From an uncultured Lachnospiraceae bacterium (GTDB lineage Bacteria; Bacillota; Clostridia; Lachnospirales; Lachnospiraceae), in contig CADCIK010000029.1 of assembly GCA_902801415.1 (NCBI GenBank), forward strand, positions 1 through 64,000: a stretch of DNA of 64,000 nucleotides, written 5' to 3'. Positions 1-64,000 of the stretch are shown one piece after another. Below the pieces are notes generated by a model. That model did not search any database, was not told the origin of the DNA, and saw only the letters and a program-made list of their open reading frames with translations. Every line of letters begins with the position of its first letter. Position 1 is the first letter of the stretch. Made by a program: the position numbers and the translations under genes.

Positions 1-3
1 ATC

Positions 4-1164
4 ATGTCAGAGCAGACTTTTGAACAAATGCTTAACGAGTCTTTTAAGACAATTCATACGGGGGAGGCAGTTGAAGGTTCAGTCATCGACGTAAAGCCGA
101 ATGAAGCCATTTTGAACATTGGCTACAAGTCCGACGGAATTCTTACTCGCAACGAGTACACGAATGACAACACCGTGGATCTTACTGAGGTTCTGCATAT
201 TGGCGACAAGCTTGAAGTCAAGGTGGTAAAGGTTAACGATGGCGACGGTCAGGTCGTTCTTTCTTACAAGAGACTGGCTGCTGACCGCGGCAACAAGCGC
301 ATCGAGGAAGCTTATAACACGAAGGAAGTTCTCACAGCAAAGGTAACACAGGTCCTTTCCGGCGGACTCAGTGTAGTGGTTGATGAAGTCAGAGTATTCA
401 TCCCCGCCAGCCTGGTATCTGATACCTATGAGAAGGATCTGAACAAGTATCTCGGACAGGAGATCGAGTTCATGATCACCGAGTACAACCCGAACAGACG
501 CAGATACATCGGAAACCGCAAGGTTCTTCTGGTGGCGAAGCGTAAAGAGATGCAGGAGAAACTGTTCTCCACAATTCAGCCCGGCGACGTGGTTGAGGGA
601 ACAGTCAAGAATATCACCGATTTCGGCGCATTTGTAGATCTTGGTGGAGCAGATGGTCTGCTTCATATTTCTGAAATGAGCTGGGGCCGTGTAGAGAATC
701 CGAAGAAGGTCTTCAAGGTAGGCCAGCAGCTTCGTGTTCTGATCAAGGACATCCAGGGCACAAAGATCGCTCTGTCCCTGAAGTTCCCTGAAGAGAACCC
801 TTGGGCAGGCGCAGCTGAGAAGTATGCAGTCGGCACAGTTGTAACCGGCAGCGTTGCAAGAATGACTGATTTCGGCGCATTCGTAGAGCTTGAGCCCGGT
901 ATCGATGCACTGCTTCATGTTTCCCAGATCGCCAGAGAGCACATTGAGAAGCCTTCCGACGTCCTCAAGGTTGGACAGGAAGTCACTGCTAAGATCGTTG
1001 ATTTCAACGAGGACAGCAACAAGATCAGCCTCAGCGTCAAGCAGCTTCTGATCGAGGAAGAGAGAGCAAGACGCGCAGCAGAGCGCGCTCGCGAAGATGC
1101 GGACGTAGCATCTGTTGATGTTGATGCTTACATCGCAGCACACGCTGATGATGAGGAAGCTTGA
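4..1164 (+). CDS. rpsA: S1-domain RNA-binding protein (ribosomal protein S1 type), possibly 3' part of an IspH-S1 fusion
   Basis: Four S1/OB-fold repeats are visible at about residues 20-88, 108-178, 193-261 and 276-345; repeats 3 and 4 carry the classic TDFGAFV core and an LLH-[IV]-S motif. The last 40 residues are charged and Ala-rich. S1 proteins bind single-stranded mRNA on the 30S subunit and help translation initiation. The frame is open to the first base of the window, so the ATG at 4 may be an internal Met: in many Clostridia an S1 protein with this kind of N-terminal repeat is fused behind the isoprenoid enzyme IspH. I cannot see the upstream part. The gene ends 27 bases before a strong hairpin terminator shared with the convergent gene. 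Confidence 0.9.
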   Translation: MSEQTFEQMLNESFKTIHTGEAVEGSVIDVKPNEAILNIGYKSDGILTRNEYTNDNTVDLTEVLHIGDKLEVKVVKVNDGDGQVVLSYKRLAADRGNKRIEEAYNTKEVLTAKVTQVLSGGLSVVVDEVRVFIPASLVSDTYEKDLNKYLGQEIEFMITEYNPNRRRYIGNRKVLLVAKRKEMQEKLFSTIQPGDVVEGTVKNITDFGAFVDLGGADGLLHISEMSWGRVENPKKVFKVGQQLRVLIKDIQGTKIALSLKFPEENPWAGAAEKYAVGTVVTGSVARMTDFGAFVELEPGIDALLHVSQIAREHIEKPSDVLKVGQEVTAKIVDFNEDSNKISLSVKQLLIEEERARRAAERAREDADVASVDVDAYIAAHADDEEA

Positions 1165-1191
1165 TCACAGCTTTCGGGATACAACAAAAAT

Positions 1192-1228
1192 CAGAGTCAG
1201 GAACCAAGATTCCTGACTCTGTTTTTTT
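1192..1228. terminator. Bidirectional rho-independent terminator between rpsA and the yprB-like gene
   Basis: A perfect 12-bp stem (1192-1203 with 1210-1221) and a 6-nt loop are followed by seven T on the + strand; on the - strand the stem is followed by ATTTTTGTTG, so it can end both convergent transcripts. Confidence 0.9.
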
Positions 1229-1277
1229 GCTTTCCGGTGCGGCTCGCCGGGACCCGGCGGGCATTGCCGTAAGCGGA

Positions 1278-2381
1278 TCATTTACTGTCTTTGATATGGG
1301 CAAAGACGTAGGACGCGTAATCGGATAAAAAGCTCCGGTCTTTCTTGCAGTCATCCGAGAATTCGAAGAAGAGCTCCTTATCCGCGTACGCCCTCTTAAA
1401 GAACGGCGTGCGGTAGAGATCCCACTGGGGGAGGAAGGAGCCCGCTTTTCTTGTATAGCAGGTCTCGGGCTTGGCCTGTACTCTGTGGTTCTTTTCTACA
1501 TAAGAGGCCAGATATTTGTGAACAGCCATGTCCTCTTCGGGAAGAAAATAGTAGTCCTTGTAATTGGCGTAGAAGTACTTCATGACTTCTGTGTACAGCG
1601 GGATCTTGAGGATCCCCTCATCCCCCTCGATCTTGACATAGCAGTGATCGGCTGACGCGTACACGGGTGCGGGCAGGGCCCGGGGAAGACGGAAGAATAA
1701 GAACAGTTCCTCTTTCCTTGCCCCGTCATAATCGTTGTAATAATTGGCCTGCGCGCGGCGCACGTGGAAGGACGCGTTCTCGAGGTCCCTGTAAATGAGG
1801 AGCGGAAGAAGAGAGAGGAGTCCCAGAACATCCGCCTCGTTGTGGGCAAGGAGCCTGGCGAGAAGTTCCGGATCGGAATCAACGATGTATTTTCTGTAGA
1901 CCCGAACGAGGTCACCGCCGCTTTCGCTCTCAACGCGGCCGCTTCCAAGAAGTGCTTCCATCGTCTGCTGCTTGTAATCGGAGAGTCCCAGAAGGCGCCG
2001 GAAGGGCGTGATCACCTTATACAGGTCCAGAGACTTCATTGCATCAATGGAATGGGAGAGAGTATGGATCTCCAATCTCCTCCTGAGAAAGGGGAGATCG
2101 AACCGGTCGCCGTTATAGTGGACAAGGATCGGATAGCGGGAAGCGAATAAGAGGAAAGAAGACAGAACTTCTTTTTCTTCATTGCCGGTGGTATCCATCC
2201 ACTGGATCATGTTCCATCCATCCGGTTCGTGATAGACACACCCGATCAGATAGACGGCATTATGATCGGCGCTCAGTCCGGTCGTCTCGATATCGAGAAA
2301 GAGAAAATCGGACAGCGGCGCCGTACTTATAATAAGATCTTCCGCGACGGAAAGATCGATCGGTTTACTGATGATACGCAT
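1278..2381 (-). CDS. YprB-like ribonuclease H-fold exonuclease domain protein
   Basis: A protein of 367 residues with a DnaQ/RNase H-like exonuclease fold. Motif I is DIETTGL at about residue 30, a second acidic block is NGDRFDLPFL near residue 90, and the third is HNEADV near residue 180; these supply the metal-binding acids expected in DEDD exonucleases. The family (YprB, RNase_H_2) is widespread in Firmicutes but the substrate is not established. I chose the ATG at 2381 because AAGAGG lies just upstream; an in-frame TTG at 2423 would add 14 residues without a good ribosome site. It is transcribed divergently from thrC and convergently to rpsA. Confidence 0.75.
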   Translation of the reverse strand: MRIISKPIDLSVAEDLIISTAPLSDFLFLDIETTGLSADHNAVYLIGCVYHEPDGWNMIQWMDTTGNEEKEVLSSFLLFASRYPILVHYNGDRFDLPFLRRRLEIHTLSHSIDAMKSLDLYKVITPFRRLLGLSDYKQQTMEALLGSGRVESESGGDLVRVYRKYIVDSDPELLARLLAHNEADVLGLLSLLPLLIYRDLENASFHVRRAQANYYNDYDGARKEELFLFFRLPRALPAPVYASADHCYVKIEGDEGILKIPLYTEVMKYFYANYKDYYFLPEEDMAVHKYLASYVEKNHRVQAKPETCYTRKAGSFLPQWDLYRTPFFKRAYADKELFFEFSDDCKKDRSFLSDYASYVFAHIKDSK

Positions 2382-2457
2382 GGATGACCTCTTATCCAAA
2401 AAGAGATGAAAAAAGTTGTTCAAAATACATCTCTATACTATCATTTCGGATTCCATT

Positions 2458-2486
2458 TTGCTATTACCAAACGTTTGTGATACACT
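2458..2486 (+). promoter_or_regulatory. Promoter of thrC (sigma-A type, extended -10)
   Basis: TTGCTA at 2458-2463, 17-bp spacer, TACACT at 2481-2486, preceded by TGA, which gives a TGn extended -10. It lies 36 bases before the thrC start. Confidence 0.6.
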
Positions 2487-2522
2487 ATCACCCGTAGATT
2501 ATTAATGAAAGGAAGCAATCTG

Positions 2523-4007
2523 ATGGATATCATGTACAGAAGCACCCGTTCAGAAAGTAAGCCCATTACAGCCTCTCAGGCGATCCTTCGCGGATTCCCC
2601 GAAGACGGAGGCCTCTATGTTCCCACAGCGGTTCCTTCGCTGGATACGGGACTGGAAGTGCTTGCGGCAATGGATTACAAGGGCGTGGCTTATGAAGTCA
2701 TGCGCCTTCTTCTTACGGACTACACAGATGAGGAGCTCAAGGCGTGCATTGAAAGCGCCTATGACAGCAAGTTCGATACGGATGAGATCGTCCCTCTGAA
2801 AAAGTCCGGAGATGCCTGGTATCTGGAACTGTTCCACGGCCCTACGATCGCGTTCAAAGATATGGCGCTCTCTATTTTGCCCTATCTGATGACGACGGCG
2901 GCAGCCAAGAACGGATCCGGCAAGGAGATCGTGATCCTGACAGCGACGAGCGGCGACACCGGCAAGGCTGCGCTCGCGGGCTTTGCTGGCGTCAAGGGAA
3001 CAAAGATCATGGTCTTTTATCCCAAGAACGGCGTATCCTCCATTCAGGAGAGACAGATGGTGACGACTGTCGGAGCCAATACAAGAGTCATCGGTATTAA
3101 CGGCAACTTCGACGACGCACAGACCAGTGTCAAAAACCTGTTCACCGATCAGGTGCTCGTCTCGGAGATGGCGGAGCACGGCATGCAGTTTTCCTCTGCC
3201 AACTCGATCAATATCGGACGCCTGACGCCTCAGATTGTTTATTATGTATTTGCCTATACAAGACTTCTTGCAGACGGTGCGATCAAGGCCGGGGACCCGG
3301 TCAATTTTGTGGTGCCTACAGGCAATTTCGGCAATATTCTGGCCGCTTACTACGCAAAGAGAATGGGCCTTCCGATCGGCAAACTGATCTGTGCGTCCAA
3401 CTCCAATAAGGTCCTGTTCGATTTCTTTGAGACAGGCGAGTATGACAGAAACCGCGAGTTTATCCTGACCAGCTCTCCCTCCATGGACATTCTGATCTCC
3501 AGCAATCTCGAGAGACTGATCTACCACATCAGCGGAGACAGCGCGGACCGCTGTGCCGCGTTTATGAAGGAACTCAAGGAGACCGGAAAGTATACGATCA
3601 CTGAAGAGATGAGAGCGCAGCTGTCTGACTTTGTAAGCGGCTATGCCGATGAGGAGCAGACTGCGGCGGAGATCCGCGAAGTCTTTGAGAACGACGGCTA
3701 TGTGATCGATCCTCACACCGCGGTCGCCAGCAGCGTATACAGAAGATACCGCAGAGAGACCGGCGACAGCACACCTTCCGTGATCGACTCTACGGCAAGC
3801 CCCTTCAAATTCGAGGGATCCGTCATGAAAGCGCTCGGACAGGATACTTCCCTGCCGGATCTCGAACTCGCCGACAAGCTCAGCGAAGTCGCGAAGGTTC
3901 CCGTTCCCAAGGCCGTGAGCGATCTGCGGGATGCGCCTGTGCTGCACGACATTGTCTGCGACAGGGACGATATGAAGCGGGAAGTGAAGCGTTTTCTCGG
4001 ACTTTGA
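2523..4007 (+). CDS. thrC: Threonine synthase
   Basis: Converts O-phosphohomoserine to L-threonine using pyridoxal phosphate. The PLP lysine sits in the motif HGPTIAFKDMAL (Lys about residue 112), and the phosphate-binding loop TATSGDTGKAAL follows at about residue 140. The protein has 494 residues, normal for the long bacterial/fungal type of threonine synthase, and an N-terminal block (YRSTR...GLYVP) typical of the family. Start chosen at 2523 because AAAGGAAG lies 7 bases upstream; an ATG at 2505 is in frame but lies in front of that site. No thrB or hom is adjacent, so pathway partners are elsewhere. The next gene begins 80 bases downstream and may be co-transcribed. Confidence 0.95.
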   Translation: MDIMYRSTRSESKPITASQAILRGFPEDGGLYVPTAVPSLDTGLEVLAAMDYKGVAYEVMRLLLTDYTDEELKACIESAYDSKFDTDEIVPLKKSGDAWYLELFHGPTIAFKDMALSILPYLMTTAAAKNGSGKEIVILTATSGDTGKAALAGFAGVKGTKIMVFYPKNGVSSIQERQMVTTVGANTRVIGINGNFDDAQTSVKNLFTDQVLVSEMAEHGMQFSSANSINIGRLTPQIVYYVFAYTRLLADGAIKAGDPVNFVVPTGNFGNILAAYYAKRMGLPIGKLICASNSNKVLFDFFETGEYDRNREFILTSSPSMDILISSNLERLIYHISGDSADRCAAFMKELKETGKYTITEEMRAQLSDFVSGYADEEQTAAEIREVFENDGYVIDPHTAVASSVYRRYRRETGDSTPSVIDSTASPFKFEGSVMKALGQDTSLPDLELADKLSEVAKVPVPKAVSDLRDAPVLHDIVCDRDDMKREVKRFLGL

Positions 4008-4087
4008 CGGGAACGGATACAATTTATCAGAACTATATCAACAGATCATCCATGATCGGCGGCTTCTGCGCCGCCCGGGAGGCAGGA

Positions 4088-5923
4088 ATGAGCGACATCA
4101 ACAGAGAAAGGATCGAAAAGCTTCGCAAGGTGATGGCCGGAGAAGGCATCACCGCGTATATGATCCCTACAGCAGACTTTCACAATTCCGAATACGCGGC
4201 TGAGTATTTTCACGCGAGAGAGTATTTCAGCGGATTTACGGGATCTGCGGGAACCCTGATCGTGACCGCGGACGAGGCGTGTCTGTGGACCGACGGGCGG
4301 TATTTTATCCAGGCGGCAGGCGAGCTGGAAGGATCCGGCGTGAAGCTGATGAAAATGGGGGAACCCGGCGTACCTGCGATCAGCGAGTACCTGCGCGGCG
4401 TCCTGGATGAGGGCGGCGTGCTCGGCTTTGACGGAAGATGCGTTCCCTTCAAGGAGGGAAAGACGTTTGAGAAGCTTGCAAAGAGCAGAAAAGCCGGTCT
4501 TGTGATCGACAAAGACCTCGCGGATAAGATCTGGACCGACAGACCTGCGCTTCCCTGCCACCCCGTTATGATCCTGGAAGACGGATACAGCGGAGAGGAT
4601 ATAGATTCAAAGCTCGGCCGGCTCAGGGACGTGATGCATGAGAACGGCGCGTCTGTCTATATTGACAGTAAGCTCGACAGCATTATGTGGCTTCTCAACA
4701 TCCGCGGCGCGGACGTGACCTGCAACCCTGTCGCGCTCTGCCACATTCTTGTCGATGACAGGAACGTATATCTGTTTATCCAGGACGGAGAAGTGACGGG
4801 CGAACTGCGCGCGTACGCGGCGCTTCACAGGATCTCGATCCTCCCCTATGACGACTTCGAAGAATTCCTCGGCATATACGACTATAAGTCCGACGTTATG
4901 TATGACCCGGACAGCATCAGCTACAGGGTCCGCATGGCGGCGGCACAGGGAGCGGCGAAGTCAGGGAACAGCTGGGAACTTGTGGAAGCAGGCAGTCCCC
5001 TGCAGACCTTCAAATGTGTCAAGAACGCAGTTGAGATGGCCAACATCCGGGGCTGCTATAAGAGAGACAGCGTGCAGCTCTGCCGCTTCATCAAGTGGTT
5101 GACCGAAGAGGTCAAAAGACCGGTTTCAGAGAGAGGACCTCTGACCGAATCAGGCGCTGCAGCGCATCTCGATAATCTGCGCGCCGAGCTTTCCGACTAT
5201 ATGGATCTCTCCTTCGAGACGATCTCCGCCTATGGTCCCAATGCGGCCATGATGCATTACAGCGCTGTGCCCGGCGTCTCAGACGCGGAACTGAAACCGG
5301 AGGGAATGCTCCTCGTGGATTCGGGCGGACAGTATCTGACCGGCACGACGGACGTGACCAGGACGATCGCACTCGGCCCGGTGACGGATGAGATGAAAAA
5401 GCACTATACTTTGACCGCTGTGTCCAATCTGCAGCTTATGGACGCGGTGTTCCTGGAAGGATGTACAGGCGCAAATCTGGATATTCTGGCCAGAGAGCCT
5501 ATGTGGCGGGAAGGCCTGGACTATAAATGCGGCACGGGACACGGGATCGGTTACTATCTGGGCGTCCACGAGTCTCCACCGTCTATCCGCTGGAAGGTAT
5601 TCCCGGGAAGACAGGACACGCCGTTTAAACCCGGCATGATCGTATCGGATGAGCCCGGCGTCTATCTGGAAGGAAAGTACGGCATCCGCATTGAGACGAT
5701 CCTGGAAGTCGTGGATCACGAAGAGAACGAGTGGGGACACTTCTTCGCGTTTGAGCCGCTCACGCTGGTTCCCTTTGACAGAGACCTCATTGACGTGAAG
5801 TACCTGACGCCTGAGACAAGACAGAGCCTCAACGACTATCACATGAGAGTGCGGTCGGAGCTCATGCCTCTGATGGATGAAGAAGAGCAGGCCTGGCTGT
5901 TCGAGCGGACAGAGCCTGTCTGA
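4088..5923 (+). CDS. Aminopeptidase P family protein (Xaa-Pro aminopeptidase, M24B)
   Basis: Cytosolic metallopeptidase that removes an N-terminal residue preceding proline. The 611-residue chain has the three-part layout of the long aminopeptidase P form: two creatinase-like N-terminal domains and a C-terminal pita-bread catalytic domain. Dinuclear metal ligands are visible: Asp in LLVDSGG (about 411), Asp in TTDVTR (422), His in GTGHGIG (485), Glu in DEPGVY (522) and Glu in IRIET (536). Start set at 4088 where GGGAGG precedes the ATG by 5 bases; longer in-frame starts overlap thrC and lack a ribosome site. A strong promoter for a small RNA begins just past its stop. Confidence 0.92.
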   Translation: MSDINRERIEKLRKVMAGEGITAYMIPTADFHNSEYAAEYFHAREYFSGFTGSAGTLIVTADEACLWTDGRYFIQAAGELEGSGVKLMKMGEPGVPAISEYLRGVLDEGGVLGFDGRCVPFKEGKTFEKLAKSRKAGLVIDKDLADKIWTDRPALPCHPVMILEDGYSGEDIDSKLGRLRDVMHENGASVYIDSKLDSIMWLLNIRGADVTCNPVALCHILVDDRNVYLFIQDGEVTGELRAYAALHRISILPYDDFEEFLGIYDYKSDVMYDPDSISYRVRMAAAQGAAKSGNSWELVEAGSPLQTFKCVKNAVEMANIRGCYKRDSVQLCRFIKWLTEEVKRPVSERGPLTESGAAAHLDNLRAELSDYMDLSFETISAYGPNAAMMHYSAVPGVSDAELKPEGMLLVDSGGQYLTGTTDVTRTIALGPVTDEMKKHYTLTAVSNLQLMDAVFLEGCTGANLDILAREPMWREGLDYKCGTGHGIGYYLGVHESPPSIRWKVFPGRQDTPFKPGMIVSDEPGVYLEGKYGIRIETILEVVDHEENEWGHFFAFEPLTLVPFDRDLIDVKYLTPETRQSLNDYHMRVRSELMPLMDEEEQAWLFERTEPV

Positions 5924-5929
5924 TGCGGA

Positions 5930-5958
5930 TTGTATGTAAGATCGCAGTATGTTATAAT
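5930..5958 (+). promoter_or_regulatory. Strong promoter of the 6S-like RNA
   Basis: TTGTAT at 5930-5935, 17-bp spacer and a consensus TATAAT at 5953-5958 with the extended element TGT directly before it. Transcription should start near 5965, exactly where the folded RNA begins. Confidence 0.8.
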
Positions 5959-5964
5959 GAATAT

Positions 5965-6150
5965 GCCTGAAAGGCCACTATTTCCGTTATTTTGAACCTA
6001 CAATTACTTTAAACGGGAATCTCATATTGCTCATGCGGCTGTCACGCCTCCGGCGCAATCGCGCTGCCAGTGGAAGGCAAAAGTATGAGCTGCGGACACC
6101 CACCTGGCATGCGTGCTAGGAGTCAAAATACGGAACCGGCGTTTCAGGCT
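5965..6150 (+). ncRNA. ssrS: 6S RNA-like regulator of RNA polymerase
   Basis: About 186 nt that fold into a single long rod. A basal pair is GCCTGAAA (5965-5972) with TTTCAGGC (6142-6149). The closing helix TTCCGTTATTTTGAACCTA (5982-6000) pairs with 6117-6135 with one bulge and two mismatches. A large open bubble follows (6001-6020 against 6090-6116), then an apical stem that begins CTCATA (6021-6026) with TATGAG (6084-6089). Closing stem, big central bubble and apical stem are the hallmark of 6S RNA, which mimics an open promoter and binds the housekeeping holoenzyme. The strong consensus promoter, lack of any reading frame and length also fit. I infer identity from structure alone, without an alignment. 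Confidence 0.72.
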
Positions 6151-6202
6151 TTGTTGCGCTTTAAACGGGCTGCTCTGCGGTCCGGGGAATAAGGTTTTTC
6201 GG

Positions 6203-6240
6203 GTGCATCCTTATACAACTGTATGAAGATGCACATTTTT
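6203..6240 (+). terminator. Hairpin terminator after the 6S-like RNA
   Basis: GTGCATC (6203-6209) pairs with GATGCAC (6228-6234), continued by TTATAC with GTATGA, and is followed by ATTTTT. It closes the 379-base space between the two peptidase genes; the stretch 6151-6202 shows nothing else I can name. Confidence 0.7.
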
Positions 6241-6302
6241 ATGAGAAAGAAATGCGGCCTTATCAGACCGTTTTCAGTTATAAATTCAGTAAGGAGCAGG
6301 AA

Positions 6303-7727
6303 ATGGTAAGAGTAAATGCATGGAATACATTCGATCGTGGGCAGCACAAGTCATGTATGGATCTCGCGGAAGACTATAAGGAGTTTTTGAGCAGCTGCAA
6401 GACGGAGCGCGAATGCGTGGACCGTTTTGTGAACGATGCGGAAGCCAACGGATATATGGAACTCAATGAGGTGCGCCGGGAAGGCAGAAAACTGAAGGCC
6501 GGTGACAGGGTCTACAGTGTGTGGATGAACAAATCCATGGTCATGTTTGAGATCGGCAGGGCGCCGATCGAGGAAGGCCTCAATATTGTCGGCGCGCATA
6601 TTGATTCCCCCAGGCTCGACGTCAAGCAGAATCCCCTCTATGAAGACAGCGATATCGCATATCTGGACACTCATTATTACGGGGGCATCAAGAAGTATCA
6701 GTATGTGACGCTCCCTCTGGCTATTCACGGCGTGATCGTGAAGAAAAGCGGAGAGACCGTGATCCTGCGCGTAGGTGAGGATGAAGACGATCCGGTATTC
6801 TTTATCTCGGATCTTCTGATCCATCTGTCCCAGGAGCAGATGAAGAAGCCGGCAGCTTCCGTCATTGAGGGAGAAGCGCTGGATGTGATCATCGGCAGCA
6901 AGCCCGTTTATCTGGATGAGAGTGTTAAGGACAGCAGTGAAGACAGCAGCAAAGACGCGGTGAAGAAAGCCCTTCTCAGGATCCTGGAAGAGTACTACGG
7001 GATCGACGAGGAAGACTTTGTGTCCGCTGAGCTCGAGGTGGTTCCGGCCGGCAAGGCAAGGGACGCCGGATTTGACCGGAGCATGATCCTCGGATACGGA
7101 CAGGATGACCGTGCCTGCGCATATCCCGCTTTCCGCGCGCAGATCGAGTCCCATGACCTTGACAGAACGAGCTGCGCGCTCCTTGTTGATAAGGAAGAGA
7201 TCGGAAGCGTAGGCGCGACCGGCATGCGGTCCAGATTCTTTGAAAACGCGCTTGCAGAACTCATGGATCTGTGCGGCCAGTACAGCGAGCTGTCCCTCAG
7301 AAGAGCGCTTGCCAACAGCTGCATGCTCTCTTCAGACGTAAGCATCGCCTTTGATCCTTCTTACGCGTCTGTCTTCGAGAAGAAGAATAGCTCTTATCTC
7401 GGAAAGGGTGTCGCGTTTAACAAATTCACGGGAGCCCGCGGCAAATCCGGATCCAATGACGCGAATGCGGAATACATCGCGCATCTTCGGCAGATCTTCG
7501 AAGAGGAGAAGGTCTGCGTTCAGACATCGGAACTTGGAAAGGTCGACGCCGGCGGCGGCGGGACCATCGCGTATATCCTGGCGCTGTACGGCATGAATGT
7601 CATCGACTGCGGCGTGCCGGTGCTGAGCATGCATTCTCCCTGGGAAGCGATCAGCAAAGCGGACCTCTATTCGGCTTTATGCGCATACAGAGCCTTCTTC
7701 AAAAAAGCATCGCTGAAAAGCATATGA
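6303..7727 (+). CDS. M18 family aminopeptidase (aspartyl aminopeptidase type)
   Basis: Zinc aminopeptidase of the tetrahedral M18 family, which preferentially removes acidic N-terminal residues. Metal ligands can be followed through the 474-residue protein: His in GAHIDSPRLD (about 99), Asp in GYGQDDRA (about 269), the Glu pair in DKEEIGS (298-299), Asp in SDVSIAFD (345) and His in SMHSPWE (444). Start at 6303 is fixed by AAGGAG six bases upstream; the longer frame from 6252 starts without a ribosome site. It follows the 6S-like RNA terminator and is 24 bases in front of queA. Confidence 0.92.
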   Translation: MVRVNAWNTFDRGQHKSCMDLAEDYKEFLSSCKTERECVDRFVNDAEANGYMELNEVRREGRKLKAGDRVYSVWMNKSMVMFEIGRAPIEEGLNIVGAHIDSPRLDVKQNPLYEDSDIAYLDTHYYGGIKKYQYVTLPLAIHGVIVKKSGETVILRVGEDEDDPVFFISDLLIHLSQEQMKKPAASVIEGEALDVIIGSKPVYLDESVKDSSEDSSKDAVKKALLRILEEYYGIDEEDFVSAELEVVPAGKARDAGFDRSMILGYGQDDRACAYPAFRAQIESHDLDRTSCALLVDKEEIGSVGATGMRSRFFENALAELMDLCGQYSELSLRRALANSCMLSSDVSIAFDPSYASVFEKKNSSYLGKGVAFNKFTGARGKSGSNDANAEYIAHLRQIFEEEKVCVQTSELGKVDAGGGGTIAYILALYGMNVIDCGVPVLSMHSPWEAISKADLYSALCAYRAFFKKASLKSI

Positions 7728-7751
7728 TCAGATCATAGATAAGAGTGGTAT

Positions 7752-8795
7752 ATGGAACAGGCAAAAGGACTTAAAACATCGGATTATTATTTTGACCTGC
7801 CGCAGGAGCTGATCGCGCAGGACCCCCTGGAGGACAGGGCGGCTTCCCGGCTTCTGGTGATGAACAGGCAGACGGGAGAGATCGAACACAGGGTTTTCAG
7901 GGACATCAAAGAGTATCTGCGGCCCGGCGATACGCTGGTGCTCAATGACACCAAGGTGATCCCTGCAAGACTTCTGGGGACCAAAGAGGAGACCGGCGCG
8001 AATGTGGAGATCCTCCTTCTGAAGCGGCTGAGCGCTGACCGGTGGGAGACGCTGGTCCGGCCGGGCAAGAAACTTCGGCCCGGTGCGCGGGTATCTTTTG
8101 GCGGAGGGATCCTCAAAGCGACGATCCTGGACATACTGGACGAGGGGAACAGGCTCGTTGAATTTGAATACGAGGGGATCTTTGAAGAGGTTCTGGACAA
8201 ACTCGGTGAAATGCCGCTTCCGCCTTATATCACCCATAAACTGAAGGACAAGAATATGTACCAGACAGTTTATGCCAGATATGAGGGAAGCGCCGCGGCC
8301 CCTACCGCAGGCCTTCATTTTACGGATGAGCTGCTCGATGCGCTCCGGCAGGCGGGCGTCAATACGGCGTTTGTGACACTGCATGTGGGCCTTGGAACAT
8401 TCAGGCCGGTGAAGGTCGACGACGTCACCAGCCATCACATGCACACGGAGTGGTATAATGTCCCCGAAGAAGCCGCTGCGCTGATCAACCGCACACATGC
8501 GGAAGGACACAGGGTGATCTGTGTAGGCACGACTGCCTGCAGGACCGTGGAGAGCGCCGCGGATGAGAGCGGGACCGTGCATGCGGGATGCGATGACACG
8601 TCGATCTTTATCTACCCGGGATACAGGTTCAGGGTCATGGACGGGCTGATCACCAACTTCCATCTTCCCGAATCGACGCTGGTAATGCTGGTCTCGGCGT
8701 TCGCGGGAAGAGAAAAAGTACTTGGCGCCTATGAAGAAGCGATCCGCGAGGGTTACAGATTCTTTTCTTTTGGAGATGCCTGCTTCTTTTATTGA
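7752..8795 (+). CDS. queA: S-adenosylmethionine:tRNA ribosyltransferase-isomerase QueA
   Basis: Transfers and isomerises the ribosyl part of SAM to 7-aminomethyl-7-deazaguanine in tRNA, giving epoxyqueuosine. Full length (347 residues) with family signatures: N-terminal [17 protein letters not shown], then [11 protein letters not shown], a central APTAGLHFT block near residue 180, [11 protein letters not shown], and the C-terminal [10 protein letters not shown] motif. The ribosome site is weak (GATAAGAGTGG). No tgt or queG is adjacent, unlike in many Firmicutes. The next gene has its own promoter and belongs to a different function. Confidence 0.97.
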
Positions 8796-8803
8796 GTCTG
8801 TTA

Positions 8804-8833
8804 TTGAAAAAGAGCACTGCGATATGATAGTAT
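8804..8833 (+). promoter_or_regulatory. Promoter of the surface-polysaccharide cluster
   Basis: TTGAAA at 8804-8809, 18-bp spacer, TAGTAT at 8828-8833 with TGA directly before it (extended -10). It is placed 37 bases before the first gene of the cluster. Confidence 0.55.
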
Positions 8834-8869
8834 TGAACTGGTAAACTATAAATCGCTTTGGAGTCAGAA

Positions 8870-9700
8870 ATGTCAGAGAAACCTTTCACCGCTACGATCG
8901 TTGTAGCTACACATAAAAAGTACAGAATGCCCAGGGATCCGCTTTATCTTCCGCTTCACGTAGGTGCAGAAGGTAAACGGGACGCGAAAGGGAATCCGCT
9001 TGATTTCGGGTACCAGAAGGATAACGAGGGAGATAACATTTCCCTTAAGAATCCTCGCTATTGCGAACTCACGGGGATTTATTGGGCTTGGAAGAATTTA
9101 GACAGCGATTATCTCGGCCTTGTTCATTACAGGAGATATTTTGGCGGCAGGAACAGGGGTAAGGACCTGTTTGATTCCATTCTCACAAGTGAAGAACTCG
9201 AACCCATGCTCGGAAAGTATGAGGTGTTTGTACCCAGGGAAAGACGCTACATGATCGAGACGCTGTATTCGCACTATGCGCATACACATTACGCGGAGCA
9301 TCTGGATACGACGAGGACGGTCCTGTCCGAGAAGTATCCCGAGTACCTCAGCTCTTACGACAAGGTTGTCAATCAGACCCATGGTTACATGTTCAATATG
9401 ATGATCATGGACAAAGCGCATTTTAATATTTACTGCACATGGCTGTTTGATATCCTGGAGGAACTCGAGAACAGGATCGACGACAGTCTGCTGGATGCGT
9501 TTGAAGGACGCCTGTACGGAAGGATCAGTGAGATCATCTTTAACGTCTGGCTTGACAGACAGATCGCCACCGGTGCGATCAGCACCTCATCGATCAAAGT
9601 CCTTCCTCTTGTTTATATTGAAAAAGTGAATTGGATCAAGAAGGGAATGTCTTTCCTCAAAGCGAAGTTCTTCCATACCAAGTACAACGAGAGCTTCTGA
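8870..9700 (+). CDS. DUF4422 family glycosyltransferase (capsule/exopolysaccharide type)
   Basis: 276 residues with the DUF4422 pattern: an early VVATHKKYRMP strand, a conserved GYQKDNEGDNIS.KN..YCELTGIYWAWKN block at about residues 45-75, and YLGLVHYRRYF. Members lie in capsule and exopolysaccharide loci and are thought to be GT-A-like sugar transferases. Start taken at the ATG at 8870, preceded by GGAG at 6 bases; a TTG four codons earlier overlaps that site. No membrane segment. It heads a run of surface-polymer genes (polymerase, flippase, chain-length protein), which supports a role in building a repeat unit; donor and acceptor sugars cannot be read from sequence. Confidence 0.8.
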   Translation: MSEKPFTATIVVATHKKYRMPRDPLYLPLHVGAEGKRDAKGNPLDFGYQKDNEGDNISLKNPRYCELTGIYWAWKNLDSDYLGLVHYRRYFGGRNRGKDLFDSILTSEELEPMLGKYEVFVPRERRYMIETLYSHYAHTHYAEHLDTTRTVLSEKYPEYLSSYDKVVNQTHGYMFNMMIMDKAHFNIYCTWLFDILEELENRIDDSLLDAFEGRLYGRISEIIFNVWLDRQIATGAISTSSIKVLPLVYIEKVNWIKKGMSFLKAKFFHTKYNESF

Positions 9701-9730
9701 TATTTGCCAATTCAATAAGGACGGATATAC

Positions 9731-11002
9731 ATGGTATTAAATGATTATCGCCTTTCAAAGATCAAGCTCGATATAAGAGGGATCAGAATCAGTGCTGAGG
9801 AAATCCTCTTTTATACCGGGCTTATACTTTGGACCGCGCAGGTCTATATAGGCAAGACCATATATGCTGATTTTTATAGCGGAAAGCTTCTCACAGCCGT
9901 ACGCTATTTTTGCATGCTTGTTTTTCTTTTAAAGATCGTTATTTCAGAGAAGAACGTCCTGCAGAAAGCGGCGGCTGTGTTCGTCGCCTGCGGGGCGGTA
10001 TTTGTGGTTGTGCAGAGGAACATCAACACGGGCATGCCGCTGATCCAGATCCTTCTGATGCTCTATGCGGCGCGCGGGATCCCCTTTAAGAGGATCTGCA
10101 AAGTGCTTCTGTGGGCCTGCATCTTCTGCTGGACCGTTCCGGTCCTCGTGGATAAGCTGGGGATCTTCAGCCTGGAGAGGGAGATCTACAAGGAGAGAGT
10201 GAGAGAGTTTTTGAACTTTAATTACGTCTCCTTTGCCGCAATTTACTTCAATAACATTCTTTTCTGCACGCTTTACGTGTATTCGGACAATGATATTCCG
10301 GGACCCGGCGGCAATTACGCAAGGCGCAGGGAAGTGCCGTGGATCATTCTGCTGCTGTTCGCGGTCATGCTGCGCTGGATCTATGCAGTCACGGATACAT
10401 CGCTTCCTTTTGTGGTTGCCGCGCTGTATCTGTTCCTGTATATCATGGTGTTCAAATTCCGCGTCCGATGGTTTGGCGACACGGCGCTCAACAGGACCCT
10501 GGCGGTCTCCCTGTTCCCGGTGCTGGCGCTGATCAATTATATCATCGTAAAGAATTATAATAAGAAAGTTGCGGTCATGAAGCAGATCGATGAGATGATC
10601 CACTTCAGGTTCAGTCTTCCCAACCAGGCCCTGAAGAAGTACGGCATACATCTCTTCGGAACGCAGATCGTGGAGAATACGGACACTACACAGGGCGACT
10701 ACTTCTATGTAGACAGCGGTTTTATGAAGAATCTGATCAATTACGGTCTGATCGTATTCATCCTGATCCTCGTCCTGTACAGTGTGATGCTGTACGCGGC
10801 GGTCATAGAGCACGATAAGCTCCTGACAATATGGCTGATCTGTGTAGCTGTATACTCGGTATTCAACAACCTGCTGCTCTCCCCTATGGAGAACGGCAGC
10901 CTGTTCGCGATCTGGTATGCGATCGATCTGATCAAATGGCACAAGAAAAAGAAGATAAAGAGTAGGACTGACAAGAGGAGACAGATTGAGTACGGAGCCT
11001 AG
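9731..11002 (+). CDS. Wzy-like polysaccharide polymerase, polytopic membrane protein
   Basis: 423 residues with about ten hydrophobic membrane segments. A larger soluble loop near residues 280-320 (MKQIDEMIHFRFSLPNQALKKYG, HLFGTQ, then YVDSGFMKNLINYG) is the kind of loop seen in clostridial and streptococcal Wzy-like proteins, where its charged residues form the active site. Wzy links lipid-carried repeat units into chains outside the membrane. The C-terminus is very basic (KKKKIKSRTDKRRQ). Ribosome site AAGGACGG precedes the ATG. The stop overlaps the flippase start by 17 bases. Polymerases are very diverse in sequence, so the call rests on topology and context. Confidence 0.7.
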   Translation: MVLNDYRLSKIKLDIRGIRISAEEILFYTGLILWTAQVYIGKTIYADFYSGKLLTAVRYFCMLVFLLKIVISEKNVLQKAAAVFVACGAVFVVVQRNINTGMPLIQILLMLYAARGIPFKRICKVLLWACIFCWTVPVLVDKLGIFSLEREIYKERVREFLNFNYVSFAAIYFNNILFCTLYVYSDNDIPGPGGNYARRREVPWIILLLFAVMLRWIYAVTDTSLPFVVAALYLFLYIMVFKFRVRWFGDTALNRTLAVSLFPVLALINYIIVKNYNKKVAVMKQIDEMIHFRFSLPNQALKKYGIHLFGTQIVENTDTTQGDYFYVDSGFMKNLINYGLIVFILILVLYSVMLYAAVIEHDKLLTIWLICVAVYSVFNNLLLSPMENGSLFAIWYAIDLIKWHKKKKIKSRTDKRRQIEYGA

Positions 11003-12437
11003 TTTAAAAAAGAATATTGCGATCAGCACGATCTATCAGGTGCTTCTGATCATTCTTCCGATCATCACGGCACCTTATGTGGCAAGAGTCCTGGGGCCTG
11101 AGCAGAGCGGTATTTACGACTATACCAACTCCATCCAGACCTATTTTGCCATGTTTGCGGCGCTGGGAACGGCGTCTTACGGCGCCAGAGAGATCGCCAG
11201 AGTGCGCAACGACGCTGTGCAGAGGAGCATCCTGTTCTGGGAGATCGAGCTGATGACCGTTATGACATCGGCGGCATGTATTGCAGTGTGGTTTGTTTTT
11301 ATCGCTTTTACGAGTCAGTACAAGGTGATCTATCTGGTCCTGACTATGGGCCTGTTTTCGACCATGTTTGATATCTCCTGGTTTTTTGCCGGGATGGAAC
11401 AGTTTAAGTATACTGTGACCAAGAACGCGGCCTGCAAGCTGATCGGTGTAGCCCTGATGTTCATGTTTGTCAAAAAACAGGATGACCTGCTTTTATACAT
11501 CATTATCATCACAGCTTCCACCATGCTCGGAAACCTTTCCATGTGGCTCTATGTGCCGCGCTTTATCACGAAGGTCGATTTTAAGACGCTTCGCTTTAAG
11601 AAGCATTTCCATGAGACGCTGATCTACTTCATACCGTCCATCGCGACGAGCGTCTACACTGTACTGGACCGCACACTGATCGGCGTGATCACTAAGAATA
11701 AAGCAGAGAACGGCTGTTATCACTACACCATGCAGATCATCAATATGATGAAAGCCCTGACATTCTCTTCCCTCAATATGGTATTGGGATCCAGGATCGC
11801 CTACCTGTTCGCGGAGGAGAAGTACGACGAGATCAAGGCGAGGATCCGGGATTCCATCAACTATATTCTGTTCATGGGTATCGGCATCTGCTTCGGCCTC
11901 ATTGGCGTTGCGGGAAGATTTGTTCCGATCTTTCTGGGCGCAGGCTATGACCGGGTTATCACGATGCTTCAGCTGATGAGTCCCATCGTGGTTGTGATCG
12001 GTGTGAGCAACTGCCTTGGATCCCAGTACTTCACGCCTTCCGGAAACCGGAAGCTGAGCGCGAAGTTTATTATTATAGGAGCGCTTGTCAACCTGACACT
12101 GAACCTGATCCTGATCCCCAGATTCTGGGGCTACGGCGCGATCGTCGCTTCACTGATCGCGGAGACGGTCATTACAGTGCTATACTTCAGATACTGCAGC
12201 GGATATCTGACCATGGATACATTTATCCGGGAAGGATGGAAGAAACTGATCGCCGGTATTGTGATGCTGGCTGTGATCAAACTGATCGATCGCGTTATCA
12301 CATCCAATGCTGCGGCGCTGGTCGTGGAGGTCGCGGCAGGATTTACCGTATACTGTGTGATGATCCTGGCGCTTCGCGATACATTTATCTCGGAGATCGT
12401 GCTGGGCAAGATCCTGAAGAGAGGAAAGAGCGCCTGA
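10986..12437 (+). CDS. Wzx-like flippase (MATE/MOP polysaccharide transporter)
   Basis: 483 residues with 12-14 predicted membrane helices and the MOP-type N-terminus (SLKKNIAISTIYQ...ITAPYVARVLGPEQSGIYDY) typical of Wzx and Tuf-like flippases, which move undecaprenyl-linked repeat units across the membrane. Translation probably starts at TTG 10986: AGAGGAG lies five bases upstream and no ATG fits the conserved N-terminus. The start is inside the end of the polymerase gene, so the two are likely translationally coupled. The stop (TGATGA) overlaps an ATG that would begin a signal-peptide-like frame (see next entries). Confidence 0.88.
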   Translation: MSTEPSLKKNIAISTIYQVLLIILPIITAPYVARVLGPEQSGIYDYTNSIQTYFAMFAALGTASYGAREIARVRNDAVQRSILFWEIELMTVMTSAACIAVWFVFIAFTSQYKVIYLVLTMGLFSTMFDISWFFAGMEQFKYTVTKNAACKLIGVALMFMFVKKQDDLLLYIIIITASTMLGNLSMWLYVPRFITKVDFKTLRFKKHFHETLIYFIPSIATSVYTVLDRTLIGVITKNKAENGCYHYTMQIINMMKALTFSSLNMVLGSRIAYLFAEEKYDEIKARIRDSINYILFMGIGICFGLIGVAGRFVPIFLGAGYDRVITMLQLMSPIVVVIGVSNCLGSQYFTPSGNRKLSAKFIIIGALVNLTLNLILIPRFWGYGAIVASLIAETVITVLYFRYCSGYLTMDTFIREGWKKLIAGIVMLAVIKLIDRVITSNAAALVVEVAAGFTVYCVMILALRDTFISEIVLGKILKRGKSA

Positions 12438-12562
12438 TGAGAGCGGACAGATGCGGCTTCAGAAGCCGGTTCCTGCGAGTGCTGCCTCTGCTTTGCCTGC
12501 TCTTACCGCAGGTGACAGGCCGGGCAAAAGTGATGAATGGTTCTACAATTCGTTTGACATAA
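12437..12562 (+). other. Short frame encoding a signal-peptide-like sequence, out of frame with the following transglutaminase domain
   Basis: An ATG overlapping the flippase stop opens a 41-codon frame. It begins with a basic stretch (MRADRCGFRSRFLR) and then a leucine-rich core (VLPLLCLLLP) followed by a small polar region, as in a secretion signal. The frame stops at 12562. The transglutaminase domain continues in the -1 frame relative to it; the frames could be joined at the A-run at 12524-12530. The ribosome site GAGAGGAAAG lies about 8-10 bases upstream of this ATG, which makes it the more natural start of the gene. Confidence 0.5.
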
Positions 12563-13299
12563 GACAGAAAAGCGTCTATGATGCGTTTCGGACATCGGCG
12601 GAGGACCCTTTCGGACAGCAGATGATCCCGGTCACAGATGAAAGCGATGTCCGGGACGGACTTCCGGTCGGAGATATCGACACGGTGTATCAGGGATTTC
12701 TATATGATCATCCGGAAATGTTCTGGCTGGGGCAATCCTACAGCTACAGGCTTTCCGGAACAGATGAGAACGGAGAGACTGCGGATGCAGTAGCGGTCAT
12801 ACCGATCCCGGAGACTGAAGAGGAACTGGACGGGCTGCGTGAAGAGTTTGAGGCCTCGGCCGCCCGGATCATTGAAAAGACCGGTGATGCGGAAAGCGAT
12901 GAGGAATATGCAAGGGCAGTCTATGAACTGCTGGCCGGCGAGACAGAATACACCGGGGAGGCAGTGTATGACGACGCTATGCGTTTGCAGCACACGGCGT
13001 ACGGGGCGATCGCGGAGAAGAGGGCAGTCTGCGACGGATTCGCGCTCGCATACAGATATCTGCTCTCTGCAAAAGGAATTCCATGTCTTGTAGTTCCCGG
13101 GGTGAGCGAGGGAAATCCCCACACCTGGAACATCGCGGAATGGGACGGACGCTGGCATGAGGCGGACCTGACCTGGGACGCGTCGCTCGGAAATGAGGGA
13201 GGCAGTCAGTATTTTGACCTGACAACAGCAGAAATGCAGAAGGACCATACAAGAGAAAGCGAAGGGATCGCGGCGCTGATCCCTGTGACAGATGATTGA
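12451..13299 (+). CDS. Transglutaminase-like cysteine-fold protein, probably secreted but with its signal peptide in another frame
   Basis: The 282-residue frame carries a transglutaminase/protease-like fold at its C-terminal end. The nucleophile is Cys in KRAVCDGFALAYRYLL (about residue 193), the His is in NPHTWN (about 225) and the Asp is in EADLTWD (about 238-241). The N-terminal half begins ...DEWFYNSFDIRQKSVYDAF and looks like an accessory domain common in Firmicute surface proteins of this class. As read from 12451 there is no secretion signal, but one is encoded just upstream in a different frame. The gene lies between the flippase and the chain-length protein, so I infer an extracytoplasmic role in the same polymer system; the substrate is unknown. 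Confidence 0.7.
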   Translation: MRLQKPVPASAASALPALTAGDRPGKSDEWFYNSFDIRQKSVYDAFRTSAEDPFGQQMIPVTDESDVRDGLPVGDIDTVYQGFLYDHPEMFWLGQSYSYRLSGTDENGETADAVAVIPIPETEEELDGLREEFEASAARIIEKTGDAESDEEYARAVYELLAGETEYTGEAVYDDAMRLQHTAYGAIAEKRAVCDGFALAYRYLLSAKGIPCLVVPGVSEGNPHTWNIAEWDGRWHEADLTWDASLGNEGGSQYFDLTTAEMQKDHTRESEGIAALIPVTDD

Positions 13300-13353
13300 G
13301 AATATGGATTTGTACAGTTTATCGCACATTGCTTTGCGGGAAAGGAAGGAATT

Positions 13354-14691
13354 GTGACAAAGAAAGAATATTATGATTTCAGGGAAGAGGAGAATACCCG
13401 ACAGGTCAATCTGTTTCTGCTGGTTCGGAACGCGCTCAAGGGCTGGAAACTGATCCTGCTTGCCGGAGTGATCCTCGGCTGTCTGTTCGGAGGTTACAAG
13501 ATCCTTTCGATCCATTCCAAAAAGGACGCGATGATCGAGGATTACGACACGTATGCGGCTAAGAGGGATGCGTATAAGAAATCCATCCAGGAGTACAAGC
13601 AGTCCGTCGCGGACCTGCAGACCAGGATCGACAAGAGGATCGAGTATGTTCAGAACTCTCCCAAGATGCAGCTTAACGCAACAAACGCGCCTTCGGCAAT
13701 ATGTGAGATCAAGATCTCCAATGTGAAAGACGGAAAGCTGAAAGCGGAAGACTTCACAATGATCAAAACGGCGATCTATAACGAGATCCTGTTTGGAGAC
13801 AGCCTGAGCCCGCTCGCGGAGAAATACGGCGTATCGCTGGTCAACCTTAGAGAGATGATCATGGCGAAGACACCTTCTGTCGGCTCCGCGATGAGGCTTG
13901 TTGTGCACAACGACACCCTTGAGAGCTCAGAGGCACTCAGAGAGGACATTATCAAGGTCATTGAAAGCAAGCACAATGATCTCGCGAAGGCCTTCGGCGA
14001 TTACAAGATGGAAGTCTTTAACAGGTCGACAGAATATGCGATGGATTCTGACGTTATCACCTATCAGGACAAGCAGAACGAAGCGCTTTCCAAGCTGCAG
14101 ACGCAGGCCTATACGGCACAGAACCAGAGCACGCAGCTTGTAAAGCCCACTTCGGTACAGCAGTATTCCAAGAAGTATATGCTTAAGAGCGGGATCAAGA
14201 TGGGCGTGATCGGCCTGATCGGCGGATGCATCCTGGCTATGGCTGCCCTCATGTTCCTGATGATCCAGAAGGGCGTGATCTTCGCCGCCGAAGAGATCGA
14301 TGGAGAATACGGACTCAGAAAGCTCGCGGATTTCTCGGCGGGCGGAAAGCAGAAAGACGGTAACACGATCGATTACATCCTCGCGAGACTTGAAAACTAT
14401 GTGGGCGACAGGAAAGACATGAAAGTCGGCGTCACAGGACTTGCAGGCGCGGCTCGTCTGGAAACTCTGACTGCTGACCTCAATAAGGCCGCAGGCGCTT
14501 CCGCAAATCCCATCCGCTTTGTCTTCCTCCCTGATCTTATGGGAAACGCAGCTTCTCTTCGGAACCTTAGAAACGCGGACGGCGTGATCCTTGTGGAGGA
14601 GATCGGCAAATCTGAATTCATGAAAGTCCGTCAGGAGATCGCGCTCATCGCTGACAGCGAGAGAGAGATCCTCGGAACGGTATACTTTTAA
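13354..14691 (+). CDS. Wzz/polysaccharide co-polymerase with a degenerate BY-kinase C-terminal domain
   Basis: 445 residues starting at GTG 13354, with AAGGAAGG just upstream. Two membrane helices (about 31-52 and 283-305) flank a large extracytoplasmic region with a coiled coil at about 60-100: the layout of chain-length regulators (Wzz/PCP). After helix 2 there is a cytoplasmic domain of about 140 residues that follows the fold order of bacterial tyrosine kinases (KVGVTGLAG strand-loop near 357, FVFLPDL near 389, ADGVILVEEIGKSEF near 408, ILGTVYF at the end). It lacks a Walker A GKS/GKT and has no C-terminal tyrosine cluster, so kinase activity is unlikely. It probably sets polymer length together with the polymerase upstream. 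Confidence 0.75.
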   Translation: MTKKEYYDFREEENTRQVNLFLLVRNALKGWKLILLAGVILGCLFGGYKILSIHSKKDAMIEDYDTYAAKRDAYKKSIQEYKQSVADLQTRIDKRIEYVQNSPKMQLNATNAPSAICEIKISNVKDGKLKAEDFTMIKTAIYNEILFGDSLSPLAEKYGVSLVNLREMIMAKTPSVGSAMRLVVHNDTLESSEALREDIIKVIESKHNDLAKAFGDYKMEVFNRSTEYAMDSDVITYQDKQNEALSKLQTQAYTAQNQSTQLVKPTSVQQYSKKYMLKSGIKMGVIGLIGGCILAMAALMFLMIQKGVIFAAEEIDGEYGLRKLADFSAGGKQKDGNTIDYILARLENYVGDRKDMKVGVTGLAGAARLETLTADLNKAAGASANPIRFVFLPDLMGNAASLRNLRNADGVILVEEIGKSEFMKVRQEIALIADSEREILGTVYF

Positions 14692-14694
14692 GTG

Positions 14695-16329
14695 ATGCGA
14701 AGAAACTTTTTTTTACTTGCGATCATCTTGCTGGTCACGGCGGCGGGGGCTGCCGTGACATACGCCTTAACGGTTCCTTCCATCGGGAAGAAATCGCTTA
14801 AAGCGTATTTTGTGAGCCCTGATATATATGAAAGCAGGATCAGCGGTCACAGGCAGGAAGTTCTGGACCCTGACGCGCTGCGGTTTGAAGGGGAGAGAGT
14901 GCCCTATGACGCGGAAACGAACACTGTATATATTCCGCAGTCCTTAAGAAATGAGGAGTGGGAGGGCGGCCTTTCTGCAGCAGCTGCCGGCGCCGATCTC
15001 TGCATTGCCTGCAGCGGTGAGCAGGCGGACAGCGGCAGTCAGGAAGTGCTTCCCGACAAAAAGAAGAGTATTGCGGACAATATGACATTCCGCATAGCGC
15101 TGATCACCGAAGAAAACTATATGGAAGGGAATCTGGTATTTACCGGACTGCCTGTTGTCATGATCGCCTTTGAAGACGGCGGGATCGTGGAAAAAGAGAC
15201 GCACGGCGGAAAGATCACGGTGATCGATCCCGACAGGAGAGAGCACTCGGAATCGGCCTGCAGCTTCCATATGCGGGGCAATACATCTGTATATATGGAT
15301 AAAAAGAGCTACAGGATCACCCTGCACGACAGTGTCGGAAGCAAGAACAAACTGAGTTATCTGGGCATGCGGGAAGACGACGACTGGATCCTCAATTCTC
15401 TGAGTACGGACCTGACACTTTCGCGGGAAAAAGTCTGTTATGATCTGTGGAGGCAGCTTAATGAAATGGAAGAGACGCCGGTACCTTCCTCTTCTATAGA
15501 ATACGCGGAGCTGTTCATGAACCGGTCCTATCAGGGTGTGTACGGCCTTATGACACCCATCGACGCTAAGCTCATGGATATGAAGCCGGGTGACCTGCTC
15601 TACAGGCTTAAGACATGGAAAGAGGAGATGACTGCTCCCGGAAAGCTTACAGATTATAACGGAGAGCGCAGGATCTACAACGAGAACGGCTTCCCGTATG
15701 TGGAGATCGAATATCCGGGGAGCCTGGGCGGAGAATACATCTGGGATCCCCTGGAGGCCTATCAGGATTTTGTCTTCGAGACAGGGGACCTCGGGGAATT
15801 AAAAGAGAGGGGTGTTGCCCTTGATACGGAGAATTTTATCCTGCACGAGCTGTTCTGCGAAATGACCCGCGCGGCGGATAACACCTGGAAGAATACGTAT
15901 CTGGCTGCAAGAAAAGACGAAAACGGCATGTATACGTTTAGCGAGACGATCTGGGACCTGAACTACACATTCGGGGATCAGTTCAAATGGAATCTGAAAA
16001 AACGCAATACCGTATTTAATAAGAAGAGCAGCAGTGAGTACAATCTCCGCTTTGACAGAGGATATGGATACACGACCCTTGTATCAGTAGATCCGGATGT
16101 TTTTCCGCGCAGCCGGGAAAAATGGAATATGTGGAGAGCAAACGGCATCGGACCGGAACACCTGATCGAGATGTTTGAAAAGGAACGGAAGCTGCTTGCT
16201 GACAGCGGTGCATTGCTTCGCAATGAACAGAAGTGGGAAGGCAGTACAGCGGCGGACTACCCGGAGATCTATTCCTGGATCGGTGAACGTTTCCGATTTT
16301 TCGATGCAATGTATGACCTCGATGAGTAA
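14695..16329 (+). CDS. Membrane-anchored CotH-like atypical protein kinase
   Basis: 544 residues with one N-terminal membrane anchor (about residues 4-25) and an extracytoplasmic CotH domain. CotH features seen are MRGNTSVYMDKKSYRITL (about 194-211), DDDWILNSLSTDLTLSREKV (about 229-247), the NRSYQGVYGL block and an ETIWDLNYTFG motif that matches the metal-binding Asp region of CotH kinases. Spore CotH phosphorylates coat proteins; many gut Clostridia have non-spore homologues of unknown substrate. A GTG at 14692 directly follows the preceding stop and is an alternative start. Position at the end of the polysaccharide cluster suggests the target is a surface polymer or protein, which is inference. 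Confidence 0.75.
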   Translation: MRRNFFLLAIILLVTAAGAAVTYALTVPSIGKKSLKAYFVSPDIYESRISGHRQEVLDPDALRFEGERVPYDAETNTVYIPQSLRNEEWEGGLSAAAAGADLCIACSGEQADSGSQEVLPDKKKSIADNMTFRIALITEENYMEGNLVFTGLPVVMIAFEDGGIVEKETHGGKITVIDPDRREHSESACSFHMRGNTSVYMDKKSYRITLHDSVGSKNKLSYLGMREDDDWILNSLSTDLTLSREKVCYDLWRQLNEMEETPVPSSSIEYAELFMNRSYQGVYGLMTPIDAKLMDMKPGDLLYRLKTWKEEMTAPGKLTDYNGERRIYNENGFPYVEIEYPGSLGGEYIWDPLEAYQDFVFETGDLGELKERGVALDTENFILHELFCEMTRAADNTWKNTYLAARKDENGMYTFSETIWDLNYTFGDQFKWNLKKRNTVFNKKSSSEYNLRFDRGYGYTTLVSVDPDVFPRSREKWNMWRANGIGPEHLIEMFEKERKLLADSGALLRNEQKWEGSTAADYPEIYSWIGERFRFFDAMYDLDE

Positions 16330-16357
16330 AAAGAGCAGATTGGCAATACAATGAGAT

Positions 16358-16383
16358 GAATTGTTCACAAAATGGAACAATTC
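16358..16383. promoter_or_regulatory. Perfect inverted repeat upstream of rnfC, candidate operator
   Basis: GAATTGTTC (16358-16366) and GAACAATTC (16375-16383) are exact inverted arms separated by 8 bases. No T-run follows, so it is not a standard terminator. The inner TTGTT/AACAA half-sites resemble those of the redox repressor Rex, but the outer span of those half-sites is 20 bp rather than Rex's usual 18 bp. Confidence 0.5.
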
Positions 16384-16408
16384 GCCGCTGTTATTTTTCT
16401 AACAATTC

Positions 16409-16437
16409 TTTAGTTTGAAACTTCATCGCATTATAAT
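16409..16437 (+). promoter_or_regulatory. Putative promoter of the rnf cluster
   Basis: A consensus TATAAT at 16432-16437 lies 46 bases before rnfC, with a weak TTTAGT at 17-bp spacing. A better -35 box (TTGAAA, 16415-16420) is only 11 bases away and so too close. Confidence 0.45.
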
Positions 16438-16483
16438 AACTTTGTGAGTTTTTTAAAATTAACCAGAAAAGGGGGAGCAGTAA

Positions 16484-17797
16484 ATGTTTGGTGCAAAGCA
16501 TTTGAACAGCATTCATGCCGGCCACTACAAGAATACGGCCGGATGTGCGACTGAGGTAATGCCCGTCCCGGATGTGGTAAAGATCTCGATGTCGCAGAAC
16601 ATCGGTGCACCGTGTAAGCCTCTTGTCAAAAAGGGAGACTCTGTTCTCGTCGGACAGAAGATCGGAGACACAGACGCTTTTCTTCACGTACCGGTGCATG
16701 CAAGCGTATCGGGTGTCGTTACCGGCATTGAGACGCAGAGAAACGCAATGGGCGGATATGACACGCTCGTAGTGATCGAGTCAGACGGAAAGCAGGAAAT
16801 TGACCCTTCCATCAAGCCGCCTGTGATCACGGACCAGCCCAGCTTTATCAGCGCAGTTAAGGAGAGCGGACTTGTCGGTCTGGGAGGCGCGAGCTTCCCG
16901 ACATGGCTCAAGTTTAATCCCAGGAACCTGGGCGAGCCTATGACTCTGATCATCAACGGCGCGGAGTGCGAGCCTTTTATCACTTCCGACCACAGGACCA
17001 TGCTCGAAGACGCGCAGAATATCATTGACGGCGCGCTGATGATCATGAAGTACATCCAGGCGCCTATGTGCTACATCGGCATTGAGGACAACAAGCAGGA
17101 CGCGATCGATCAGTTCAACAGGATGTTTGCGGAGCAGGGAATCACCAATATCAAGACATTCCCGCTGCAGGCAAGCTATCCTAAGGGAGCAGAGCGCGTA
17201 CTGATCTATGAAGTGACCGGAAAGACCTGCAATGCAGGCGTTCTTCCCGCCGACCTCGGATGCATCGTATCCAATGTCACATCTGTTGCGTTCCTGGGAC
17301 AGTATCTCAAGGACGGAATGCCTCTCGTCAAGAAGAGAGTGACCATTGACGGCGACGCAGTCGCTAAACCCGGCAACGTTCTTCTTCCGATCGGAACTAT
17401 GATCCACGACGCGATCGGTTTCTGCGGCGGTTACAAGGAAGAGCCCCGCAAGATCCTGATGGGCGGACCCATGATGGGACGCGCGATCTTCTCTGACAGA
17501 ATGCCTATTGTCAAGAACAACAACGCGATCCTTGCTTTCACGAAGGAACAGTCTCTGATCCCTGAGGAGACCGCGTGCATCAGCTGCGGCAGATGCCATA
17601 ACGCATGTCCTTTCAATCTGCTGCCTACAGGTTTTGCGGATGCCTATGAAGCGAGAGATGTTAAGCGCCTCAATGACCTGAAGGTCATGCAGTGCATGGA
17701 ATGCGGAAGCTGTTCTTATATCTGCCCTGCACGCCGGCCGTTAGCTTTCATCAATAAGCTCGCCAAAGGATTAGTAAGGGAGGCTAGCCAGAAATGA
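16484..17797 (+). CDS. rnfC: Rnf complex subunit RnfC (NADH-binding, Fe-S protein)
   Basis: Peripheral subunit of the ferredoxin:NAD+ oxidoreductase that pumps Na+ or H+. The 437-residue chain holds an N-terminal barrel-sandwich block (HVPVHASVSGVV near 70), the NADH/FMN Rossmann-type region with GLGGASFPTWLK (about 130) and NGAECEPF, and two C-terminal 4Fe-4S motifs, CISCGRCHNACP (about 365) and CMECGSCSYICPARRP (about 405). The ribosome site is GGGGGAG. Its stop overlaps the rnfD start (ATGA), so the cluster is translated as an operon in the order C-D-G-E-A-B found in Clostridia. Confidence 0.97.
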   Translation: MFGAKHLNSIHAGHYKNTAGCATEVMPVPDVVKISMSQNIGAPCKPLVKKGDSVLVGQKIGDTDAFLHVPVHASVSGVVTGIETQRNAMGGYDTLVVIESDGKQEIDPSIKPPVITDQPSFISAVKESGLVGLGGASFPTWLKFNPRNLGEPMTLIINGAECEPFITSDHRTMLEDAQNIIDGALMIMKYIQAPMCYIGIEDNKQDAIDQFNRMFAEQGITNIKTFPLQASYPKGAERVLIYEVTGKTCNAGVLPADLGCIVSNVTSVAFLGQYLKDGMPLVKKRVTIDGDAVAKPGNVLLPIGTMIHDAIGFCGGYKEEPRKILMGGPMMGRAIFSDRMPIVKNNNAILAFTKEQSLIPEETACISCGRCHNACPFNLLPTGFADAYEARDVKRLNDLKVMQCMECGSCSYICPARRPLAFINKLAKGLVREASQK

Positions 17798-18837
17798 CGA
17801 ATGAGAAGAATGTAAAATACTATGACAATCTCGCCGTTGCGTCGTCTCCCCACCTGGTGACGGCCCTCGACACACAGAAGACGATGATGTGGGTGCTGAT
17901 CGCCCTGATCCCGTCTTTTATCGCCAGCGTTTTCTATTTTGGCGCAGGCGCAGTTATCCTCACAGTTGTCTGCGCAGCATGCAGCATGTTCTTTGAGTGG
18001 GGATATGAGAGACTTCTGGGCAAAAAAGTGACCGTGAAAGATCTCAGCGCATGTGTCACCGGCGTGATCCTTGCGATGAACCTTCCCGCCAACCTTCCCG
18101 TATGGATGGCGGTGATCGGCTGCTTCGTGGCGATCGTCATCGTCAAACAGCTGTACGGCGGCCTCGGCCGCAACTTCGCCAATCCCGCGATCGTCGGAAG
18201 AATCGTGCTGCTTCTGTCCTTCACGTCCTACATGACCACATGGCCTGTGACAAGACTGAACCAGACAGCGGACGCTCTTACCGGCGCTACACCCCTCGGC
18301 CTTCTGGCTGACGGAGCGCTCGCGGAGGCGCCTTCCTTAAAGGATATGTTCCTCGGAAATATCGGAGGCGCGATGGGTGAGACATGCACGATCGCGATCC
18401 TGATCGGACTTGTGATCCTGATCGCCAAGAAGATCATCTCCCCGATCATTCCCTGTTTCTATATCGGAACTGTGTTTGTTTTCTCACTGATCTACTATTC
18501 AGTGACCGGCGGCGACTACAGTGCCCTTCACATGGCTCTGTTCCACACCCTTGCAGGCGGCGTTGTCTTCGGTGCGACTTTCTGCGCTACAGACTACGTT
18601 ACCAGCCCGATCATGAAGTACGCAAAGGTCGCTTACGGCATCGGCTGCGGTCTTGTGACCATGATCATCCGTCTGTTCTGTGCATATCCTGAGGGAGCTT
18701 CGTTCGCGATCCTGTTCATGAACGTTATGACTCCTCTTCTTGACATGGTCGCACAGAATTACTTCTACGGCATCGGTGCCGCGGAGAAGGCCGCCAAAAA
18801 AGCTGCCAAAGAAGCAGGAAAGGAGGCTGCCAAATAA
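17794..18837 (+). CDS. rnfD: Rnf complex membrane subunit RnfD
   Basis: Polytopic membrane protein (347 residues, about nine to ten helices) of the RnfB/NqrB-type family. The flavinylation motif LTGATPLG (Thr at about residue 164) marks the site where FMN is attached covalently by ApbE. The C-terminal tail is Lys/Ala-rich (AAEKAAKKAAKEAGK). The start overlaps rnfC by four bases and the stop overlaps the rnfG start by one. Confidence 0.96.
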   Translation: MTNEKNVKYYDNLAVASSPHLVTALDTQKTMMWVLIALIPSFIASVFYFGAGAVILTVVCAACSMFFEWGYERLLGKKVTVKDLSACVTGVILAMNLPANLPVWMAVIGCFVAIVIVKQLYGGLGRNFANPAIVGRIVLLLSFTSYMTTWPVTRLNQTADALTGATPLGLLADGALAEAPSLKDMFLGNIGGAMGETCTIAILIGLVILIAKKIISPIIPCFYIGTVFVFSLIYYSVTGGDYSALHMALFHTLAGGVVFGATFCATDYVTSPIMKYAKVAYGIGCGLVTMIIRLFCAYPEGASFAILFMNVMTPLLDMVAQNYFYGIGAAEKAAKKAAKEAGKEAAK

Positions 18838-19412
18838 TGACTAAGAATGACAATTTTAAGGAATACGGCATGCCTGTTGTCGTTCTCGTAGCGATCTGCT
18901 TCGTTACGACACTCCTTCTGGCATTGACCAACTCGGTCTCTGAGCCCATTATCGTCAGAAACGCGGCGATCACCGCGACCGAGAACAGAAAAGAGCTGCT
19001 TCCCGACGCGGACGATTTCACCCAGCTCGAACTGGACAGCTATGCGTCCTCTTCAGACAATAAGGCTTCCGTCACAGAAGTTTACAAGGCAAACAATGAT
19101 ACAGGTTATGTCATGACGTGCATGACCAAGTCCTTCGGCGGCGACCTCACTATGATGGTCGGTCTCGATGCGGCAGGCGCTGTCACCGGCGTCAAGGTCA
19201 CAGATCACGCTGATACGCCCGGTGTCGGCACCAAGGATCAGGATCCCGAATACCTCGCACAGTACATCTCCAAGACCGCTCTGGGCGGAGAAGATGTCAA
19301 AAAAGAGTCGGGCTTCAACTTCATTACCGGCGCATCTGTTTCCGGTACCGCGATCCACAAAGGCGTCTATGCCGCGCTTGCGCAGTATGCTGCGTTAGGA
19401 GGTGCGAAATAA
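18837..19412 (+). CDS. rnfG: Rnf complex FMN-binding subunit RnfG
   Basis: 191 residues with one N-terminal membrane helix (VVVLVAICFVTTLLLALT) and an extracytoplasmic FMN-binding domain. The flavin attachment signature near the C-terminus reads FITGASVSGTAI, so the residue in the usual Thr position of S/T-GA-T is Ser here (about residue 173). Start and stop each overlap the neighbouring genes by one base (TAATG), which suggests tight coupling. ApbE, the enzyme that would load the flavin, is encoded right after the cluster. Confidence 0.95.
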   Translation: MTKNDNFKEYGMPVVVLVAICFVTTLLLALTNSVSEPIIVRNAAITATENRKELLPDADDFTQLELDSYASSSDNKASVTEVYKANNDTGYVMTCMTKSFGGDLTMMVGLDAAGAVTGVKVTDHADTPGVGTKDQDPEYLAQYISKTALGGEDVKKESGFNFITGASVSGTAIHKGVYAALAQYAALGGAK

Positions 19413-20125
19413 TGGAAGAGAGGAAAAGAATTGACGTTCTCCTGAACGGCCTGATCAAAGAAAACCCCGTACTGGTGCTTGTCATCGGTACCTGCCCTAC
19501 ACTGGCAACCTCCACGTCCGTTGAGACCGGCTTCGGCATGGGCCTCGCGGCAACAGCGGTTCTGGTGTGCTCCAACATCGTTATTTCAGCGCTCCACAAT
19601 ATTATTCCGGATAAGGTCAGAATCCCCTGCTTTATCACCGTCATCGCGGGCTTCGTCACCATCGTGCAGATGCTGCTGCAGGCTTTTGTTCCTTCTCTGT
19701 ACTCTGCACTGGGTCTCTACCTGCCCCTGATCGTTGTTAACTGCATCATCCTTGGCCGCGCTGAGATGTTCGCCAGCAAGAACGGCGTTCTTGATTCCGC
19801 TCTCGACGGAATCGGAATGGGCCTCGGATTTACGCTTACACTGGTCATTATGGGTACGATCCGTGAGGTGCTGGGAAGCGGCACATGGCTTGCCGGCGAC
19901 TGGTTCGGACTTGCAAAGGGATTCAAGGGAATTCCGCTGCTCTCCAATTTCATCCCCGGCATGAGCATCATGACCATGGTGCCCGGCGGCTTCTTCGTCT
20001 ACGCGATCGTTATGGCGGCTGTTCATTATTTCACCAAGGATAAGAGCAAGATCCGCAACGAGTTCGGCTGCGACGGCTGTGCAAACGCAGGCAATTGTGC
20101 TGACGGCGAATGCGCCCAGAAATAA
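19412..20125 (+). CDS. rnfE: Rnf complex membrane subunit RnfE
   Basis: 237 residues with six membrane helices of the RnfA/RnfE (NqrD/NqrE) family; the family core is NPVLVLVIGTCPTLATSTSVETGFGMG at the N-terminus and LPLIVVNCIILGRAE in the middle, where the conserved Cys residues (near 29 and 108) are Fe-S cluster candidates in this family. The protein ends with an extra hydrophilic tail containing four Cys in 15 residues (CDGCANAGNCADGEC), which RnfE proteins usually lack. It is followed after 20 bases by rnfA. Confidence 0.95.
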   Translation: MEERKRIDVLLNGLIKENPVLVLVIGTCPTLATSTSVETGFGMGLAATAVLVCSNIVISALHNIIPDKVRIPCFITVIAGFVTIVQMLLQAFVPSLYSALGLYLPLIVVNCIILGRAEMFASKNGVLDSALDGIGMGLGFTLTLVIMGTIREVLGSGTWLAGDWFGLAKGFKGIPLLSNFIPGMSIMTMVPGGFFVYAIVMAAVHYFTKDKSKIRNEFGCDGCANAGNCADGECAQK

Positions 20126-20145
20126 GAAAGAGAGGAGGATAAATC

Positions 20146-20701
20146 ATGAAATTCGTTATCATCATTATCAGCATGGTTCTGGTAAATAACTATCCTCTGG
20201 CTCAGTTCCTGGGGATCTGCCCCTTCCTCGGAGTTTCCAAAGATCTGGACAGCTGTTACATTCGTTATGGTACTGGCTACGGCTGTCACATGGCCGATCC
20301 AGCAGCTGCTCAATAAATTCGGCATCGGATATCTGCAGACGGTTGTATTCATCCTTGTTATCGCGGCGCTGGTCCAGCTGGTCGAGATGTTCATGAAGAA
20401 AAGCATGCCCGCGCTTTACAAGTCTCTGGGTATCTTCCTTCCGCTGATCACCACCAACTGCGCGGTTCTCGGCGTCTGCATCACGAATATTGATTCCAGC
20501 TACAACTATCTTGAGTCTCTGGTAAACGCATTCGGAGCCGGTATCGGTTTCCTGTTTGCCATGGTCGTCATGGCAGGCGTCCGCACCAAGCTTGTAGACC
20601 AGAGCCGTATTCCGGAGTCCTTCAGGGGCGTTCCGATCGTTCTGATCACAGCGGCGATCCTTTCCCTGAGCTTTATGGGCTTCAACGGAATGTTCTCATA
20701 A
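20146..20701 (+). pseudogene. rnfA: rnfA interrupted by an internal deletion and frameshift
   Basis: The gene starts normally: AGAGGAGG precedes the ATG at 20146 and the frame reads MKFVIIII...VNNYPLAQFLGICPFLGVSKDLDS, the canonical RnfA N-terminus. At 20254 the RnfA sequence jumps to the next frame and resumes as VTFVMVLATAVTWP, continuing to a normal C-terminus (LPLITTNCAVLGV, FRGVPIVLITAAI) at 20701. The first frame ends at 20316 after 56 codons. Against the family (for example E. coli RsxA, where AMGMGLA lies between LET and TTFVM) about seven residues are missing; one base of their 21 nt remains, so the loss is about 20 nt. Either the complex is inactive, another rnfA exists, or this is an assembly error. 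A restart at ATG 20267 would give 144 residues lacking the first helices. Confidence 0.85.
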
Positions 20702-20717
20702 GGAAAGGAGGAAGAGG

Positions 20718-21668
20718 ATGAATATTGTTATACCTGTAGCACTCGTTGCCATCGTCGGTCTTCTTGCTTCCGTTATGCTCAGCTATGCATCCAAGGTGTT
20801 CGCGGTCCAGGAGGACCAGCTGTTCCTTGACCTGCGCGCAGAACTCCCCGGAGCCAACTGCGGCGGCTGCGGTTTCGCAGGATGTGATGACTACGCACAC
20901 GCAATGGCAGAGGGTGCGGATACCCCCTGCACCAAGTGCTCCGTCGGCGGTCCCGCTGTTGCCAAAAAACTGGCTTCCCTTCTGGGACAGGACGCCGGAA
21001 GCATGGAAAAGAAAGTCGCGTTTGTTATGTGCAACGGCACAACCGACAACGCGTCCAAACTTTATGAGTATGAAGATATCAGCTCCTGCAAGGCAGCCAA
21101 GCAGCTGTTTGGCGGAAGCAAGCAGTGTCCTTACGGTTGTATCGGACTTGGCGACTGCGTAGCAGCCTGCGAATTTGACGCGATCCGTATCATCGACGGC
21201 GTCGCTGTCGTAGGACGCGATTACTGCACAAGCTGCGGCGCCTGCGCAAAGGCCTGCCCGCAGAAACTGATCAAGATCATTCCCGAGTCCGCCAAAGTAC
21301 AGGTCCGCTGCCACAACGAGCAGAAAGGCGCTGACGCCAGAAAAGCCTGCAATGTCGCATGTATCGGCTGCGGACAGTGCGCAAGGGTCTGCCCTAAAGG
21401 CGCGATCACGATCGAGAACAATCTCAGCAGCATTGATCCCGCCAAGTGCATCAAGTGCGGTCTCTGCGCTGCCAAGTGCCCGACCGGCGCGATCCAGGAT
21501 GTCCTTCACACTGCGGAGATGAAAGAGAAGATCAAGAAAGGTCTGCAGGCCAAGGAAGCCAAGGAAGCGGCTGCAAGAAAAGAAGCAGCGCTGAAGGCCA
21601 AGGCTGCCAAGGAAGCAGCTGCAAAAGCAGCGGCGGAAACAAAGGCGGAAGAAGCTCCCAAGGCATGA
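20718..21668 (+). CDS. rnfB: Rnf complex Fe-S subunit RnfB
   Basis: 316 residues: an N-terminal membrane anchor (about 4-26), then the RnfB-type Fe-S motif (CGGCGFAGCDDY, continued by PCTKC), followed by several 4Fe-4S ferredoxin motifs (CPYGCIGLGDCVAAC, CTSCGACAKACP, CIGCGQCARVCP, CIKCGLCAAKCP). Such many-cluster RnfB forms are typical of Clostridia and are the entry point for electrons from ferredoxin. The last 50 residues are an Ala/Lys/Glu-rich helical tail of unknown role. Preceded by an AAAGGAGG ribosome site and followed by a terminator. Confidence 0.96.
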   Translation: MNIVIPVALVAIVGLLASVMLSYASKVFAVQEDQLFLDLRAELPGANCGGCGFAGCDDYAHAMAEGADTPCTKCSVGGPAVAKKLASLLGQDAGSMEKKVAFVMCNGTTDNASKLYEYEDISSCKAAKQLFGGSKQCPYGCIGLGDCVAACEFDAIRIIDGVAVVGRDYCTSCGACAKACPQKLIKIIPESAKVQVRCHNEQKGADARKACNVACIGCGQCARVCPKGAITIENNLSSIDPAKCIKCGLCAAKCPTGAIQDVLHTAEMKEKIKKGLQAKEAKEAAARKEAALKAKAAKEAAAKAAAETKAEEAPKA

Positions 21669-21694
21669 CCGGATCTCACTGAAAAATGATATGA

Positions 21695-21732
21695 AAAAGC
21701 TGCATCAGGCACATTGGGCCGATGCAGCTTTT
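21695..21732 (+). terminator. Terminator of the rnf operon
   Basis: 12-bp stem AAAAGCTGCATC (21695-21706) with GATGCAGCTTTT (21721-21732) and a 14-nt loop; the T-run is the 3' part of the stem. Confidence 0.75.
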
Positions 21733-21762
21733 ATGATTTCTTTGAATATGTTAAAATCCTCC

Positions 21763-21803
21763 TTGCAGATACCCGTAGGATCTGCAAAAAACAGATAGGA
21801 GTC
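21763..21803 (+). promoter_or_regulatory. Paired hairpins in the apbE leader
   Basis: TTGCAGAT (21763-21770) pairs with ATCTGCAA (21780-21787). Directly after, ACAGA and TCTGT flank the ribosome site AGGAG, which would lie in a small loop. An extended -10 (TGTTAAAAT, 21749-21757) sits just before. It may tune apbE translation, but no known riboswitch is recognised. Confidence 0.3.
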
Positions 21804-21810
21804 TGTCTGC

Positions 21811-22839
21811 ATGAATAAGATCCGAAAAGCGGTTTTGCTGGCACTGACCGCACTCATTGTAATAGTACAGACCGGATGCGCCGGAAAAACGAAGGAGCCT
21901 GTTATCAGGCACAATTTCTATTTTGACACCGTGTGTTCCATAGCGATCTACGACATGGCGGACATGAGCGAGGACAAGGCGAACGCCGCGATCGACGAGG
22001 CGTTTAAACTCTGCAGCCGCTATGAGTCCCTGCTTTCAAGGACCAAAGAGGGAACTGATATCTACAGGATCAATAACGCGCAGGGGGCTCCTGTGGAATG
22101 CGATCCGGAGACGGTCGAGGTGATCCGGAAAGGCCTGTATTACAGCGAGATGTCCGGAGGCGTATTTGATATCACGATCGGCAAAGTGACGGATCTTTGG
22201 GATTTTCACGCGGAGGAGCCCGAGGTTCCTGCAGAAGACGAACTTCGGGAAGCATGTGACACAGTGGGATGGGAGAAGGTGCAGATCGAGGGCAATACAG
22301 TTACGCTCACAGATCCGCGCACCCACCTGGACCTGGGCGGTATCGCCAAGGGATTCATCGCGGACCGTGTCGGTGAGGATCTGGAGAAAAACGGCGTGAC
22401 GTCCGCGTACATCAGTCTCGGAGGCAATGTCGCCTGTATCGGAGGTAAGCCTGGAGACGGGACGGAGACACCTTTCAGGATCGGCGTCGAGAAGCCTTAT
22501 TCGAATCAGTCTGAAATAGTGGGGGTCGTTGAAGCGAAGGACGAGACGGTGGTGACGTCCGGCGTCTATCAGAGGTACTTTGACGCGAACGGGACCCGCT
22601 ATCACCATATTCTGAACGCGGAGACGGGATATCCCGCGCAGACGGATATAGTTGGCGTAACGATCAGGGACGCCAAAGGAAAGTCGGCGGACTGTGACGC
22701 GCTTGCCACGATCTATCTGATCCTGGGGAGCGAAAAGGCTATGCAGCTTGCGGAAGAGTCGAGCGGAGAGATCTTCATGATCCTGTCCGACGGAAGCTTT
22801 AAGAGCACAGAGGCAATGGGGTTTTCACCCGAACAATAA
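21811..22839 (+). CDS. apbE: ApbE family FMN transferase (flavin:protein transferase), lipoprotein
   Basis: 342 residues. A lipoprotein signal is clear: basic start, hydrophobic core, lipobox VQTGC (Cys about residue 23). The ApbE core follows: FDTVCSIAIYD, SRYESLLSRT, GGVFDITIGKVTDLW, HLDLGGIAKGFIADRV (FAD-binding), and the C-terminal ADCDALATIYLILG Mg-binding segment. ApbE attaches FMN from FAD to Thr/Ser in S/T-GA-T/S motifs outside the membrane. Position right behind rnfB makes RnfD and RnfG the obvious substrates. It has its own short leader downstream of the rnf terminator. Confidence 0.95.
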   Translation: MNKIRKAVLLALTALIVIVQTGCAGKTKEPVIRHNFYFDTVCSIAIYDMADMSEDKANAAIDEAFKLCSRYESLLSRTKEGTDIYRINNAQGAPVECDPETVEVIRKGLYYSEMSGGVFDITIGKVTDLWDFHAEEPEVPAEDELREACDTVGWEKVQIEGNTVTLTDPRTHLDLGGIAKGFIADRVGEDLEKNGVTSAYISLGGNVACIGGKPGDGTETPFRIGVEKPYSNQSEIVGVVEAKDETVVTSGVYQRYFDANGTRYHHILNAETGYPAQTDIVGVTIRDAKGKSADCDALATIYLILGSEKAMQLAEESSGEIFMILSDGSFKSTEAMGFSPEQ

Positions 22840-22855
22840 GGAAGGGCCCAGTGTT

Positions 22856-23704
22856 ATGAAAAGGATCATGACAATCCAGGATATTACCTGTTTCGGAAAG
22901 TGTTCCGTTACGATCGCGCTTCCGGTCATCTCCGCGATCGGCGTGGAGACGGCCATTCTTCCGACTGCGCTTTTGTCTGCCCATACCCTGTTTCCTGACA
23001 ATACGAAACTGGATCTGGGGGAGGAAATGCCGCGCATTGCCGGGCAGTGGAAGAGAAACGGTATTTCCTTCGACGCGATCTATATTGGATATCTGGGTAC
23101 AGACCGCGAGATTGAGACAGCGCTCCGCGTGATCGATCAGTTCGCGGATGAGAATACGCTTGTGATCACAGATCCTGTGATGGGGGATCACGGAAGGCTC
23201 TATCGCGGTTTTGACAGGGAATACGCGGGTAAATGCGCGGAACTCTGCGGAAAGTCGGACCTGATCGTTCCCAACATTACAGAGGCCTGCCTGATGACCG
23301 GGATGGAATACCGCGAAAAGTATGATGAATCGTATCTCAGAGACCTGTGCGTTGGACTCTGCAGGATCTGCGCAGGGACAGTCGTGATCACTGGCGCTTC
23401 GATCGAGGAAGGAAAGACCGGCTTTTACGGCATGCGCGCTGAGACGGGGGAGACTTTCTCCTATCAGACAGAGAGGCTGGATGCGTCTTACCACGGCACG
23501 GGTGATCTGTTCGCCAGCACTGCTGCCGGAGCAATGGTCCGGGGCATTCATGTGCAGCAGGCGCTTGAGATCGCAGCGGATTATACGGCGGAGACCATCC
23601 GAGAGACAATGAAGGGCACGGAGAACCCCTGGTACGGCGTACACTTTGAAACTGTTATCCCCTATCTGATCCGCCGGGTGGAAGAGGCGCTTCGTGAAAG
23701 ATGA
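22856..23704 (+). CDS. Pyridoxamine/pyridoxal kinase (ribokinase superfamily)
   Basis: 282 residues of the PdxK/PdxY family. It opens with the conserved IQDITCFGKCSVTIALPVISAIGVET block, contains VITDPVMGDHG and the ADP-ribose site PNITEACLMTG, and has the anion-hole and catalytic motif YHGTGDLFAS (Asp at about residue 216). It phosphorylates B6 vitamers in the salvage pathway to PLP, a cofactor used for example by threonine synthase in this window. The start is only 16 bases after apbE, so the two may share a transcript. Confidence 0.9.
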   Translation: MKRIMTIQDITCFGKCSVTIALPVISAIGVETAILPTALLSAHTLFPDNTKLDLGEEMPRIAGQWKRNGISFDAIYIGYLGTDREIETALRVIDQFADENTLVITDPVMGDHGRLYRGFDREYAGKCAELCGKSDLIVPNITEACLMTGMEYREKYDESYLRDLCVGLCRICAGTVVITGASIEEGKTGFYGMRAETGETFSYQTERLDASYHGTGDLFASTAAGAMVRGIHVQQALEIAADYTAETIRETMKGTENPWYGVHFETVIPYLIRRVEEALRER

Positions 23705-23734
23705 AAGAGCGGACAATTGATTTTAAAAAAGCAA

Positions 23735-23763
23735 TTGACATTCCGGGATCTATGTAATAATAT
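23735..23763 (+). promoter_or_regulatory. Strong promoter of the tRNA-Val pair
   Basis: Consensus TTGACA (23735-23740), 17-bp spacer, TAATAT (23758-23763). Confidence 0.8.
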
Positions 23764-23812
23764 ACTAAGGTACTCTGAAGGCGAGGTCAGAGAGGAAATC
23801 GTTCAGGGTTAA

Positions 23813-23886
23813 GGAACCGTAGCTCAGCTGGGATGAGCGTTCGCCTCACACGCGAGAGGTCACGGGTTCGAGCCCCGTCGGTTCCA
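23813..23886 (+). tRNA. tRNA-Val (anticodon CAC)
   Basis: Acceptor GGAACCG pairs with CGGTTCC, discriminator A, no encoded CCA. D-stem GCTC/GAGC, anticodon stem TTCGC/GCGAG with loop CTCACAC (anticodon CAC, reads GUG), T-arm ACGGG-TTCGAGC-CCCGT. Confidence 0.95.
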
Positions 23887-23918
23887 TCTTCTGCGACAGC
23901 AGCAGAGTAACTTCATAC

Positions 23919-23992
23919 GGAACCGTAGCTCAGCTGGGATGAGCGTCCGCTTGACGTGCGGGAGGTCATGGGTTCGAGCCCCGTCGGTTCCA
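23919..23992 (+). tRNA. tRNA-Val (anticodon GAC)
   Basis: Nearly the same body as the upstream tRNA-Val: acceptor GGAACCG/CGGTTCC, anticodon stem TCCGC/GCGGG with loop TTGACGT (anticodon GAC, reads GUC and GUU), T-arm ATGGG-TTCGAGC-CCCGT. No encoded CCA. Confidence 0.95.
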
Positions 23993-23997
23993 CGTCT

Positions 23998-24031
23998 GAA
24001 TACCGGTCAGATGACCGGTATTCTTTTTTTT
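23998..24031 (+). terminator. Terminator of the tRNA-Val operon
   Basis: Stem GAATACCGGTCA (23998-24009) with TGACCGGTATTC (24012-24023), then eight T. Confidence 0.9.
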
Positions 24032-24067
24032 ACAAAGCGATTGCAGTAGTGCAAAAAAATAATAGTT

Positions 24068-24217
24068 TTCAGCACTCCACGTCCCAAATGCTGCGCATTC
24101 GGGACTGTGGGCGTTCAGAGGCGCTTCGCGCCTTGTCCGCCCCGGAAAAATGATCAAAAACGTCCCGGTGAGCGAGCTCCCCGGTCCTTATTTTGATCAT
24201 TTTTCCGGGGTGCTGAA
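24068..24217 (+). repeat. Structured dispersed element, copy 1 (between convergent tRNA operons)
   Basis: 150 bp bounded by the inverted arms TTCAGCAC and GTGCTGAA. Inside, in order: hairpin B (an 11-bp stem starting GTCCC, ending GGGAC), hairpin C (AGGCGC/GCGCCT, 24119-24133), the single-stranded TGTCC (24134-24138), and long hairpin D, a 20-bp stem (24140-24159 with 24191-24210) whose loop carries TGAGCGAGCTCCC (24169-24181). It shares most of its sequence with copy 2 and its fold and motifs with copy 3. No reading frame fits it. Both neighbours have their own terminators outside it. Confidence 0.8.
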
Positions 24218-24232
24218 TAAAAACAAAAAGAA

Positions 24233-24269
24233 AAAGCCCTTTCAAATGCTGAACATTTGAAAAGGCTTT
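24233..24269 (-). terminator. Terminator of the tRNA-Leu operon
   Basis: Read on the - strand: AAAGCC-TTTTCAAATG stem with CATTTGAAA-GGGCTTT, then a T-rich tail running down to 24221. Confidence 0.85.
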
Positions 24270-24272
24270 AAC

Positions 24273-24356
24273 TGCGGAAGATGGGACTTGAACCCACACG
24301 GTGTACCCACCACAAGATCCTTAGTCTTGCTCGTCTGCCAGTTCCGACACTTCCGC
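24273..24356 (-). tRNA. tRNA-Leu (anticodon AAG)
   Basis: Class II tRNA of 84 nt: acceptor GCGGAAG/CTTCCGC, discriminator A, long variable arm (TGGTG/CACCG). The anticodon stem CAAGA/TCTTG encloses loop CTAAGGA, which puts A at position 34 and reads anticodon AAG (codon CUU). No encoded CCA. An A34 Leu tRNA is uncommon in bacteria. Confidence 0.93.
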
Positions 24357-24382
24357 GCATCCCTGATCGATCCAATCAGGAA

Positions 24383-24465
24383 TGCAGGAGATGGGACTTG
24401 AACCCACACTATGTTGCCATAACAGGCACCTGAAGCCTGCGCGTCTGCCATTCCGCCACTCCTGC
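24383..24465 (-). tRNA. tRNA-Leu (anticodon CAG)
   Basis: Class II tRNA of 83 nt: acceptor GCAGGAG/CTCCTGC, discriminator A, anticodon stem CAGGC/GCCTG with loop TTCAGGT (CAG, reads CUG). First gene of the - strand pair. The 26-nt spacer to the next tRNA can form a CCTGAT/ATCAGG hairpin, perhaps a processing signal. Confidence 0.95.
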
Positions 24466-24476
24466 GAACAAATGTA

Positions 24477-24505
24477 ATTCTATCGGTAATACCCTCAAAT
24501 GTCAA
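24477..24505 (-). promoter_or_regulatory. Promoter of the tRNA-Leu pair
   Basis: On the - strand TTGACA (24505-24500), 17-bp spacer, TAGAAT (24482-24477). Confidence 0.8.
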
Positions 24506-24604
24506 CAATTATTTAAAATTATTTAAATTTAAAAAAGGAATGAAGAGATTGTTGCAGAATAATTAAATTAGACGTTATTCTATCCGCGCGAGGGACAGAT
24601 CACA

Positions 24605-25669
24605 ATGGCGTCATTTCTGTTTTCACATCGATTTTCACAGGTTTTTGAAAGAGGCCTTCCATTGACGATCAGAGAAGAACTGGAATTAAGAGAAAAAGAG
24701 ATCCTCGCTCCCTGGGCCTGTTTTTCTGTCGATTCTAAAGGCAGAATGGTTGAGGAAGAGCAGTGTGACATCCGTCCCGTGTTTCAGAGAGACAGGGACA
24801 GGATCCTGCACAGCAAGTCCTTTCGCAGATTAAAGGACAAGACGCAGGTCTTTTTGTCGCCGGACGGGGATCATTACAGGACGCGCATGACGCATACGCT
24901 GGAAGTATCGCAGAACGCGCGCACGATCGCAAAGGCGCTTCGTCTCAATGAAGATCTGGTCGAGGCGATCGCGCTGGGACATGACCTGGGACATACACCC
25001 TTCGGGCACGCGGGAGAGAGGGCGCTCAACCGGATCTCTCCGGACGGATTCAGGCATCATGAACAGAGTCTTCGCATGGTGGACGTGCTGGAGAAGAACG
25101 GCGCCGGCCTCAATCTCACATGGGAAGTGCGGGACGGTATTGTGAAGCACCAGATGAATACGATCCCTGCCACGCTCGAGGGACAGATCGTCCGTCTTTC
25201 CGACAAGATCGCCTATATTCACCACGATATGGACGACGCGATCCGGGGCGGGATCCTCACGGATGACGACGTGCCCGAGGAGATCGCGAAAGTGGTGGGC
25301 AGGACGCTGGGACAGCGTCTGGACCGCTTTATCCATGACATCATTACGGCCAGCCACGAAAAGGCGGAGATCCGGATGTCCGAAGAGGTGGAGCAGGCTT
25401 TTCACAAGATGCGTGCCTTTATGTTTGAGAGGGTATATACGAACCCCAAGGCCAAGGCCGAGGAATACAGAGCCGAGAATATGGTCGAAGTTCTCTATGA
25501 GTATTATACAAGGCACAGCTGGGAGCTGCCGGAACTTCAGAAGAATATGATCGAAAACGGAACGCCGCTGCACACCGCAGTGTGCGATTATATATCGTCT
25601 ATGACGGACAGATACGCGATCAAGACATTTGAATCCCTTTACGTCCCGAGGACGTGGAATGTTATTTAA
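24605..25669 (+). CDS. dgt: dGTP triphosphohydrolase-like HD protein
   Basis: HD-domain phosphohydrolase of the Dgt family, which splits dNTPs into nucleoside and triphosphate. Metal-binding residues are visible: His in RTRMTHTLEVS (about 97) and the HD pair in GHDLGHTPFGHAGE (126-127); the entry motif RDRDRILHSKSFRRLKDKTQVF is typical. The family usually begins at TIREE..., so TTG at 24662, with AAAGAGG seven bases upstream, may be the true start; the first 19 residues from 24605 are not family-like. The order dgt-dnaG-rpoD is the usual macromolecular-synthesis operon of Clostridia. The stop lies 17 bases before the dnaG start. Confidence 0.9.
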   Translation: MASFLFSHRFSQVFERGLPLTIREELELREKEILAPWACFSVDSKGRMVEEEQCDIRPVFQRDRDRILHSKSFRRLKDKTQVFLSPDGDHYRTRMTHTLEVSQNARTIAKALRLNEDLVEAIALGHDLGHTPFGHAGERALNRISPDGFRHHEQSLRMVDVLEKNGAGLNLTWEVRDGIVKHQMNTIPATLEGQIVRLSDKIAYIHHDMDDAIRGGILTDDDVPEEIAKVVGRTLGQRLDRFIHDIITASHEKAEIRMSEEVEQAFHKMRAFMFERVYTNPKAKAEEYRAENMVEVLYEYYTRHSWELPELQKNMIENGTPLHTAVCDYISSMTDRYAIKTFESLYVPRTWNVI

Positions 25670-25686
25670 CACAGGTACTATTGAAT

Positions 25687-27549
25687 ATGTATTATCCGGA
25701 TGACAAGGTGGAAGAGGTCCTTCGGGCGAACAACATCGTCGATGTCGTTGGATCTTACGTCCATTTACAAAAGAAAGGCGCCAACTATTTTGGCCTTTGC
25801 CCTTTCCATAATGAGAAATCTCCCTCCTTTTCCGTCTCGGAGCCCAAGCAGATGTTTTACTGCTTCGGATGCGGAGCAGGCGGAAACGCCGCGACCTTTC
25901 TGATGAAGTATGAGAACTACAGCTTTAAGGAGGCCCTGCAGACACTGGCGGACCGGGCCGGGATCAAACTTCCGGAGGTCAATTACAGTGAAGAGGCAAA
26001 GCGCAGGGAAGAAAAGCGCCAGCTGCTGCGGGCGGTCAACAAGGAGGCAGCGATCTACTACTACAAGCTGCTTCGGACACCCAAAGGACGCAAGGGCCTG
26101 CAATATCTGGCGGACAGAAAGCTTGATCCCGTGACTATGCGGGATTTTGGCCTGGGATACGCGGACGGCTCGGGCAATGACCTGGTGGCGCACCTCAAAA
26201 GCTGCGGCTATGCGGACGATGTAATACTGGAAGCAGGCGTCGCGGCCTTCGACGAAAAGAGAGGCATGCATGACAAGTTCTGGAACCGGGTCATGTTTCC
26301 GATCATGGATGTGCGCGGGCAGGTCATCGGCTTCGGCGGCAGAGTGATGGGGGATGCCAAGCCCAAATATCTCAATTCCCCCGAGACAGAAATATTTGAC
26401 AAGAGCAGGAATCTGTACGGCCTTCATATCGCCAAAAGATCCAAGGCCCCCTACAAGATCCTCTGCGAGGGATATATGGACGTGATCTCCATGCACCAGG
26501 CCGGATTTCACGAGGCAGTCGCGTCCCTGGGGACCTCCTTCACGGAGGGACAGGCCGCCCTGCTCAAGCGCTACTGCAAACAGGTGCTGCTGGCCTATGA
26601 CAATGACGGCGCAGGAGTGAGAGCGGCGCTCCGCAGTATCGGGATCCTGAAAAAGGCGGGGATCGAAGGAAAGGTGATCGACCTTTCTCCCTGCAAAGAT
26701 CCGGATGAGTTCATCAAAGCGAACGGCAAAGAGGCCTTTCTGCAGCGGATCGAAAACGCGGAGAACAGCTTCTTCTATGAGCTGCGCATGATGGGAAAGG
26801 AATACGCTATGAGCGATCCCGCCCAGAGAACGCAGTTCCATCACGCGATCGCGGCCAAGCTCTGCGAGATCGAGGATGAGATCGAGCGGGAGAACTATCT
26901 GGCGGAAGCGGCAAGGCGGTACTATGTCGATGAGGGGAGCCTCAGGCGCCTTGTGGCATCCTACAACCGTTCCGGGACTGCGCAGACTGTCTGGAACAGC
27001 GGCGCGGAGCCGGCAGGCACGCAGAGGGCGCCTGTACAGCCGGCAGAGGCCGGGAGGCCTGCACAGCCTAAGGCCAAAACAGTGCGGGATGAGCGCGAGA
27101 GCAGAAATGAGCAGCTTCTTCTGACCTGGCTCGCGGACGAGCCGGAGATTTTTGACCAGATCGCGAAGTATGTGAGACCGGAGCACTTCAGCGAAGGCGT
27201 GCACAGAAACGCGGCGGAGGGATACTGGACCATCCTTGGTGAAAAGGGCGGCGGCAATCCGGCATCGGTGATCGGCATGTTCGAGACCGAGAAGGAGCAG
27301 GAAGAGGCAGCGGCGCTCTTCAATACCCGGATCAAAGGGATCAGGGACGCCAGAGAGCGGGAAAAGGCCCTTCGGGATATTGTCATCGCGATCCGCAAAG
27401 CGGCCGCCGACAGAGACCGCAGGCAGATGGAGGAGAAGATGCAGGAACCTACCGCGGAGGAATTGAGCAGCATGATCCGCACAAGGAAGGAACTGCAGGC
27501 ACTCCAAAGGGTACGGTTCAACCTTTCCGACGCGCCGTCAGGCGAGTGA
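25687..27549 (+). CDS. dnaG: DNA primase
   Basis: Makes RNA primers at the replication fork. 620 residues: CHC2 zinc-binding domain with Cys38-His41-Cys59-Cys62 (CPFHNEKSPSF, FYCFGCGAGG), the catalytic TOPRIM core with CEGYMDV (Glu about 261) and AYDNDGAG (Asp 305 and 307), and a C-terminal helicase-interaction region after a Pro/Ala-rich linker near 445-480. ATG 25687 matches the family N-terminus (MYYPDDKVEEVLRANNIVDVV); a GTG at 25654, overlapping dgt, is possible but adds a non-conserved stretch. The ribosome site is weak, consistent with coupling to dgt. Confidence 0.97.
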   Translation: MYYPDDKVEEVLRANNIVDVVGSYVHLQKKGANYFGLCPFHNEKSPSFSVSEPKQMFYCFGCGAGGNAATFLMKYENYSFKEALQTLADRAGIKLPEVNYSEEAKRREEKRQLLRAVNKEAAIYYYKLLRTPKGRKGLQYLADRKLDPVTMRDFGLGYADGSGNDLVAHLKSCGYADDVILEAGVAAFDEKRGMHDKFWNRVMFPIMDVRGQVIGFGGRVMGDAKPKYLNSPETEIFDKSRNLYGLHIAKRSKAPYKILCEGYMDVISMHQAGFHEAVASLGTSFTEGQAALLKRYCKQVLLAYDNDGAGVRAALRSIGILKKAGIEGKVIDLSPCKDPDEFIKANGKEAFLQRIENAENSFFYELRMMGKEYAMSDPAQRTQFHHAIAAKLCEIEDEIERENYLAEAARRYYVDEGSLRRLVASYNRSGTAQTVWNSGAEPAGTQRAPVQPAEAGRPAQPKAKTVRDERESRNEQLLLTWLADEPEIFDQIAKYVRPEHFSEGVHRNAAEGYWTILGEKGGGNPASVIGMFETEKEQEEAAALFNTRIKGIRDAREREKALRDIVIAIRKAAADRDRRQMEEKMQEPTAEELSSMIRTRKELQALQRVRFNLSDAPSGE

Positions 27550-27619
27550 GGAACAGCCGGTTAATGTTAAATAAGATCGCAACGATCTGTTTATAGATAA
27601 AAGAACGGAGGAACATATA

Positions 27620-28768
27620 ATGAGCAGCAAAACGGATAACAAGAATCATGAAACGATGGGGCAGGAAGAGTTCATGAAGAAGATCGGGGATCTGATTGCG
27701 GCAGGCAAGCAGAACAAAGGAGTCCTGGAAGAGTCAGAGATCCGCGCCGAGTTCAAGAACCTGAAACTGACAGATGATCAATACGAACTTATTGTCCGTG
27801 TTTTGGAAAAGAATGATATAGACGTTCTGCAGGTCGTTGATGATGATGACAGCGACGTGCCGGAGGACGAGCTGGACATGATCGAGGAGACCGGCGAAGA
27901 CGATACCGAACTCCTTGACCTGAGTGTGCCCGACAGCATCAATATTGAAGATCCGGTCCGCATGTACCTCAAGGAGATCGGCAAAGTGCCGCTTCTCACT
28001 GCGGAAGAAGAGATCGAGCTGGCAAAGAGAATGGAAGCGGGTGACGAGGACGCCAAGAAGAGACTGGCGGAAGCAAACCTTCGACTTGTCGTCAGTATTG
28101 CCAAGCGCTATGTGGGACGCGGCATGCTCTTCCTTGACCTGATCCAGGAAGGCAATCTGGGCCTTATTAAAGCCGTTGAGAAATTCGACTACAACAAGGG
28201 ATTCAAGTTCTCCACATACGCGACATGGTGGATCCGCCAGGCGATCACAAGAGCGATCGCGGACCAGGCCAGGACCATCCGTATTCCGGTCCACATGGTT
28301 GAGACGATCAACAAGCTGGTCAGAGTGAGCAGACAGCTTCTGCAGGAGCTCGGGAGAGAACCTACTCCCGAAGAGATCGCCGAGAGAATGGAGATCCCTG
28401 TAGAGCGCGTGCGCGAGATCCTCAAGATCTCCCAGGAGCCCGTTTCTCTGGAAACGCCCATCGGCGAGGAGGAGGACAGCCATCTCGGCGACTTCATCCA
28501 GGACGACAATGTACCGGTACCCGCGGACGCGGCAGCCTTCACCCTTCTCAAGGAGCAGCTGGTGGAAGTGCTCGGTACACTGACAGAGAGGGAGCAGAAA
28601 GTGCTCCGCCTGCGCTTTGGTCTCGATGACGGAAGAGCCAGAACCCTCGAGGAGGTCGGCAAGGAATTCAACGTCACCAGAGAGCGTATCAGACAGATCG
28701 AGGCGAAGGCGCTCCGCAAACTCCGTCACCCCAGCAGAAGCCGCAAACTCAAGGATTATCTGGATTGA
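27620..28768 (+). CDS. rpoD: RNA polymerase housekeeping sigma factor (sigma-70/sigma-A)
   Basis: 382 residues, typical Gram-positive sigma-A: a short region 1.1, an acidic linker ([15 protein letters not shown]), region 1.2 ([11 protein letters not shown], about 114), region 2 with core-binding and -10 recognition ([28 protein letters not shown]...[13 protein letters not shown]), region 3 and region 4 with the -35 helix-turn-helix ([26 protein letters not shown]). Ribosome site CGGAGG. The promoters proposed in this window match its expected TTGACA/TATAAT preference. Confidence 0.98.
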
Positions 28769-28775
28769 GGGGCTT

Positions 28776-29561
28776 ATGGCGGAAGTAAAACTGTCCAAGA
28801 GGCTTACCGCGATCGCCGATATGGTCAATACAGAAGGCCTTGAGGACACAGAAAAGGAGGCGTACTGCCTCTGCGATGTCGGTACAGATCACGCGCACAT
28901 CCCGATCCGCCTTCTGATGGACGGCCGCATAGACCGGTCCATTGCCATGGATGTGATCGAGGGGCCGCTTGAAAAGGCGCGCGGCAATCTGGAACTTTAT
29001 AATATGACGGACCGGGTGGAGCTGAGGCTGTCCGACGGTCTTGACGCCTACAGAGAAGGAGAAGCGCAGGGACTTGTGATCGCCGGCATGGGCGGGCGCA
29101 TCATGAGCCGGATCCTCCTGAGGGAGCCGGCCAAAACCCGCGATTTCCGGGAACTGATCCTGCAGCCCCAGGCGGATCCCGATTTTGTGAGACGGGCGCT
29201 CCGGGAACTCGGACTCTATATAGACCGGGAAAAGGTGGTCCTTGAGGACAACAAGTATTATCCGGTCATGCATGTCAGGCACGCAGTTGTGGAGGGTCCG
29301 GACTGGAAAAAAATCCGGGAGAGCGGCGAGGAAACCGATGACGAGCTTCTTCGCGACGCGGAGGACCTGTTCGGCCCCGTGCTTTTGAGAGAGCGCGACG
29401 ATATGCTCAAAAGCTACCTTCTGTGGCAGAAGGGGGTCAACGACCGGATCCTGCATTCCCTCAGAAGGGCCAATGACAGCAATAACGAAGCGCTGACAGA
29501 GAAAAGAAACCAGGTCACAAGAAAAGATAAACTGATCAAAGCGGCACTTTCTGTGTTTTGA
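28776..29561 (+). CDS. trmK: tRNA (adenine22-N1)-methyltransferase TrmK
   Basis: 261 residues. SAM-dependent Rossmann fold with CDVGTDHAHIPI (motif I), AMDVIEGPLEKARGN and VIAGMGGRIMSRIL, the signature of the TrmK/YqfN family that methylates A22 in tRNA-Ser and others. The C-terminal coiled-coil-like helix pair (about 185-261) is typical. Start chosen at ATG 28776 with GAGGGG just upstream, 7 bases after rpoD; a much longer in-frame opening runs through the rpoD gene and is spurious. TrmK is followed by a Nif3 gene in most Firmicutes, as here. Confidence 0.93.
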   Translation: MAEVKLSKRLTAIADMVNTEGLEDTEKEAYCLCDVGTDHAHIPIRLLMDGRIDRSIAMDVIEGPLEKARGNLELYNMTDRVELRLSDGLDAYREGEAQGLVIAGMGGRIMSRILLREPAKTRDFRELILQPQADPDFVRRALRELGLYIDREKVVLEDNKYYPVMHVRHAVVEGPDWKKIRESGEETDDELLRDAEDLFGPVLLRERDDMLKSYLLWQKGVNDRILHSLRRANDSNNEALTEKRNQVTRKDKLIKAALSVF

Positions 29562-29586
29562 CTGTGCCGGTGCAAAAGGAGCCGAT

Positions 29587-30369
29587 ATGAGACTGAAAGA
29601 GATCATGCAGATGCTGGAGGAGCTGTGCCCCCCGAGTTTCGCGATGTCCTGGGACAATGTGGGACTTCTGGTAGGCCGCGCCGACAAGGAGGTACAGACA
29701 ATAGCGCTTGCCCTTGACGCGACCAGCGAAGTGATAGAGAGCGCCGTCATGCAGAAAGCGGATCTCATTCTGACCCATCATCCGCTTCTGTTCAGCGGGA
29801 TCAAGAAGATCAACGACTCCGATTACGTCGGAAAGAGGGTCCTTTCCCTGATCCGCAACGATATAAGCTGCTACGCCATGCACACAAACTTCGACGTGCT
29901 GGGGATGGCGGACGCGGCAGCTGACCTCCTTCGTCTGACTGACAGGGAGGTGCTCGAAGTGACCTATGAAGACGAGATCTCCGTGGAAGGGATCGGAAGA
30001 GCCGGCGTGCTACCGGAACCCATGAAACTCTCTGAGCTGGCAGCAAGGGTCTCCGAGGTGTTCGATATTGAACACGTGCGGTATTACGGAGATCCCGAGC
30101 AGATGCTTGTGACCTGCGCGATCCTTCCCGGCTCCGGCAAGGGAGAAGTGGACCTTGCAGTGAAATCCGGCGCGGACGTATATATCACCGGCGATATCAA
30201 CCACCATGACGGGATCGACGCCGTTGAAAAGGGGATCGCCGTGATCGACGCGGGACACTACGGAGTTGAAAAGATATTTATCCCCTATATGAAGGAATAC
30301 CTGGAAAGAGAAGTGCCTTCCGTCAGGATCATCTCCTGCGACGGGGGCATGCCCTTCAGGGAGACCTGA
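29587..30369 (+). CDS. Nif3-like dinuclear metal centre protein (YqfO type)
   Basis: 260 residues of the NIF3 family. Metal ligands are in DLILTHHPLLFSG (about 59-70) and at the C-terminus in DINHHDGIDAVEKGIAVIDAGHYGVEK (about 200-225). The protein forms a hexameric ring with a two-metal site; the biochemical role is still uncertain (GTP cyclohydrolase I type 2 is one annotation name). It lacks the PII-like insert found in B. subtilis YqfO. It follows trmK by 25 bases in the same operon. Confidence 0.92.
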   Translation: MRLKEIMQMLEELCPPSFAMSWDNVGLLVGRADKEVQTIALALDATSEVIESAVMQKADLILTHHPLLFSGIKKINDSDYVGKRVLSLIRNDISCYAMHTNFDVLGMADAAADLLRLTDREVLEVTYEDEISVEGIGRAGVLPEPMKLSELAARVSEVFDIEHVRYYGDPEQMLVTCAILPGSGKGEVDLAVKSGADVYITGDINHHDGIDAVEKGIAVIDAGHYGVEKIFIPYMKEYLEREVPSVRIISCDGGMPFRET

Positions 30370-30440
30370 AACAGGCCTGCGGACGCAGATAACATAGATT
30401 GCAGATCACTATATCTTCACCACCAAGAAGGGAGATCCAT

Positions 30441-32099
30441 ATGCCGACCGTAATGATTAAAGGAGCGATCCATCAGTATGACAAAGGAACTACTTTTGAG
30501 AGCATCGTAAAGGAGTACCAGGAGCAGTATAACAATTCGATCGCGCTGATCTATTTCAATGGCAAAATGAAAGAGCTCAACAAGCGCCTTGAGAGGGACG
30601 GTGTCATATCTTTTATCACTACAGGGGATAACGCCGGCCACAATTCCTATGTCAGGACCGCGCAGATGATGCTGGTCAAGGCAGTCCGCGACATCATGAA
30701 GGAGAGGGGCAACAAAGTCCATGTCAAAATAGAGTTCGCCCTCGGCAATGCTGTCTACTGCTCCGTGCACGGAGGGATCCGCGTGACAGATGAGTTCGCG
30801 CGCCATGTAGACCTGGAAATGCATAAACTCCATGACAGAAATGCGCCGATCACCAAAAAGACTTACCCGATCGACGACGCCATCGAGCTCTTCAAGCGGC
30901 AGGGCATGCACGACAAGGAGAGACTCTTCCATTACCGCCGCGGGTCGACCATCAACGTATACAATATGGAAGGCTACTATGACTATTTCTACGGATATAT
31001 GCTGCCTTCCGCGGGGTATGTGAACCTGTTTGAGGTCAAGGCTTATAGCGGAGGACTTCTGATGATCCTTCCCAGACAGGAGAATCCCCTTGCGCTTGAG
31101 CCGTTTGTAGAAGAGAAGAGCCTGTTCGAGCAGCTCCTGCTCTCCACAAAGTGGGGAGATCTGGTCAACATCAGCACAGTGGGCGATCTCAACGACGCGA
31201 TCTGCGGAGGCAGTATCTCCGACATGATCCTTGTACAGGAGGCGCTGCAGGAGCGCAGGATCGGAGAGATCGCGGCCCAGATCTTTGCCAAAAAAGAGAC
31301 GAAATTCGTCCTTGTGGCAGGACCCAGCTCCTCCGGCAAGACGACGTTCGCGCACAGGCTGGCTGTTCAGCTGCGGTCTTTTGGCCTGAAGCCCCATATC
31401 ATCAGCATGGATGACTATTTTGTCAACCGCGAGCAGACGCCGATCGACATCGACGGCAATTATAACTATGAAGTACTCGAAGCTGTGGATATCGATCTCT
31501 TTAATGACGATATGCTCGACCTCCTCGACGGCGAGACCATCGAACTGCCGCAGTTCGACTTCAAGGCGGGCAAGCGTGTCTATAAAGGAAGATATTTAAA
31601 ACTCAACAGTGACGACATTCTGATCATTGAGGGAATCCACGGACTTAACCCCAGGGCGACGGAAGAGCTTCCCGATGAGAACAAGTTCAAGATCTATATC
31701 AGCTGCATGACCAGCCTCAATATCGATGAACACAACAGGATCCCTTCGACGGATGCAAGACTCCTCCGCCGCATGGTGAGAGACGCAAGGACAAGAGGAA
31801 ATTCCGCGCAGCATACATTTGAACTCTGGCCCAAGGTCAGAGCCGGTGAAGATATGAATATCTTCCCTTTCCAGGATGACGCGGACGCTGTGTTCAACTC
31901 AGTGCTGATCTATGAGCTCGCCGTCATCAAGCAGTTCGCGGAACCGCTGCTGTTCAACGTCGGACAGAACGAGCCCGAGTACTACGAGGCGAAGAGACTC
32001 CTCAAGTTCCTGGAGTATTTTGTCGGCGTAGATACGGCTTCCGTTCCCAATAATTCCCTGCTCAGGGAGTTTGTGGGCGGCAGCTGCTTCTCCGTCTGA
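30441..32099 (+). CDS. Uridine kinase-like protein with N-terminal TGS/threonyl-tRNA-synthetase-like region
   Basis: 552 residues. The first 60 form a TGS-like domain (VMIKGAIHQYDKGTTFESIVKEYQ), followed by a region like the second additional domain of threonyl-tRNA synthetase (a GVRVxxxF-type FARHVDLEMHKLHD block near 120-150, with HYRRGSTINVYNMEGYYDYFYGYM). The C-terminal third is a phosphoribulokinase/uridine kinase: Walker A GPSSSGKTTFAHRL at about 294, then HIISMDDYFVNR, and IIEGIHGLNP. This architecture is common in Clostridia under the name nucleoside kinase; the substrate has not been settled from sequence. Start at 30441 is set by AAGGGAGAT. Followed by the rnpB promoter. Confidence 0.85.
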   Translation: MPTVMIKGAIHQYDKGTTFESIVKEYQEQYNNSIALIYFNGKMKELNKRLERDGVISFITTGDNAGHNSYVRTAQMMLVKAVRDIMKERGNKVHVKIEFALGNAVYCSVHGGIRVTDEFARHVDLEMHKLHDRNAPITKKTYPIDDAIELFKRQGMHDKERLFHYRRGSTINVYNMEGYYDYFYGYMLPSAGYVNLFEVKAYSGGLLMILPRQENPLALEPFVEEKSLFEQLLLSTKWGDLVNISTVGDLNDAICGGSISDMILVQEALQERRIGEIAAQIFAKKETKFVLVAGPSSSGKTTFAHRLAVQLRSFGLKPHIISMDDYFVNREQTPIDIDGNYNYEVLEAVDIDLFNDDMLDLLDGETIELPQFDFKAGKRVYKGRYLKLNSDDILIIEGIHGLNPRATEELPDENKFKIYISCMTSLNIDEHNRIPSTDARLLRRMVRDARTRGNSAQHTFELWPKVRAGEDMNIFPFQDDADAVFNSVLIYELAVIKQFAEPLLFNVGQNEPEYYEAKRLLKFLEYFVGVDTASVPNNSLLREFVGGSCFSV

Positions 32100-32133
32100 C
32101 TGTAAAAAGACGTCTGCCTGCCGGCAGACAAAG

Positions 32134-32162
32134 TTGACAACTGTAAATCCCGCGAGTAAAAT
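32134..32162 (+). promoter_or_regulatory. Promoter of rnpB
   Basis: TTGACA (32134-32139), exactly 17 bp, TAAAAT (32157-32162). Transcription would start near 32169. Confidence 0.8.
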
Positions 32163-32168
32163 GCTTAA

Positions 32169-32474
32169 GGAAAATAAGCAGGGCGGACGGTCGCGGCTGC
32201 AGGTCCCGAAAGGGCGCAGACGAGGAAAGTCCGGGCTTCACAGGGCAGGATGCCGGATAACGTCCGGTGGAGGTGACTCCCAGGCCAGTCAGTGTAAGAG
32301 ACTACCGTCTTCGTGGTAACACGGAGAGCCATGTAAACCCCATCCGAAGCAAGACCGAACAGAGGGCTATGAGCTTGCCCGGCTCGCTCTCAGGTGGGTC
32401 GCTTGAGGCCGCCGGCGACGGCGGTCCTAGATAGATGACCGTTCAAGACATAACCCGGCTTACAGCTCTGCTTA
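32169..32474 (+). ncRNA. rnpB: RNase P RNA, class A type
   Basis: Catalytic RNA that trims tRNA 5' leaders. Diagnostic conserved blocks are present: GAGGAAAGTCCGGGC (conserved region I), the ATGTAAACCCCATCCG...AAGCAAGACCGAACAG block, and the 3' end AGATAGATGACCGTTCAAGACATAACCCGGCTTA. The ends pair: TAAGCAG at 32175-32181 with CTGCTTA at 32468-32474, giving stem P1. At about 300 nt it is short for class A, so one of the peripheral helices may be reduced. Confidence 0.95.
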
Positions 32475-32489
32475 TTTCTTTGCTTGTTC

Positions 32490-32518
32490 GGATCCGGTTT
32501 CCGGATCCTGTGTTTATA
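32490..32518 (+). terminator. Terminator-like hairpin after rnpB
   Basis: GGATCCGG (32490-32497) pairs with CCGGATCC (32501-32508), followed by TGTGTTTAT, a weak T-rich tail. Confidence 0.5.
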
Positions 32519-32550
32519 GAATCGTTTTGTTTAGGAAAGGAAGCGATAGA

Positions 32551-33780
32551 ATGACGAAAATTGATATTGTTTCCGGTTTTCTCGGAGCCGGAAAGACTAC
32601 ACTGATCAAAAAGCTCCTCAAGGACGCGCTCGCGGGAACACGCGTTGTCCTGATCGAGAACGAATTCGGCGAGATCGGTATTGACGGCGGTTTCCTCAAG
32701 GAGTCCGGCATCGAGATCCGTGAGATGAACTCCGGCTGCATCTGCTGCTCCCTGGTTGGAGATTTCGGCACATCCCTCAGAGAAGTGATGGACACCTACG
32801 CGCCTGAGAGGATCCTCATCGAGCCCTCCGGCGTCGGCAAGCTCTCTGATGTTATGAAAGCGATCCAGGATGCCGCAGAAGGCTCCGATATGGAACTCAA
32901 CAGCGCTGTTGCAGTTGTAGACGCCTCCAAGTGCAAGATCTACATCAAGAACTTCGGCGAGTTCTTTGTCAATCAGATCGAATACGCGGGCACCATCATT
33001 CTCACAAGAACCGATAAGGTGAGCGACGCCAAGATCGCGGAGTGTGTAGAACTCCTTCGTCAGCACAACGACAAGGCTACCATCATCACAACCCCGATCG
33101 CGGAACTTGACGGCAAACAGATCCTCACTACGATCGAAGGAAAGGCTGATCTGCAGGCCCAGATCCTCGCGGAAGTCATGGAAGAGCATGACGACGACGA
33201 TGAAGATGAGCACGAGCACCATCACCACCATCACGACGACGAGGACGAGCACGAGCATCACCACCACCATCACGACGACGATGATGACGAAGATGAGCAT
33301 GAGCATCATCACCACCACCATCATGACGACGATGACGAAGATGAGCATGAGCATCATCATCACCACCATCATGACGATGATGACGAAGATGAGCATGAGC
33401 ATCATCATCACCACCATCATGACGATGATGACGAAGATGAGCATCATCACCACCATGATCATGACCATGAGCACGCGGAAGTGGTCGTCGATGAAAAGGG
33501 CAACAGGATCTACAGATCCCACGACCATCATCACCAACCTGCTAAGTATTCGCAGGATGAGATCAGGGAGATCCTGGCGCAGCTTGACGACGAAGAGAAA
33601 TACGGCATCGTTCTTCGCTCCAAGGGTATGGTACCCGACGCGGAAGGCCGCTGGGTCCACTTTGATTATGTCCCCGAGGAGACAGAAGTGCGCTATGGCG
33701 CCGCAGACGTAACAGGCAAGATCTGCGTGATCGGCGCGCAGCTCAAGGAAGACGCGCTTGCGGACCTGTTTCGCAAGTAA
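32551..33780 (+). CDS. COG0523 (CobW/YciC-type) metallochaperone GTPase with a long His/Asp-repeat metal-binding tract
   Basis: 409 residues. G3E GTPase with Walker A GFLGAGKTT (about 9-17), the diagnostic metal-binding Cys motif GCICC (Cys 63, 65, 66), EPSGVG and a TRTD nucleotide-specificity motif (about 150). Residues about 213-309 are a tract of alternating His and Asp/Glu blocks with a 16-residue period. A C-terminal domain follows (SKGMVPDAEGRWVHFDYVPEETEVRYG), matching the CobW C-terminal domain. Such proteins move or insert zinc, nickel or cobalt; the tract probably stores or senses divalent metal. Ribosome site AAGGAAG. The following gene belongs to the same superfamily, so the two may work as a pair. 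No Zur box could be recognised upstream. Confidence 0.92.
   Translation: MTKIDIVSGFLGAGKTTLIKKLLKDALAGTRVVLIENEFGEIGIDGGFLKESGIEIREMNSGCICCSLVGDFGTSLREVMDTYAPERILIEPSGVGKLSDVMKAIQDAAEGSDMELNSAVAVVDASKCKIYIKNFGEFFVNQIEYAGTIILTRTDKVSDAKIAECVELLRQHNDKATIITTPIAELDGKQILTTIEGKADLQAQILAEVMEEHDDDDEDEHEHHHHHHDDEDEHEHHHHHHDDDDDEDEHEHHHHHHHDDDDEDEHEHHHHHHHDDDDEDEHEHHHHHHHDDDDEDEHHHHHDHDHEHAEVVVDEKGNRIYRSHDHHHQPAKYSQDEIREILAQLDDEEKYGIVLRSKGMVPDAEGRWVHFDYVPEETEVRYGAADVTGKICVIGAQLKEDALADLFRK
33187..33476 (+). repeat. Tandem 48-bp repeats coding for His/Asp-rich blocks
   Basis: Within the COG0523 gene a 48-bp unit (16 codons, EDEHEHHHHHHHDDDD) is repeated, three copies nearly identical at the DNA level (about 33285-33430) and shorter, diverged units on both sides. 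The in-frame period means unit gain or loss keeps the protein intact. Confidence 0.85.
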
Positions 33781-33788
33781 AGAGTAAT

Positions 33789-34746
33789 ATGGGCTTTTTC
33801 AGCAGAAGAAAAGAGAAAAAAATGGTACAAAGACCGGTATATGTAATCAATGGATTCCTGGACAGCGGAAAATCCTCCTTCTTCTCCTATACGGACATCC
33901 GGCACAACACTCCTGATCGTCTGCGAGGAAGGCGAAGTCGAGTACGGTGAGCGCCTGCTCCGACAGACGAACACGGTAATGGAAGTGTTTGAGAATGAAG
34001 AAGATCTGACACCTTCCGCCATGATGGCGCTGGAGGTCAAATACAGACCTGAGAGAATCCTGATCGAATACAACGGGATGTGGAATTACAAGAACTTCAG
34101 GCTTCCCAGAGCCTGGAGGCTGGAGCAGCAGATCACTGTGATCGACGCGTCCACTTTCTCCGTCTATTTTACGAATATGAGATCCCTTCTCGCCGAGCAG
34201 CTCAGGGGTTCTGAACTGATCATGTTCAACCGCTGCGACGGCATTGACGAGAAGACACTGGTCAGCTATAAGAGAAACGTCAAGGCGATCAACCAGCAGG
34301 CAGATCTGATCTTTGAGGATTCAAACGGCGAGATCGACATGACAACGGAAGAGGACCTTCCTTATGACATCCACAAGGAGCCGATCGTTCTGGAGGACCT
34401 CAACTACGGGATCTGGTATCTGGACGCGATGGAGCATCCGGACAGGTATGACGGCAAGGAGATCGAGTACACGGGTATGGTCATGGTGCCGGACAAATTC
34501 CCCAAGGGATATTTTGTCCCTGGCCGTATGGCAATGACCTGCTGTGCCAACGATATGTCCTTCCTCGGCTATGCATGTAAGAGCGAGCAGGGAAAGAGCT
34601 TCCCTGAGCGCACCTGGGTGAGAGTCAGGGCAAGGGTTTCCTACGAGAGCTTCTCCGAATATGATGGAGAGGGGATCGTGCTTTACGCGGAGAGCGTAGA
34701 GGAGACAAGGCAGCCCAAGGAGCCTGTCATCAACTTCGCGGGGTGA
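33789..34746 (+). pseudogene. COG0523-like GTPase fused to a DUF1980 (YcgQ-type) domain, interrupted by a short deletion and frameshift
   Basis: The frame from ATG 33789 reads MGFFSRRKEKKMVQRPVYVINGFLDSGKSSFFSYT, a normal start with Walker A GFLDSGKSS. At 33894 the family sequence continues in another frame (TSGTTLLIVCEEGEVEYGERLL) and runs to 34746; the first frame ends soon after the break. About 6-8 residues seem to be missing between SYT and TSG. The middle holds a CobW-like G domain (RPERILIEYNGMWN, MFNRCDG as a diverged G4 motif). The C-terminal 110 residues (EYTGMVMVPDKFPKGYFVPGRMAMTCCANDMSFLGY...PVINF) match the DUF1980/TIGR03943 domain of YcgQ, a partner in zinc-linked membrane systems. 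Possibly inactive, or an assembly error. Confidence 0.75.
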
Positions 34747-34784
34747 CAGAAGCCTGCCAAAACAGGATCAAAAGGTAAAAAAGA

Positions 34785-34820
34785 GCAGTGAAGAGTCCGT
34801 GAGACTCTCACTGCTTTTTT
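34785..34820 (+). terminator. Terminator after the COG0523 pair
   Basis: GCAGTG-AAGAGTC stem with GACTCT-CACTGC (34785-34814) followed by six T; A-rich sequence in front makes it potentially bidirectional. Confidence 0.85.
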
Positions 34821-34830
34821 AGGGTTTCTT

Positions 34831-34972
34831 TTCAGCACTCACGTCCCAAATGCTGCGCATTTGTGACTGTGGCGTCCAGAGGCGCTGCGCGCCTTGTCCG
34901 CCCCGGAAAAAGATCAAATCGATCCGATGAGCGAGCTCCCCGGCTCTCATTGCTCTTTTCCGGGGTGCTGAA
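34831..34972 (+). repeat. Structured dispersed element, copy 2 (between convergent genes)
   Basis: 142 bp with the same boundaries as copy 1 (TTCAGCAC ... GTGCTGAA). Hairpin B is kept with its mismatch at a different place, hairpin C is AGGCGC/GCGCCT (34880-34894), TGTCC at 34895-34899, and stem D is CCCCGGAAAA (34901-34910) with TTTTCCGGGG (34956-34965). The loop carries TGAGCGAGCTCCC at 34928-34940. The upper part of stem D differs from copy 1 but can still pair in part. Confidence 0.8.
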
Positions 34973-34973
34973 A

Positions 34974-35013
34974 AAAACAAAAAATCGGCTGCCGGGTCAG
35001 GTGCAGCCGATTT
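34974..35013 (-). terminator. Terminator of rpsT
   Basis: On the - strand AAATCGGCTGC (35013-35003) pairs with GCAGCCGATTT (34992-34982), followed by a T-rich run into copy 2 of the structured element. Confidence 0.85.
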
Positions 35014-35034
35014 GATATATCTTATGGATTTCGA

Positions 35035-35295
35035 TCAGATCTTGTTGATCGTGCTGGCAAGACGGGAAACCTTACGGGAAGCGTTGTTCTTGTGAAGAAC
35101 GCCCTTGCTTGCAGCCTTGTCGATCGTAGCTTCTGCAGCGACGAATGCAGCTGCAGCTGCCTCTTTGTCACCAGCCTCAACAGCCTTGTGGACTTTCTTG
35201 ATCGCAGTCTTCACGGAAGACTTAACAGCCTTGTTGGCAGCAGCTCTCTTAGCGCTTGTAAGAATTCTCTTCTTGGCAGATTTGATGTTTGCCAT
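35035..35295 (-). CDS. rpsT: 30S ribosomal protein S20
   Basis: 86 residues, full length, with the S20 N-terminus MANIKSAKKRI and the helical, Lys/Ala-rich body ending in HKNNASRKVSRLASTINK. Binds 16S rRNA early in 30S assembly. A good AGGTAATAAGG site precedes the ATG. It stands alone on the - strand with its own terminator. In the leader (35340-35380) a GAGCCCTGT/ACAGAGCTC stem with one mismatch could form, but no regulatory role can be claimed. Confidence 0.97.
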   Translation of the reverse strand: MANIKSAKKRILTSAKRAAANKAVKSSVKTAIKKVHKAVEAGDKEAAAAAFVAAEATIDKAASKGVLHKNNASRKVSRLASTINKI

Positions 35296-35492
35296 TCCTT
35301 ATTACCTCCATGCAAAGTACATAATGTTTATGAATAAGCGGTGAGCTCTGTGCAGCCGATTCAAACAGGGCTCCTTTTTTATTCCCTCACGTGCAAAAGG
35401 AGAAGACACGAGAACTCTTTCTGCACATACTCTATTATCTTAGTAGAACGAAAATTGAATGTCAAGCATGAATTCGGGAAAATATTGATATG

Positions 35493-35521
35493 TGGACATC
35501 TATTTTGATATGGATTATACT
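35493..35521 (+). promoter_or_regulatory. Promoter of the licD-like gene group
   Basis: TGGACA (35493-35498), 17-bp spacer, TATACT (35516-35521). A start of transcription near 35528 rules out the longer in-frame start at 35490. Confidence 0.6.
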
Positions 35522-35558
35522 CTTTTTTATAGGAATTATTTTGGAGAGACTGACTATT

Positions 35559-36395
35559 ATGGAGACAAATACAATGAAAAAGCTGGATCTTTCCGAGATT
35601 CAGCAGAGAGAACTGAAGATCTTTAAGGACTTCGTGAATATCTGTGAGAAATACGGGATCCGCTACTATCTTGCTGGCGGAACGCTCCTTGGCGCGGTGC
35701 GCCACAAGGGCTTTATACCCTGGGACGACGACATTGATGTCAATATGCCCAGAGATGATTATGACCGCCTGCTCGAGCACGCGGACGAGATCAATGCGTC
35801 CGGCGATTACAAGCTCGTCGCCTGCGAATTTGGAGACCTCAACTATCCTTTTGCCAAGATCTATGACCTCCACACGAGGATCAACAAGCTCTATGACGAG
35901 GATGAGACCGAGAAAAATCTCTGGATCGATATCTTCCCCATGGACGGACTGCCGGATGATATGGACGAGGTCAACCGGATCTTCAAAAAGACGCTTCTGG
36001 CAAGAAAGATCCTGCGCGTGAAATCAGCCAGGTCCGGAGAAGGCAAGACTGCTTTTAAGCGGACGTTCAAACCGCTGGTCAAAGCACTGCTTAAGCCTGT
36101 CGACAGCAGGAAGCTTCTGGATTATATCAATAAGACATGCCGCACCTATAAGATCGATGACTGCAGCTACATGGGCGGGATCGCGAACGGATACGGTCCC
36201 CAGGAAAGGGTCCCCAGGAAACCCTACCTGGTTTCCTGTCCCATGCAGTTTGAAGATATGACCGTCTCCGCGCCCGGCTGCTGGGAGTATTATCTGAAGA
36301 ACCTTTACGGCGACTTTATGCAGCTTCCCCCCGAGGAAAAGCGGGTCACACATGATATGGACGTCTGGGCCGACGAGCCGCAGACACAGGAATAA
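35559..36395 (+). CDS. LicD family phosphotransferase (phosphocholine/phospho-polyol transfer to surface glycan)
   Basis: About 278 residues. LicD core: LDLSEIQQRELKIFKDFVNICEKYGIRYYLAGGTLLGAVRHKGFIPWDDDIDVNM, where GGTLLG and the DDDID acids form the nucleotidyltransferase-fold active site (about residues 40-62), then LWIDIFPMDGLP. LicD proteins attach phosphocholine or similar head groups to teichoic acids and capsules. Starts at ATG 35559 or 35574 are both possible (GGAG upstream of each); the part before 35559 would lie upstream of the mRNA start. The next gene is a glycosyltransferase 4 bases downstream, and a cytidylyltransferase lies 3 kb on. Confidence 0.87.
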   Translation: METNTMKKLDLSEIQQRELKIFKDFVNICEKYGIRYYLAGGTLLGAVRHKGFIPWDDDIDVNMPRDDYDRLLEHADEINASGDYKLVACEFGDLNYPFAKIYDLHTRINKLYDEDETEKNLWIDIFPMDGLPDDMDEVNRIFKKTLLARKILRVKSARSGEGKTAFKRTFKPLVKALLKPVDSRKLLDYINKTCRTYKIDDCSYMGGIANGYGPQERVPRKPYLVSCPMQFEDMTVSAPGCWEYYLKNLYGDFMQLPPEEKRVTHDMDVWADEPQTQE

Positions 36396-36399
36396 GCAT

Positions 36400-37473
36400 A
36401 TGAAATACTTTACCAAAGAGATCTGGAATGAAGAGGGATATCAGCGCACAGCAGGTATCAAAGCGAGAGACGACGTAGATACGATCCTTATGAAAAACGG
36501 ATATGAAGGGATCGAGATCTGCATGCCTGCGGCGGACAGAGAAGGGCAGAATCTATTGCAGAAAGCCGGATATCATTTCCGGCTGAGCAGAGTCTGGGAC
36601 GAGTGCCTTTCGGCTGTAGGCGCCGGAGATGAGCTGGTCATCCAGTTTCCGATCGTGAATCACTCTGTACTTCTCGCGGGCTGCGTCAGAAAAGCGAGAA
36701 AAAGAGGGGCAAAGATCATCCTTCTGATCCACGACCTGGAGATCCTGCGCGCGGCGATCCGGGGCACAACATCCCGCAAGGAGAAGATCCGCCTCAGACT
36801 TGAGGAGGAGACCCTTTTAAAGAACTGCGACGGCATTATCGTTCATAACAGCAGTATGAAGAAAAAGCTCGCGTCTATGGGGATCCCCGCATCCGTCATG
36901 ACGGTTCTGGGCATTTTCGATTACCTGATCCCGGAAGCCGGCTACGCCCGGACACAGATCGACCTTCCGATCGTGATCGCCGGTGCGCTCAGACCCCACA
37001 AGGCGGGTTACGCCTATCACCTTCCGGAGGGGATCCGTTTTAACCTCTACGGGGTCGGTTATGAAGCGGAGCCGCAGGACAATGTCAAATACTGGGGTTC
37101 CTTTGAGCCTGACAGGCTGCCCGAAGTCATGGAGGGCAGTTTCGGCCTGGTCTGGGATGGTGAGACGACCACAACCTGCAGCGGGACCTACGGCGAATAC
37201 CTGCGGATCAATGATCCCCACAAGGCATCTCTGTATCTTGCTTCGGGTATGCCTGTGATCATATGGAAAGAGGCGGCGCTTGCCGATTACATCATCCGGA
37301 ACGGCTGCGGAATTGCCGTAGATTCCATTGAAGAGATCCCTTCGAGGGTGAAAGAGATCACACCCGAAGAGTACGAGACGATCCGTGCCAATACAATGAA
37401 GATCGCCGCGAGACTCCGGGGCGGCAGATATACGGTAAGAGCACTCGGAAAGGTGATCGGGAGAGAGGAGTAA
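36400..37473 (+). CDS. Glycosyltransferase of the Gtf3/galactofuranosyltransferase-like type
   Basis: 357 residues with a GT-B outline. The N-terminal half contains DELVIQFPIVNHSVLLAGCVRKARKRGAKIILLIHDLEILR, the typical middle block of Gtf3-like and related glucosyl/galactofuranosyl transferases, and DGIIVHNSSMKKKLASMGI. The C-terminal half has FGLVWDGE, YLRINDPHKASLYLASGMPVI (nucleotide-sugar binding, about 275-300) and NGCGIAVDSIEEI. ATG 36400 lies 4 bases after the licD-like stop, so they are one transcript. Acceptor and donor are unknown; association with LicD suggests a phosphorylated surface glycan. Confidence 0.82.
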   Translation: MKYFTKEIWNEEGYQRTAGIKARDDVDTILMKNGYEGIEICMPAADREGQNLLQKAGYHFRLSRVWDECLSAVGAGDELVIQFPIVNHSVLLAGCVRKARKRGAKIILLIHDLEILRAAIRGTTSRKEKIRLRLEEETLLKNCDGIIVHNSSMKKKLASMGIPASVMTVLGIFDYLIPEAGYARTQIDLPIVIAGALRPHKAGYAYHLPEGIRFNLYGVGYEAEPQDNVKYWGSFEPDRLPEVMEGSFGLVWDGETTTTCSGTYGEYLRINDPHKASLYLASGMPVIIWKEAALADYIIRNGCGIAVDSIEEIPSRVKEITPEEYETIRANTMKIAARLRGGRYTVRALGKVIGREE

Positions 37474-37479
37474 AACTCT

Positions 37480-37935
37480 ATGTATTTTTACAAGAATCTC
37501 TATGTAGGTCCTTCGATCCGGGATCCGGAGGAAGTCAGGAAGAACCTGCGGATCGGCAGGGGACAGTTTACGATCTATGTGATCGCGCTGAGTCCCTCCA
37601 AGCCCGGTATCGGGGCCAATCAGCTGGAGATCCTCCACTGCGTCAATCTTCAGCAGCCTTACTATAAAGAGTATCCTCCTTATATAGTCGGTATCGCGTC
37701 CGGAAGGATAGAAGCGATCGAACTTGTCAGGGATATGGTACAGGAGGCGTATGACCATACGGGCAGCGGGGACGTCAGAGCTTATCTGTTCCCGCATGGG
37801 ATCCGCGCTGTGCGCGTTCAGGAGCTCGCAGCTCCGGCGCCTGATCAAGCGGAGGCTGCGCCTGCCGCCGCGGAAGCAGCGAATGACGCCGCAGAGACAG
37901 GTACTGACACTGCGGAAACCGCGCCTTTGGAGTGA
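37480..37935 (+). CDS. Conserved hypothetical protein with acidic Ala-rich tail
   Basis: 151 residues that I do not recognise as a named family. Residues 1-115 look like a compact alpha/beta domain (MYFYKNLYVGPSIRDPEEVRKNLRIG, FTIYVIALSPSKPG, NQLEILHCVNLQQPYYKEYPPYIVGIASGR, EAIELVRDMVQEA). The last 35 residues are low-complexity Ala/Glu/Pro/Thr. No signal peptide, membrane helix or Cys cluster. It starts 7 bases after the glycosyltransferase and ends 11 before the DUF2953 gene, so it is probably an operon member; function unknown. Confidence 0.7.
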   Translation: MYFYKNLYVGPSIRDPEEVRKNLRIGRGQFTIYVIALSPSKPGIGANQLEILHCVNLQQPYYKEYPPYIVGIASGRIEAIELVRDMVQEAYDHTGSGDVRAYLFPHGIRAVRVQELAAPAPDQAEAAPAAAEAANDAAETGTDTAETAPLE

Positions 37936-37945
37936 GGAGGCGAAT

Positions 37946-38782
37946 ATGGGGGTTTTTCTGACTATATTAAAATGGCTTGGGATCATACTCCTGATCCTGC
38001 TGGCGCTGGCACTGTGCATAATCCTGCTGATCCTTCTGGTGCCTTTCCGCTATAAAGCAGCCGCGCAGGTGAGCGACCCGGAGAGCCACAGCGAGATCGA
38101 ACTGAAAATGTTCAAGGAGAGATCGCGCGCTTCCGCGGAGGTCTCGTGGTTTTTGGGCCTTCTCAGGGTTTTGGCAGAGTATCCGTCCGGGGATCTGGTG
38201 ACGGTAAAGGTCTTCGGAAAGGACATCGGGCTCATGGATAAACTCCGTAAACCGGCCCAGGAAGAGCCGGAGGAGGAGAAAGAAGAGAAGCCGCAGGAAG
38301 AAGAGGAGGAAGTCTCTACCGAAGAAAAGATCGAAAAGCTGATCGACAAGGGCGAAGGCATCATCAATCTTGCCGACTATGTGTACAGAGTCCTGACCGG
38401 AAGCTGCGGCCGAAGGGCGTGGAGGAAGATCGAGAAGAGACTTCTCAGGATTTTGGCGCATGTACAGCCATCCAGCTGGGAGCTGGACGGAACGATCGGA
38501 CTTTCGGAGCCCTGCCTGAATGGCAGACTTGCCGGCCTTATGGCGATCCTGATGACGTTTCTTGACGAGCATCTGGTGATGGACACGGAGTGGGATCAGT
38601 ACCGCTGCGATCTCAAAGCGGAACTCAGCGGAAGACTGAGACTCGGCGTGCCGGTTTTCCAGGCGGTCCCGCTGGTCTTTGACAAGGACTGCAGGAAGGT
38701 GTACAAAAAGCTCAGGAAAGCGAAGTCGAAGCTGAACACAAACAGACCCGCAGCAGAGCCTGCGGCTGAAATACAGGCATAA
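37946..38782 (+). CDS. DUF2953 membrane protein (YtfI-like)
   Basis: 278 residues: one strongly hydrophobic N-terminal segment (about 3-32, ILKWLGIILLILLALALCIILLILLVPF), then a mainly soluble part with an extremely acidic Glu/Lys stretch (about 105-130), and the DUF2953 core (SSWELDGTIGLSEPCLNGRLAGLMAIL...WDQYRCDLKAELSGRLRLG). B. subtilis ytfI, of this family, sits next to ytfJ, as here. Start at 37946 follows GGAGG by 6 bases; longer openings upstream run through the previous gene. Role in spores or envelope is inferred only from the pairing. Confidence 0.8.
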   Translation: MGVFLTILKWLGIILLILLALALCIILLILLVPFRYKAAAQVSDPESHSEIELKMFKERSRASAEVSWFLGLLRVLAEYPSGDLVTVKVFGKDIGLMDKLRKPAQEEPEEEKEEKPQEEEEEVSTEEKIEKLIDKGEGIINLADYVYRVLTGSCGRRAWRKIEKRLLRILAHVQPSSWELDGTIGLSEPCLNGRLAGLMAILMTFLDEHLVMDTEWDQYRCDLKAELSGRLRLGVPVFQAVPLVFDKDCRKVYKKLRKAKSKLNTNRPAAEPAAEIQA

Positions 38783-38848
38783 ATCAGCAGCTATTTATAG
38801 AAACAATACAAACAGGTCAATCCGGATTCGGAGGAAAGAGGGACTGAA

Positions 38849-39286
38849 ATGGGTGAAGTAAAGAACAATATTACAACAGTAGTTAGATCTCTGATGGACG
38901 GAGCAGAAGGCGTGCTCACATCCAAGACTGTGGTAGGCGCTCCTGTGAGGATCGGCGAGCAGATCATTATCCCGCTTTCCGATGTCTCGATCGGATGCGG
39001 CGCGGGATCCAACGGAACCGACCACAAGGACAAAGGCGCCGGCGGCTTCTCCGCAAAGATGTCCCCTACGGCAATATTGATCATCAAAGGCGGACAGACC
39101 AAGGTAGTCAACATCAAGGACCAGACGGCTGTCACAAAGCTTGTTGACCTGATCCCTGATGTCATCGACAAAGTCAGAGGCAAACAGAGCGGCATGATCT
39201 CCGATGAAGACGCTGTCAAGGCAGCTTTCCCGGAACCTGAGATCGAGGACCTGCCTGTAGTAGAAAAGGACGCAGCCAATGAGTAA
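38849..39286 (+). CDS. ytfJ: GerW family sporulation protein (YtfJ)
   Basis: 145 residues with the GerW/YtfJ pattern: SLMDGAEGVLTSKTVVGAPVRIGEQIIIPLSDVSIGCGAGSN followed by a Gly-rich stretch GAGGFSAKMSPTAILII. In Bacillus this protein is made in the forespore and is needed for proper germination. Its presence hints that the organism comes from a spore-forming lineage, although homologues also occur in non-sporulating gut Clostridia. Ribosome site GGAGGAAAG. The stop overlaps the next gene by 8 bases. Confidence 0.93.
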   Translation: MGEVKNNITTVVRSLMDGAEGVLTSKTVVGAPVRIGEQIIIPLSDVSIGCGAGSNGTDHKDKGAGGFSAKMSPTAILIIKGGQTKVVNIKDQTAVTKLVDLIPDVIDKVRGKQSGMISDEDAVKAAFPEPEIEDLPVVEKDAANE

Positions 39287-40007
39287 TGTAGCAGTGATCT
39301 TTGCCGGCGGTACCGGGCAGAGAATGAACACCCGGACAAGGCCCAAACAGTTTCTGGAACTGCACGGTAAGCCGATCATTGTCTACACGCTGGAAGTGTT
39401 CGATCAGCATAAGGAGATCGACGGGATCGTCCTGGTCATGCTGGAGAGCTGGATCGGCTACACCGAGGAACTCGTTCGCAAGTACGGCCTTAAGAAAGTC
39501 AGAAAGATCGTGCCCGGCGGAGCGTCCGGACAGGAGTCGATCTACAACGGACTTAAAGGCGCCGCGGAGTTTTACGGGGATGAGGATATTGTCCTGATCC
39601 ACGACGGCGTGCGTCCGCTCATCGATGAAGATACCATTACGGAGAATATCCGCAGCGTCAAAGAGCGCGGGACAGCGATCACTGTGACAGCCGCTATTGA
39701 GACGATCACAATGAAAGACCAGACAGGCGCGGTTGGGACGATCATCGACCGCTCGCAGTGCCAGCTGGCCAGGGCGCCGCAGAGTTTCCGCCTGGGGCAT
39801 ATTCTTGGCGTGCATGACAGGGCCAGGCAGGAGGAGGGCGGCGCGGACCGCTTTATCGATTCCGCCAGCATGATGAAGTACTACGGCTACAAGCTCTACA
39901 CAGTGGAAGGCAGGCCCGAGAATATCAAGATCACCACGCCGAGCGATTACTATATTTTCCGCGCCATGGTCGACGCGAGAGAGAGCTCGCAGATCTTCGG
40001 GATCTGA
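39279..40007 (+). CDS. IspD/TarI family cytidylyltransferase
   Basis: 242 residues. Nucleotide-binding N-terminus FAGGTGQRMNTRTRPKQFLELHGKPII, catalytic HDGVRPLID, and KITTPSDYYIF at the C-terminal side are conserved in the family. Enzymes of this fold make CDP-methylerythritol (IspD) or CDP-ribitol (TarI). The spacing and the FAGGTGQRM start, plus neighbours LicD, glycosyltransferase and an SDR enzyme, lean towards a CDP-polyol used for a surface polymer rather than isoprenoid synthesis, but sequence alone cannot decide. It overlaps ytfJ by 8 bases. Confidence 0.85.
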   Translation: MSNVAVIFAGGTGQRMNTRTRPKQFLELHGKPIIVYTLEVFDQHKEIDGIVLVMLESWIGYTEELVRKYGLKKVRKIVPGGASGQESIYNGLKGAAEFYGDEDIVLIHDGVRPLIDEDTITENIRSVKERGTAITVTAAIETITMKDQTGAVGTIIDRSQCQLARAPQSFRLGHILGVHDRARQEEGGADRFIDSASMMKYYGYKLYTVEGRPENIKITTPSDYYIFRAMVDARESSQIFGI

Positions 40008-40064
40008 TCTCTGTGGTCCTTTTCATGACATATGCTTTGTGGACAAACTGACAGGAGATAAAAG

Positions 40065-41120
40065 ATGCTTGCTGATTCCGCAATACTGAAAGAAGATATG
40101 GCCTGGATCTCTTCCTCGGATCTTCCCTGGGACAAACTCAGAAACAGCACGGTCCTTGTGACGGGGGCGACGGGACTGATCGGTATGACGACGGTATTCG
40201 CGCTTCTTGCTGCTGACAGGGACCATGACCTGGGACTGCAGGTCATTGCGCTTGTGCGCAGCCCTGAAAAGGCTGAGAGAGTATTGGGCAGTCATAAGGA
40301 AAACGCGGCGCTGACTTTCCTGCAGGGAACCATGGAGGAGCTGCCGCAGCTTCCCGGGAGGATCGACTACTGGATCCATACGGCGTGTCCTACGGCGAGC
40401 GCTTTTATGACTGCGCACCCTGTCGAGGTGATCCGGACTTCCGTGGAGGGAACCGCCTCTTTGCTTGAAGAGGCGCGAAAGCGCAGTGCGCGCGGATTTG
40501 TCTATCTCTCCAGCATGGAAGCTTTCGGTGAAGTTAATACGGAAGAGCTGCTCGATGAAAAAGCGCTGGGGAACGTGGACCTCTCCAAGGTGAGAAGCTG
40601 CTACCCCGAGAGCAAGAGAATGTGCGAAATGCTCTGCACCAGCTACGCAATTGAGTACGGAGTTCCCGCCATGAGCATCCGCCTTGCACAGACCTTCGGG
40701 CCCGGTGTCGACTACAGCGACAGGCGCGTTTTTGCCATGATGACCCGAAACGCGATCAGCGGGGAGGATATCGTGCTCGCGACCAAGGGAACAAGCCGTC
40801 ATCCTTACCTTTACACAGCCCAGGCGGTCACTGCGATCCTGACAGTCCTGCTTAAGGGAACGCCGGGAGAGACCTATAACGCGGCCAACCCTGAGACTTA
40901 CTGCTCGATCTACGAGATGGGTGAGATGGTGGCGGAACAGCTCGCCGGCGGCAGGATCTGTGTGAGGGTGGACGAAAACGGAGACGCATCCCGCTATCCC
41001 GCGCCGAGTTTTCTCAATATGGATATCGGCAAAATACAGAGGCTCGGATGGTCTCCCGCCCATGACCTCGTATGGATGTACAGAAGGCTGGAGGAGTATT
41101 TGAGAGAAGAGATGGGGTAG
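40065..41120 (+). CDS. NAD-dependent epimerase/dehydratase (extended SDR)
   Basis: 351 residues. Rossmann motif VTGATGLIGMT (about 28-38), the substrate-side YLSSMEAFGE, catalytic YPESK (Tyr-xxx-Lys, about 186-190) and RLAQTFGPGV are all present. Extended SDRs of this type modify nucleotide sugars. The cytidylyltransferase directly upstream suggests a CDP-activated substrate. It is the last gene of this + strand group; no simple terminator follows, but copy 3 of the structured element starts 15 bases after the stop. Confidence 0.87.
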   Translation: MLADSAILKEDMAWISSSDLPWDKLRNSTVLVTGATGLIGMTTVFALLAADRDHDLGLQVIALVRSPEKAERVLGSHKENAALTFLQGTMEELPQLPGRIDYWIHTACPTASAFMTAHPVEVIRTSVEGTASLLEEARKRSARGFVYLSSMEAFGEVNTEELLDEKALGNVDLSKVRSCYPESKRMCEMLCTSYAIEYGVPAMSIRLAQTFGPGVDYSDRRVFAMMTRNAISGEDIVLATKGTSRHPYLYTAQAVTAILTVLLKGTPGETYNAANPETYCSIYEMGEMVAEQLAGGRICVRVDENGDASRYPAPSFLNMDIGKIQRLGWSPAHDLVWMYRRLEEYLREEMG

Positions 41121-41134
41121 TCATTGAGTTATCC

Positions 41135-41293
41135 GCGCATGGCTGCTAATGAGCCATGCCGACAGCTTCGCGTCTTAAGGACGCTCACTGTCGCGGCGTT
41201 CGCCGTATGTGTCCAACATGACATTCGGTCACCTGTGAGCAAGCTCCCGATGCCCGAAGTCCTGTTGGTCACGCATGGCTCATTGCTACGCGC
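41135..41293 (+). repeat. Structured dispersed element, copy 3 (diverged, same fold)
   Basis: 159 bp. The outer stem AATGAGCCATGC (41148-41159) pairs perfectly with GCATGGCTCATT (41273-41284), flanked by GCGC at both ends. Hairpin B is GACAG/CTGTC with inner GCGTC/GACGC, hairpin C is CGGC-GTTC-GCCG (41194-41205), TGTCC is at 41210-41214, and stem D is 41213-41228 with 41254-41268 (CCAACA/TGTTGG, GAC/GTC, TTCGG/CCGAA). The D loop holds TGAGCAAGCTCCC (41236-41248). Stems differ in sequence from copies 1 and 2 but pair equally well. A second GCATGGCT at 41137-41144 competes for the same AGCCATGC. Confidence 0.72.
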
Positions 41294-41331
41294 AAAAAAA
41301 AGATCACCGACGGGTTTCCATCGGTGATCTT
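41294..41331 (-). terminator. Terminator of rpmB
   Basis: On the - strand AAGATCACCGA (41331-41321) pairs with TCGGTGATCTT (41310-41300) and is followed by seven T. Confidence 0.9.
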
Positions 41332-41388
41332 ATTTAATTCTGATCATCATATTCTGATCGTAAGAATTGATACGGCTGAAGCGGCTCA

Positions 41389-41577
41389 TCAGATAGCGCG
41401 CTCGACCTTGCCGGATCTAAGGCAGCTGGTGCAGACATGCATTCTCTTCTTAGCGCCATTGACGTTCACAGCAACCTTCTGGACGTTGGAATTCCAGATT
41501 CTGTTAGATCTTCTATGAGAATGGCTGACGTTATTTCCAAAATGAGCGCCTTTGCCGCAGATATCACATTTTGCCAT
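41389..41577 (-). CDS. rpmB: 50S ribosomal protein L28 (zinc-binding form)
   Basis: 62 residues, full length. CDIC near the start and CTSC near the end form the zinc-binding Cys set of the C+ form of L28. The core FGNNVSHSHRRSNRIWNSN is typical. ATG at 41577 is fixed by AGGAGGTG upstream; three extra codons are open before it. It stands alone on the - strand and is divergent from the asp23-fakA operon, the usual Firmicute arrangement. Confidence 0.97.
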   Translation of the reverse strand: MAKCDICGKGAHFGNNVSHSHRRSNRIWNSNVQKVAVNVNGAKKRMHVCTSCLRSGKVERAI

Positions 41578-41771
41578 CTTAAACACCTCCTAACGTACAT
41601 ATTCGTTAAAGCGGCGCATGAGACAATACATCCTTTTCTTTTCTTTGGTTTAAGGGTATAATCTAAATTGATTTATAGTGACCAATAGGCCGATGTTTGG
41701 AACAGAAAAGAATTTTTGGCCGCGACAGATCATGAATACGCAGCCGGTTCGGCTTGAAAGGAGAACAGCCT

Positions 41772-42134
41772 TTGAAGACATTTTTGTTGAATACACATAT
41801 GGGTAATATCAGTGTCGATCCCGAAGTGATCGCGCAGTATGCCGGCAATGTAGCGAATGAGTGCTTTGGCATTGTCGGTATGGCAGCTATGAACAGCAAG
41901 GAAGGATTTGTCAATCTTCTCAAGAGAGAGAGCATGACGAAGGGAATCAATGTTGCAGTAAACGGCAAAGGAAAACTGGTCATCGATTTTCATGTGATCG
42001 TTTCGTACGGAGTGAATATTATGGCCGTTGCTGATAATCTTGTCTCCTCGGTCAAGTACCGGGTAGAGGATTTCACGGGGCTTGAGGTCGAGAAGATCAA
42101 CGTCTTTGTTGAAGGCGTGAAGGTCATTGATTGA
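41772..42134 (+). CDS. Asp23/Gls24 family envelope protein (YloU-like)
   Basis: 120 residues. The Asp23 pattern GNISVDPEVIAQYAGNVANECFGIVGMA and the C-terminal VKYRVEDFTGLEVEKINVFVEGVKV are clear. The likely start is TTG 41772, since AAAGGAG lies 8 bases upstream and no ATG has a ribosome site. YloU-type proteins are membrane-associated or cytosolic partners with unknown biochemical action; they precede fakA in most Firmicutes, as here. Confidence 0.9.
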   Translation: MKTFLLNTHMGNISVDPEVIAQYAGNVANECFGIVGMAAMNSKEGFVNLLKRESMTKGINVAVNGKGKLVIDFHVIVSYGVNIMAVADNLVSSVKYRVEDFTGLEVEKINVFVEGVKVID

Positions 42135-42190
42135 GCATATAATGCGTATCGATGGTAATATGAAATAATCAAATGCAGGAGGAAGATGCG

Positions 42191-43891
42191 GTGACGACCA
42201 GCGCAATCGATGCTAGGCTGCTTTCCGGTATGTTCTTAGCCGGAGCTGCCAATTTGGAAGCAAATAAAGAGTGGATCAATGAACTGAATGTATTTCCGGT
42301 ACCGGACGGCGATACCGGCACGAATATGACCCTGACGATCAAGTCAGCTGTCAAGGAGGTATCCGCATTGGGCGATACCGACAGCATGAAGGATATCTGC
42401 AAGGCCATGTCCTCCGGCTCCCTTCGCGGAGCGAGAGGAAATTCCGGCGTTATCCTTTCCCAGCTGATCCGCGGATTTGGCAAAGTTGCCAAGGCAGAGA
42501 CAGCTCTCACAGTCCCTGTACTCGCGGACGCCTTTGACAGAGCGGTTGAGACCGCTTATAAGGCGGTTATGAAACCCAAGGAAGGCACGATCCTGACAGT
42601 TGCCAAGGGTGCGGCCCTCAAGTCCAGGGAGCTCGCGGACGCAGGAGAAGAGAACCTGGAAGCGTTCCTTGGCGCGGTCCTTGAAGAGGCGGAAAAGGTA
42701 CTCGCCAACACACCGGAGCTTCTGCCCGTACTCAAGCAGGCAGGCGTTGTCGACTCCGGCGGACAGGGTCTTGTACAGGTCATGAAAGGCGCTTATGATC
42801 GTTTCCTCGGCAAGGAGATCGACTACAGCGCACTGATCGAAAAGGAAGAAGAGGCCGGCGAGAAAGAGCCCGAGAAGGAGCCTCAGGAGCAGGAATTCCT
42901 CCGCTTCATCTACAAGATGAGAATGACCGTTCTCATGAGCAAGAAGCCTTCTTCCAGAGATCAGAAGGAATATATCGAATTCCTTAAATCGCTCGGTGAC
43001 CGTGTGAAATGTGCCGCCGAGGGAGATATTCTGCATGTCAGGATCCAGACCAACGATCCCGGTCTGATCATCCAGAGAAGCCAGAAGTTCGGCGAGCTGG
43101 GTGAAGTCAGACTCATCAACCTCAAGGAAGCGGAGTCCGGACGAAGCGCTGTGAGCGACAAGGACGACAGCAAGGCAGAGCCTGCAGCTCCGGCAAAGCC
43201 TGAGCCTCAGGAGGTGCCTCCGCAGCCCAGAAAGGAAGTGGGCTTTATCACAGTTTCTGTCGGTGAAGGTATTAAGGAGATCTTTACCGGACTCGGCGTT
43301 GACTATGTGATCAGCGGCGGACAGACCATGAACCCCAGCACGGACGACGTCCTCCAGGCGGTGGAAAAGGTCAATGCGGACACGATCTTCGTGCTTCCCA
43401 ATAATAAGAACATCATCATGGCAGCCAATCAGGCGGCTTCCCTGACTACAGACAAGAAAGTGGTCGTAGTTCCCACAACGACTGTGCCGCAGGGAATCAC
43501 AGCCGTGATCAACTATATGCCTGACCTCGATGCGGAAGCCAACAAGGCCAACATGACCGAGGAGATCGGCACCGTGCACAGCGCGGAAGTTACTTATGCG
43601 GTCAGAGATACCGAGATCGACGGGATCAGGATCCATGAAGGCGATATCATGGCGATCGGCGACAGCGGCATTCTGACTACGGGAAAGGGAATCGAAGATG
43701 TTACTTTCGAATCTCTTAAGAAGATCGTGGAAGACGATACAGAGATCATCAGCATTTATTACGGCAAGGATGTGAGCGAAGAGGATGCGGAAAAGCTCAG
43801 AGACAGAGCTGCGGAAGCCTTTACATCCTGCGATGTGGAGCTGCAGTACGGCGGTCAGCCGATCTACTACTACATCCTCTCTGCCGAATAA
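42191..43891 (+). CDS. fakA: Fatty acid kinase subunit FakA (YloV, DhaL domain)
   Basis: 566 residues. The N-terminal DhaL/Dak2 domain binds ATP-Mg through the Asp cluster in NVFPVPDGDTGTNM (about 35-48), with SGSLRGARGNSGVI near 78 and VDSGGQGL near 190. A central domain and a C-terminal DegV-like/FakA domain (VISGGQTMNPSTDDVL, FVLPNNKNI) follow a Pro/Glu-rich linker near 335-360. FakA phosphorylates fatty acids bound to FakB (DegV) proteins; a DegV protein is encoded 2 kb downstream. GTG 42191 has AGGAGG eight bases upstream; the ATG at 42173 lies before that site. Confidence 0.93.
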   Translation: MTTSAIDARLLSGMFLAGAANLEANKEWINELNVFPVPDGDTGTNMTLTIKSAVKEVSALGDTDSMKDICKAMSSGSLRGARGNSGVILSQLIRGFGKVAKAETALTVPVLADAFDRAVETAYKAVMKPKEGTILTVAKGAALKSRELADAGEENLEAFLGAVLEEAEKVLANTPELLPVLKQAGVVDSGGQGLVQVMKGAYDRFLGKEIDYSALIEKEEEAGEKEPEKEPQEQEFLRFIYKMRMTVLMSKKPSSRDQKEYIEFLKSLGDRVKCAAEGDILHVRIQTNDPGLIIQRSQKFGELGEVRLINLKEAESGRSAVSDKDDSKAEPAAPAKPEPQEVPPQPRKEVGFITVSVGEGIKEIFTGLGVDYVISGGQTMNPSTDDVLQAVEKVNADTIFVLPNNKNIIMAANQAASLTTDKKVVVVPTTTVPQGITAVINYMPDLDAEANKANMTEEIGTVHSAEVTYAVRDTEIDGIRIHEGDIMAIGDSGILTTGKGIEDVTFESLKKIVEDDTEIISIYYGKDVSEEDAEKLRDRAAEAFTSCDVELQYGGQPIYYYILSAE

Positions 43892-43952
43892 ATGAATCCG
43901 GACGGAAATAGTCAGCTGGAACAGAGTTTTTGGTGTATCACAGTAATACAAG

Positions 43953-43985
43953 ACCGGATGCCTGTCGGGCATCCGGTTCTTTTAT
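43953..43985 (+). terminator. Terminator after fakA
   Basis: ACCGGATGCC (43953-43962) pairs with GGCATCCGGT (43968-43977), loop TGTCG, then TCTTTTAT. Confidence 0.85.
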
Positions 43986-44027
43986 AAGAAGAAAGGCCCC
44001 TGAGGGCTTAGGATTAACGGGTCAGGG

Positions 44028-46070
44028 ATGAATCTGCAGACAGAAGTAGGAAAACTGAAGAGAGTAGGACCTAAAACCGCTGAACTTCTCGCGGACCATG
44101 GGATCAACACGGTATCGGATCTTGTCAACCATTATCCCATGCGGTACGAGCAGTATACAGCGCTGTCCGCTGTCTCGCAGGCGCAGGAGGGGAAGAACTG
44201 CGCCGTCCTTCTGACTGTGATCGGAAGAGGTTCCAATGTCAGGGCCGGAAAGCGGTCGATCACGCATTTCAAAGCGGGAGACGCCACCGGCGACTGCCGG
44301 ATCACTTTCTACAACATGCCCTATATGACCCGGAATCTTACGCCCGGGAGTCAGCGAGTCTTCATGGGTGTCATGAAAAAGACTCCCAGGGGCCTTTATT
44401 ATATGGAACAGCCGAGAGTGTATTCTCTCGACGACTATCATGATCTGGAGGGAACGCTGCAGCCGGTCTATCCGCTGTTTCAGGGCATGAAGAACAAGCA
44501 GATGGCAGCCCTGATCGGACAGGCCCTGGAGGAGCTTCCCGCGTTCGAGGATTATCTGAGCCGGGAGGAACGGGACAAACTGCAGCTCTGCGGCAGGGAT
44601 GAGGCGATGCGCGGCATCCATCATCCCGCGGACATGGAGTCCCTGGCCAAAGCCAGGAACAGGCTGATCTTCGATGAATTTTTTGAATTCATACTGGGGA
44701 TCCGGAAGCGGAAGAGGGAAAATGACCTTCTGGTCAACGAGCGTCCCATGAAAGATATGCCGCTTCCCGATGATCTTCTGGCTAAGCTTCCATATAGTCT
44801 GACCGGCGCACAGAAGAGAGCGTGGGAGGAGATCCGGAAAGATCTCACCGGAAACTATGTAATGAGCAGGCTCTTGCAGGGAGACGTCGGGTCGGGCAAG
44901 ACGATCATCTCGTTTCTGGCGCTTCTTTTGTGCAGTGCCAACGGCATGCAGGGCGCGCTGATGGCGCCGACGGAAGTGCTGGCCAGACAGCACATGGAAA
45001 ACCTGGAAAAGATGAAAGAGGAGTACGGCCTCCCGATCCATCCGGTCCTGCTCACCGGCTCGGTCAAGGGAAAGGCCAGAAAAGCAGCCTATGAAAAGAT
45101 CGCGTCCGGGGAAGCTGATATTATAATAGGAACCCACGCGCTGATCCAGGACGCAGTGGAGTACAAGGATCTGGGACTTGTGATCACAGACGAGCAGCAC
45201 CGATTCGGCGTGCGGCAGAGGGAGAGCCTTGCCGGAAAGGGAAGGGCAGTACCCGTCCTTGTCATGAGCGCGACGCCGATCCCGAGAACTCTCGCGATCA
45301 TACTGTACGGCGATCTGCAGATCTCCGTGCTGGATGAAATGCCGGCCGGCAGGCTTCCGATCAAAAACCTTGCGATCAGCAGTCAGGAGAGACAGCGCAT
45401 CTACCGCTTTATGTACGGACAGATCAAGCAGGGAAGACAGGCTTATGTGATCTGTCCCGAAGTGGAAGAAGGCGAGATGAGCGAGCTTGAAAACGTGCAG
45501 GATTACACACAGAAGCTTCGCGGGATCTTTCCGCCTGACGTTCGCATCGATTCACTCAACGGCCGTATGAAACCTGCGGAAAAGACCGCTGTCATGGATC
45601 GGTTCAGTGCGGCGGAGACGGACATTCTGGTGTCCACAACGGTCATAGAGGTCGGGATCGATGTGCCCAACGCTTCCGTGATCGCGATCGAGAACGCGGA
45701 GAGATTCGGCATGTCGCAGCTCCACCAGCTCAGAGGCAGAGTGGGAAGAGGAAAGTGGCAGTCTTACTGCATATTCCTGTTTACGCCCGGAGCGGCGGGC
45801 GATGATGATCCGGGCAAAAAACCGAGAAGACTTGCGATCCTTGAACAGACCAACGACGGCTTCAGGATCGCGGAAGAAGACCTTAAACTCAGAGGTCCGG
45901 GAGACCTGTTCGGGGAGAGACAGAGCGGCGCGCTCGGTTTCATCCTGGCGGATATTTATGAGGACTCCTCGATCATGAAAAAGGCGGCAGAATACGTCGA
46001 TGTGGTCCTGGCGGCAGATCCGCAGTTTGAGACGCCTCATATGAGGCAGCTGGACCTTCGAAGCATCTAA
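44028..46070 (+). CDS. recG: ATP-dependent DNA helicase RecG
   Basis: 680 residues, full length. An N-terminal wedge (OB) domain begins after the RVGPKTAELLADHGI helix; superfamily 2 motifs follow: Walker A LQGDVGSGKT (about 282-291), APTEVLARQH, DEQHRFG (motif II, DEQH), SATPIPRTL, and motifs V-VI TTVIEVGIDVPNASV and QLHQLRGRVGRG. RecG remodels stalled forks and Holliday junctions. The ribosome site is poor (TCAGGG). fakA-recG is a standard order in Firmicutes. Confidence 0.97.
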   Translation: MNLQTEVGKLKRVGPKTAELLADHGINTVSDLVNHYPMRYEQYTALSAVSQAQEGKNCAVLLTVIGRGSNVRAGKRSITHFKAGDATGDCRITFYNMPYMTRNLTPGSQRVFMGVMKKTPRGLYYMEQPRVYSLDDYHDLEGTLQPVYPLFQGMKNKQMAALIGQALEELPAFEDYLSREERDKLQLCGRDEAMRGIHHPADMESLAKARNRLIFDEFFEFILGIRKRKRENDLLVNERPMKDMPLPDDLLAKLPYSLTGAQKRAWEEIRKDLTGNYVMSRLLQGDVGSGKTIISFLALLLCSANGMQGALMAPTEVLARQHMENLEKMKEEYGLPIHPVLLTGSVKGKARKAAYEKIASGEADIIIGTHALIQDAVEYKDLGLVITDEQHRFGVRQRESLAGKGRAVPVLVMSATPIPRTLAIILYGDLQISVLDEMPAGRLPIKNLAISSQERQRIYRFMYGQIKQGRQAYVICPEVEEGEMSELENVQDYTQKLRGIFPPDVRIDSLNGRMKPAEKTAVMDRFSAAETDILVSTTVIEVGIDVPNASVIAIENAERFGMSQLHQLRGRVGRGKWQSYCIFLFTPGAAGDDDPGKKPRRLAILEQTNDGFRIAEEDLKLRGPGDLFGERQSGALGFILADIYEDSSIMKKAAEYVDVVLAADPQFETPHMRQLDLRSI

Positions 46071-46076
46071 GTGAGG

Positions 46077-46105
46077 TTGACTTTCGACCAACATATTATT
46101 ATGAT
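46077..46105 (+). promoter_or_regulatory. Promoter of the degV gene
   Basis: TTGACT (46077-46082), 17-bp spacer, TATGAT (46100-46105), directly after the recG stop. Confidence 0.65.
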
Positions 46106-46160
46106 GTTTTCTGACTGTAGTTTTTTAGTTGAACCACGGTTTCAAGAAATGGAGAAAGAA

Positions 46161-47039
46161 ATGTCGAAGATTGCGGTAATTACGGACAGCAACGCCCACA
46201 TTACACCGGAAGAGGCGAAGGCGCTGGGAATCGGCGTCGTTCCGATGCCTTTTACGATCGGTGAAGAGACTTTTTACGAGGGGATCAATCTGACAAGAGA
46301 AGATTTTTATGCAAAGATGGAAAGCGGCGCCAACATTGTGACGAGCCAGCCCTCTCCTTCCGACGTCATGAAAATCTGGGATGACGCCCTGAAGACCCAC
46401 GATGAAGTGGTCTATATTCCCATGAGCAGCGGACTGTCCGGCTCCTGCCAGAGCGCCAGAATGCTGTCGGATGACTACGACGGAAAGGTCCAGGTCGTCA
46501 ACAATCAGAGGATCTCGGTCACGCAGAAGCGCTCCGTGCTGGATGCCATCGAAATGGCACAGATGGGAATGAGCGCGCGAGAGATCCGTGAGGAGCTGGA
46601 GTTTGTTCGCTATGAGTCCAGCATTTATATCATGCTTGATACGCTGCACTACCTCAAGAAGGGCGGCCGGATCACGCCTGCCGCGGCGGCAGTCGGTTCT
46701 CTTCTCAGGATCAAACCGGTGCTGCAGATCAAGGGCGAACGTCTCGACGCGTTCTCGAAAGCACGCACGCTCGGTCAGGGCAAGAACATCATGATCAATG
46801 CCATGAAGCATGATATTGACACGCTCTATGGCGGTTCGGACAAGGAGAATGTCTGGCTGTACGCGGTCCACGGCAACGTTCCGGAACAGCTTGCCGAGTT
46901 TGCGCAGGAAGTCAGAGCGGCCTTTCCCGGCATCCGGGTTCAGGAAGACGTGCTGTCCCTGAGCATTGCATGCCACATCGGCCCCGGCGCGCTGGCGATC
47001 GCCTGCTCCAGGAAGATCCCGCACAGCAAAGATCAGTGA
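46161..47039 (+). CDS. DegV family fatty-acid-binding protein (FakB-like)
   Basis: 292 residues. Opens with KIAVITDSNAHITPEEAKALGI, has TSQPSPSDVMKIW and the fatty-acid head-group motif MSSGLSGSCQSA (about residue 90), then LDTLHYLKKGGRITPAAAAVGSLLRIKPVLQ. FakB proteins hold a fatty acid while FakA phosphorylates it; fakA is in the same neighbourhood. Start at 46161 is set by GGAG six bases upstream; a longer frame from 46071 would overlap the promoter. Confidence 0.93.
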   Translation: MSKIAVITDSNAHITPEEAKALGIGVVPMPFTIGEETFYEGINLTREDFYAKMESGANIVTSQPSPSDVMKIWDDALKTHDEVVYIPMSSGLSGSCQSARMLSDDYDGKVQVVNNQRISVTQKRSVLDAIEMAQMGMSAREIREELEFVRYESSIYIMLDTLHYLKKGGRITPAAAAVGSLLRIKPVLQIKGERLDAFSKARTLGQGKNIMINAMKHDIDTLYGGSDKENVWLYAVHGNVPEQLAEFAQEVRAAFPGIRVQEDVLSLSIACHIGPGALAIACSRKIPHSKDQ

Positions 47040-47120
47040 GTACAAGCGGCGGGAGCATTCCCGCCGGCTTCCATCTGACCTGTATGTCCGGATGACATTT
47101 TAACTTGAATAGGAAATTGC

Positions 47121-49055
47121 ATGGCTACAAATATTGATACGAATAATTATGATGCGAACAGTATTAAAGTTCTGGAAGGACTTGAAGCTGTCCGCACAAG
47201 ACCCGGCATGTATATCGGAAGCGTGTCCACAAGAGGACTCAACCATCTGATCTACGAGATCGTGGATAACTCCGTGGATGAGCACCTCGCCGGTTTCTGC
47301 TCGACGATCAGAGTGACGCTGGAAGAGGACGGATCCTGCACCGTGGAGGACGACGGAAGAGGAATCCCGATCGGTATGCATGAAAAAGGCGTGAGCGCAG
47401 AGCGTGTCGTCTTTACGACGCTCCATGCCGGCGGAAAATTTGATAATAATGCATATAAGACCAGCGGAGGACTGCACGGCGTCGGATCTTCGGTGGTCAA
47501 TGCTCTTTCTGAAAGAATGACCGTCAGCGTTGGCAGCGGCGGTTTTCTTTATGAGGACAAATATGAGCGGGGAAATCCCGTCATTGAGCTTGTGGACGGA
47601 CTTCTCCCTGTCGTTGGAAAGACCAAATGGACCGGAACGCGGATCAATTTCCTGCCGGATCCCGAGATCTTTGAGAAGACCCGGTTCCGTGAGGAAGATA
47701 TCAAGAGCCGCATGCACGAGACGGCCTATCTCAATCCGGAGCTCACCATCGAGTATACCGACCTGCGTAAGTCGCCTGCAGAGCAGATCGTCTTTCATGA
47801 GCCTGACGGGATCGTCGGGTTTATTCGCGCGCTCAATAAATCCAAGGAGACCGTGACGGACATTGTTTATTATAAGGGCATGAGCGACCACATTACCGTG
47901 GAAGCGGCATTCCAGTTCGTCAACGAATTCCATGAAAACGTCCTTGGCTTCTGCAACAATATCTACAACGCGGAGGGCGGCACCCACCTGACCGGATTCA
48001 AGACTGTCTTCACCCAGGTGATCAATAACTACGCAAGGCAGATCGGCGTCCTCAAGGAAAAGGACAGCAATTTTACCGGCGCGGACATCCGGAACGGAAT
48101 GACGGCAGTCATATCGATCAAACATCCCGACCCCCGTTTCGAGGGACAGACCAAGACCAAGCTGGACAACCAGGACGCGGCCAAGGCAGTATCGCAGGTT
48201 ACCGGTGAAGAGATCGTTCACTATTTTGACAGAAATCTTGAGACGCTCAAGAACGTCATCGGATGTGCGGAGAAGGCGGCTAAGATCCGCAAGACCGAGG
48301 AGAAGACAAGGACGAATATGCTCACCAAGCAGAAATTCTCCTTTGACTCCAATGGTAAGCTCGCCAACTGCACCAGCAGGGATGCCTCCAGATGTGAGAT
48401 CTTCATCGTAGAGGGCGACTCAGCCGGCGGCAGCGCCAAGATGGCAAGGGACCGCATGTATCAGGCCATTCTCCCCATTCGAGGCAAGATCCTGAACGTG
48501 GAGAAAGCGAGTATTGACAAGGTCCTTGCAAACGCGGAGATCAAGACAATGATCAACGCGTTCGGCTGCGGATTTTCAGAAGGCTACGGAAATGACTTTG
48601 ACATCACAAAGCTTCGCTATGACAAGATCATCGTCATGGCGGATGCGGACGTGGACGGCGCCCATATTTCGACGCTGCTGCTCACGCTATTTTACCGCTT
48701 TATGCCCGAGCTGATCTATGAGGGGCATGTCTATGTGGCCATGCCGCCGCTCTATAAGGTCGTGCCCAAGCGGGGCGGAGAAGGCCAATATCTCTATGAT
48801 GATTACGCGCTGGCCAAATACAGAAAGCACCACAAGAACGACTTTACACTGCAAAGATACAAAGGACTTGGCGAAATGGATCCCGAACAGCTCTGGGAGA
48901 CTACGCTGGATCCGGCGAGGCGCTACCTGAAGCAGGTCCAGATCGAGGACGCGATCCACGCATCCGAGATCACGGAACTTCTTATGGGAAGCGAGGTGCC
49001 TCCCCGCAAGAGCTTTATCCACGACCATGCGTCGGACGCGGAACTGGATATCTGA
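47121..49055 (+). CDS. Type IIA DNA topoisomerase ATPase subunit (GyrB/ParE family)
   Basis: 644 residues. GHKL ATPase motifs ([38 protein letters not shown]), transducer region ([11 protein letters not shown] with the conserved Lys), and TOPRIM domain with EGDSAGGSA and DADVDGAH. Such enzymes cut and pass double-stranded DNA. It lies next to a GyrA/ParC-type gene and away from any dnaA/recF/gyrB origin context, so I favour a topoisomerase IV-like second set, but B subunits are hard to assign by sequence. The downstream partner begins 107 bases later. Confidence 0.9.
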
Positions 49056-49162
49056 TCTCTGTTCAGATCCGACCGGATCCCGGCCGGGCACCGATCAGAC
49101 CGGAAAGCGGTCAGGCGGGCCTGTCCATTTCTATATAGAATTACGAAGAAGCGAGAATATAC

Positions 49163-51472
49163 ATGGCTAAAGATGACCAGATCAAAAACAGCAGAAGAGG
49201 AAAGAGAGTCACGGAGGATACTTTTGCAGAGACCCCGCAGGACCAGATCCTCAAGACAGAGTACTCGGAACTGATGCAGAAATCCTACATCGACTACGCG
49301 ATGAGCGTCATCGTTGCGAGAGCGCTGCCGGATGTCAGGGACGGACTAAAGCCCGTGCAGAGAAGAACTCTCTACGATATGCACGAGCTTGGAATCCGGT
49401 CCGACAGGCCTTTCAGAAAGAGCGCCCGTATCGTCGGCGATACGATGGGTAAATATCACCCCCACGGTGACAGCTCGATCTACGAGTCGCTGGTCGTCAT
49501 GGCCCAGGACTTCAAGAAGGGACTGCCCCTGGTCAACGGCCACGGCAACTTCGGCAATATCGAAGGAGACGGAGCCGCTGCGATGCGGTATACGGAGGCG
49601 AGACTGCAGGAAGTGACGGAAGAAGCATTCCTTGCAGACCTGGACAAGGATGTCGTCGACTTCGTGCCCAACTTCGATGAGAACGAGAAGGAGCCCTCGG
49701 TCCTGCCTGTCAAGATCCCCAATTTCCTGATCAACGGGTCGGAGGGTATCGCGGTCGGCATGGCCACCAATACGCCTCCCCACAACCTGGCGGAAGTGAT
49801 CGACGCGCAGATCGCGCTGATGGAGGACCCCTCGCTTACCAATAAGGACCTCATGCGCTATGTCAAAGGTCCCGATTTCCCGACAGGCGGGATCGTCGTC
49901 AACAAAAATGACCTGCCGGAGATCTATGAGACCGGCGTCGGCAAAGTGCGCCTCAGGGGCAGAACGGAGATCGAAAAGGGCCGCGCGGGGCACATCAACC
50001 TTGTGATCACCGAGATCCCTTATACAATGATCGGAGCCGGCATCGGAAAGTTCCTCTCCGACGTCGCGGCGCTCGCTGAGAAGAAGGTCACGAACGATAT
50101 CATCGATATCACCAACCAGTCCGACAAAGAGGGCGTCCGCATTGTCATCGAGCTGCGCAAGGATACGGATATTGAGAACTTCAAGAATCTTCTGTACAAG
50201 AAGACGCGCCTTGAAGATACTTTCGGCGTCAATATGCTGGCCATCCGGGACGGAAGACCCGAGACACTGAGCCTTCGGGAGATCTTAAAAGCCAATACCG
50301 ATTTCCTCTATCAGACGACGACCCGCAAGTATGAGAACCTCCTTGAAAAGGAAAGAAAGAAGAGAGAGATCCAGGAAGGCCTGATCAAAGCAGTCAACGT
50401 CATTGATCTGATCATCGAGATCCTGCGCGGTGCGCGGGACAGAAAGACAGTCAAAAACTGCCTTGTAAATGGTGAGACCGGCGGGATCCGCTTCCGCAGC
50501 GAGGAGTCGGAGATCATGGCGACACAGCTCGCGTTTACGGAAGCACAGGCAGACGCGATCCTTGATATGCGCCTGTACAAGCTGATCGGACTGGAACTGG
50601 AAGCTCTGATCAAAGAGCACGATGAGACGGTCGCCAATATTTACCGCTATGAGGATATCCTGGAAGAGCGCGACTCTATGACACAGGTACTGCGCGGTGA
50701 GCTGACGCAGATCCGGGATAAATACGCGAGAGAACGCCGCACTGAGATCGTGCAGGCGGAAGCCGCGGTTTATACCGTCAAGGACGAAGAAGAAGACAGA
50801 GACCTTCTCTTTGTCATGGACCGTTTCGGTTACGCCAAGACAATGGATCCGTCTCTCTACGATAAGAACAAAGAGGCGGTCGAGAGCGGATATAAGCATT
50901 ACTTTATCTGCCGCAGCACGGGAAGGATCTGCCTGTTCACGGATGCGGGCGTCCTTCACACAGTGAAAGTCTCGGATCTGCCCATGGGCAAACTCAGGGA
51001 CAAAGGCGTGCCGATCGATAATGTGGGAAATTATGACTCCACCAAAGAGGAGATCATCCTTGCCTGCAGCCAGTCGGACCTGAATCTTTACAGGCTGCTC
51101 TTTGTTACGGCGAACGGCTATGTCAAGATCGTCAGCGGCGGTGAGTTCGAGACGCGCATGAAGACGATGAACGCGACCAAGCTTGCGGAAGGCGATACAC
51201 TGGTCTATGCAGGCGTGATCACGGATGAGAAATACGCGGTTCTGATCAGCCGGAACGGATATCTCTTAAAGTTCCCGCTCGAGCAGATCTCTGAAATGAA
51301 GAAGACGGCGGCGGGCATGCAGGGAATGAAGCTCGGCAAAGAGGATCTGGTCGAAAAAGCGATGATGATCAGGGACAGGGAGACGGAAACATTCGTCTAC
51401 AGAGAGACGGAGGTCGACCTCAACCGGGTCCGCACATCGGTCCGCAACGGCAAGGGAACCAAGCGGTTTTGA
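49163..51472 (+). CDS. Type IIA DNA topoisomerase cleavage subunit (GyrA/ParC family)
   Basis: 769 residues. Breakage-reunion domain with catalytic Tyr143 in [10 protein letters not shown]; quinolone-determining region [14 protein letters not shown]. The C-terminal beta-pinwheel is present (from about 540), but the GyrA-box QRRGGKG, required for gyrase supercoiling, is absent; the first blade instead reads [14 protein letters not shown]. This supports a topoisomerase IV-like (decatenating) role with the B subunit upstream. The N-terminus carries an extra basic segment of about 30 residues. Confidence 0.9.
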
Positions 51473-51542
51473 CTATTCGAGATAGACAAAAAAGATAAGA
51501 TTTAATAAACTCTAGTTATAACAAACTGTAAAGGAACAGATT

Positions 51543-52100
51543 ATGAGAGTAATAGCCGGAAGCGCAAGAAGACTGAAACTAGTCGCGCCATACGGCCTTG
51601 ATACAAGGCCTACGCAGGACATCATCAAAGAGACCCTGTTCAATATCATCCAGGGGGACGTGCCGGGATCGGTGTTTCTTGATCTTTGCGCCGGAAGCGG
51701 CGCGATCGGGATCGAGGCGCTCAGCCGCGGCGCGAAAAAGGCGTATTTCGTAGAAAACGGGCGGGAAGCATGCGCATGCATCCAGAAAAACCTGCACACT
51801 ACGCATTTTGAAGAAGAAGCGATCCTGCTCAAGCAGGACGTTCTGAGCGCTCTTCGCCATATTCATGAGAAGGAAGTCGATATCATCTACGTGGATCCGC
51901 CGTACGAGGCGCAGACTGTGCATGATATCCTTCACGCGCTTGCCGCGGAGAGATTTGTGACAGAGAATACGCTGATCATCGTTGAATCTTCGCTTGATAC
52001 GGATTTTTCCTATCTTCCGGAGATCGGCCTGCAGCTGGTCAGAGAGAAAGACTACAAGGCTAACAGACATTTATTTATCAAAAAAGCGCAGGAGACCTGA
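51543..52100 (+). CDS. rsmD: 16S rRNA (guanine966-N2)-methyltransferase RsmD
   Basis: 185 residues, full length. Starts MRVIAGSARRLKLVAP, has the family motif TRPTQDIIKETLFNII, SAM motif I FLDLCAGSGAIGIEALSRGA, and the catalytic DPPY at 118-121 of an N2-guanine methylase. It modifies 16S rRNA in the 30S subunit. rsmD-coaD is the common order and is seen here with a 14-base gap. Confidence 0.96.
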   Translation: MRVIAGSARRLKLVAPYGLDTRPTQDIIKETLFNIIQGDVPGSVFLDLCAGSGAIGIEALSRGAKKAYFVENGREACACIQKNLHTTHFEEEAILLKQDVLSALRHIHEKEVDIIYVDPPYEAQTVHDILHALAAERFVTENTLIIVESSLDTDFSYLPEIGLQLVREKDYKANRHLFIKKAQET

Positions 52101-52114
52101 GGAAAGGAAACCAG

Positions 52115-52624
52115 ATGAAGCATGCAATTTACCCCGGAAGTTTCGACCCGGTCACATACGGACACATCGATATCATCAGACGCGCGGCGGAGATGTTCGA
52201 TGATCTGACAGTCTGTGTTTTGGACAATAAAGCGAAAACTCCATTGTTTTCTGTAGATGAACGTGTTAAAATGTTACGCAAAGTGTCAGAAAATATTCCG
52301 AATGTACACGTCGATTCCTATTACGGACTGCTGATGGATTATGCACGTAAAATCGATTGTCACATTGCTGTCCGCGGACTGCGGGCGGTGACGGACTTTG
52401 AGTACGAACTGCAGATCGCGCACGCGAACCGCACCATTTCGGGCGGCTGGCTGGATACCATCTTTATCACGAGCAGCATGGAATACGCGTATCTGAGCTC
52501 CTCCGTAGTCAAGGAGATCGCTTCTTTCGGAGGCGATATATCATTGTGTGTTCCGCAATGCATCGAAGAGGAAGTGATCGGAAAGATGAGGGTGCTTCAT
52601 CCGGAATTCTATAGTAATAAATAA
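52115..52624 (+). CDS. coaD: Phosphopantetheine adenylyltransferase CoaD
   Basis: 169 residues. Nucleotidyltransferase fold with YPGSFDPVTYGHIDII (T/HxGH-type motif), the AVRGLRAVTDFEYELQIAHANR substrate block and the C-terminal ISSSxxK-type motif TSSMEYAYLSSSVVKEIA. Catalyses the fourth step of coenzyme A synthesis, adding AMP to 4'-phosphopantetheine. Good ribosome site AGGAAAGG. Confidence 0.97.
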   Translation: MKHAIYPGSFDPVTYGHIDIIRRAAEMFDDLTVCVLDNKAKTPLFSVDERVKMLRKVSENIPNVHVDSYYGLLMDYARKIDCHIAVRGLRAVTDFEYELQIAHANRTISGGWLDTIFITSSMEYAYLSSSVVKEIASFGGDISLCVPQCIEEEVIGKMRVLHPEFYSNK

Positions 52625-52639
52625 GGAGGCTTTGACCAA

Positions 52640-53281
52640 ATGAGCAGCAAAATCGAGCAGCAGATCGATCAGATTGAAGATTTTATTGATTCCTGCAGAT
52701 ATCAGACTTTTTCCAAGACTAACATTATTGTAGATAAGGATGAGCTCGACGCCCTACTGGAAGAGCTGCGCGCGAGAACGCCTGAGGAGATCAAGCACTA
52801 TCAGCGCATCATCAATAATAAAGAGGCGATCCTTGAGGACGCCAGACGCAAAGCGGAAGAGATGATCAACGAGGCGACCGTGCACACCAATGAGCTCGTC
52901 AATGAGCACGAGATCATGCAGCAGGCATACGCACAGGCCCAGGAAATCGTTCGTCTTGCGACGCAGCAGGGACAGGATATCCTCGACAAGGCTATCAGTG
53001 AGGCAAACGCATACAGAAATTCCGCTGCCCAGTATATGGACGATATGCTGGCACAGATCGAGCAGAGCACGGTGAGCGCGCGCAACAGTCTGACCGGCAT
53101 TTTCTCCAATTTCCATTCTGAGATGTCGGATTACATCGACACAGTCCGCCAGAACCGTCAGGAACTGCTTCCGAAGGACGATGAGTCCGATCTGATGCAG
53201 GATATGGATGAGAATCCTGATGAGGGCGGAGCCGTGGAAGATGACTCTGATTTTGTGAACACTGATATGGTTCAGGATTAA
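52640..53281 (+). CDS. DivIVA/ATPase subunit H-like coiled-coil protein
   Basis: 213 residues, no membrane helix. Long coiled-coil at about residues 40-150, with an N-terminal IEQQIDQIEDFIDSCRYQTFSKTNIIVDKDELDALLEELRARTP. It matches a family in Clostridia often named ATPase or vacuolar H+-ATPase subunit H; the name is probably misleading, and a DivIVA/SepIVA-like scaffold role is as likely. Ends in a very acidic Asp/Glu tail. It follows coaD by 15 bases with AAGGAGG, so it is in the same operon. Confidence 0.75.
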   Translation: MSSKIEQQIDQIEDFIDSCRYQTFSKTNIIVDKDELDALLEELRARTPEEIKHYQRIINNKEAILEDARRKAEEMINEATVHTNELVNEHEIMQQAYAQAQEIVRLATQQGQDILDKAISEANAYRNSAAQYMDDMLAQIEQSTVSARNSLTGIFSNFHSEMSDYIDTVRQNRQELLPKDDESDLMQDMDENPDEGGAVEDDSDFVNTDMVQD

Positions 53282-53297
53282 TACTGAGAGTATGATC

Positions 53298-53340
53298 AGC
53301 AGGACATCTTTTCGTTATACGAAACAGATGTCCTGCTTTA
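53298..53340 (+). terminator. Long hairpin, possible terminator
   Basis: AGCAGGACATCT (53298-53309) pairs with AGATGTCCTGCT (53326-53337), with an inner TTTCGT/ACGAAA stem. The tail TTTAC is short, so termination may be partial. Confidence 0.5.
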
Positions 53341-53356
53341 CTTCTATGGAGCAGCT

Positions 53357-53923
53357 ATGATCGGCAGAAAAGGAACTTACGGATATATAAGGAGAGGACG
53401 AAAGATCCTCGGAATACTGACTTTTGTTCTTCTTGCGGCAGTACTCGCCGTGTATTTCGGCGCGCAGTGGTATTTTAAGACCAACAAGAATATCTTTACG
53501 ATCATCGCGGCGCTGTCATGTATCGGCGTCGGCAAATGCGCGGTGGACTTTATCATGTTCATGCGCGCCGGATACTGTTCGAAGAGCGCGGAGGAGAGCA
53601 TTGCGCTGCACGTCGGCCGTCTCAAAGGCGCATACGACCTGTACATGACCAGCTATGACAAGAACTTTGCGCTCAGCCATGCGGTTTGTGCGTCCAAGAC
53701 GGTGTGCGCCCTGACAGAGGACAGCAAGTGCGACGTAAAAGCCGGTGAGATGCACATCCGGACCATGCTGGAAAACGATGGCTTCAAGGGCTATACGGTC
53801 AAGATCTTCAGAAATCTTGACAAGTATATTGAGCGCCTGGATGAGCTGAACCGGACGATCGACAGCAAGGAGAGCAAGAGTATACAAGGCGTGATGAACC
53901 TGCTGGAATCCATATCCATGTGA
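53357..53923 (+). CDS. Hypothetical membrane protein of unknown function
   Basis: 188 residues I do not recognise. A basic N-terminus (MIGRKGTYGYIRRGRK) precedes two closely spaced membrane helices (about 17-37 and 46-70). The remaining 115 residues look soluble and alpha/beta, with DLYMTSYDKNFALSHAVCASKTVCALTEDSKCDVKAGEMHIRTMLENDGFKGYTVKIFRNLDKYIER in the middle; the sequence gives no motif I can name. It is 12 bases from the RluA-type gene and probably co-transcribed. Confidence 0.65.
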   Translation: MIGRKGTYGYIRRGRKILGILTFVLLAAVLAVYFGAQWYFKTNKNIFTIIAALSCIGVGKCAVDFIMFMRAGYCSKSAEESIALHVGRLKGAYDLYMTSYDKNFALSHAVCASKTVCALTEDSKCDVKAGEMHIRTMLENDGFKGYTVKIFRNLDKYIERLDELNRTIDSKESKSIQGVMNLLESISM

Positions 53924-53935
53924 GGAAACGGCACA

Positions 53936-55042
53936 ATGAAAGAGTGGAGAGTAAGCAGAGGAGAAAAGGACCAGCGCTTCAACAAATACCTGCAGCGGAA
54001 GCTCCCGGATGCGCCGTCCTCTTTTCTCTATAAAATGCTCAGGAAAAAGAATATAACGCTCAATGGCAAAAAAGCGTCCGGCAGTGAGCTTCTTCTCGAA
54101 GGAGATCTGGTGACGCTTTTTCTGTCTGATGAGACGATCGCGAAATTCGGCGGAGAGCGTGGAGATGTCCCGGACGCTGTTTCCGATGAGGCGCGGGATG
54201 AGGCGCTCATGGAATACAGGAACGCCTACAGACAGATCCGGAGCCGGATCGGCGCGGACGGCATTCTCTATGAGGATGAGAACATTCTGGCAGTCAGAAA
54301 ACCGGTCGGCGTGCTTGCACAAAAGTCGGCCGAAACGGACCGGTCAATGAACGAATGGTTTGTCGGATATCTTCTCGAAAAGGGAGAGACTGACGCATCG
54401 GCGCTGAGAGAATTCCGCCCTTCGATCTGCAACCGTCTGGACAGAAACACAGGGGGCATCCTTCTGTGTGCCAAAACACTGCAGGGCGCCAGAACGGTCG
54501 GCGGCCTCTTAAAGGACAGGAGCCTTCGCAAGTATTATCAGGCAGCTGTGGCAGGAAAGGTCACGGACGGCGGCGTGATCGAAGGATTTCTGACCAAAGA
54601 CGCGGTGACCAACACGGTCAATTTCAGTGAAAAAGAAGCCGGAAACCGGGGAAGCGTATCAGGCGGTCCTAAAGACACCGGAAACAGGAACCGGAAGGAA
54701 CCCGCGGACCGCAAAAGGAGCTGGACCAGCACGATCTATAAGCCTCTGATCACAGGAAGCCGCTATTCTCTGCTGGAGATGGAACTGATCACCGGCAAGA
54801 CGCACCAGATCCGCAGTCATCTGGCCTCGATCGGCCATCCGATCCTGGGAGATCCCAAATACGGGAACCCGACGATCAATGAAAAGATCCGCGGCGAATA
54901 CGGCGTCAGGGGACAGATGCTCTGGTGCTGCAGAGTGGAATTTCCGGAGGTGGAAGGAGATCTGGCCGCGCTTTCCGGACGCGTGATCATCTGTGATCCT
55001 CCTGCCCTGTACAGGGAGATCGCGGCCGGCAGCAGAAAATAG
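53936..55042 (+). CDS. RluA family pseudouridine synthase
   Basis: 368 residues. An N-terminal S4 RNA-binding domain (about 10-65, FLYKMLRKKNITLNGKKASGSELLLEGD) is followed by the catalytic domain with the RluA active-site motif NRLDRNTGG (Asp169), LAVRKPVGVLAQ, and RSYSLLEMELITGKTHQIRSHLASIGHPILGD. The usual HRLDxxTSG reads NRLDRNTGG. An extra polar segment near 235-262 (Lys/Arg/Gly/Asn-rich) interrupts the domain. It makes pseudouridine in rRNA or tRNA; target unassigned. Confidence 0.9.
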   Translation: MKEWRVSRGEKDQRFNKYLQRKLPDAPSSFLYKMLRKKNITLNGKKASGSELLLEGDLVTLFLSDETIAKFGGERGDVPDAVSDEARDEALMEYRNAYRQIRSRIGADGILYEDENILAVRKPVGVLAQKSAETDRSMNEWFVGYLLEKGETDASALREFRPSICNRLDRNTGGILLCAKTLQGARTVGGLLKDRSLRKYYQAAVAGKVTDGGVIEGFLTKDAVTNTVNFSEKEAGNRGSVSGGPKDTGNRNRKEPADRKRSWTSTIYKPLITGSRYSLLEMELITGKTHQIRSHLASIGHPILGDPKYGNPTINEKIRGEYGVRGQMLWCCRVEFPEVEGDLAALSGRVIICDPPALYREIAAGSRK

Positions 55043-55067
55043 AATTCCGGACAGACGGGAGAAGGGT

Positions 55068-55616
55068 ATGCCGACTTGGAAATCAAGAGGCCTCAGGGGA
55101 TCGGTCTTTGAGGATGAGATCAACCGCACAAATGACAAATATAAGGAGCAGAAACTGGCGCTCATTCAGAAAGTGCCCACGCCGATCACACCCATGAAGA
55201 TCGACAGCGAGAACAGGCACATCACGCTGGCCTACTTTGAACAGAAAAGCACGGTCGACTATATAGGAGTGATCCAGGGGATCCCGGTGTGTTTTGACGC
55301 CAAGGAGTGTCAGAAGACGACATTTGCCCTGCAGAACATACACCCGCACCAGGTGGAGTTCATGAAAGCCTTTGAGGAGCAGGACGGGATCGCATTCTTT
55401 CTGATCAGCTTTACGCAGGAGGGCTTCTACTATTACCTGCCTTTCCGCCATTTTCTGCCTTTCTGGGAGCGCGCGCAGGCGGGAGGACGAAAGAGCTTCC
55501 GCATGGATGAACTGGATATGAACTGGGTGCTGCCGCACAAACCGGGCGTCCTGGTTCCCTATCTGGAGATGATCAACAGAGACCTGAGCGAGAGGGACGG
55601 TGAAGAGGAGGCGTGA
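55068..55616 (+). CDS. recU: Holliday junction resolvase RecU
   Basis: 182 residues. RecU signatures: WKSRGLRGSVFEDEINRTNDKYKEQKLALIQKVPTPITP at the N-terminus, the nuclease core YIGVIQGIPVCFDAKECQKTTF with the Asp and Glu/Lys of a PD-(D/E)xK-like site (about 80-90), and HPHQVEFMKAFEEQDGIAFFLI. RecU cleaves four-way junctions in Firmicutes that lack RuvC. Start at 55068 follows GAAGGG. In Bacillus it lies beside the penicillin-binding protein gene ponA; here it precedes the histidine operon. Confidence 0.93.
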   Translation: MPTWKSRGLRGSVFEDEINRTNDKYKEQKLALIQKVPTPITPMKIDSENRHITLAYFEQKSTVDYIGVIQGIPVCFDAKECQKTTFALQNIHPHQVEFMKAFEEQDGIAFFLISFTQEGFYYYLPFRHFLPFWERAQAGGRKSFRMDELDMNWVLPHKPGVLVPYLEMINRDLSERDGEEEA

Positions 55617-55619
55617 GAT

Positions 55620-55648
55620 TTGACAGTGCGCCCGGTTTCCTGTATACT
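55620..55648 (+). promoter_or_regulatory. Promoter of the histidine operon
   Basis: TTGACA (55620-55625), 17-bp spacer, TATACT (55643-55648). Confidence 0.85.
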
Positions 55649-55662
55649 CCGAATAGTTTCAT

Positions 55663-55680
55663 GTGCTAACAAATTAGCAC
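55663..55680. promoter_or_regulatory. Palindromic operator of the histidine operon, TrpR/YerC-like
   Basis: Perfect 18-bp palindrome GTGCTAACAAATTAGCAC (7-bp arms, 4-bp spacer) starting about 8 bases after the predicted transcription start and 28 bases before hisZ. The pattern GTnCTAnnnnnnTAGnAC is the same as that of the E. coli TrpR site. Firmicutes have a TrpR-family protein (YerC/HisR, COG4496) proposed to repress his genes, so this is its likely binding site. There is no T-run, so it is not a terminator. Confidence 0.65.
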
Positions 55681-55707
55681 TGTAATATAATAAAGTGAGG
55701 ACAAACA

Positions 55708-56844
55708 ATGAGCTACGCGTCTAAGAAAGCGCTGGATCTTCTGCATACGCCGGAAGGCGTCAGAGACTGTTACGGAAAAGAGAATACAGCCAAGCGGAAT
55801 ACGATCGCGAAGATCGCCGGAACGATCCATCTGTACGGCTATCAGGATCTGCAGACGCCTTCTTTTGAATATTTTGACGTCTTTTCCAACGAGATCGGAA
55901 CCACGTCTTCCAAAGATCTGTTTAAGTTCTTTGATAAAGAGGGAAATACGCTGGTCCTGCGGCCTGACTTCACGCCTTCTGTCGCGCGGTGCGCCGCCAA
56001 GTATTTCATGGATGAAAAGGAACCCCTGCGATTCTGCTATGAGGGAAGCGCTTTCAGCAACACCTCGAACCTGCAGGGCAAGCTCAAAGAGACCACACAG
56101 ATGGGAGCAGAGCTGATGAACGACGGCAGCGCGCAGGCGGACGGCGAAATGATCGCCATGCTGATCGAGTGCCTGCAGGCGGCCGGCCTTACCGAGTTCC
56201 AGATCAGTATCGGCAACGTGGAGTACTTCAAGGGGATCTGCGAATATCTGCAGATGGACAGTGAGCTGGAGATGGCTCTCAGGGACGCGATCTCGTCCAA
56301 AAACTACTTTGCGGCGGAGGATCTTCTCAAGAGCGAGGGATTCAGTAAGTCGGACAGGGACCTGATCCTCAGGATCCGGGACTTCATGGAGACGGCGGAG
56401 GACCTGGAAAAGGCTGCCGCCACAGCGCCTAATGAGAGGACCGTCAGCGCGATCCGCAGGCTGATCGACGTCTATCGCGTAGTAGAGGCGTACGGACTTG
56501 CCCGTTACCTGAGCTTTGACCTGTCGCTCCTGAGCAAGTACCATTACTATACCGGCATTATTTTTAAGGGATATACGTACGGAACCGGCGAGCCCATCGC
56601 TTCGGGCGGACGGTATGACCAGCTTCTCGGATATTTTGGCAAAAAAGCGCCGGCCATAGGCTGCATGATCTCCATAGATCCGCTCCTCGAGGCCATGAGG
56701 AGACAGGACGTTCTGGAGGCGGAGGAGCCTCAGATCCAAAAGATTTATTACAATGAAGATAATTACGCGGATGCCCTCAAAACGGCCCGTATGAGCCGTT
56801 TAGCGGGTTTCCGGACGGTTCTGCTGCCGCAGCAGGGACAGTAA
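55708..56844 (+). CDS. hisZ: ATP phosphoribosyltransferase regulatory subunit HisZ
   Basis: 378 residues, a histidyl-tRNA-synthetase-like protein without tRNA function. It has the class II synthetase motifs PEGVRDCYG, the motif 2-like RPDFTPSVARCAAKYFMDEKEPLRFCYEGSAFSN, and GTGEPIASGGRYDQLLGYFGKKAPAIGC. It activates the short form of HisG and allows histidine feedback; the hisG that follows is of the short form, which fits. First gene behind the his promoter and operator. Confidence 0.93.
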   Translation: MSYASKKALDLLHTPEGVRDCYGKENTAKRNTIAKIAGTIHLYGYQDLQTPSFEYFDVFSNEIGTTSSKDLFKFFDKEGNTLVLRPDFTPSVARCAAKYFMDEKEPLRFCYEGSAFSNTSNLQGKLKETTQMGAELMNDGSAQADGEMIAMLIECLQAAGLTEFQISIGNVEYFKGICEYLQMDSELEMALRDAISSKNYFAAEDLLKSEGFSKSDRDLILRIRDFMETAEDLEKAAATAPNERTVSAIRRLIDVYRVVEAYGLARYLSFDLSLLSKYHYYTGIIFKGYTYGTGEPIASGGRYDQLLGYFGKKAPAIGCMISIDPLLEAMRRQDVLEAEEPQIQKIYYNEDNYADALKTARMSRLAGFRTVLLPQQGQ

Positions 56845-56856
56845 ACGGAGGATGGC

Positions 56857-57498
56857 GTGAACGACTATATTACAATAGCCCTGACCAAGGGACGCCTGGC
56901 TGATAAGACCATGCAGCTCCTTAATAAGGCGGGATATTACTGTGAAGAACTGAAAGATAAGGGATCCCGCAAGCTGATCTTCACCAATGAAGAGCAGAAA
57001 CTGCGCTTCTTCCTGGCAAAGGGACCGGACGTCCCCACCTATGTGGAGTACGGCGCTGCGGATATCGGCGTCGTGGGCTCCGATATCATCATGGAGGAGA
57101 ACCGCAGAGTCTATGAGGTCCTGGACCTGGGATTCGGCAAATGCAGAATGTGTGTCTGCGGCCCGGACGAGGCGCGGGAGCTTCTGCAGCATCACGAAAT
57201 GATCCGCGTGACTTCCAAGTACCCCAACATTGCCAGGGACTTCTTCTATAACAGGAAACACCAGACGGTGGATATCATCAAACTGAACGGGTCTGTGGAA
57301 CTTGGCCCCATCGTTTCCCTCGGCGACGTGATCGTCGATATCGTTGAGACCGGCTCCACGCTCAAGGAGAACGGACTGGCCGTGCTCGAGGAGGTATGCC
57401 CCGTGTCCGCGAGGATGATCGTCAATCAGGTATCCATGCAGATGAAGACGCGGAGGATCCGGGAGATCATCGGAAATGTCAGAGACTGCCTGGAGTGA
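56857..57498 (+). CDS. hisG: ATP phosphoribosyltransferase, short catalytic subunit HisG
   Basis: 213 residues. First step of histidine synthesis (ATP + PRPP). Starts at GTG 56857 with CGGAGG five bases upstream; ITIALTKGRLADK matches the family N-terminus. The substrate-binding region includes YGAADIGVVGSDII and the PRPP loop DIVETGSTLKENGL. No C-terminal regulatory domain, so it needs HisZ, which is encoded 12 bases upstream. Confidence 0.96.
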   Translation: MNDYITIALTKGRLADKTMQLLNKAGYYCEELKDKGSRKLIFTNEEQKLRFFLAKGPDVPTYVEYGAADIGVVGSDIIMEENRRVYEVLDLGFGKCRMCVCGPDEARELLQHHEMIRVTSKYPNIARDFFYNRKHQTVDIIKLNGSVELGPIVSLGDVIVDIVETGSTLKENGLAVLEEVCPVSARMIVNQVSMQMKTRRIREIIGNVRDCLE

Positions 57499-57525
57499 CG
57501 GCAGACAGAAAGGATTTGCGAGAGT

Positions 57526-58824
57526 ATGAGAATTGTAAAGCTTGACGAGAATACCAAAGCGCAGGCCCTTGAGAAACTGATCGGCCGCGGCGCCTCCGGC
57601 TACGGCGGATACGAGAAGACCGTCCGGGAGATCATCGACAACGTCAGACGAAACGGCGACGACGCGCTGATCGAATACAGTGAGAAATTTGATAAGTGCC
57701 GCCTCACGGCGCAGACTCTGCGCGTGACCGCGGAGGAGATCAGCGAAGCCTATGCGGCGCTGGATCCGGCCCTGATCGAAGTGATGAAGAGAGCGGCGGA
57801 GAATATCCGCAGCTATCACGAGAAGCAGAAGCGCACCAGCTGGATCACGACCAGGGAAGACGGCGTCATCCTGGGTCAGAAGATCACGCCGATCGAGGTC
57901 TCGGGCTGCTATGTGCCCGGCGGCCGCGCCGTGTATCCCTCCAGCGTCCTTATGAATATCGTTCCCGCCAAGGTGGCGGGCGTTGAGAAGATCGTCATGT
58001 GCACGCCTCCCGGCGCGGACGGCAAAGCGGCAGCGGGTACGATCGTCGCGGCGGATATCGCCGGCGCGACAGAGATCTATAAGGTCGGCGGCGCGCAGGC
58101 TATCGCAGCCATGGCGTATGGCACACAGACAATTCCCAAAGTGGACAAGATCACAGGCCCCGGCAATATCTTCGTGGCCCTTGCCAAAAAAGAGTGTTTT
58201 GGCGTGACAGGCATTGACTCGGTCGCAGGACCCAGCGAGATCCTTGTGATCGCGGACGAGACGGCCAACCCCCGATTTGTGGCCGCGGACCTGCTCTCCC
58301 AGGCGGAGCACGATCCCATGGCAAGCGCGATCCTCCTTACGACGGATGAAAAGCTCGCGCAGGCGGTCTCAGATGAGATCGACGGATTCTTGAAAGTTCT
58401 GTCAAGGGCAGAGATCATCGAGAAATCCCTTGCGGATTACGGCTATATCTTCCTCGGCGATTCCATGGACGACCTTGTGGAGGCGGCTAATACCATCGCG
58501 TCCGAGCACCTGGAGATCATCACCAGGGATCCCTTCGCAGTCATGACCAGGATCCGCAATGCCGGCGCGATCTTCCTCGGAAGTTATTCTTCGGAGCCTT
58601 TGGGCGATTACTTCGCAGGACCCAACCACATCCTGCCCACCAACGGAACGGCCAGATTCTTCTCGCCCCTCGGCGTTGATGATTTCATCAAGAAGAGCAG
58701 CATCATTTCCTACTCGAAGGAAGCGCTGCAGGCTGTTCACAAGGATATCGAGCTGTTCGCTATGAGCGAGGGGCTCACGGCACACGCCAATTCGATCGCT
58801 GTTCGTTTTTCAGATCATGATTAA
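57526..58824 (+). CDS. hisD: Histidinol dehydrogenase HisD
   Basis: 432 residues, full length. Catalyses the last two oxidations to L-histidine. Zinc and catalytic motifs seen: VPGGRAVYPSSVLMNIVPAKVAGV, the signature KVGGAQAIAAMAYGTQTIPKVDKITGPGN, SQAEHDPMASA (zinc His and Gln), and FAGPNHILPTNGTARF. Follows hisG by 27 bases. Confidence 0.97.
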   Translation: MRIVKLDENTKAQALEKLIGRGASGYGGYEKTVREIIDNVRRNGDDALIEYSEKFDKCRLTAQTLRVTAEEISEAYAALDPALIEVMKRAAENIRSYHEKQKRTSWITTREDGVILGQKITPIEVSGCYVPGGRAVYPSSVLMNIVPAKVAGVEKIVMCTPPGADGKAAAGTIVAADIAGATEIYKVGGAQAIAAMAYGTQTIPKVDKITGPGNIFVALAKKECFGVTGIDSVAGPSEILVIADETANPRFVAADLLSQAEHDPMASAILLTTDEKLAQAVSDEIDGFLKVLSRAEIIEKSLADYGYIFLGDSMDDLVEAANTIASEHLEIITRDPFAVMTRIRNAGAIFLGSYSSEPLGDYFAGPNHILPTNGTARFFSPLGVDDFIKKSSIISYSKEALQAVHKDIELFAMSEGLTAHANSIAVRFSDHD

Positions 58825-58861
58825 TGCCGGTGCAATATAGAGATATACAAGGAGGGAGATC

Positions 58862-59455
58862 ATGGAAAAGAGAGTCGCGCAGGTACACAGAAAGACAGGA
58901 GAGACCGACATCTCCATGCAGTTCTGCCTGGACGGCAGCGGCAAAGCGGAGCTGTCGACCGGCATTGGATTTTTTGACCATATGATGGACGCCTTCACAA
59001 GGCACGGCCTGTTTGACATGACGCTGAAAGCGGAAGGCGACCTTCACGTTGACGGACACCACACTGTTGAGGACACGGGCATTGTGCTCGGCCAGGCGAT
59101 CCGGGAAGCCGTCGGCGATAAGAAGGGCATCAAGAGATACGGATTCTTTGTTCTTCCTATGGACGAGGCGCTGATCCTGTGCGCGGTCGACCTGTGCGGA
59201 CGCCCCTATTTCGTGATGGAGGGCGAGCCCTTCCAGGCGCCCATGGTAGGCGACTTCGACACCGAACTGGTCAGAGAGTTCTTCTACTCCGTCTCCTACA
59301 GCGCTGCCATGAACCTGCACTTCAGGATCCTGTCGGGCAGCAACGCGCACCACATCATCGAGGGCATGTTCAAATGCTTCTCCAAGGCGCTGGATATGGC
59401 GACGCAGAGAGAGGAGCGCATCAAGGACGTACTCAGCACGAAGGGCAGCCTTTGA
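58862..59455 (+). CDS. hisB: Imidazoleglycerol-phosphate dehydratase HisB
   Basis: 197 residues, the monofunctional form. Manganese-binding His motifs are clear: GFFDHMMDAFTRHG, DGHHTVEDTGIVLG, and the second pair in NAHHIIEGMFKCFSKAL. Good ribosome site (AAGGAGGGAG). Confidence 0.97.
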   Translation: MEKRVAQVHRKTGETDISMQFCLDGSGKAELSTGIGFFDHMMDAFTRHGLFDMTLKAEGDLHVDGHHTVEDTGIVLGQAIREAVGDKKGIKRYGFFVLPMDEALILCAVDLCGRPYFVMEGEPFQAPMVGDFDTELVREFFYSVSYSAAMNLHFRILSGSNAHHIIEGMFKCFSKALDMATQREERIKDVLSTKGSL

Positions 59456-59485
59456 TCCGGAAGACATCATTGAGGACATATAATA

Positions 59486-60790
59486 ATGGACACCAAATAC
59501 AAGAAACTGATACCGGTCATCTATCTTTCCGGTTCCGCGGCAGTCGCCGGACTTAAGGACGCCGCAATAGTAAGCGAAGATCCCGCTGCGCTCGCTGCGC
59601 AGTACGACAACGGCTTTACCGACGCGCTCATGATCTTTGACCTGTCGGATACGGACAGGGAGCAGGAAGCGCACAATGACCTGATCCGCGAGATCTGCGG
59701 AAGAGTCCGCATACCGGTTTTCGCGGCAGGACGCGTCAGACGCATGGAGGACGTCAAGAAATTCCTCTACGCAGGCTGCGCCATGGCATTTCTCAACCTT
59801 GCCAAAAAAGAGAACGCCGAACTGGCAGCGGAAGTCGCGGACAAATTCGGCGCTGACAAGATCGGCGCCTGCTTCTCCGATACGGAACAGGTCAGAGAAA
59901 ACGAACCGCTCCTCACCGGCAATGTTTCCTGCCTCCTCTATGTGGGAGACGGACCGCTGGAGAGCCTGTCCGCCATTACAATGCCGGTGCCTGTGATCGC
60001 GCAGATCAGCGGAGACATGTGCGTGAAGCAGTCTCTGACGCCTGCTTTTATTCACGGCGTGACGGGATATGGCGTGAACAAGAGGATCGGAAAGCTGCAG
60101 CATGTCCGCGGCAAACTGAATGCGAACGGCATTCCCGTAAAGGTGCGGAAAGCGGCGCATGCGTGGAGCGAGTTCAAGCTCGGCCCCGACGGCCTTCTTC
60201 CCGTCGTCGTACAGGAGGCGTCCACCGATCAGGTGCTCATGGTCGCCTACATGAATGAGGAAGCCTACAACATGACGGTCTCCACGGGACGCATGACCTA
60301 CTGGTCCAGGAGCCGGCAGGAGATCTGGGTAAAGGGACTGACAAGCGGACACTTCCAGTACGTCCACTCCCTGACCGCGGACTGCGACATGGACACGCTC
60401 CTTGCCAAAGTAGAGCAGATCGGCGCGGCCTGCCACACGGGCAGCCACTCCTGCTTCTTCAACGAGGTCCTCACCGAGGAGGGCAAAGAGTCCTTTAATC
60501 CCCAGAAAGTCCTTCTTTCCGACTATCAGACGATCGTGGACCGGCGGGACCACCCCAAAAAGGGATCCTATACCAATTACCTCTTCGACAAGGGAATCGA
60601 CAAGATGCTCAAGAAGCTGGGAGAAGAGGCGACGGAGATCGTGATCGCCGCCAAAAACCCCAATCCCAATGAGATCGTATACGAGATCTCCGATTACCTT
60701 TATCACCTCATGGTCGTCATGGCGGAGAAGGGAATTACCTGGGAAGACGTCGCGGAAGAACTGGCGCGGCGCCAGAAAAAAGAGAATTAA
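59486..60790 (+). CDS. hisI: HisIE (phosphoribosyl-AMP cyclohydrolase / phosphoribosyl-ATP diphosphatase) with a decayed HisA/HisF-like N-terminal domain
   Basis: 434 residues, three domains. Residues about 5-205 follow a HisA/HisF TIM-barrel pattern (KLIPVIYLSG, then IPVFAAGRVRRMEDVKKFLYAGCAMAFLN), but the catalytic Asp at the end of strand 1 (family PAIDLKDG or PCLDVKDG) is Tyr here (Tyr13). Residues 227-330 are the cyclohydrolase with zinc motifs DCDMD and HTGSHSCFF, and 344-434 the pyrophosphohydrolase (LGEEATEIVIAAK). Steps 2 and 3 of histidine synthesis are covered; true hisA, hisF, hisH and hisC are not in the window, so the operon is split or the rest is elsewhere. Confidence 0.93.
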   Translation: MDTKYKKLIPVIYLSGSAAVAGLKDAAIVSEDPAALAAQYDNGFTDALMIFDLSDTDREQEAHNDLIREICGRVRIPVFAAGRVRRMEDVKKFLYAGCAMAFLNLAKKENAELAAEVADKFGADKIGACFSDTEQVRENEPLLTGNVSCLLYVGDGPLESLSAITMPVPVIAQISGDMCVKQSLTPAFIHGVTGYGVNKRIGKLQHVRGKLNANGIPVKVRKAAHAWSEFKLGPDGLLPVVVQEASTDQVLMVAYMNEEAYNMTVSTGRMTYWSRSRQEIWVKGLTSGHFQYVHSLTADCDMDTLLAKVEQIGAACHTGSHSCFFNEVLTEEGKESFNPQKVLLSDYQTIVDRRDHPKKGSYTNYLFDKGIDKMLKKLGEEATEIVIAAKNPNPNEIVYEISDYLYHLMVVMAEKGITWEDVAEELARRQKKEN

Positions 60791-60830
60791 ATAATCAAGA
60801 ATAAAAGATAGAAAAGTAATGATAAAATCC

Positions 60831-60859
60831 TTGACAGGGATGTATGCTTTTGCTATTTT
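60831..60859 (+). promoter_or_regulatory. Promoter of the rplU operon
   Basis: TTGACA (60831-60836), 17-bp spacer, TATTTT (60854-60859) with TGC before it (extended -10). Confidence 0.75.
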
Positions 60860-60866
60860 AATTGAG

Positions 60867-60992
60867 TATGCCGCATGATGAGGCTTTTTATGTGTTGCGC
60901 TGTATGGTACTGCAGGAACAGCAGCACGGAAAGCGCCCTGTATGACAGGGACGCCGTAATCAGCGAGTTTTTATAAGAAGGAGGTACCAAGA
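60867..60992 (+). promoter_or_regulatory. Long structured leader of rplU (L21-leader candidate)
   Basis: About 125 untranslated bases between promoter and start. Several small stems can form, e.g. GGAACAG/CTGTATG and CCCTG/CAGGG around 60935-60950. Firmicutes often carry an autoregulatory L21 leader here; I infer that from position and length, not from a matched consensus. Confidence 0.4.
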
Positions 60993-61298
60993 ATGTACGC
61001 AATTATCGCAACAGGTGGCAAGCAGTACAAAGTTTCCGAGGGAGATATCATCGATATCGAGAAGATCGAGGGCGAGAGCGGCGCAGCCGTTACTTTCGAC
61101 AAGGTCATCTGCATCGGCGGCGAGACAATGAAGGTTGGCGCAGACGTGGCTTCCGCAACTGTCACAGGCACTGTTATGGATCAGGGCAAGGGCAAGAAGG
61201 TTGTAGTTTATCACTACAAGAGAAAATCCGGCTATCACAAGAAGAACGGTCACAGACAGCTCTACACCCGCGTTAAGATCGACAAGATCAACGGCTGA
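60993..61298 (+). CDS. rplU: 50S ribosomal protein L21
   Basis: 101 residues, full length: MYAIIATGGKQYKVSEGD at the start and KKVVVYHYKRKSGYHKKNGHRQLYTRVKIDKI at the end are diagnostic. GAAGGAGG ribosome site. First of the Firmicute trio L21-Prp-L27. Confidence 0.98.
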   Translation: MYAIIATGGKQYKVSEGDIIDIEKIEGESGAAVTFDKVICIGGETMKVGADVASATVTGTVMDQGKGKKVVVYHYKRKSGYHKKNGHRQLYTRVKIDKING

Positions 61299-61311
61299 TC
61301 GGATCTGATTT

Positions 61312-61668
61312 ATGATCAGGGTTATGATCACAAGGCAGGAAGGAGCATATAAATCCTTCATCTGCAGCGGACATGCGGGATTTTCTTCCACTAAAGGGAT
61401 CGGAGGACTACTCAGACCCCATGGGGATGTGGTGTGCGCAGGCGTATCGGCCATCGTCATCAATACCGTCAATTGTCTGCAGGATCTTCTGCATGAAGAT
61501 ATAGGATGTGATTATGACGAAGAGGAAGGCGGTCTTCTGACCTGTGTCTTCCGCAGTGTTCCTACCAAAGAGGCATCACTTCTCATCGATTCCATGATCC
61601 ACGGACTGACCTGGATACGAAATGAGTACGGTGAGAAATACTTGAAATTCGAAATCGAGGAGGTATAG
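61312..61668 (+). CDS. prp: Ribosomal-processing cysteine protease Prp
   Basis: 118 residues. Prp removes the N-terminal extension of L27, which is essential in Firmicutes that carry it. Catalytic His21 lies in CSGHAGF and Cys41 in [16 protein letters not shown]. In known Prp proteins the two are about 12 residues apart (for S. aureus His22 and Cys34); here they are 20 apart because of an extra segment ([13 protein letters not shown]). The remainder, including the C-terminal [18 protein letters not shown], is family-like. The start is 13 bases after rplU, the stop 2 before rpmA. Confidence 0.93.
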
Positions 61669-61670
61669 TC

Positions 61671-61880
61671 ATGTTAAATTTGAACCTTCAGTTCTTTGCC
61701 CATAAAAAGGGAATGGGATCCACCAAGAACGGTCGTGATTCCAGCATCCACCCCGGCCTTAATGTAGGCATCGGCGGCGATGACACTCTGTATGCGCTGA
61801 CAGACGGAATCCTTCGCTTTGAGCGCGTAGGTAAGGACAAGAAGAGAGCTTCTGTTCACCCCGTCGAGGCTCAGCAGTAA
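61671..61880 (+). CDS. rpmA: 50S ribosomal protein L27 lacking an internal segment
   Basis: Only 69 residues, about 28 fewer than usual. The N-terminal extension with the Prp cut site ([13 protein letters not shown]) and GSTKNGRDS are normal, as is the C-terminal half from [27 protein letters not shown]. Missing between Ser24 and Ser25 (near 61742) is the block that in other L27 proteins reads ESKRLG.KRADGQ.V.AGNILYRQRGT; the loss is in frame. That block forms much of the folded core and contacts 23S rRNA. Ribosome site GAGGAGG. Confidence 0.9.
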
Positions 61881-61909
61881 TTACTGCAGGGAATACCGAG
61901 GAATGTAAG

Positions 61910-63281
<1,372 letters not shown>

Positions 63282-63317
63282 TCCATGTGACAATATTGAT
63301 ATATATAAGGAGATACT

Positions 63318-63608
63318 ATGTTAACCAGTAAGCAGAGATCTTACCTGATCGGGCTTTCCAACCAGCTTGATCCCGTGATCCAGATCGGTAAGAACGGCGT
63401 CAGCCCCGAAGCGGTGATTTCCGCGGAAGAGGCCTTCAACACGAGAGAGCTCGTAAAAGGCGCTGTGATGAAGATGGCCCCTGAGACCCCCAGAGAGGCG
63501 GCGGAGACACTTGCGGGCAGAACCCGCTCCCAGGTCGTAATGGTGATCGGAAGGAAATTTGTACTCTATAAGCCTTTTAAAGAAAACCCCAAGATCGTTC
63601 TTCCATAA
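63318..63608 (+). CDS. yhbY: YhbY family RNA-binding protein (CRM domain)
   Basis: 96 residues, a single CRM domain: LTSKQRSYLIGLSNQLDPVIQIGKNGVSPEAV with the QIGKNG loop that binds RNA, and TRSQVVMVIGRKFVLYK. Associated with pre-50S particles. Lies between obgE and nadD, a common order in Firmicutes. Ribosome site AAGGAG. Confidence 0.95.
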   Translation: MLTSKQRSYLIGLSNQLDPVIQIGKNGVSPEAVISAEEAFNTRELVKGAVMKMAPETPREAAETLAGRTRSQVVMVIGRKFVLYKPFKENPKIVLP

Positions 63609-63623
63609 AAGGGGATACAAGTG

Positions 63624-64000
63624 ATGAAAGAGACCGCGAAAAGAGAGAAAATCGGCATTCTGGGAGGGACTTTTGATCCCATCCACCTGGGACATCTGAT
63701 CATTGCGGAGCAGGCCAGGGACCAGTACGGGCTGGACAAGGTGCTTCTGATCCCGTCCGGCCATTCCTACTTTAAGGATCACCGCAAGCAGAAAGTACAG
63801 CCGCCGCAGACAAGGCTCATCATGACGCGCATCGCCGCAGAAGGGTATGCGCCGTTTGAAGTTTCTGAGATAGAAGTGAACAGGCCCGGCAATTCCTACA
63901 GCTATGAGACACTGGAGGAGATCGCCGCACAGAATCCCGAAGCGGAGCTCTACTTTATTGTAGGGGCTGATACAGTCTGCTCCATGCGCACGTGGAGAGA
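63624..64000 (+). CDS. nadD: Nicotinate-nucleotide adenylyltransferase NadD (cut by window end)
   Basis: Only the first 125 codons are in the window and the frame stays open to base 64000. KIGILGGTFDPIHLGHLIIAEQARDQYGLDKVLLIPSGHSYFKD contains the nucleotidyltransferase GGTFDPIHxGH motif of NadD; IVGADTVCSMRTW near the edge is also typical. It adenylates nicotinate mononucleotide in NAD synthesis. Start at ATG 63624 (GTG at 63621 also possible), AAGGGGA upstream. Confidence 0.93.
   Translation, partial: MKETAKREKIGILGGTFDPIHLGHLIIAEQARDQYGLDKVLLIPSGHSYFKDHRKQKVQPPQTRLIMTRIAAEGYAPFEVSEIEVNRPGNSYSYETLEEIAAQNPEAELYFIVGADTVCSMRTWR

What the first reader, a model, noticed from the sequence alone, without database searches (positions are those of the whole stretch)
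41135..41293. Copy 3 keeps the fold with different sequence
The element after the SDR gene shares little primary sequence with copies 1 and 2, yet has the same order: outer stem, hairpin B, hairpin C, TGTCC, hairpin D with TGAGCAAGCTCCC in the loop. Stem D here is CCAACA/TGTTGG-GAC/GTC-TTCGG/CCGAA against CCCCGGAAAA/TTTTCCGGGG in the others. Replaced stems that still pair, around fixed loop motifs, are the signature of selection on structure.
Basis: partly seen in the sequence, partly recalled or inferred. Interest (0 to 1): 0.75.

Follow-up and report, generated by a model that had tools for sequence, protein, structure and literature searches.

The report
Cloverleaf mobile repeat behind gene terminators
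In gut and rumen Lachnospiraceae bacteria, a short DNA repeat that often sits directly behind gene-ending signals keeps one predicted cloverleaf fold while most of its letters change, and it is likely a small mobile element that would travel as folded single-stranded DNA.

Summary
In detail: 41146-41293 contains a strongly folding element with the layout of copies 1 and 2, but it is not a third copy of their family. It belongs to a separate class found in 42 of 62 genomes of its genus and 161 of 348 Lachnospiraceae genomes; across the phylum 4 of 299 match, all in that family. Rfam has no match. In 81 non-redundant copies 29 of 48 pairs change on both sides, the long arm at 17 of 17, so pairing is selected. 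The folded strand is the minus strand: single G·A mismatches outnumber C·T 152 to 6. Its 5' end is fixed (TTT|GCGCG) and follows a hairpin in 77 of 127 copies (random 53 of 1684); here it abuts the rpmB terminator. Orthologous sites are filled or empty. Loops match stable DNA-loop motifs. Best reading: a non-autonomous mobile repeat, probably moving as folded single-stranded DNA; the enzyme is unidentified. Reverse transcriptase shows no association; RAYT-like genes co-occur, but none of 20 has a copy within about 2 kb. An RNA function is possible but not shown.

The parts
41146..41293 (-). Copy 3: class 1 element, sense strand minus; 5' end TTT|GCGCG at 41293, core 41286-41146
   Evidence: CM R1 match 41145-41297, 146.6 bits, E 1.4e-38 in own genome; fold z -5.85
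41273..41286 (-). Outer stem P1, sense 5' arm GCAATGAGCCATGC
   Evidence: Alignment A5 columns 1-14
41209..41272 (-). Arm D: long hypervariable hairpin, apex G(CTTG)C; the finding's TGAGCAAGCTCCC is the complement of its apex
   Evidence: 17 of 17 arm pairs and 4 of 4 apex pairs change on both sides in at least one of 81 copies
41194..41205 (-). Hairpin C, sense CGGCGAACGCCG (loop GAAC)
   Evidence: 99.4% of cells paired, 3 of 4 pairs never vary; c(GNAB)g loop in 77 of 81
41160..41193 (-). Hairpin B, sense CGACAG...CTGTCG with internal TGA/GAA loop
   Evidence: Helices 5-7
41146..41159 (-). Outer stem P1, sense 3' arm
41134..41146 (-). Remnant GCAGCCATGCGCG after the element: start of a truncated second copy (inferred)
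   Evidence: Similar partial copies follow other members (seen by eye, not counted)
41300..41331 (-). Rho-independent terminator of rpmB; its T run touches the element
41389..41577 (-). rpmB, ribosomal protein L28
   Evidence: PF00830 E 1.9e-22
40065..41120 (+). NAD-dependent epimerase/SDR gene, convergent neighbour
   Evidence: PF01370 E 4e-35
24064..24228 (-). Copy 1: class 2 element, sense minus, behind a terminator of the minus-strand tRNA genes (terminator read by eye)
34829..34982 (-). Copy 2: class 2 element, sense minus, behind the terminator of a minus-strand gene (86 aa, 35035-35295, probably rpsT/S20; read by eye)

Best explanation
Copy 3 belongs to a family of dispersed repeats of about 150-195 nt, widespread in Lachnospiraceae, that are predicted to fold on the terminator-sense strand into a four-helix cloverleaf and are likely non-autonomous mobile elements that would move as folded single-stranded DNA with a transposase supplied in trans. 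Shown: several to many copies in many genomes, presence or absence at orthologous sites, a fixed sense 5' junction TTT|GCGCG often directly 3' of a hairpin, a variable sense 3' end, tandem partial copies, strong covariation and strand-asymmetric mismatches. Inferred: the transposase would cut after a hairpin followed by TTT. In the subtype that does not use terminators the element itself ends in AACTGNAATTT (in the longest members behind a CAGTT/AACTG hairpin), so terminators may be used because they resemble the element's own right end. The pairing and the stable loops would be kept because the single strand must fold to be recognised, which leaves the arm sequence free to drift. The enzyme is unidentified; a Y1 (HUH) enzyme is the first candidate.
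For: Distribution: 42 of 62 genus genomes at E <= 1e-3; 161 of 348 family genomes, 154 of 333 genera, at E <= 1e-6; 4 of 299 phylum genomes, all in the same family and one of them the window's own. Behind rpmB, of 30 loci fetched 24 were readable: 3 hold an element (G000, G024, and G045 with a shortened one), 21 do not within 330 nt (by eye), and G000 and G024 carry different arms. Hairpin ending within 14 nt upstream in 77 of 127 copies against 53 of 1684 random positions, 58 of 1241 TTTN sites and 13 of 125 on the far side. TTT directly before the junction in 113 of 122 parsed copies, 5 more unparsed. Element midpoint in an open frame of at least 150 codons in 29 of 125 against 981 of 1250 random positions. 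Sense 3' ends vary and some are followed by partial copies. Covariation. Strand asymmetry in arm D of 123 copies: single G.A 152 against C.T 6, and GA/GA in 108 of 148 two-by-two loops; sense strand more stable in 78 of 81 with DNA and 76 of 81 with RNA parameters, and in 18 of 20 distant copies (RNA parameters). Loops: hairpin C c(GNAB)g 77 of 81 with GNRA 3 of 81, arm D g(CNNG)c 59 of 81, hairpin B c(GNA)g 37 of 81; in 20 distant copies hairpin C is c(GNA)g, c(GNAB)g or c(GNNA)g in 18, one of which is also the only GNRA (counted by eye). The DNA motif list stands in the title of Nakano et al. 2002, seen in the reference list of PMC8373063. RAYT-like genes in 22 of 42 element-positive and 2 of 20 element-negative genomes, p = 0.0018.
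Against: No enzyme is tied to the element: 0 of 20 regions around RAYT-like genes hold a copy within about 2 kb; the RAYT association ignores phylogeny and rests on my sorting of a cut listing; IS200-size transposases show none (p = 0.59). With a stricter terminator detector the figure is 65 of 127 copies against 35 of 2263 random positions, but 483 of 1370 TTTTT ends elsewhere in these loci also have a hairpin, so part of the terminator preference may be a preference for T runs. Class 2 (copies 1 and 2) is not generally behind hairpins: 3 of 20. G(CTTG)C is also a stable RNA tetraloop (recalled), so arm D does not separate DNA from RNA. Hairpin C is nearly invariant, so 77 of 81 are not independent. 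Hairpin B has a c(GNA)g loop in fewer than half. The mismatch counts come from predicted folds. A copy inside RNase P RNA and 13 of 127 copies after a T-box sequence lie in transcribed RNA in sense orientation. No clean target-site duplication or exact empty-site junction was obtained. Many family genomes show only one match, though only about 8 candidates per genome were scored.
Confidence: 0.5

Rival explanations
1. The family is primarily a structured RNA: a cloverleaf transcribed when polymerase reads through the terminator (or from a T-box leader, tRNA operon or rnpB), with a role in the host or in RNA processing; mobility is secondary.
For: Sense orientation matches the upstream transcribed unit in all three window copies (by eye). 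13 of 127 copies lie after a T-box sequence and 6 of 127 after a tRNA. One copy is a domain at the tip of a hairpin of RNase P RNA. G-U pairs are more frequent on the sense strand (78) than on the antisense strand (41). Strong covariation.
Against: No promoter-like site in 41000-41700 (1.0 expected in shuffles, so weak). G-U is only 78 of 2984 pairs. Hairpin C is rarely GNRA (3 of 81; 1 of 20, by eye). Different arms at the same site and sites without the element in sister species argue against a conserved host function.
Confidence: 0.25
2. A retro-element: an RNA copy whose 3' end pairs with the T run of terminators primes reverse transcription, giving a fixed end at the T run and truncation at the other end, as for LINE/SINE elements or group IIC introns.
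For: Terminator targeting like group IIC introns (passages of PMC4424553); one fixed and one variable end; on the antisense strand the fixed end carries an A run. RVT_1 genes are present in some copy-rich genomes (G027, G029, G053).
Against: RVT_1 shows no association: 15 of 42 positive and 9 of 20 negative genomes, p = 0.58, and none was found at E <= 1e-10 in other copy-rich genomes (G005, G008, G050, G014, G054, G038) nor in G000 (drafts may miss genes). The folded strand is the sense strand, not the one that would carry the A run. No intron family of Rfam matched the elements.
Confidence: 0.1
3. Classical MITE moved as double-stranded DNA by a DDE transposase that recognises the outer stem as terminal inverted repeats.
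For: Near-perfect terminal inverted repeats of about 24 nt in L130; size, intergenic position and copy number fit.
Against: The 5' repeat is kept while the outer part of the 3' one is often missing or changed (outer P1 pairs 1-3 pair in 58, 48 and 42 of 81). Strand-asymmetric mismatches are not expected for a double-stranded substrate. No larger element with the same ends was seen: open frames in five stretches between facing ends were read by eye and showed no transposase that I recognised (no family search).
Confidence: 0.1

Closest known systems
REP/BIME elements and their TnpA-REP (RAYT) transposases
   Same: Dispersed, intergenic, palindromic, strand-specific; E. coli TnpA-REP binds the single-stranded REP but not its inverse, and stem mismatches matter there (passages of PMC8266576). 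RAYT-like proteins are in this genome (two of its proteins score 76 and 64 bits with NF047646, below its cut-off of 80).
   Different: REPs are 20-50 nt hairpins led most often by GTAG; this is a four-helix element of about 150 nt, with GTAG at only 28 of 122 parsed junctions. 0 of 20 regions around RAYT-like genes hold a copy.
Group IIC introns
   Same: Insert at intrinsic terminators (PMC4424553 passages).
   Different: No reverse transcriptase linked, far shorter, no Rfam intron match.
Pneumococcal BOX, RUP and SPRITE repeats
   Same: Small interspersed structured repeats in a Firmicute; one BOX element forms a composite RNA with T-box riboswitches (abstract and passages of PMC3049150).
   Different: [quoted passage not shown] Class 1 matches here have G+C mostly 0.5-0.6, no duplication was seen, and the fold differs.
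[quoted passage not shown]
   Same: Fixed orientation, left junction after a short motif, right end closing with a similar motif (AACTGNAATTT in the non-terminator subtype); the comparison of the cleavage motifs is partly recalled.
   Different: No tnpA linked, much more elaborate fold, sense 3' end variable in many copies.

Membership tests
REP element (REPtron) | Single hairpin of 20-50 nt preceded by GTAG | tested here: not met
   Four helices over about 150 nt; GTAG 28 of 122, GAAG 45, GTTAG 21, GTAAG 12
REP element (REPtron) | RAYT gene physically associated with its repeats | tested here: not met
   0 of 20 regions; three of the 20 are from the window's own genome; some regions are cut by contig ends
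REP element (REPtron) | RAYT gene in the same genome | tested here: inconclusive
   22 of 42 positive and 2 of 20 negative genomes, p = 0.0018, phylogeny not corrected, listing cut
Group IIC intron | Insertion directly behind an intrinsic terminator | tested here: met
   77 of 127 with a hairpin upstream against 53 of 1684 random positions; 65 of 127 with a stricter detector, which also fires at 483 of 1370 TTTTT ends; class 1 only
Group IIC intron | Group II ribozyme core and reverse transcriptase | tested here: not met
   No Rfam match on the elements; RVT_1 not found in G000
DDE-mobilised MITE | Terminal inverted repeats | tested here: inconclusive
   About 24 nt in L130, similar in L193, but the outer 3' part is missing or changed in many copies
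DDE-mobilised MITE | Target-site duplication | tested here: inconclusive
   None evident by eye; direct repeats AACTGNAATTT in one subtype have the same letters at different loci
DDE-mobilised MITE | Transposase carried by a larger relative with the same ends | tested here: inconclusive
   Open frames in five stretches between facing ends read by eye, no recognised transposase
Known Rfam RNA family | Match at gathering score | tested here: not met
   Window, 20 distant loci and 9 class 1 loci; hits there are neighbours or the host RNA (tRNA, T-box, RNase P); nothing credible with relaxed threshold at copy 3
Structured RNA under selection | Covariation beyond shuffled and slid controls | tested here: met
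   does not separate RNA from single-stranded DNA
Structured RNA under selection | Transcript | not testable with these tools
   No expression data on hand

The most novel reading that the evidence does not exclude
A new single-strand transposition system shapes the intergenic landscape of many Lachnospiraceae: a cloverleaf of single-stranded DNA with a freely drifting arm, built from exceptionally stable DNA loops, whose transposase takes intrinsic terminators, T-box attenuators and tRNA ends as landing sites because they mimic the element's own hairpin-plus-TTT right end.
Probability: 0.25. Interest if true: 0.85.

Novelty: new variant of a known kind. Interest (0 to 1): 0.6.

Why it matters
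A structured repeat family with matches in 161 of 348 sampled Lachnospiraceae genomes has no Rfam match and was not found in print by the searches made. It places a large folded insert directly behind terminators, T-box attenuators and tRNAs, and in one case inside RNase P RNA, so it could affect termination and 3' ends of essential genes. Its strand-asymmetric G·A mismatches and DNA-type loops suggest a sequence-only way to ask whether a conserved fold is made of RNA or of single-stranded DNA.

Tried and rejected
Reverse transcriptase as the general engine: no association. RAYT as the proven engine: co-occurrence but no linkage, so kept only as a candidate. IS200-size transposases: no association. 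An autonomous partner between facing ends: none recognised by eye in five stretches. A retron-like layout (two small hairpins plus one variable long hairpin between complementary ends) was considered and dropped because no reverse transcriptase is linked. The eight Rfam hits at relaxed threshold near copy 3 are all below their gathering scores, and five lie on the terminator on the minus strand. The one viral-contig hit (L237) does not fold like the element. A first, stricter terminator detector gave 65 of 127 and missed terminators with short or interrupted T runs, so one search uses a hairpin within 14 nt; both are reported with their controls. The start points used come from a fuzzy match and can be off by one base (seen). 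Rows dropped: of 36 first copies 34 were aligned (L047, a near-duplicate of L044, and L085, which has an insert, left out); of 135 unique copies 12 could not be parsed for arm D and 127 positions had enough upstream sequence for the terminator test; of 106 eligible copies 81 remained below 90% identity. In one search, 26 rows were listed; by eye about 13 carry near-matching letters on both sides, the others are chance matches or lack the left copy.

Full report
What was checked. The finding says that the element at 41135-41293 keeps the fold of copies 1 (24064-24228) and 2 (34829-34982) with other letters. The stems named are in the minimum-energy fold of 41121-41293 (-79.2 kcal/mol, z -5.85, 0 of 200 shuffles as good); copies 1 and 2 fold too (z -8.9 and -5.7). 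The motif TGAGCRAGCTCCC occurs in this 2.39 Mb draft genome only three times, once in each copy; in 146 related genomes it occurs in 40, while the pattern read backwards gives 3 hits. In the window alone, with two mismatches allowed, the motif is not beyond chance (5 found, 2.3 expected).

Which strand, and where the ends are. Read on the minus strand, copy 3 starts immediately at the T run of the rpmB (ribosomal protein L28) terminator: TTTTTTTT|GCGCGTAGCAATGAGCCATGC. Copies 1 and 2 also start behind minus-strand terminators, of tRNA genes and of what reads by eye as rpsT. The folded strand can be told from the mismatches. In the predicted folds of arm D of 123 copies, single mismatches on the minus-equivalent (sense) strand are G.A 152 times and C.T 6 times, and 108 of 148 two-by-two loops are GA/GA. 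Without strand-specific selection both kinds should be about equally common (inference). The sense strand is also more stable than its complement in 76 of 81 copies with RNA and 78 of 81 with DNA parameters, and in 18 of 20 distant copies.

Family. Copy 3's DNA finds relatives in 38 of 146 related genomes, 36 of them in the same genus, the window's own counted. A covariance model from 34 copies finds matches in 42 of 62 genus genomes at E <= 1e-3, 328 in all when the per-genome counts are summed, in 161 of 348 genomes of the family (154 of 333 genera) and in 4 of 299 genomes of the phylum, all four in the same family and one of them the window's own. No Rfam family matches the elements. Copies 1 and 2 form a second class with relatives in 30 of 62 genus genomes, many copies 89-95% identical in G045, G054 and G007. 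In 20 aligned class 2 copies 30 of 46 pairs change on both sides. The class 1 model gives copy 1 a weak full-length match (19.6 bits) and copy 2 only its arm D (10 bits) when those stretches are searched without filters. Layout D-C-B inside an outer stem, the GAGC-YY-GCTC apex and GNA loops are shared, so the classes are probably distant kin; this is inference.

Selection on pairing. In a sequence-only MAFFT alignment of 81 copies below 90% identity, 88.5% of cells pair (73.4% shuffled), 29 of 48 pairs show changes on both sides (24.2 shuffled), 626 cells carry a double change (181 shuffled) and the covariation score is 0.398 (0.131 shuffled, at most 0.088 with slid partners). All 17 pairs of arm D show double changes; the outer stem and hairpin C vary little and say little. 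The structure tested was predicted from the same alignment with the outer stem lengthened by hand, which favours it on cells paired above all. At sites with matching flanks (28 pairs) arms differ yet stay paired: copy 3 and L218, the same rpmB site in a relative, share 64% of arm D but 85% of the C-B part, and L159 against L231 shows a T-A to C-G exchange. Some of these pairs have different 3' ends and are more likely separate insertions at the same terminator.

Mobility. Of 30 rpmB loci 24 were readable: an element is present in G000 and G024, a shortened one in G045, and none within 330 nt in the other 21 (by eye); G038 has one near its rpmB too, by coordinates only. The sense 5' junction is constant, TTT directly before it in 113 of 122 parsed copies, whereas the sense 3' end varies and in a number of copies (not counted) is followed by a truncated second copy; copy 3 has such a remnant at 41134-41146. 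A hairpin ends within 14 nt upstream of the junction in 77 of 127 copies, against 53 of 1684 random positions, 58 of 1241 TTTN sites and 13 of 125 on the far side. A stricter terminator detector gives 65 of 127 against 35 of 2263 random positions, but also 483 of 1370 TTTTT ends elsewhere in these loci, so a preference for T runs may explain part of it. Thirteen of 127 follow a T-box sequence and 6 of 127 a tRNA. A subtype seen in Roseburia, Lachnospira and relatives has no terminator: it ends at AACTGNAATTT and is preceded by nearly the same letters (about 13 of 26 listed rows by eye). Class 2 is not generally behind hairpins (3 of 20).

DNA or RNA. The loops of the sense strand are hairpin C c(GNAB)g in 77 of 81 (GNRA in 3), arm D g(CNNG)c in 59 of 81, and hairpin B c(GNA)g in 37 of 81. 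In 20 distant copies hairpin C is c(GNA)g, c(GNAB)g or c(GNNA)g in 18, and only one of these is also GNRA (counted by eye). d(cGNNAg), d(cGNABg) and d(gCNNGc) are three of the four stable DNA tetraloop motifs named in the title of Nakano et al. 2002 (seen in the reference list of PMC8373063), and d(GCGAAGC) is called an extraordinarily stable hairpin in a title seen in the reference list of PMC11292364. This favours single-stranded DNA, with reservations: hairpin C is nearly invariant, so its copies are not independent; fewer than half of the B loops fit; and G(CUUG)C is also stable in RNA (recalled). Against it stands that transcribed RNAs hold the element in sense orientation, most strikingly one inside RNase P RNA at the tip of a hairpin. 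I put single-stranded DNA ahead, not proven.

Engine. Reverse transcriptase (RVT_1) shows no association (15 of 42 positive, 9 of 20 negative genomes, p = 0.58); some copy-rich genomes have it (G027, G029, G053), in others none was found (G005, G008, G050, G014, G054, G038). IS200-size Y1 transposases show no association (p = 0.59). Longer Y1 proteins resembling REP-associated transposases are found in 22 of 42 positive and 2 of 20 negative genomes (p = 0.0018, sorted by me from a cut listing, not corrected for phylogeny). The six tested score 64-76 bits with NF047646, below its cut-off of 80. None of 20 such regions holds an element. The enzyme therefore remains open.

Literature. Searches for dispersed repeats in Lachnospiraceae (15 of 49 papers listed), REP/RAYT (11 of 11), terminator-targeting repeats (2 of 2), Roseburia or Butyrivibrio repeats (15 of 1,487) and group IIC introns (10 of 162) listed no paper whose title or shown abstract describes this family. 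Of papers I saw listings, passages of PMC8266576, PMC4424553, PMC3049150 and PMC8373063 and one reference passage of PMC11292364; a term search of PMC3733652 found none of six terms. The library lacks most subscription journals.

Verdict. The thing is best described as a strand-polar, cloverleaf-folding, terminator-seeking mobile repeat family, a new variant of the REP/MITE kind of element, with RNA function possible but not shown.

Noticed in passing
L352:3166-3312 inside RNase P RNA 2962-3438 (minus strand, genome G377): A class 1-like element forms an insert of about 124 nt at the tip of one hairpin (probably P12, recalled) of an otherwise complete class A RNase P RNA.
   Followed up: partly
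L348, L349, L351, L353 (four family genomes): Elements lie directly or within about 50 nt behind a tRNA gene in the same orientation; in L348 the tRNA 3' end overlaps the element's inverted repeat.
   Followed up: no
L060, L075, L084, L150, L209, L059, L230: Elements sit behind the terminator of what looks like a T-box leader; 13 of 127 copies follow a T-box sequence, though Rfam's T-box model did not fire at gathering score on the five of these loci that were scanned.
   Followed up: partly
L354, L355, L360: Related elements all follow the same letters TACACCA, one base, then TTTGCGCGAAAAC: a possible site-specific landing motif.
   Followed up: no
L325 and L333: Open frames beside RAYT-like genes read as repeated peptides, suggesting that these transposases have their own, different flanking repeats.
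   Followed up: no
L290, L281, L283: Class 2 copies are followed on the sense strand by partial repeats of themselves; in L290 the 3' part (hairpin B 3' half plus outer stem) is repeated in tandem.
   Followed up: no
L237:7004-7025 (viral contig IMGVR_UViG_3300009944_000206): Exact match to the class 1 end pattern in a viral contig, without the rest of the fold.
   Followed up: partly
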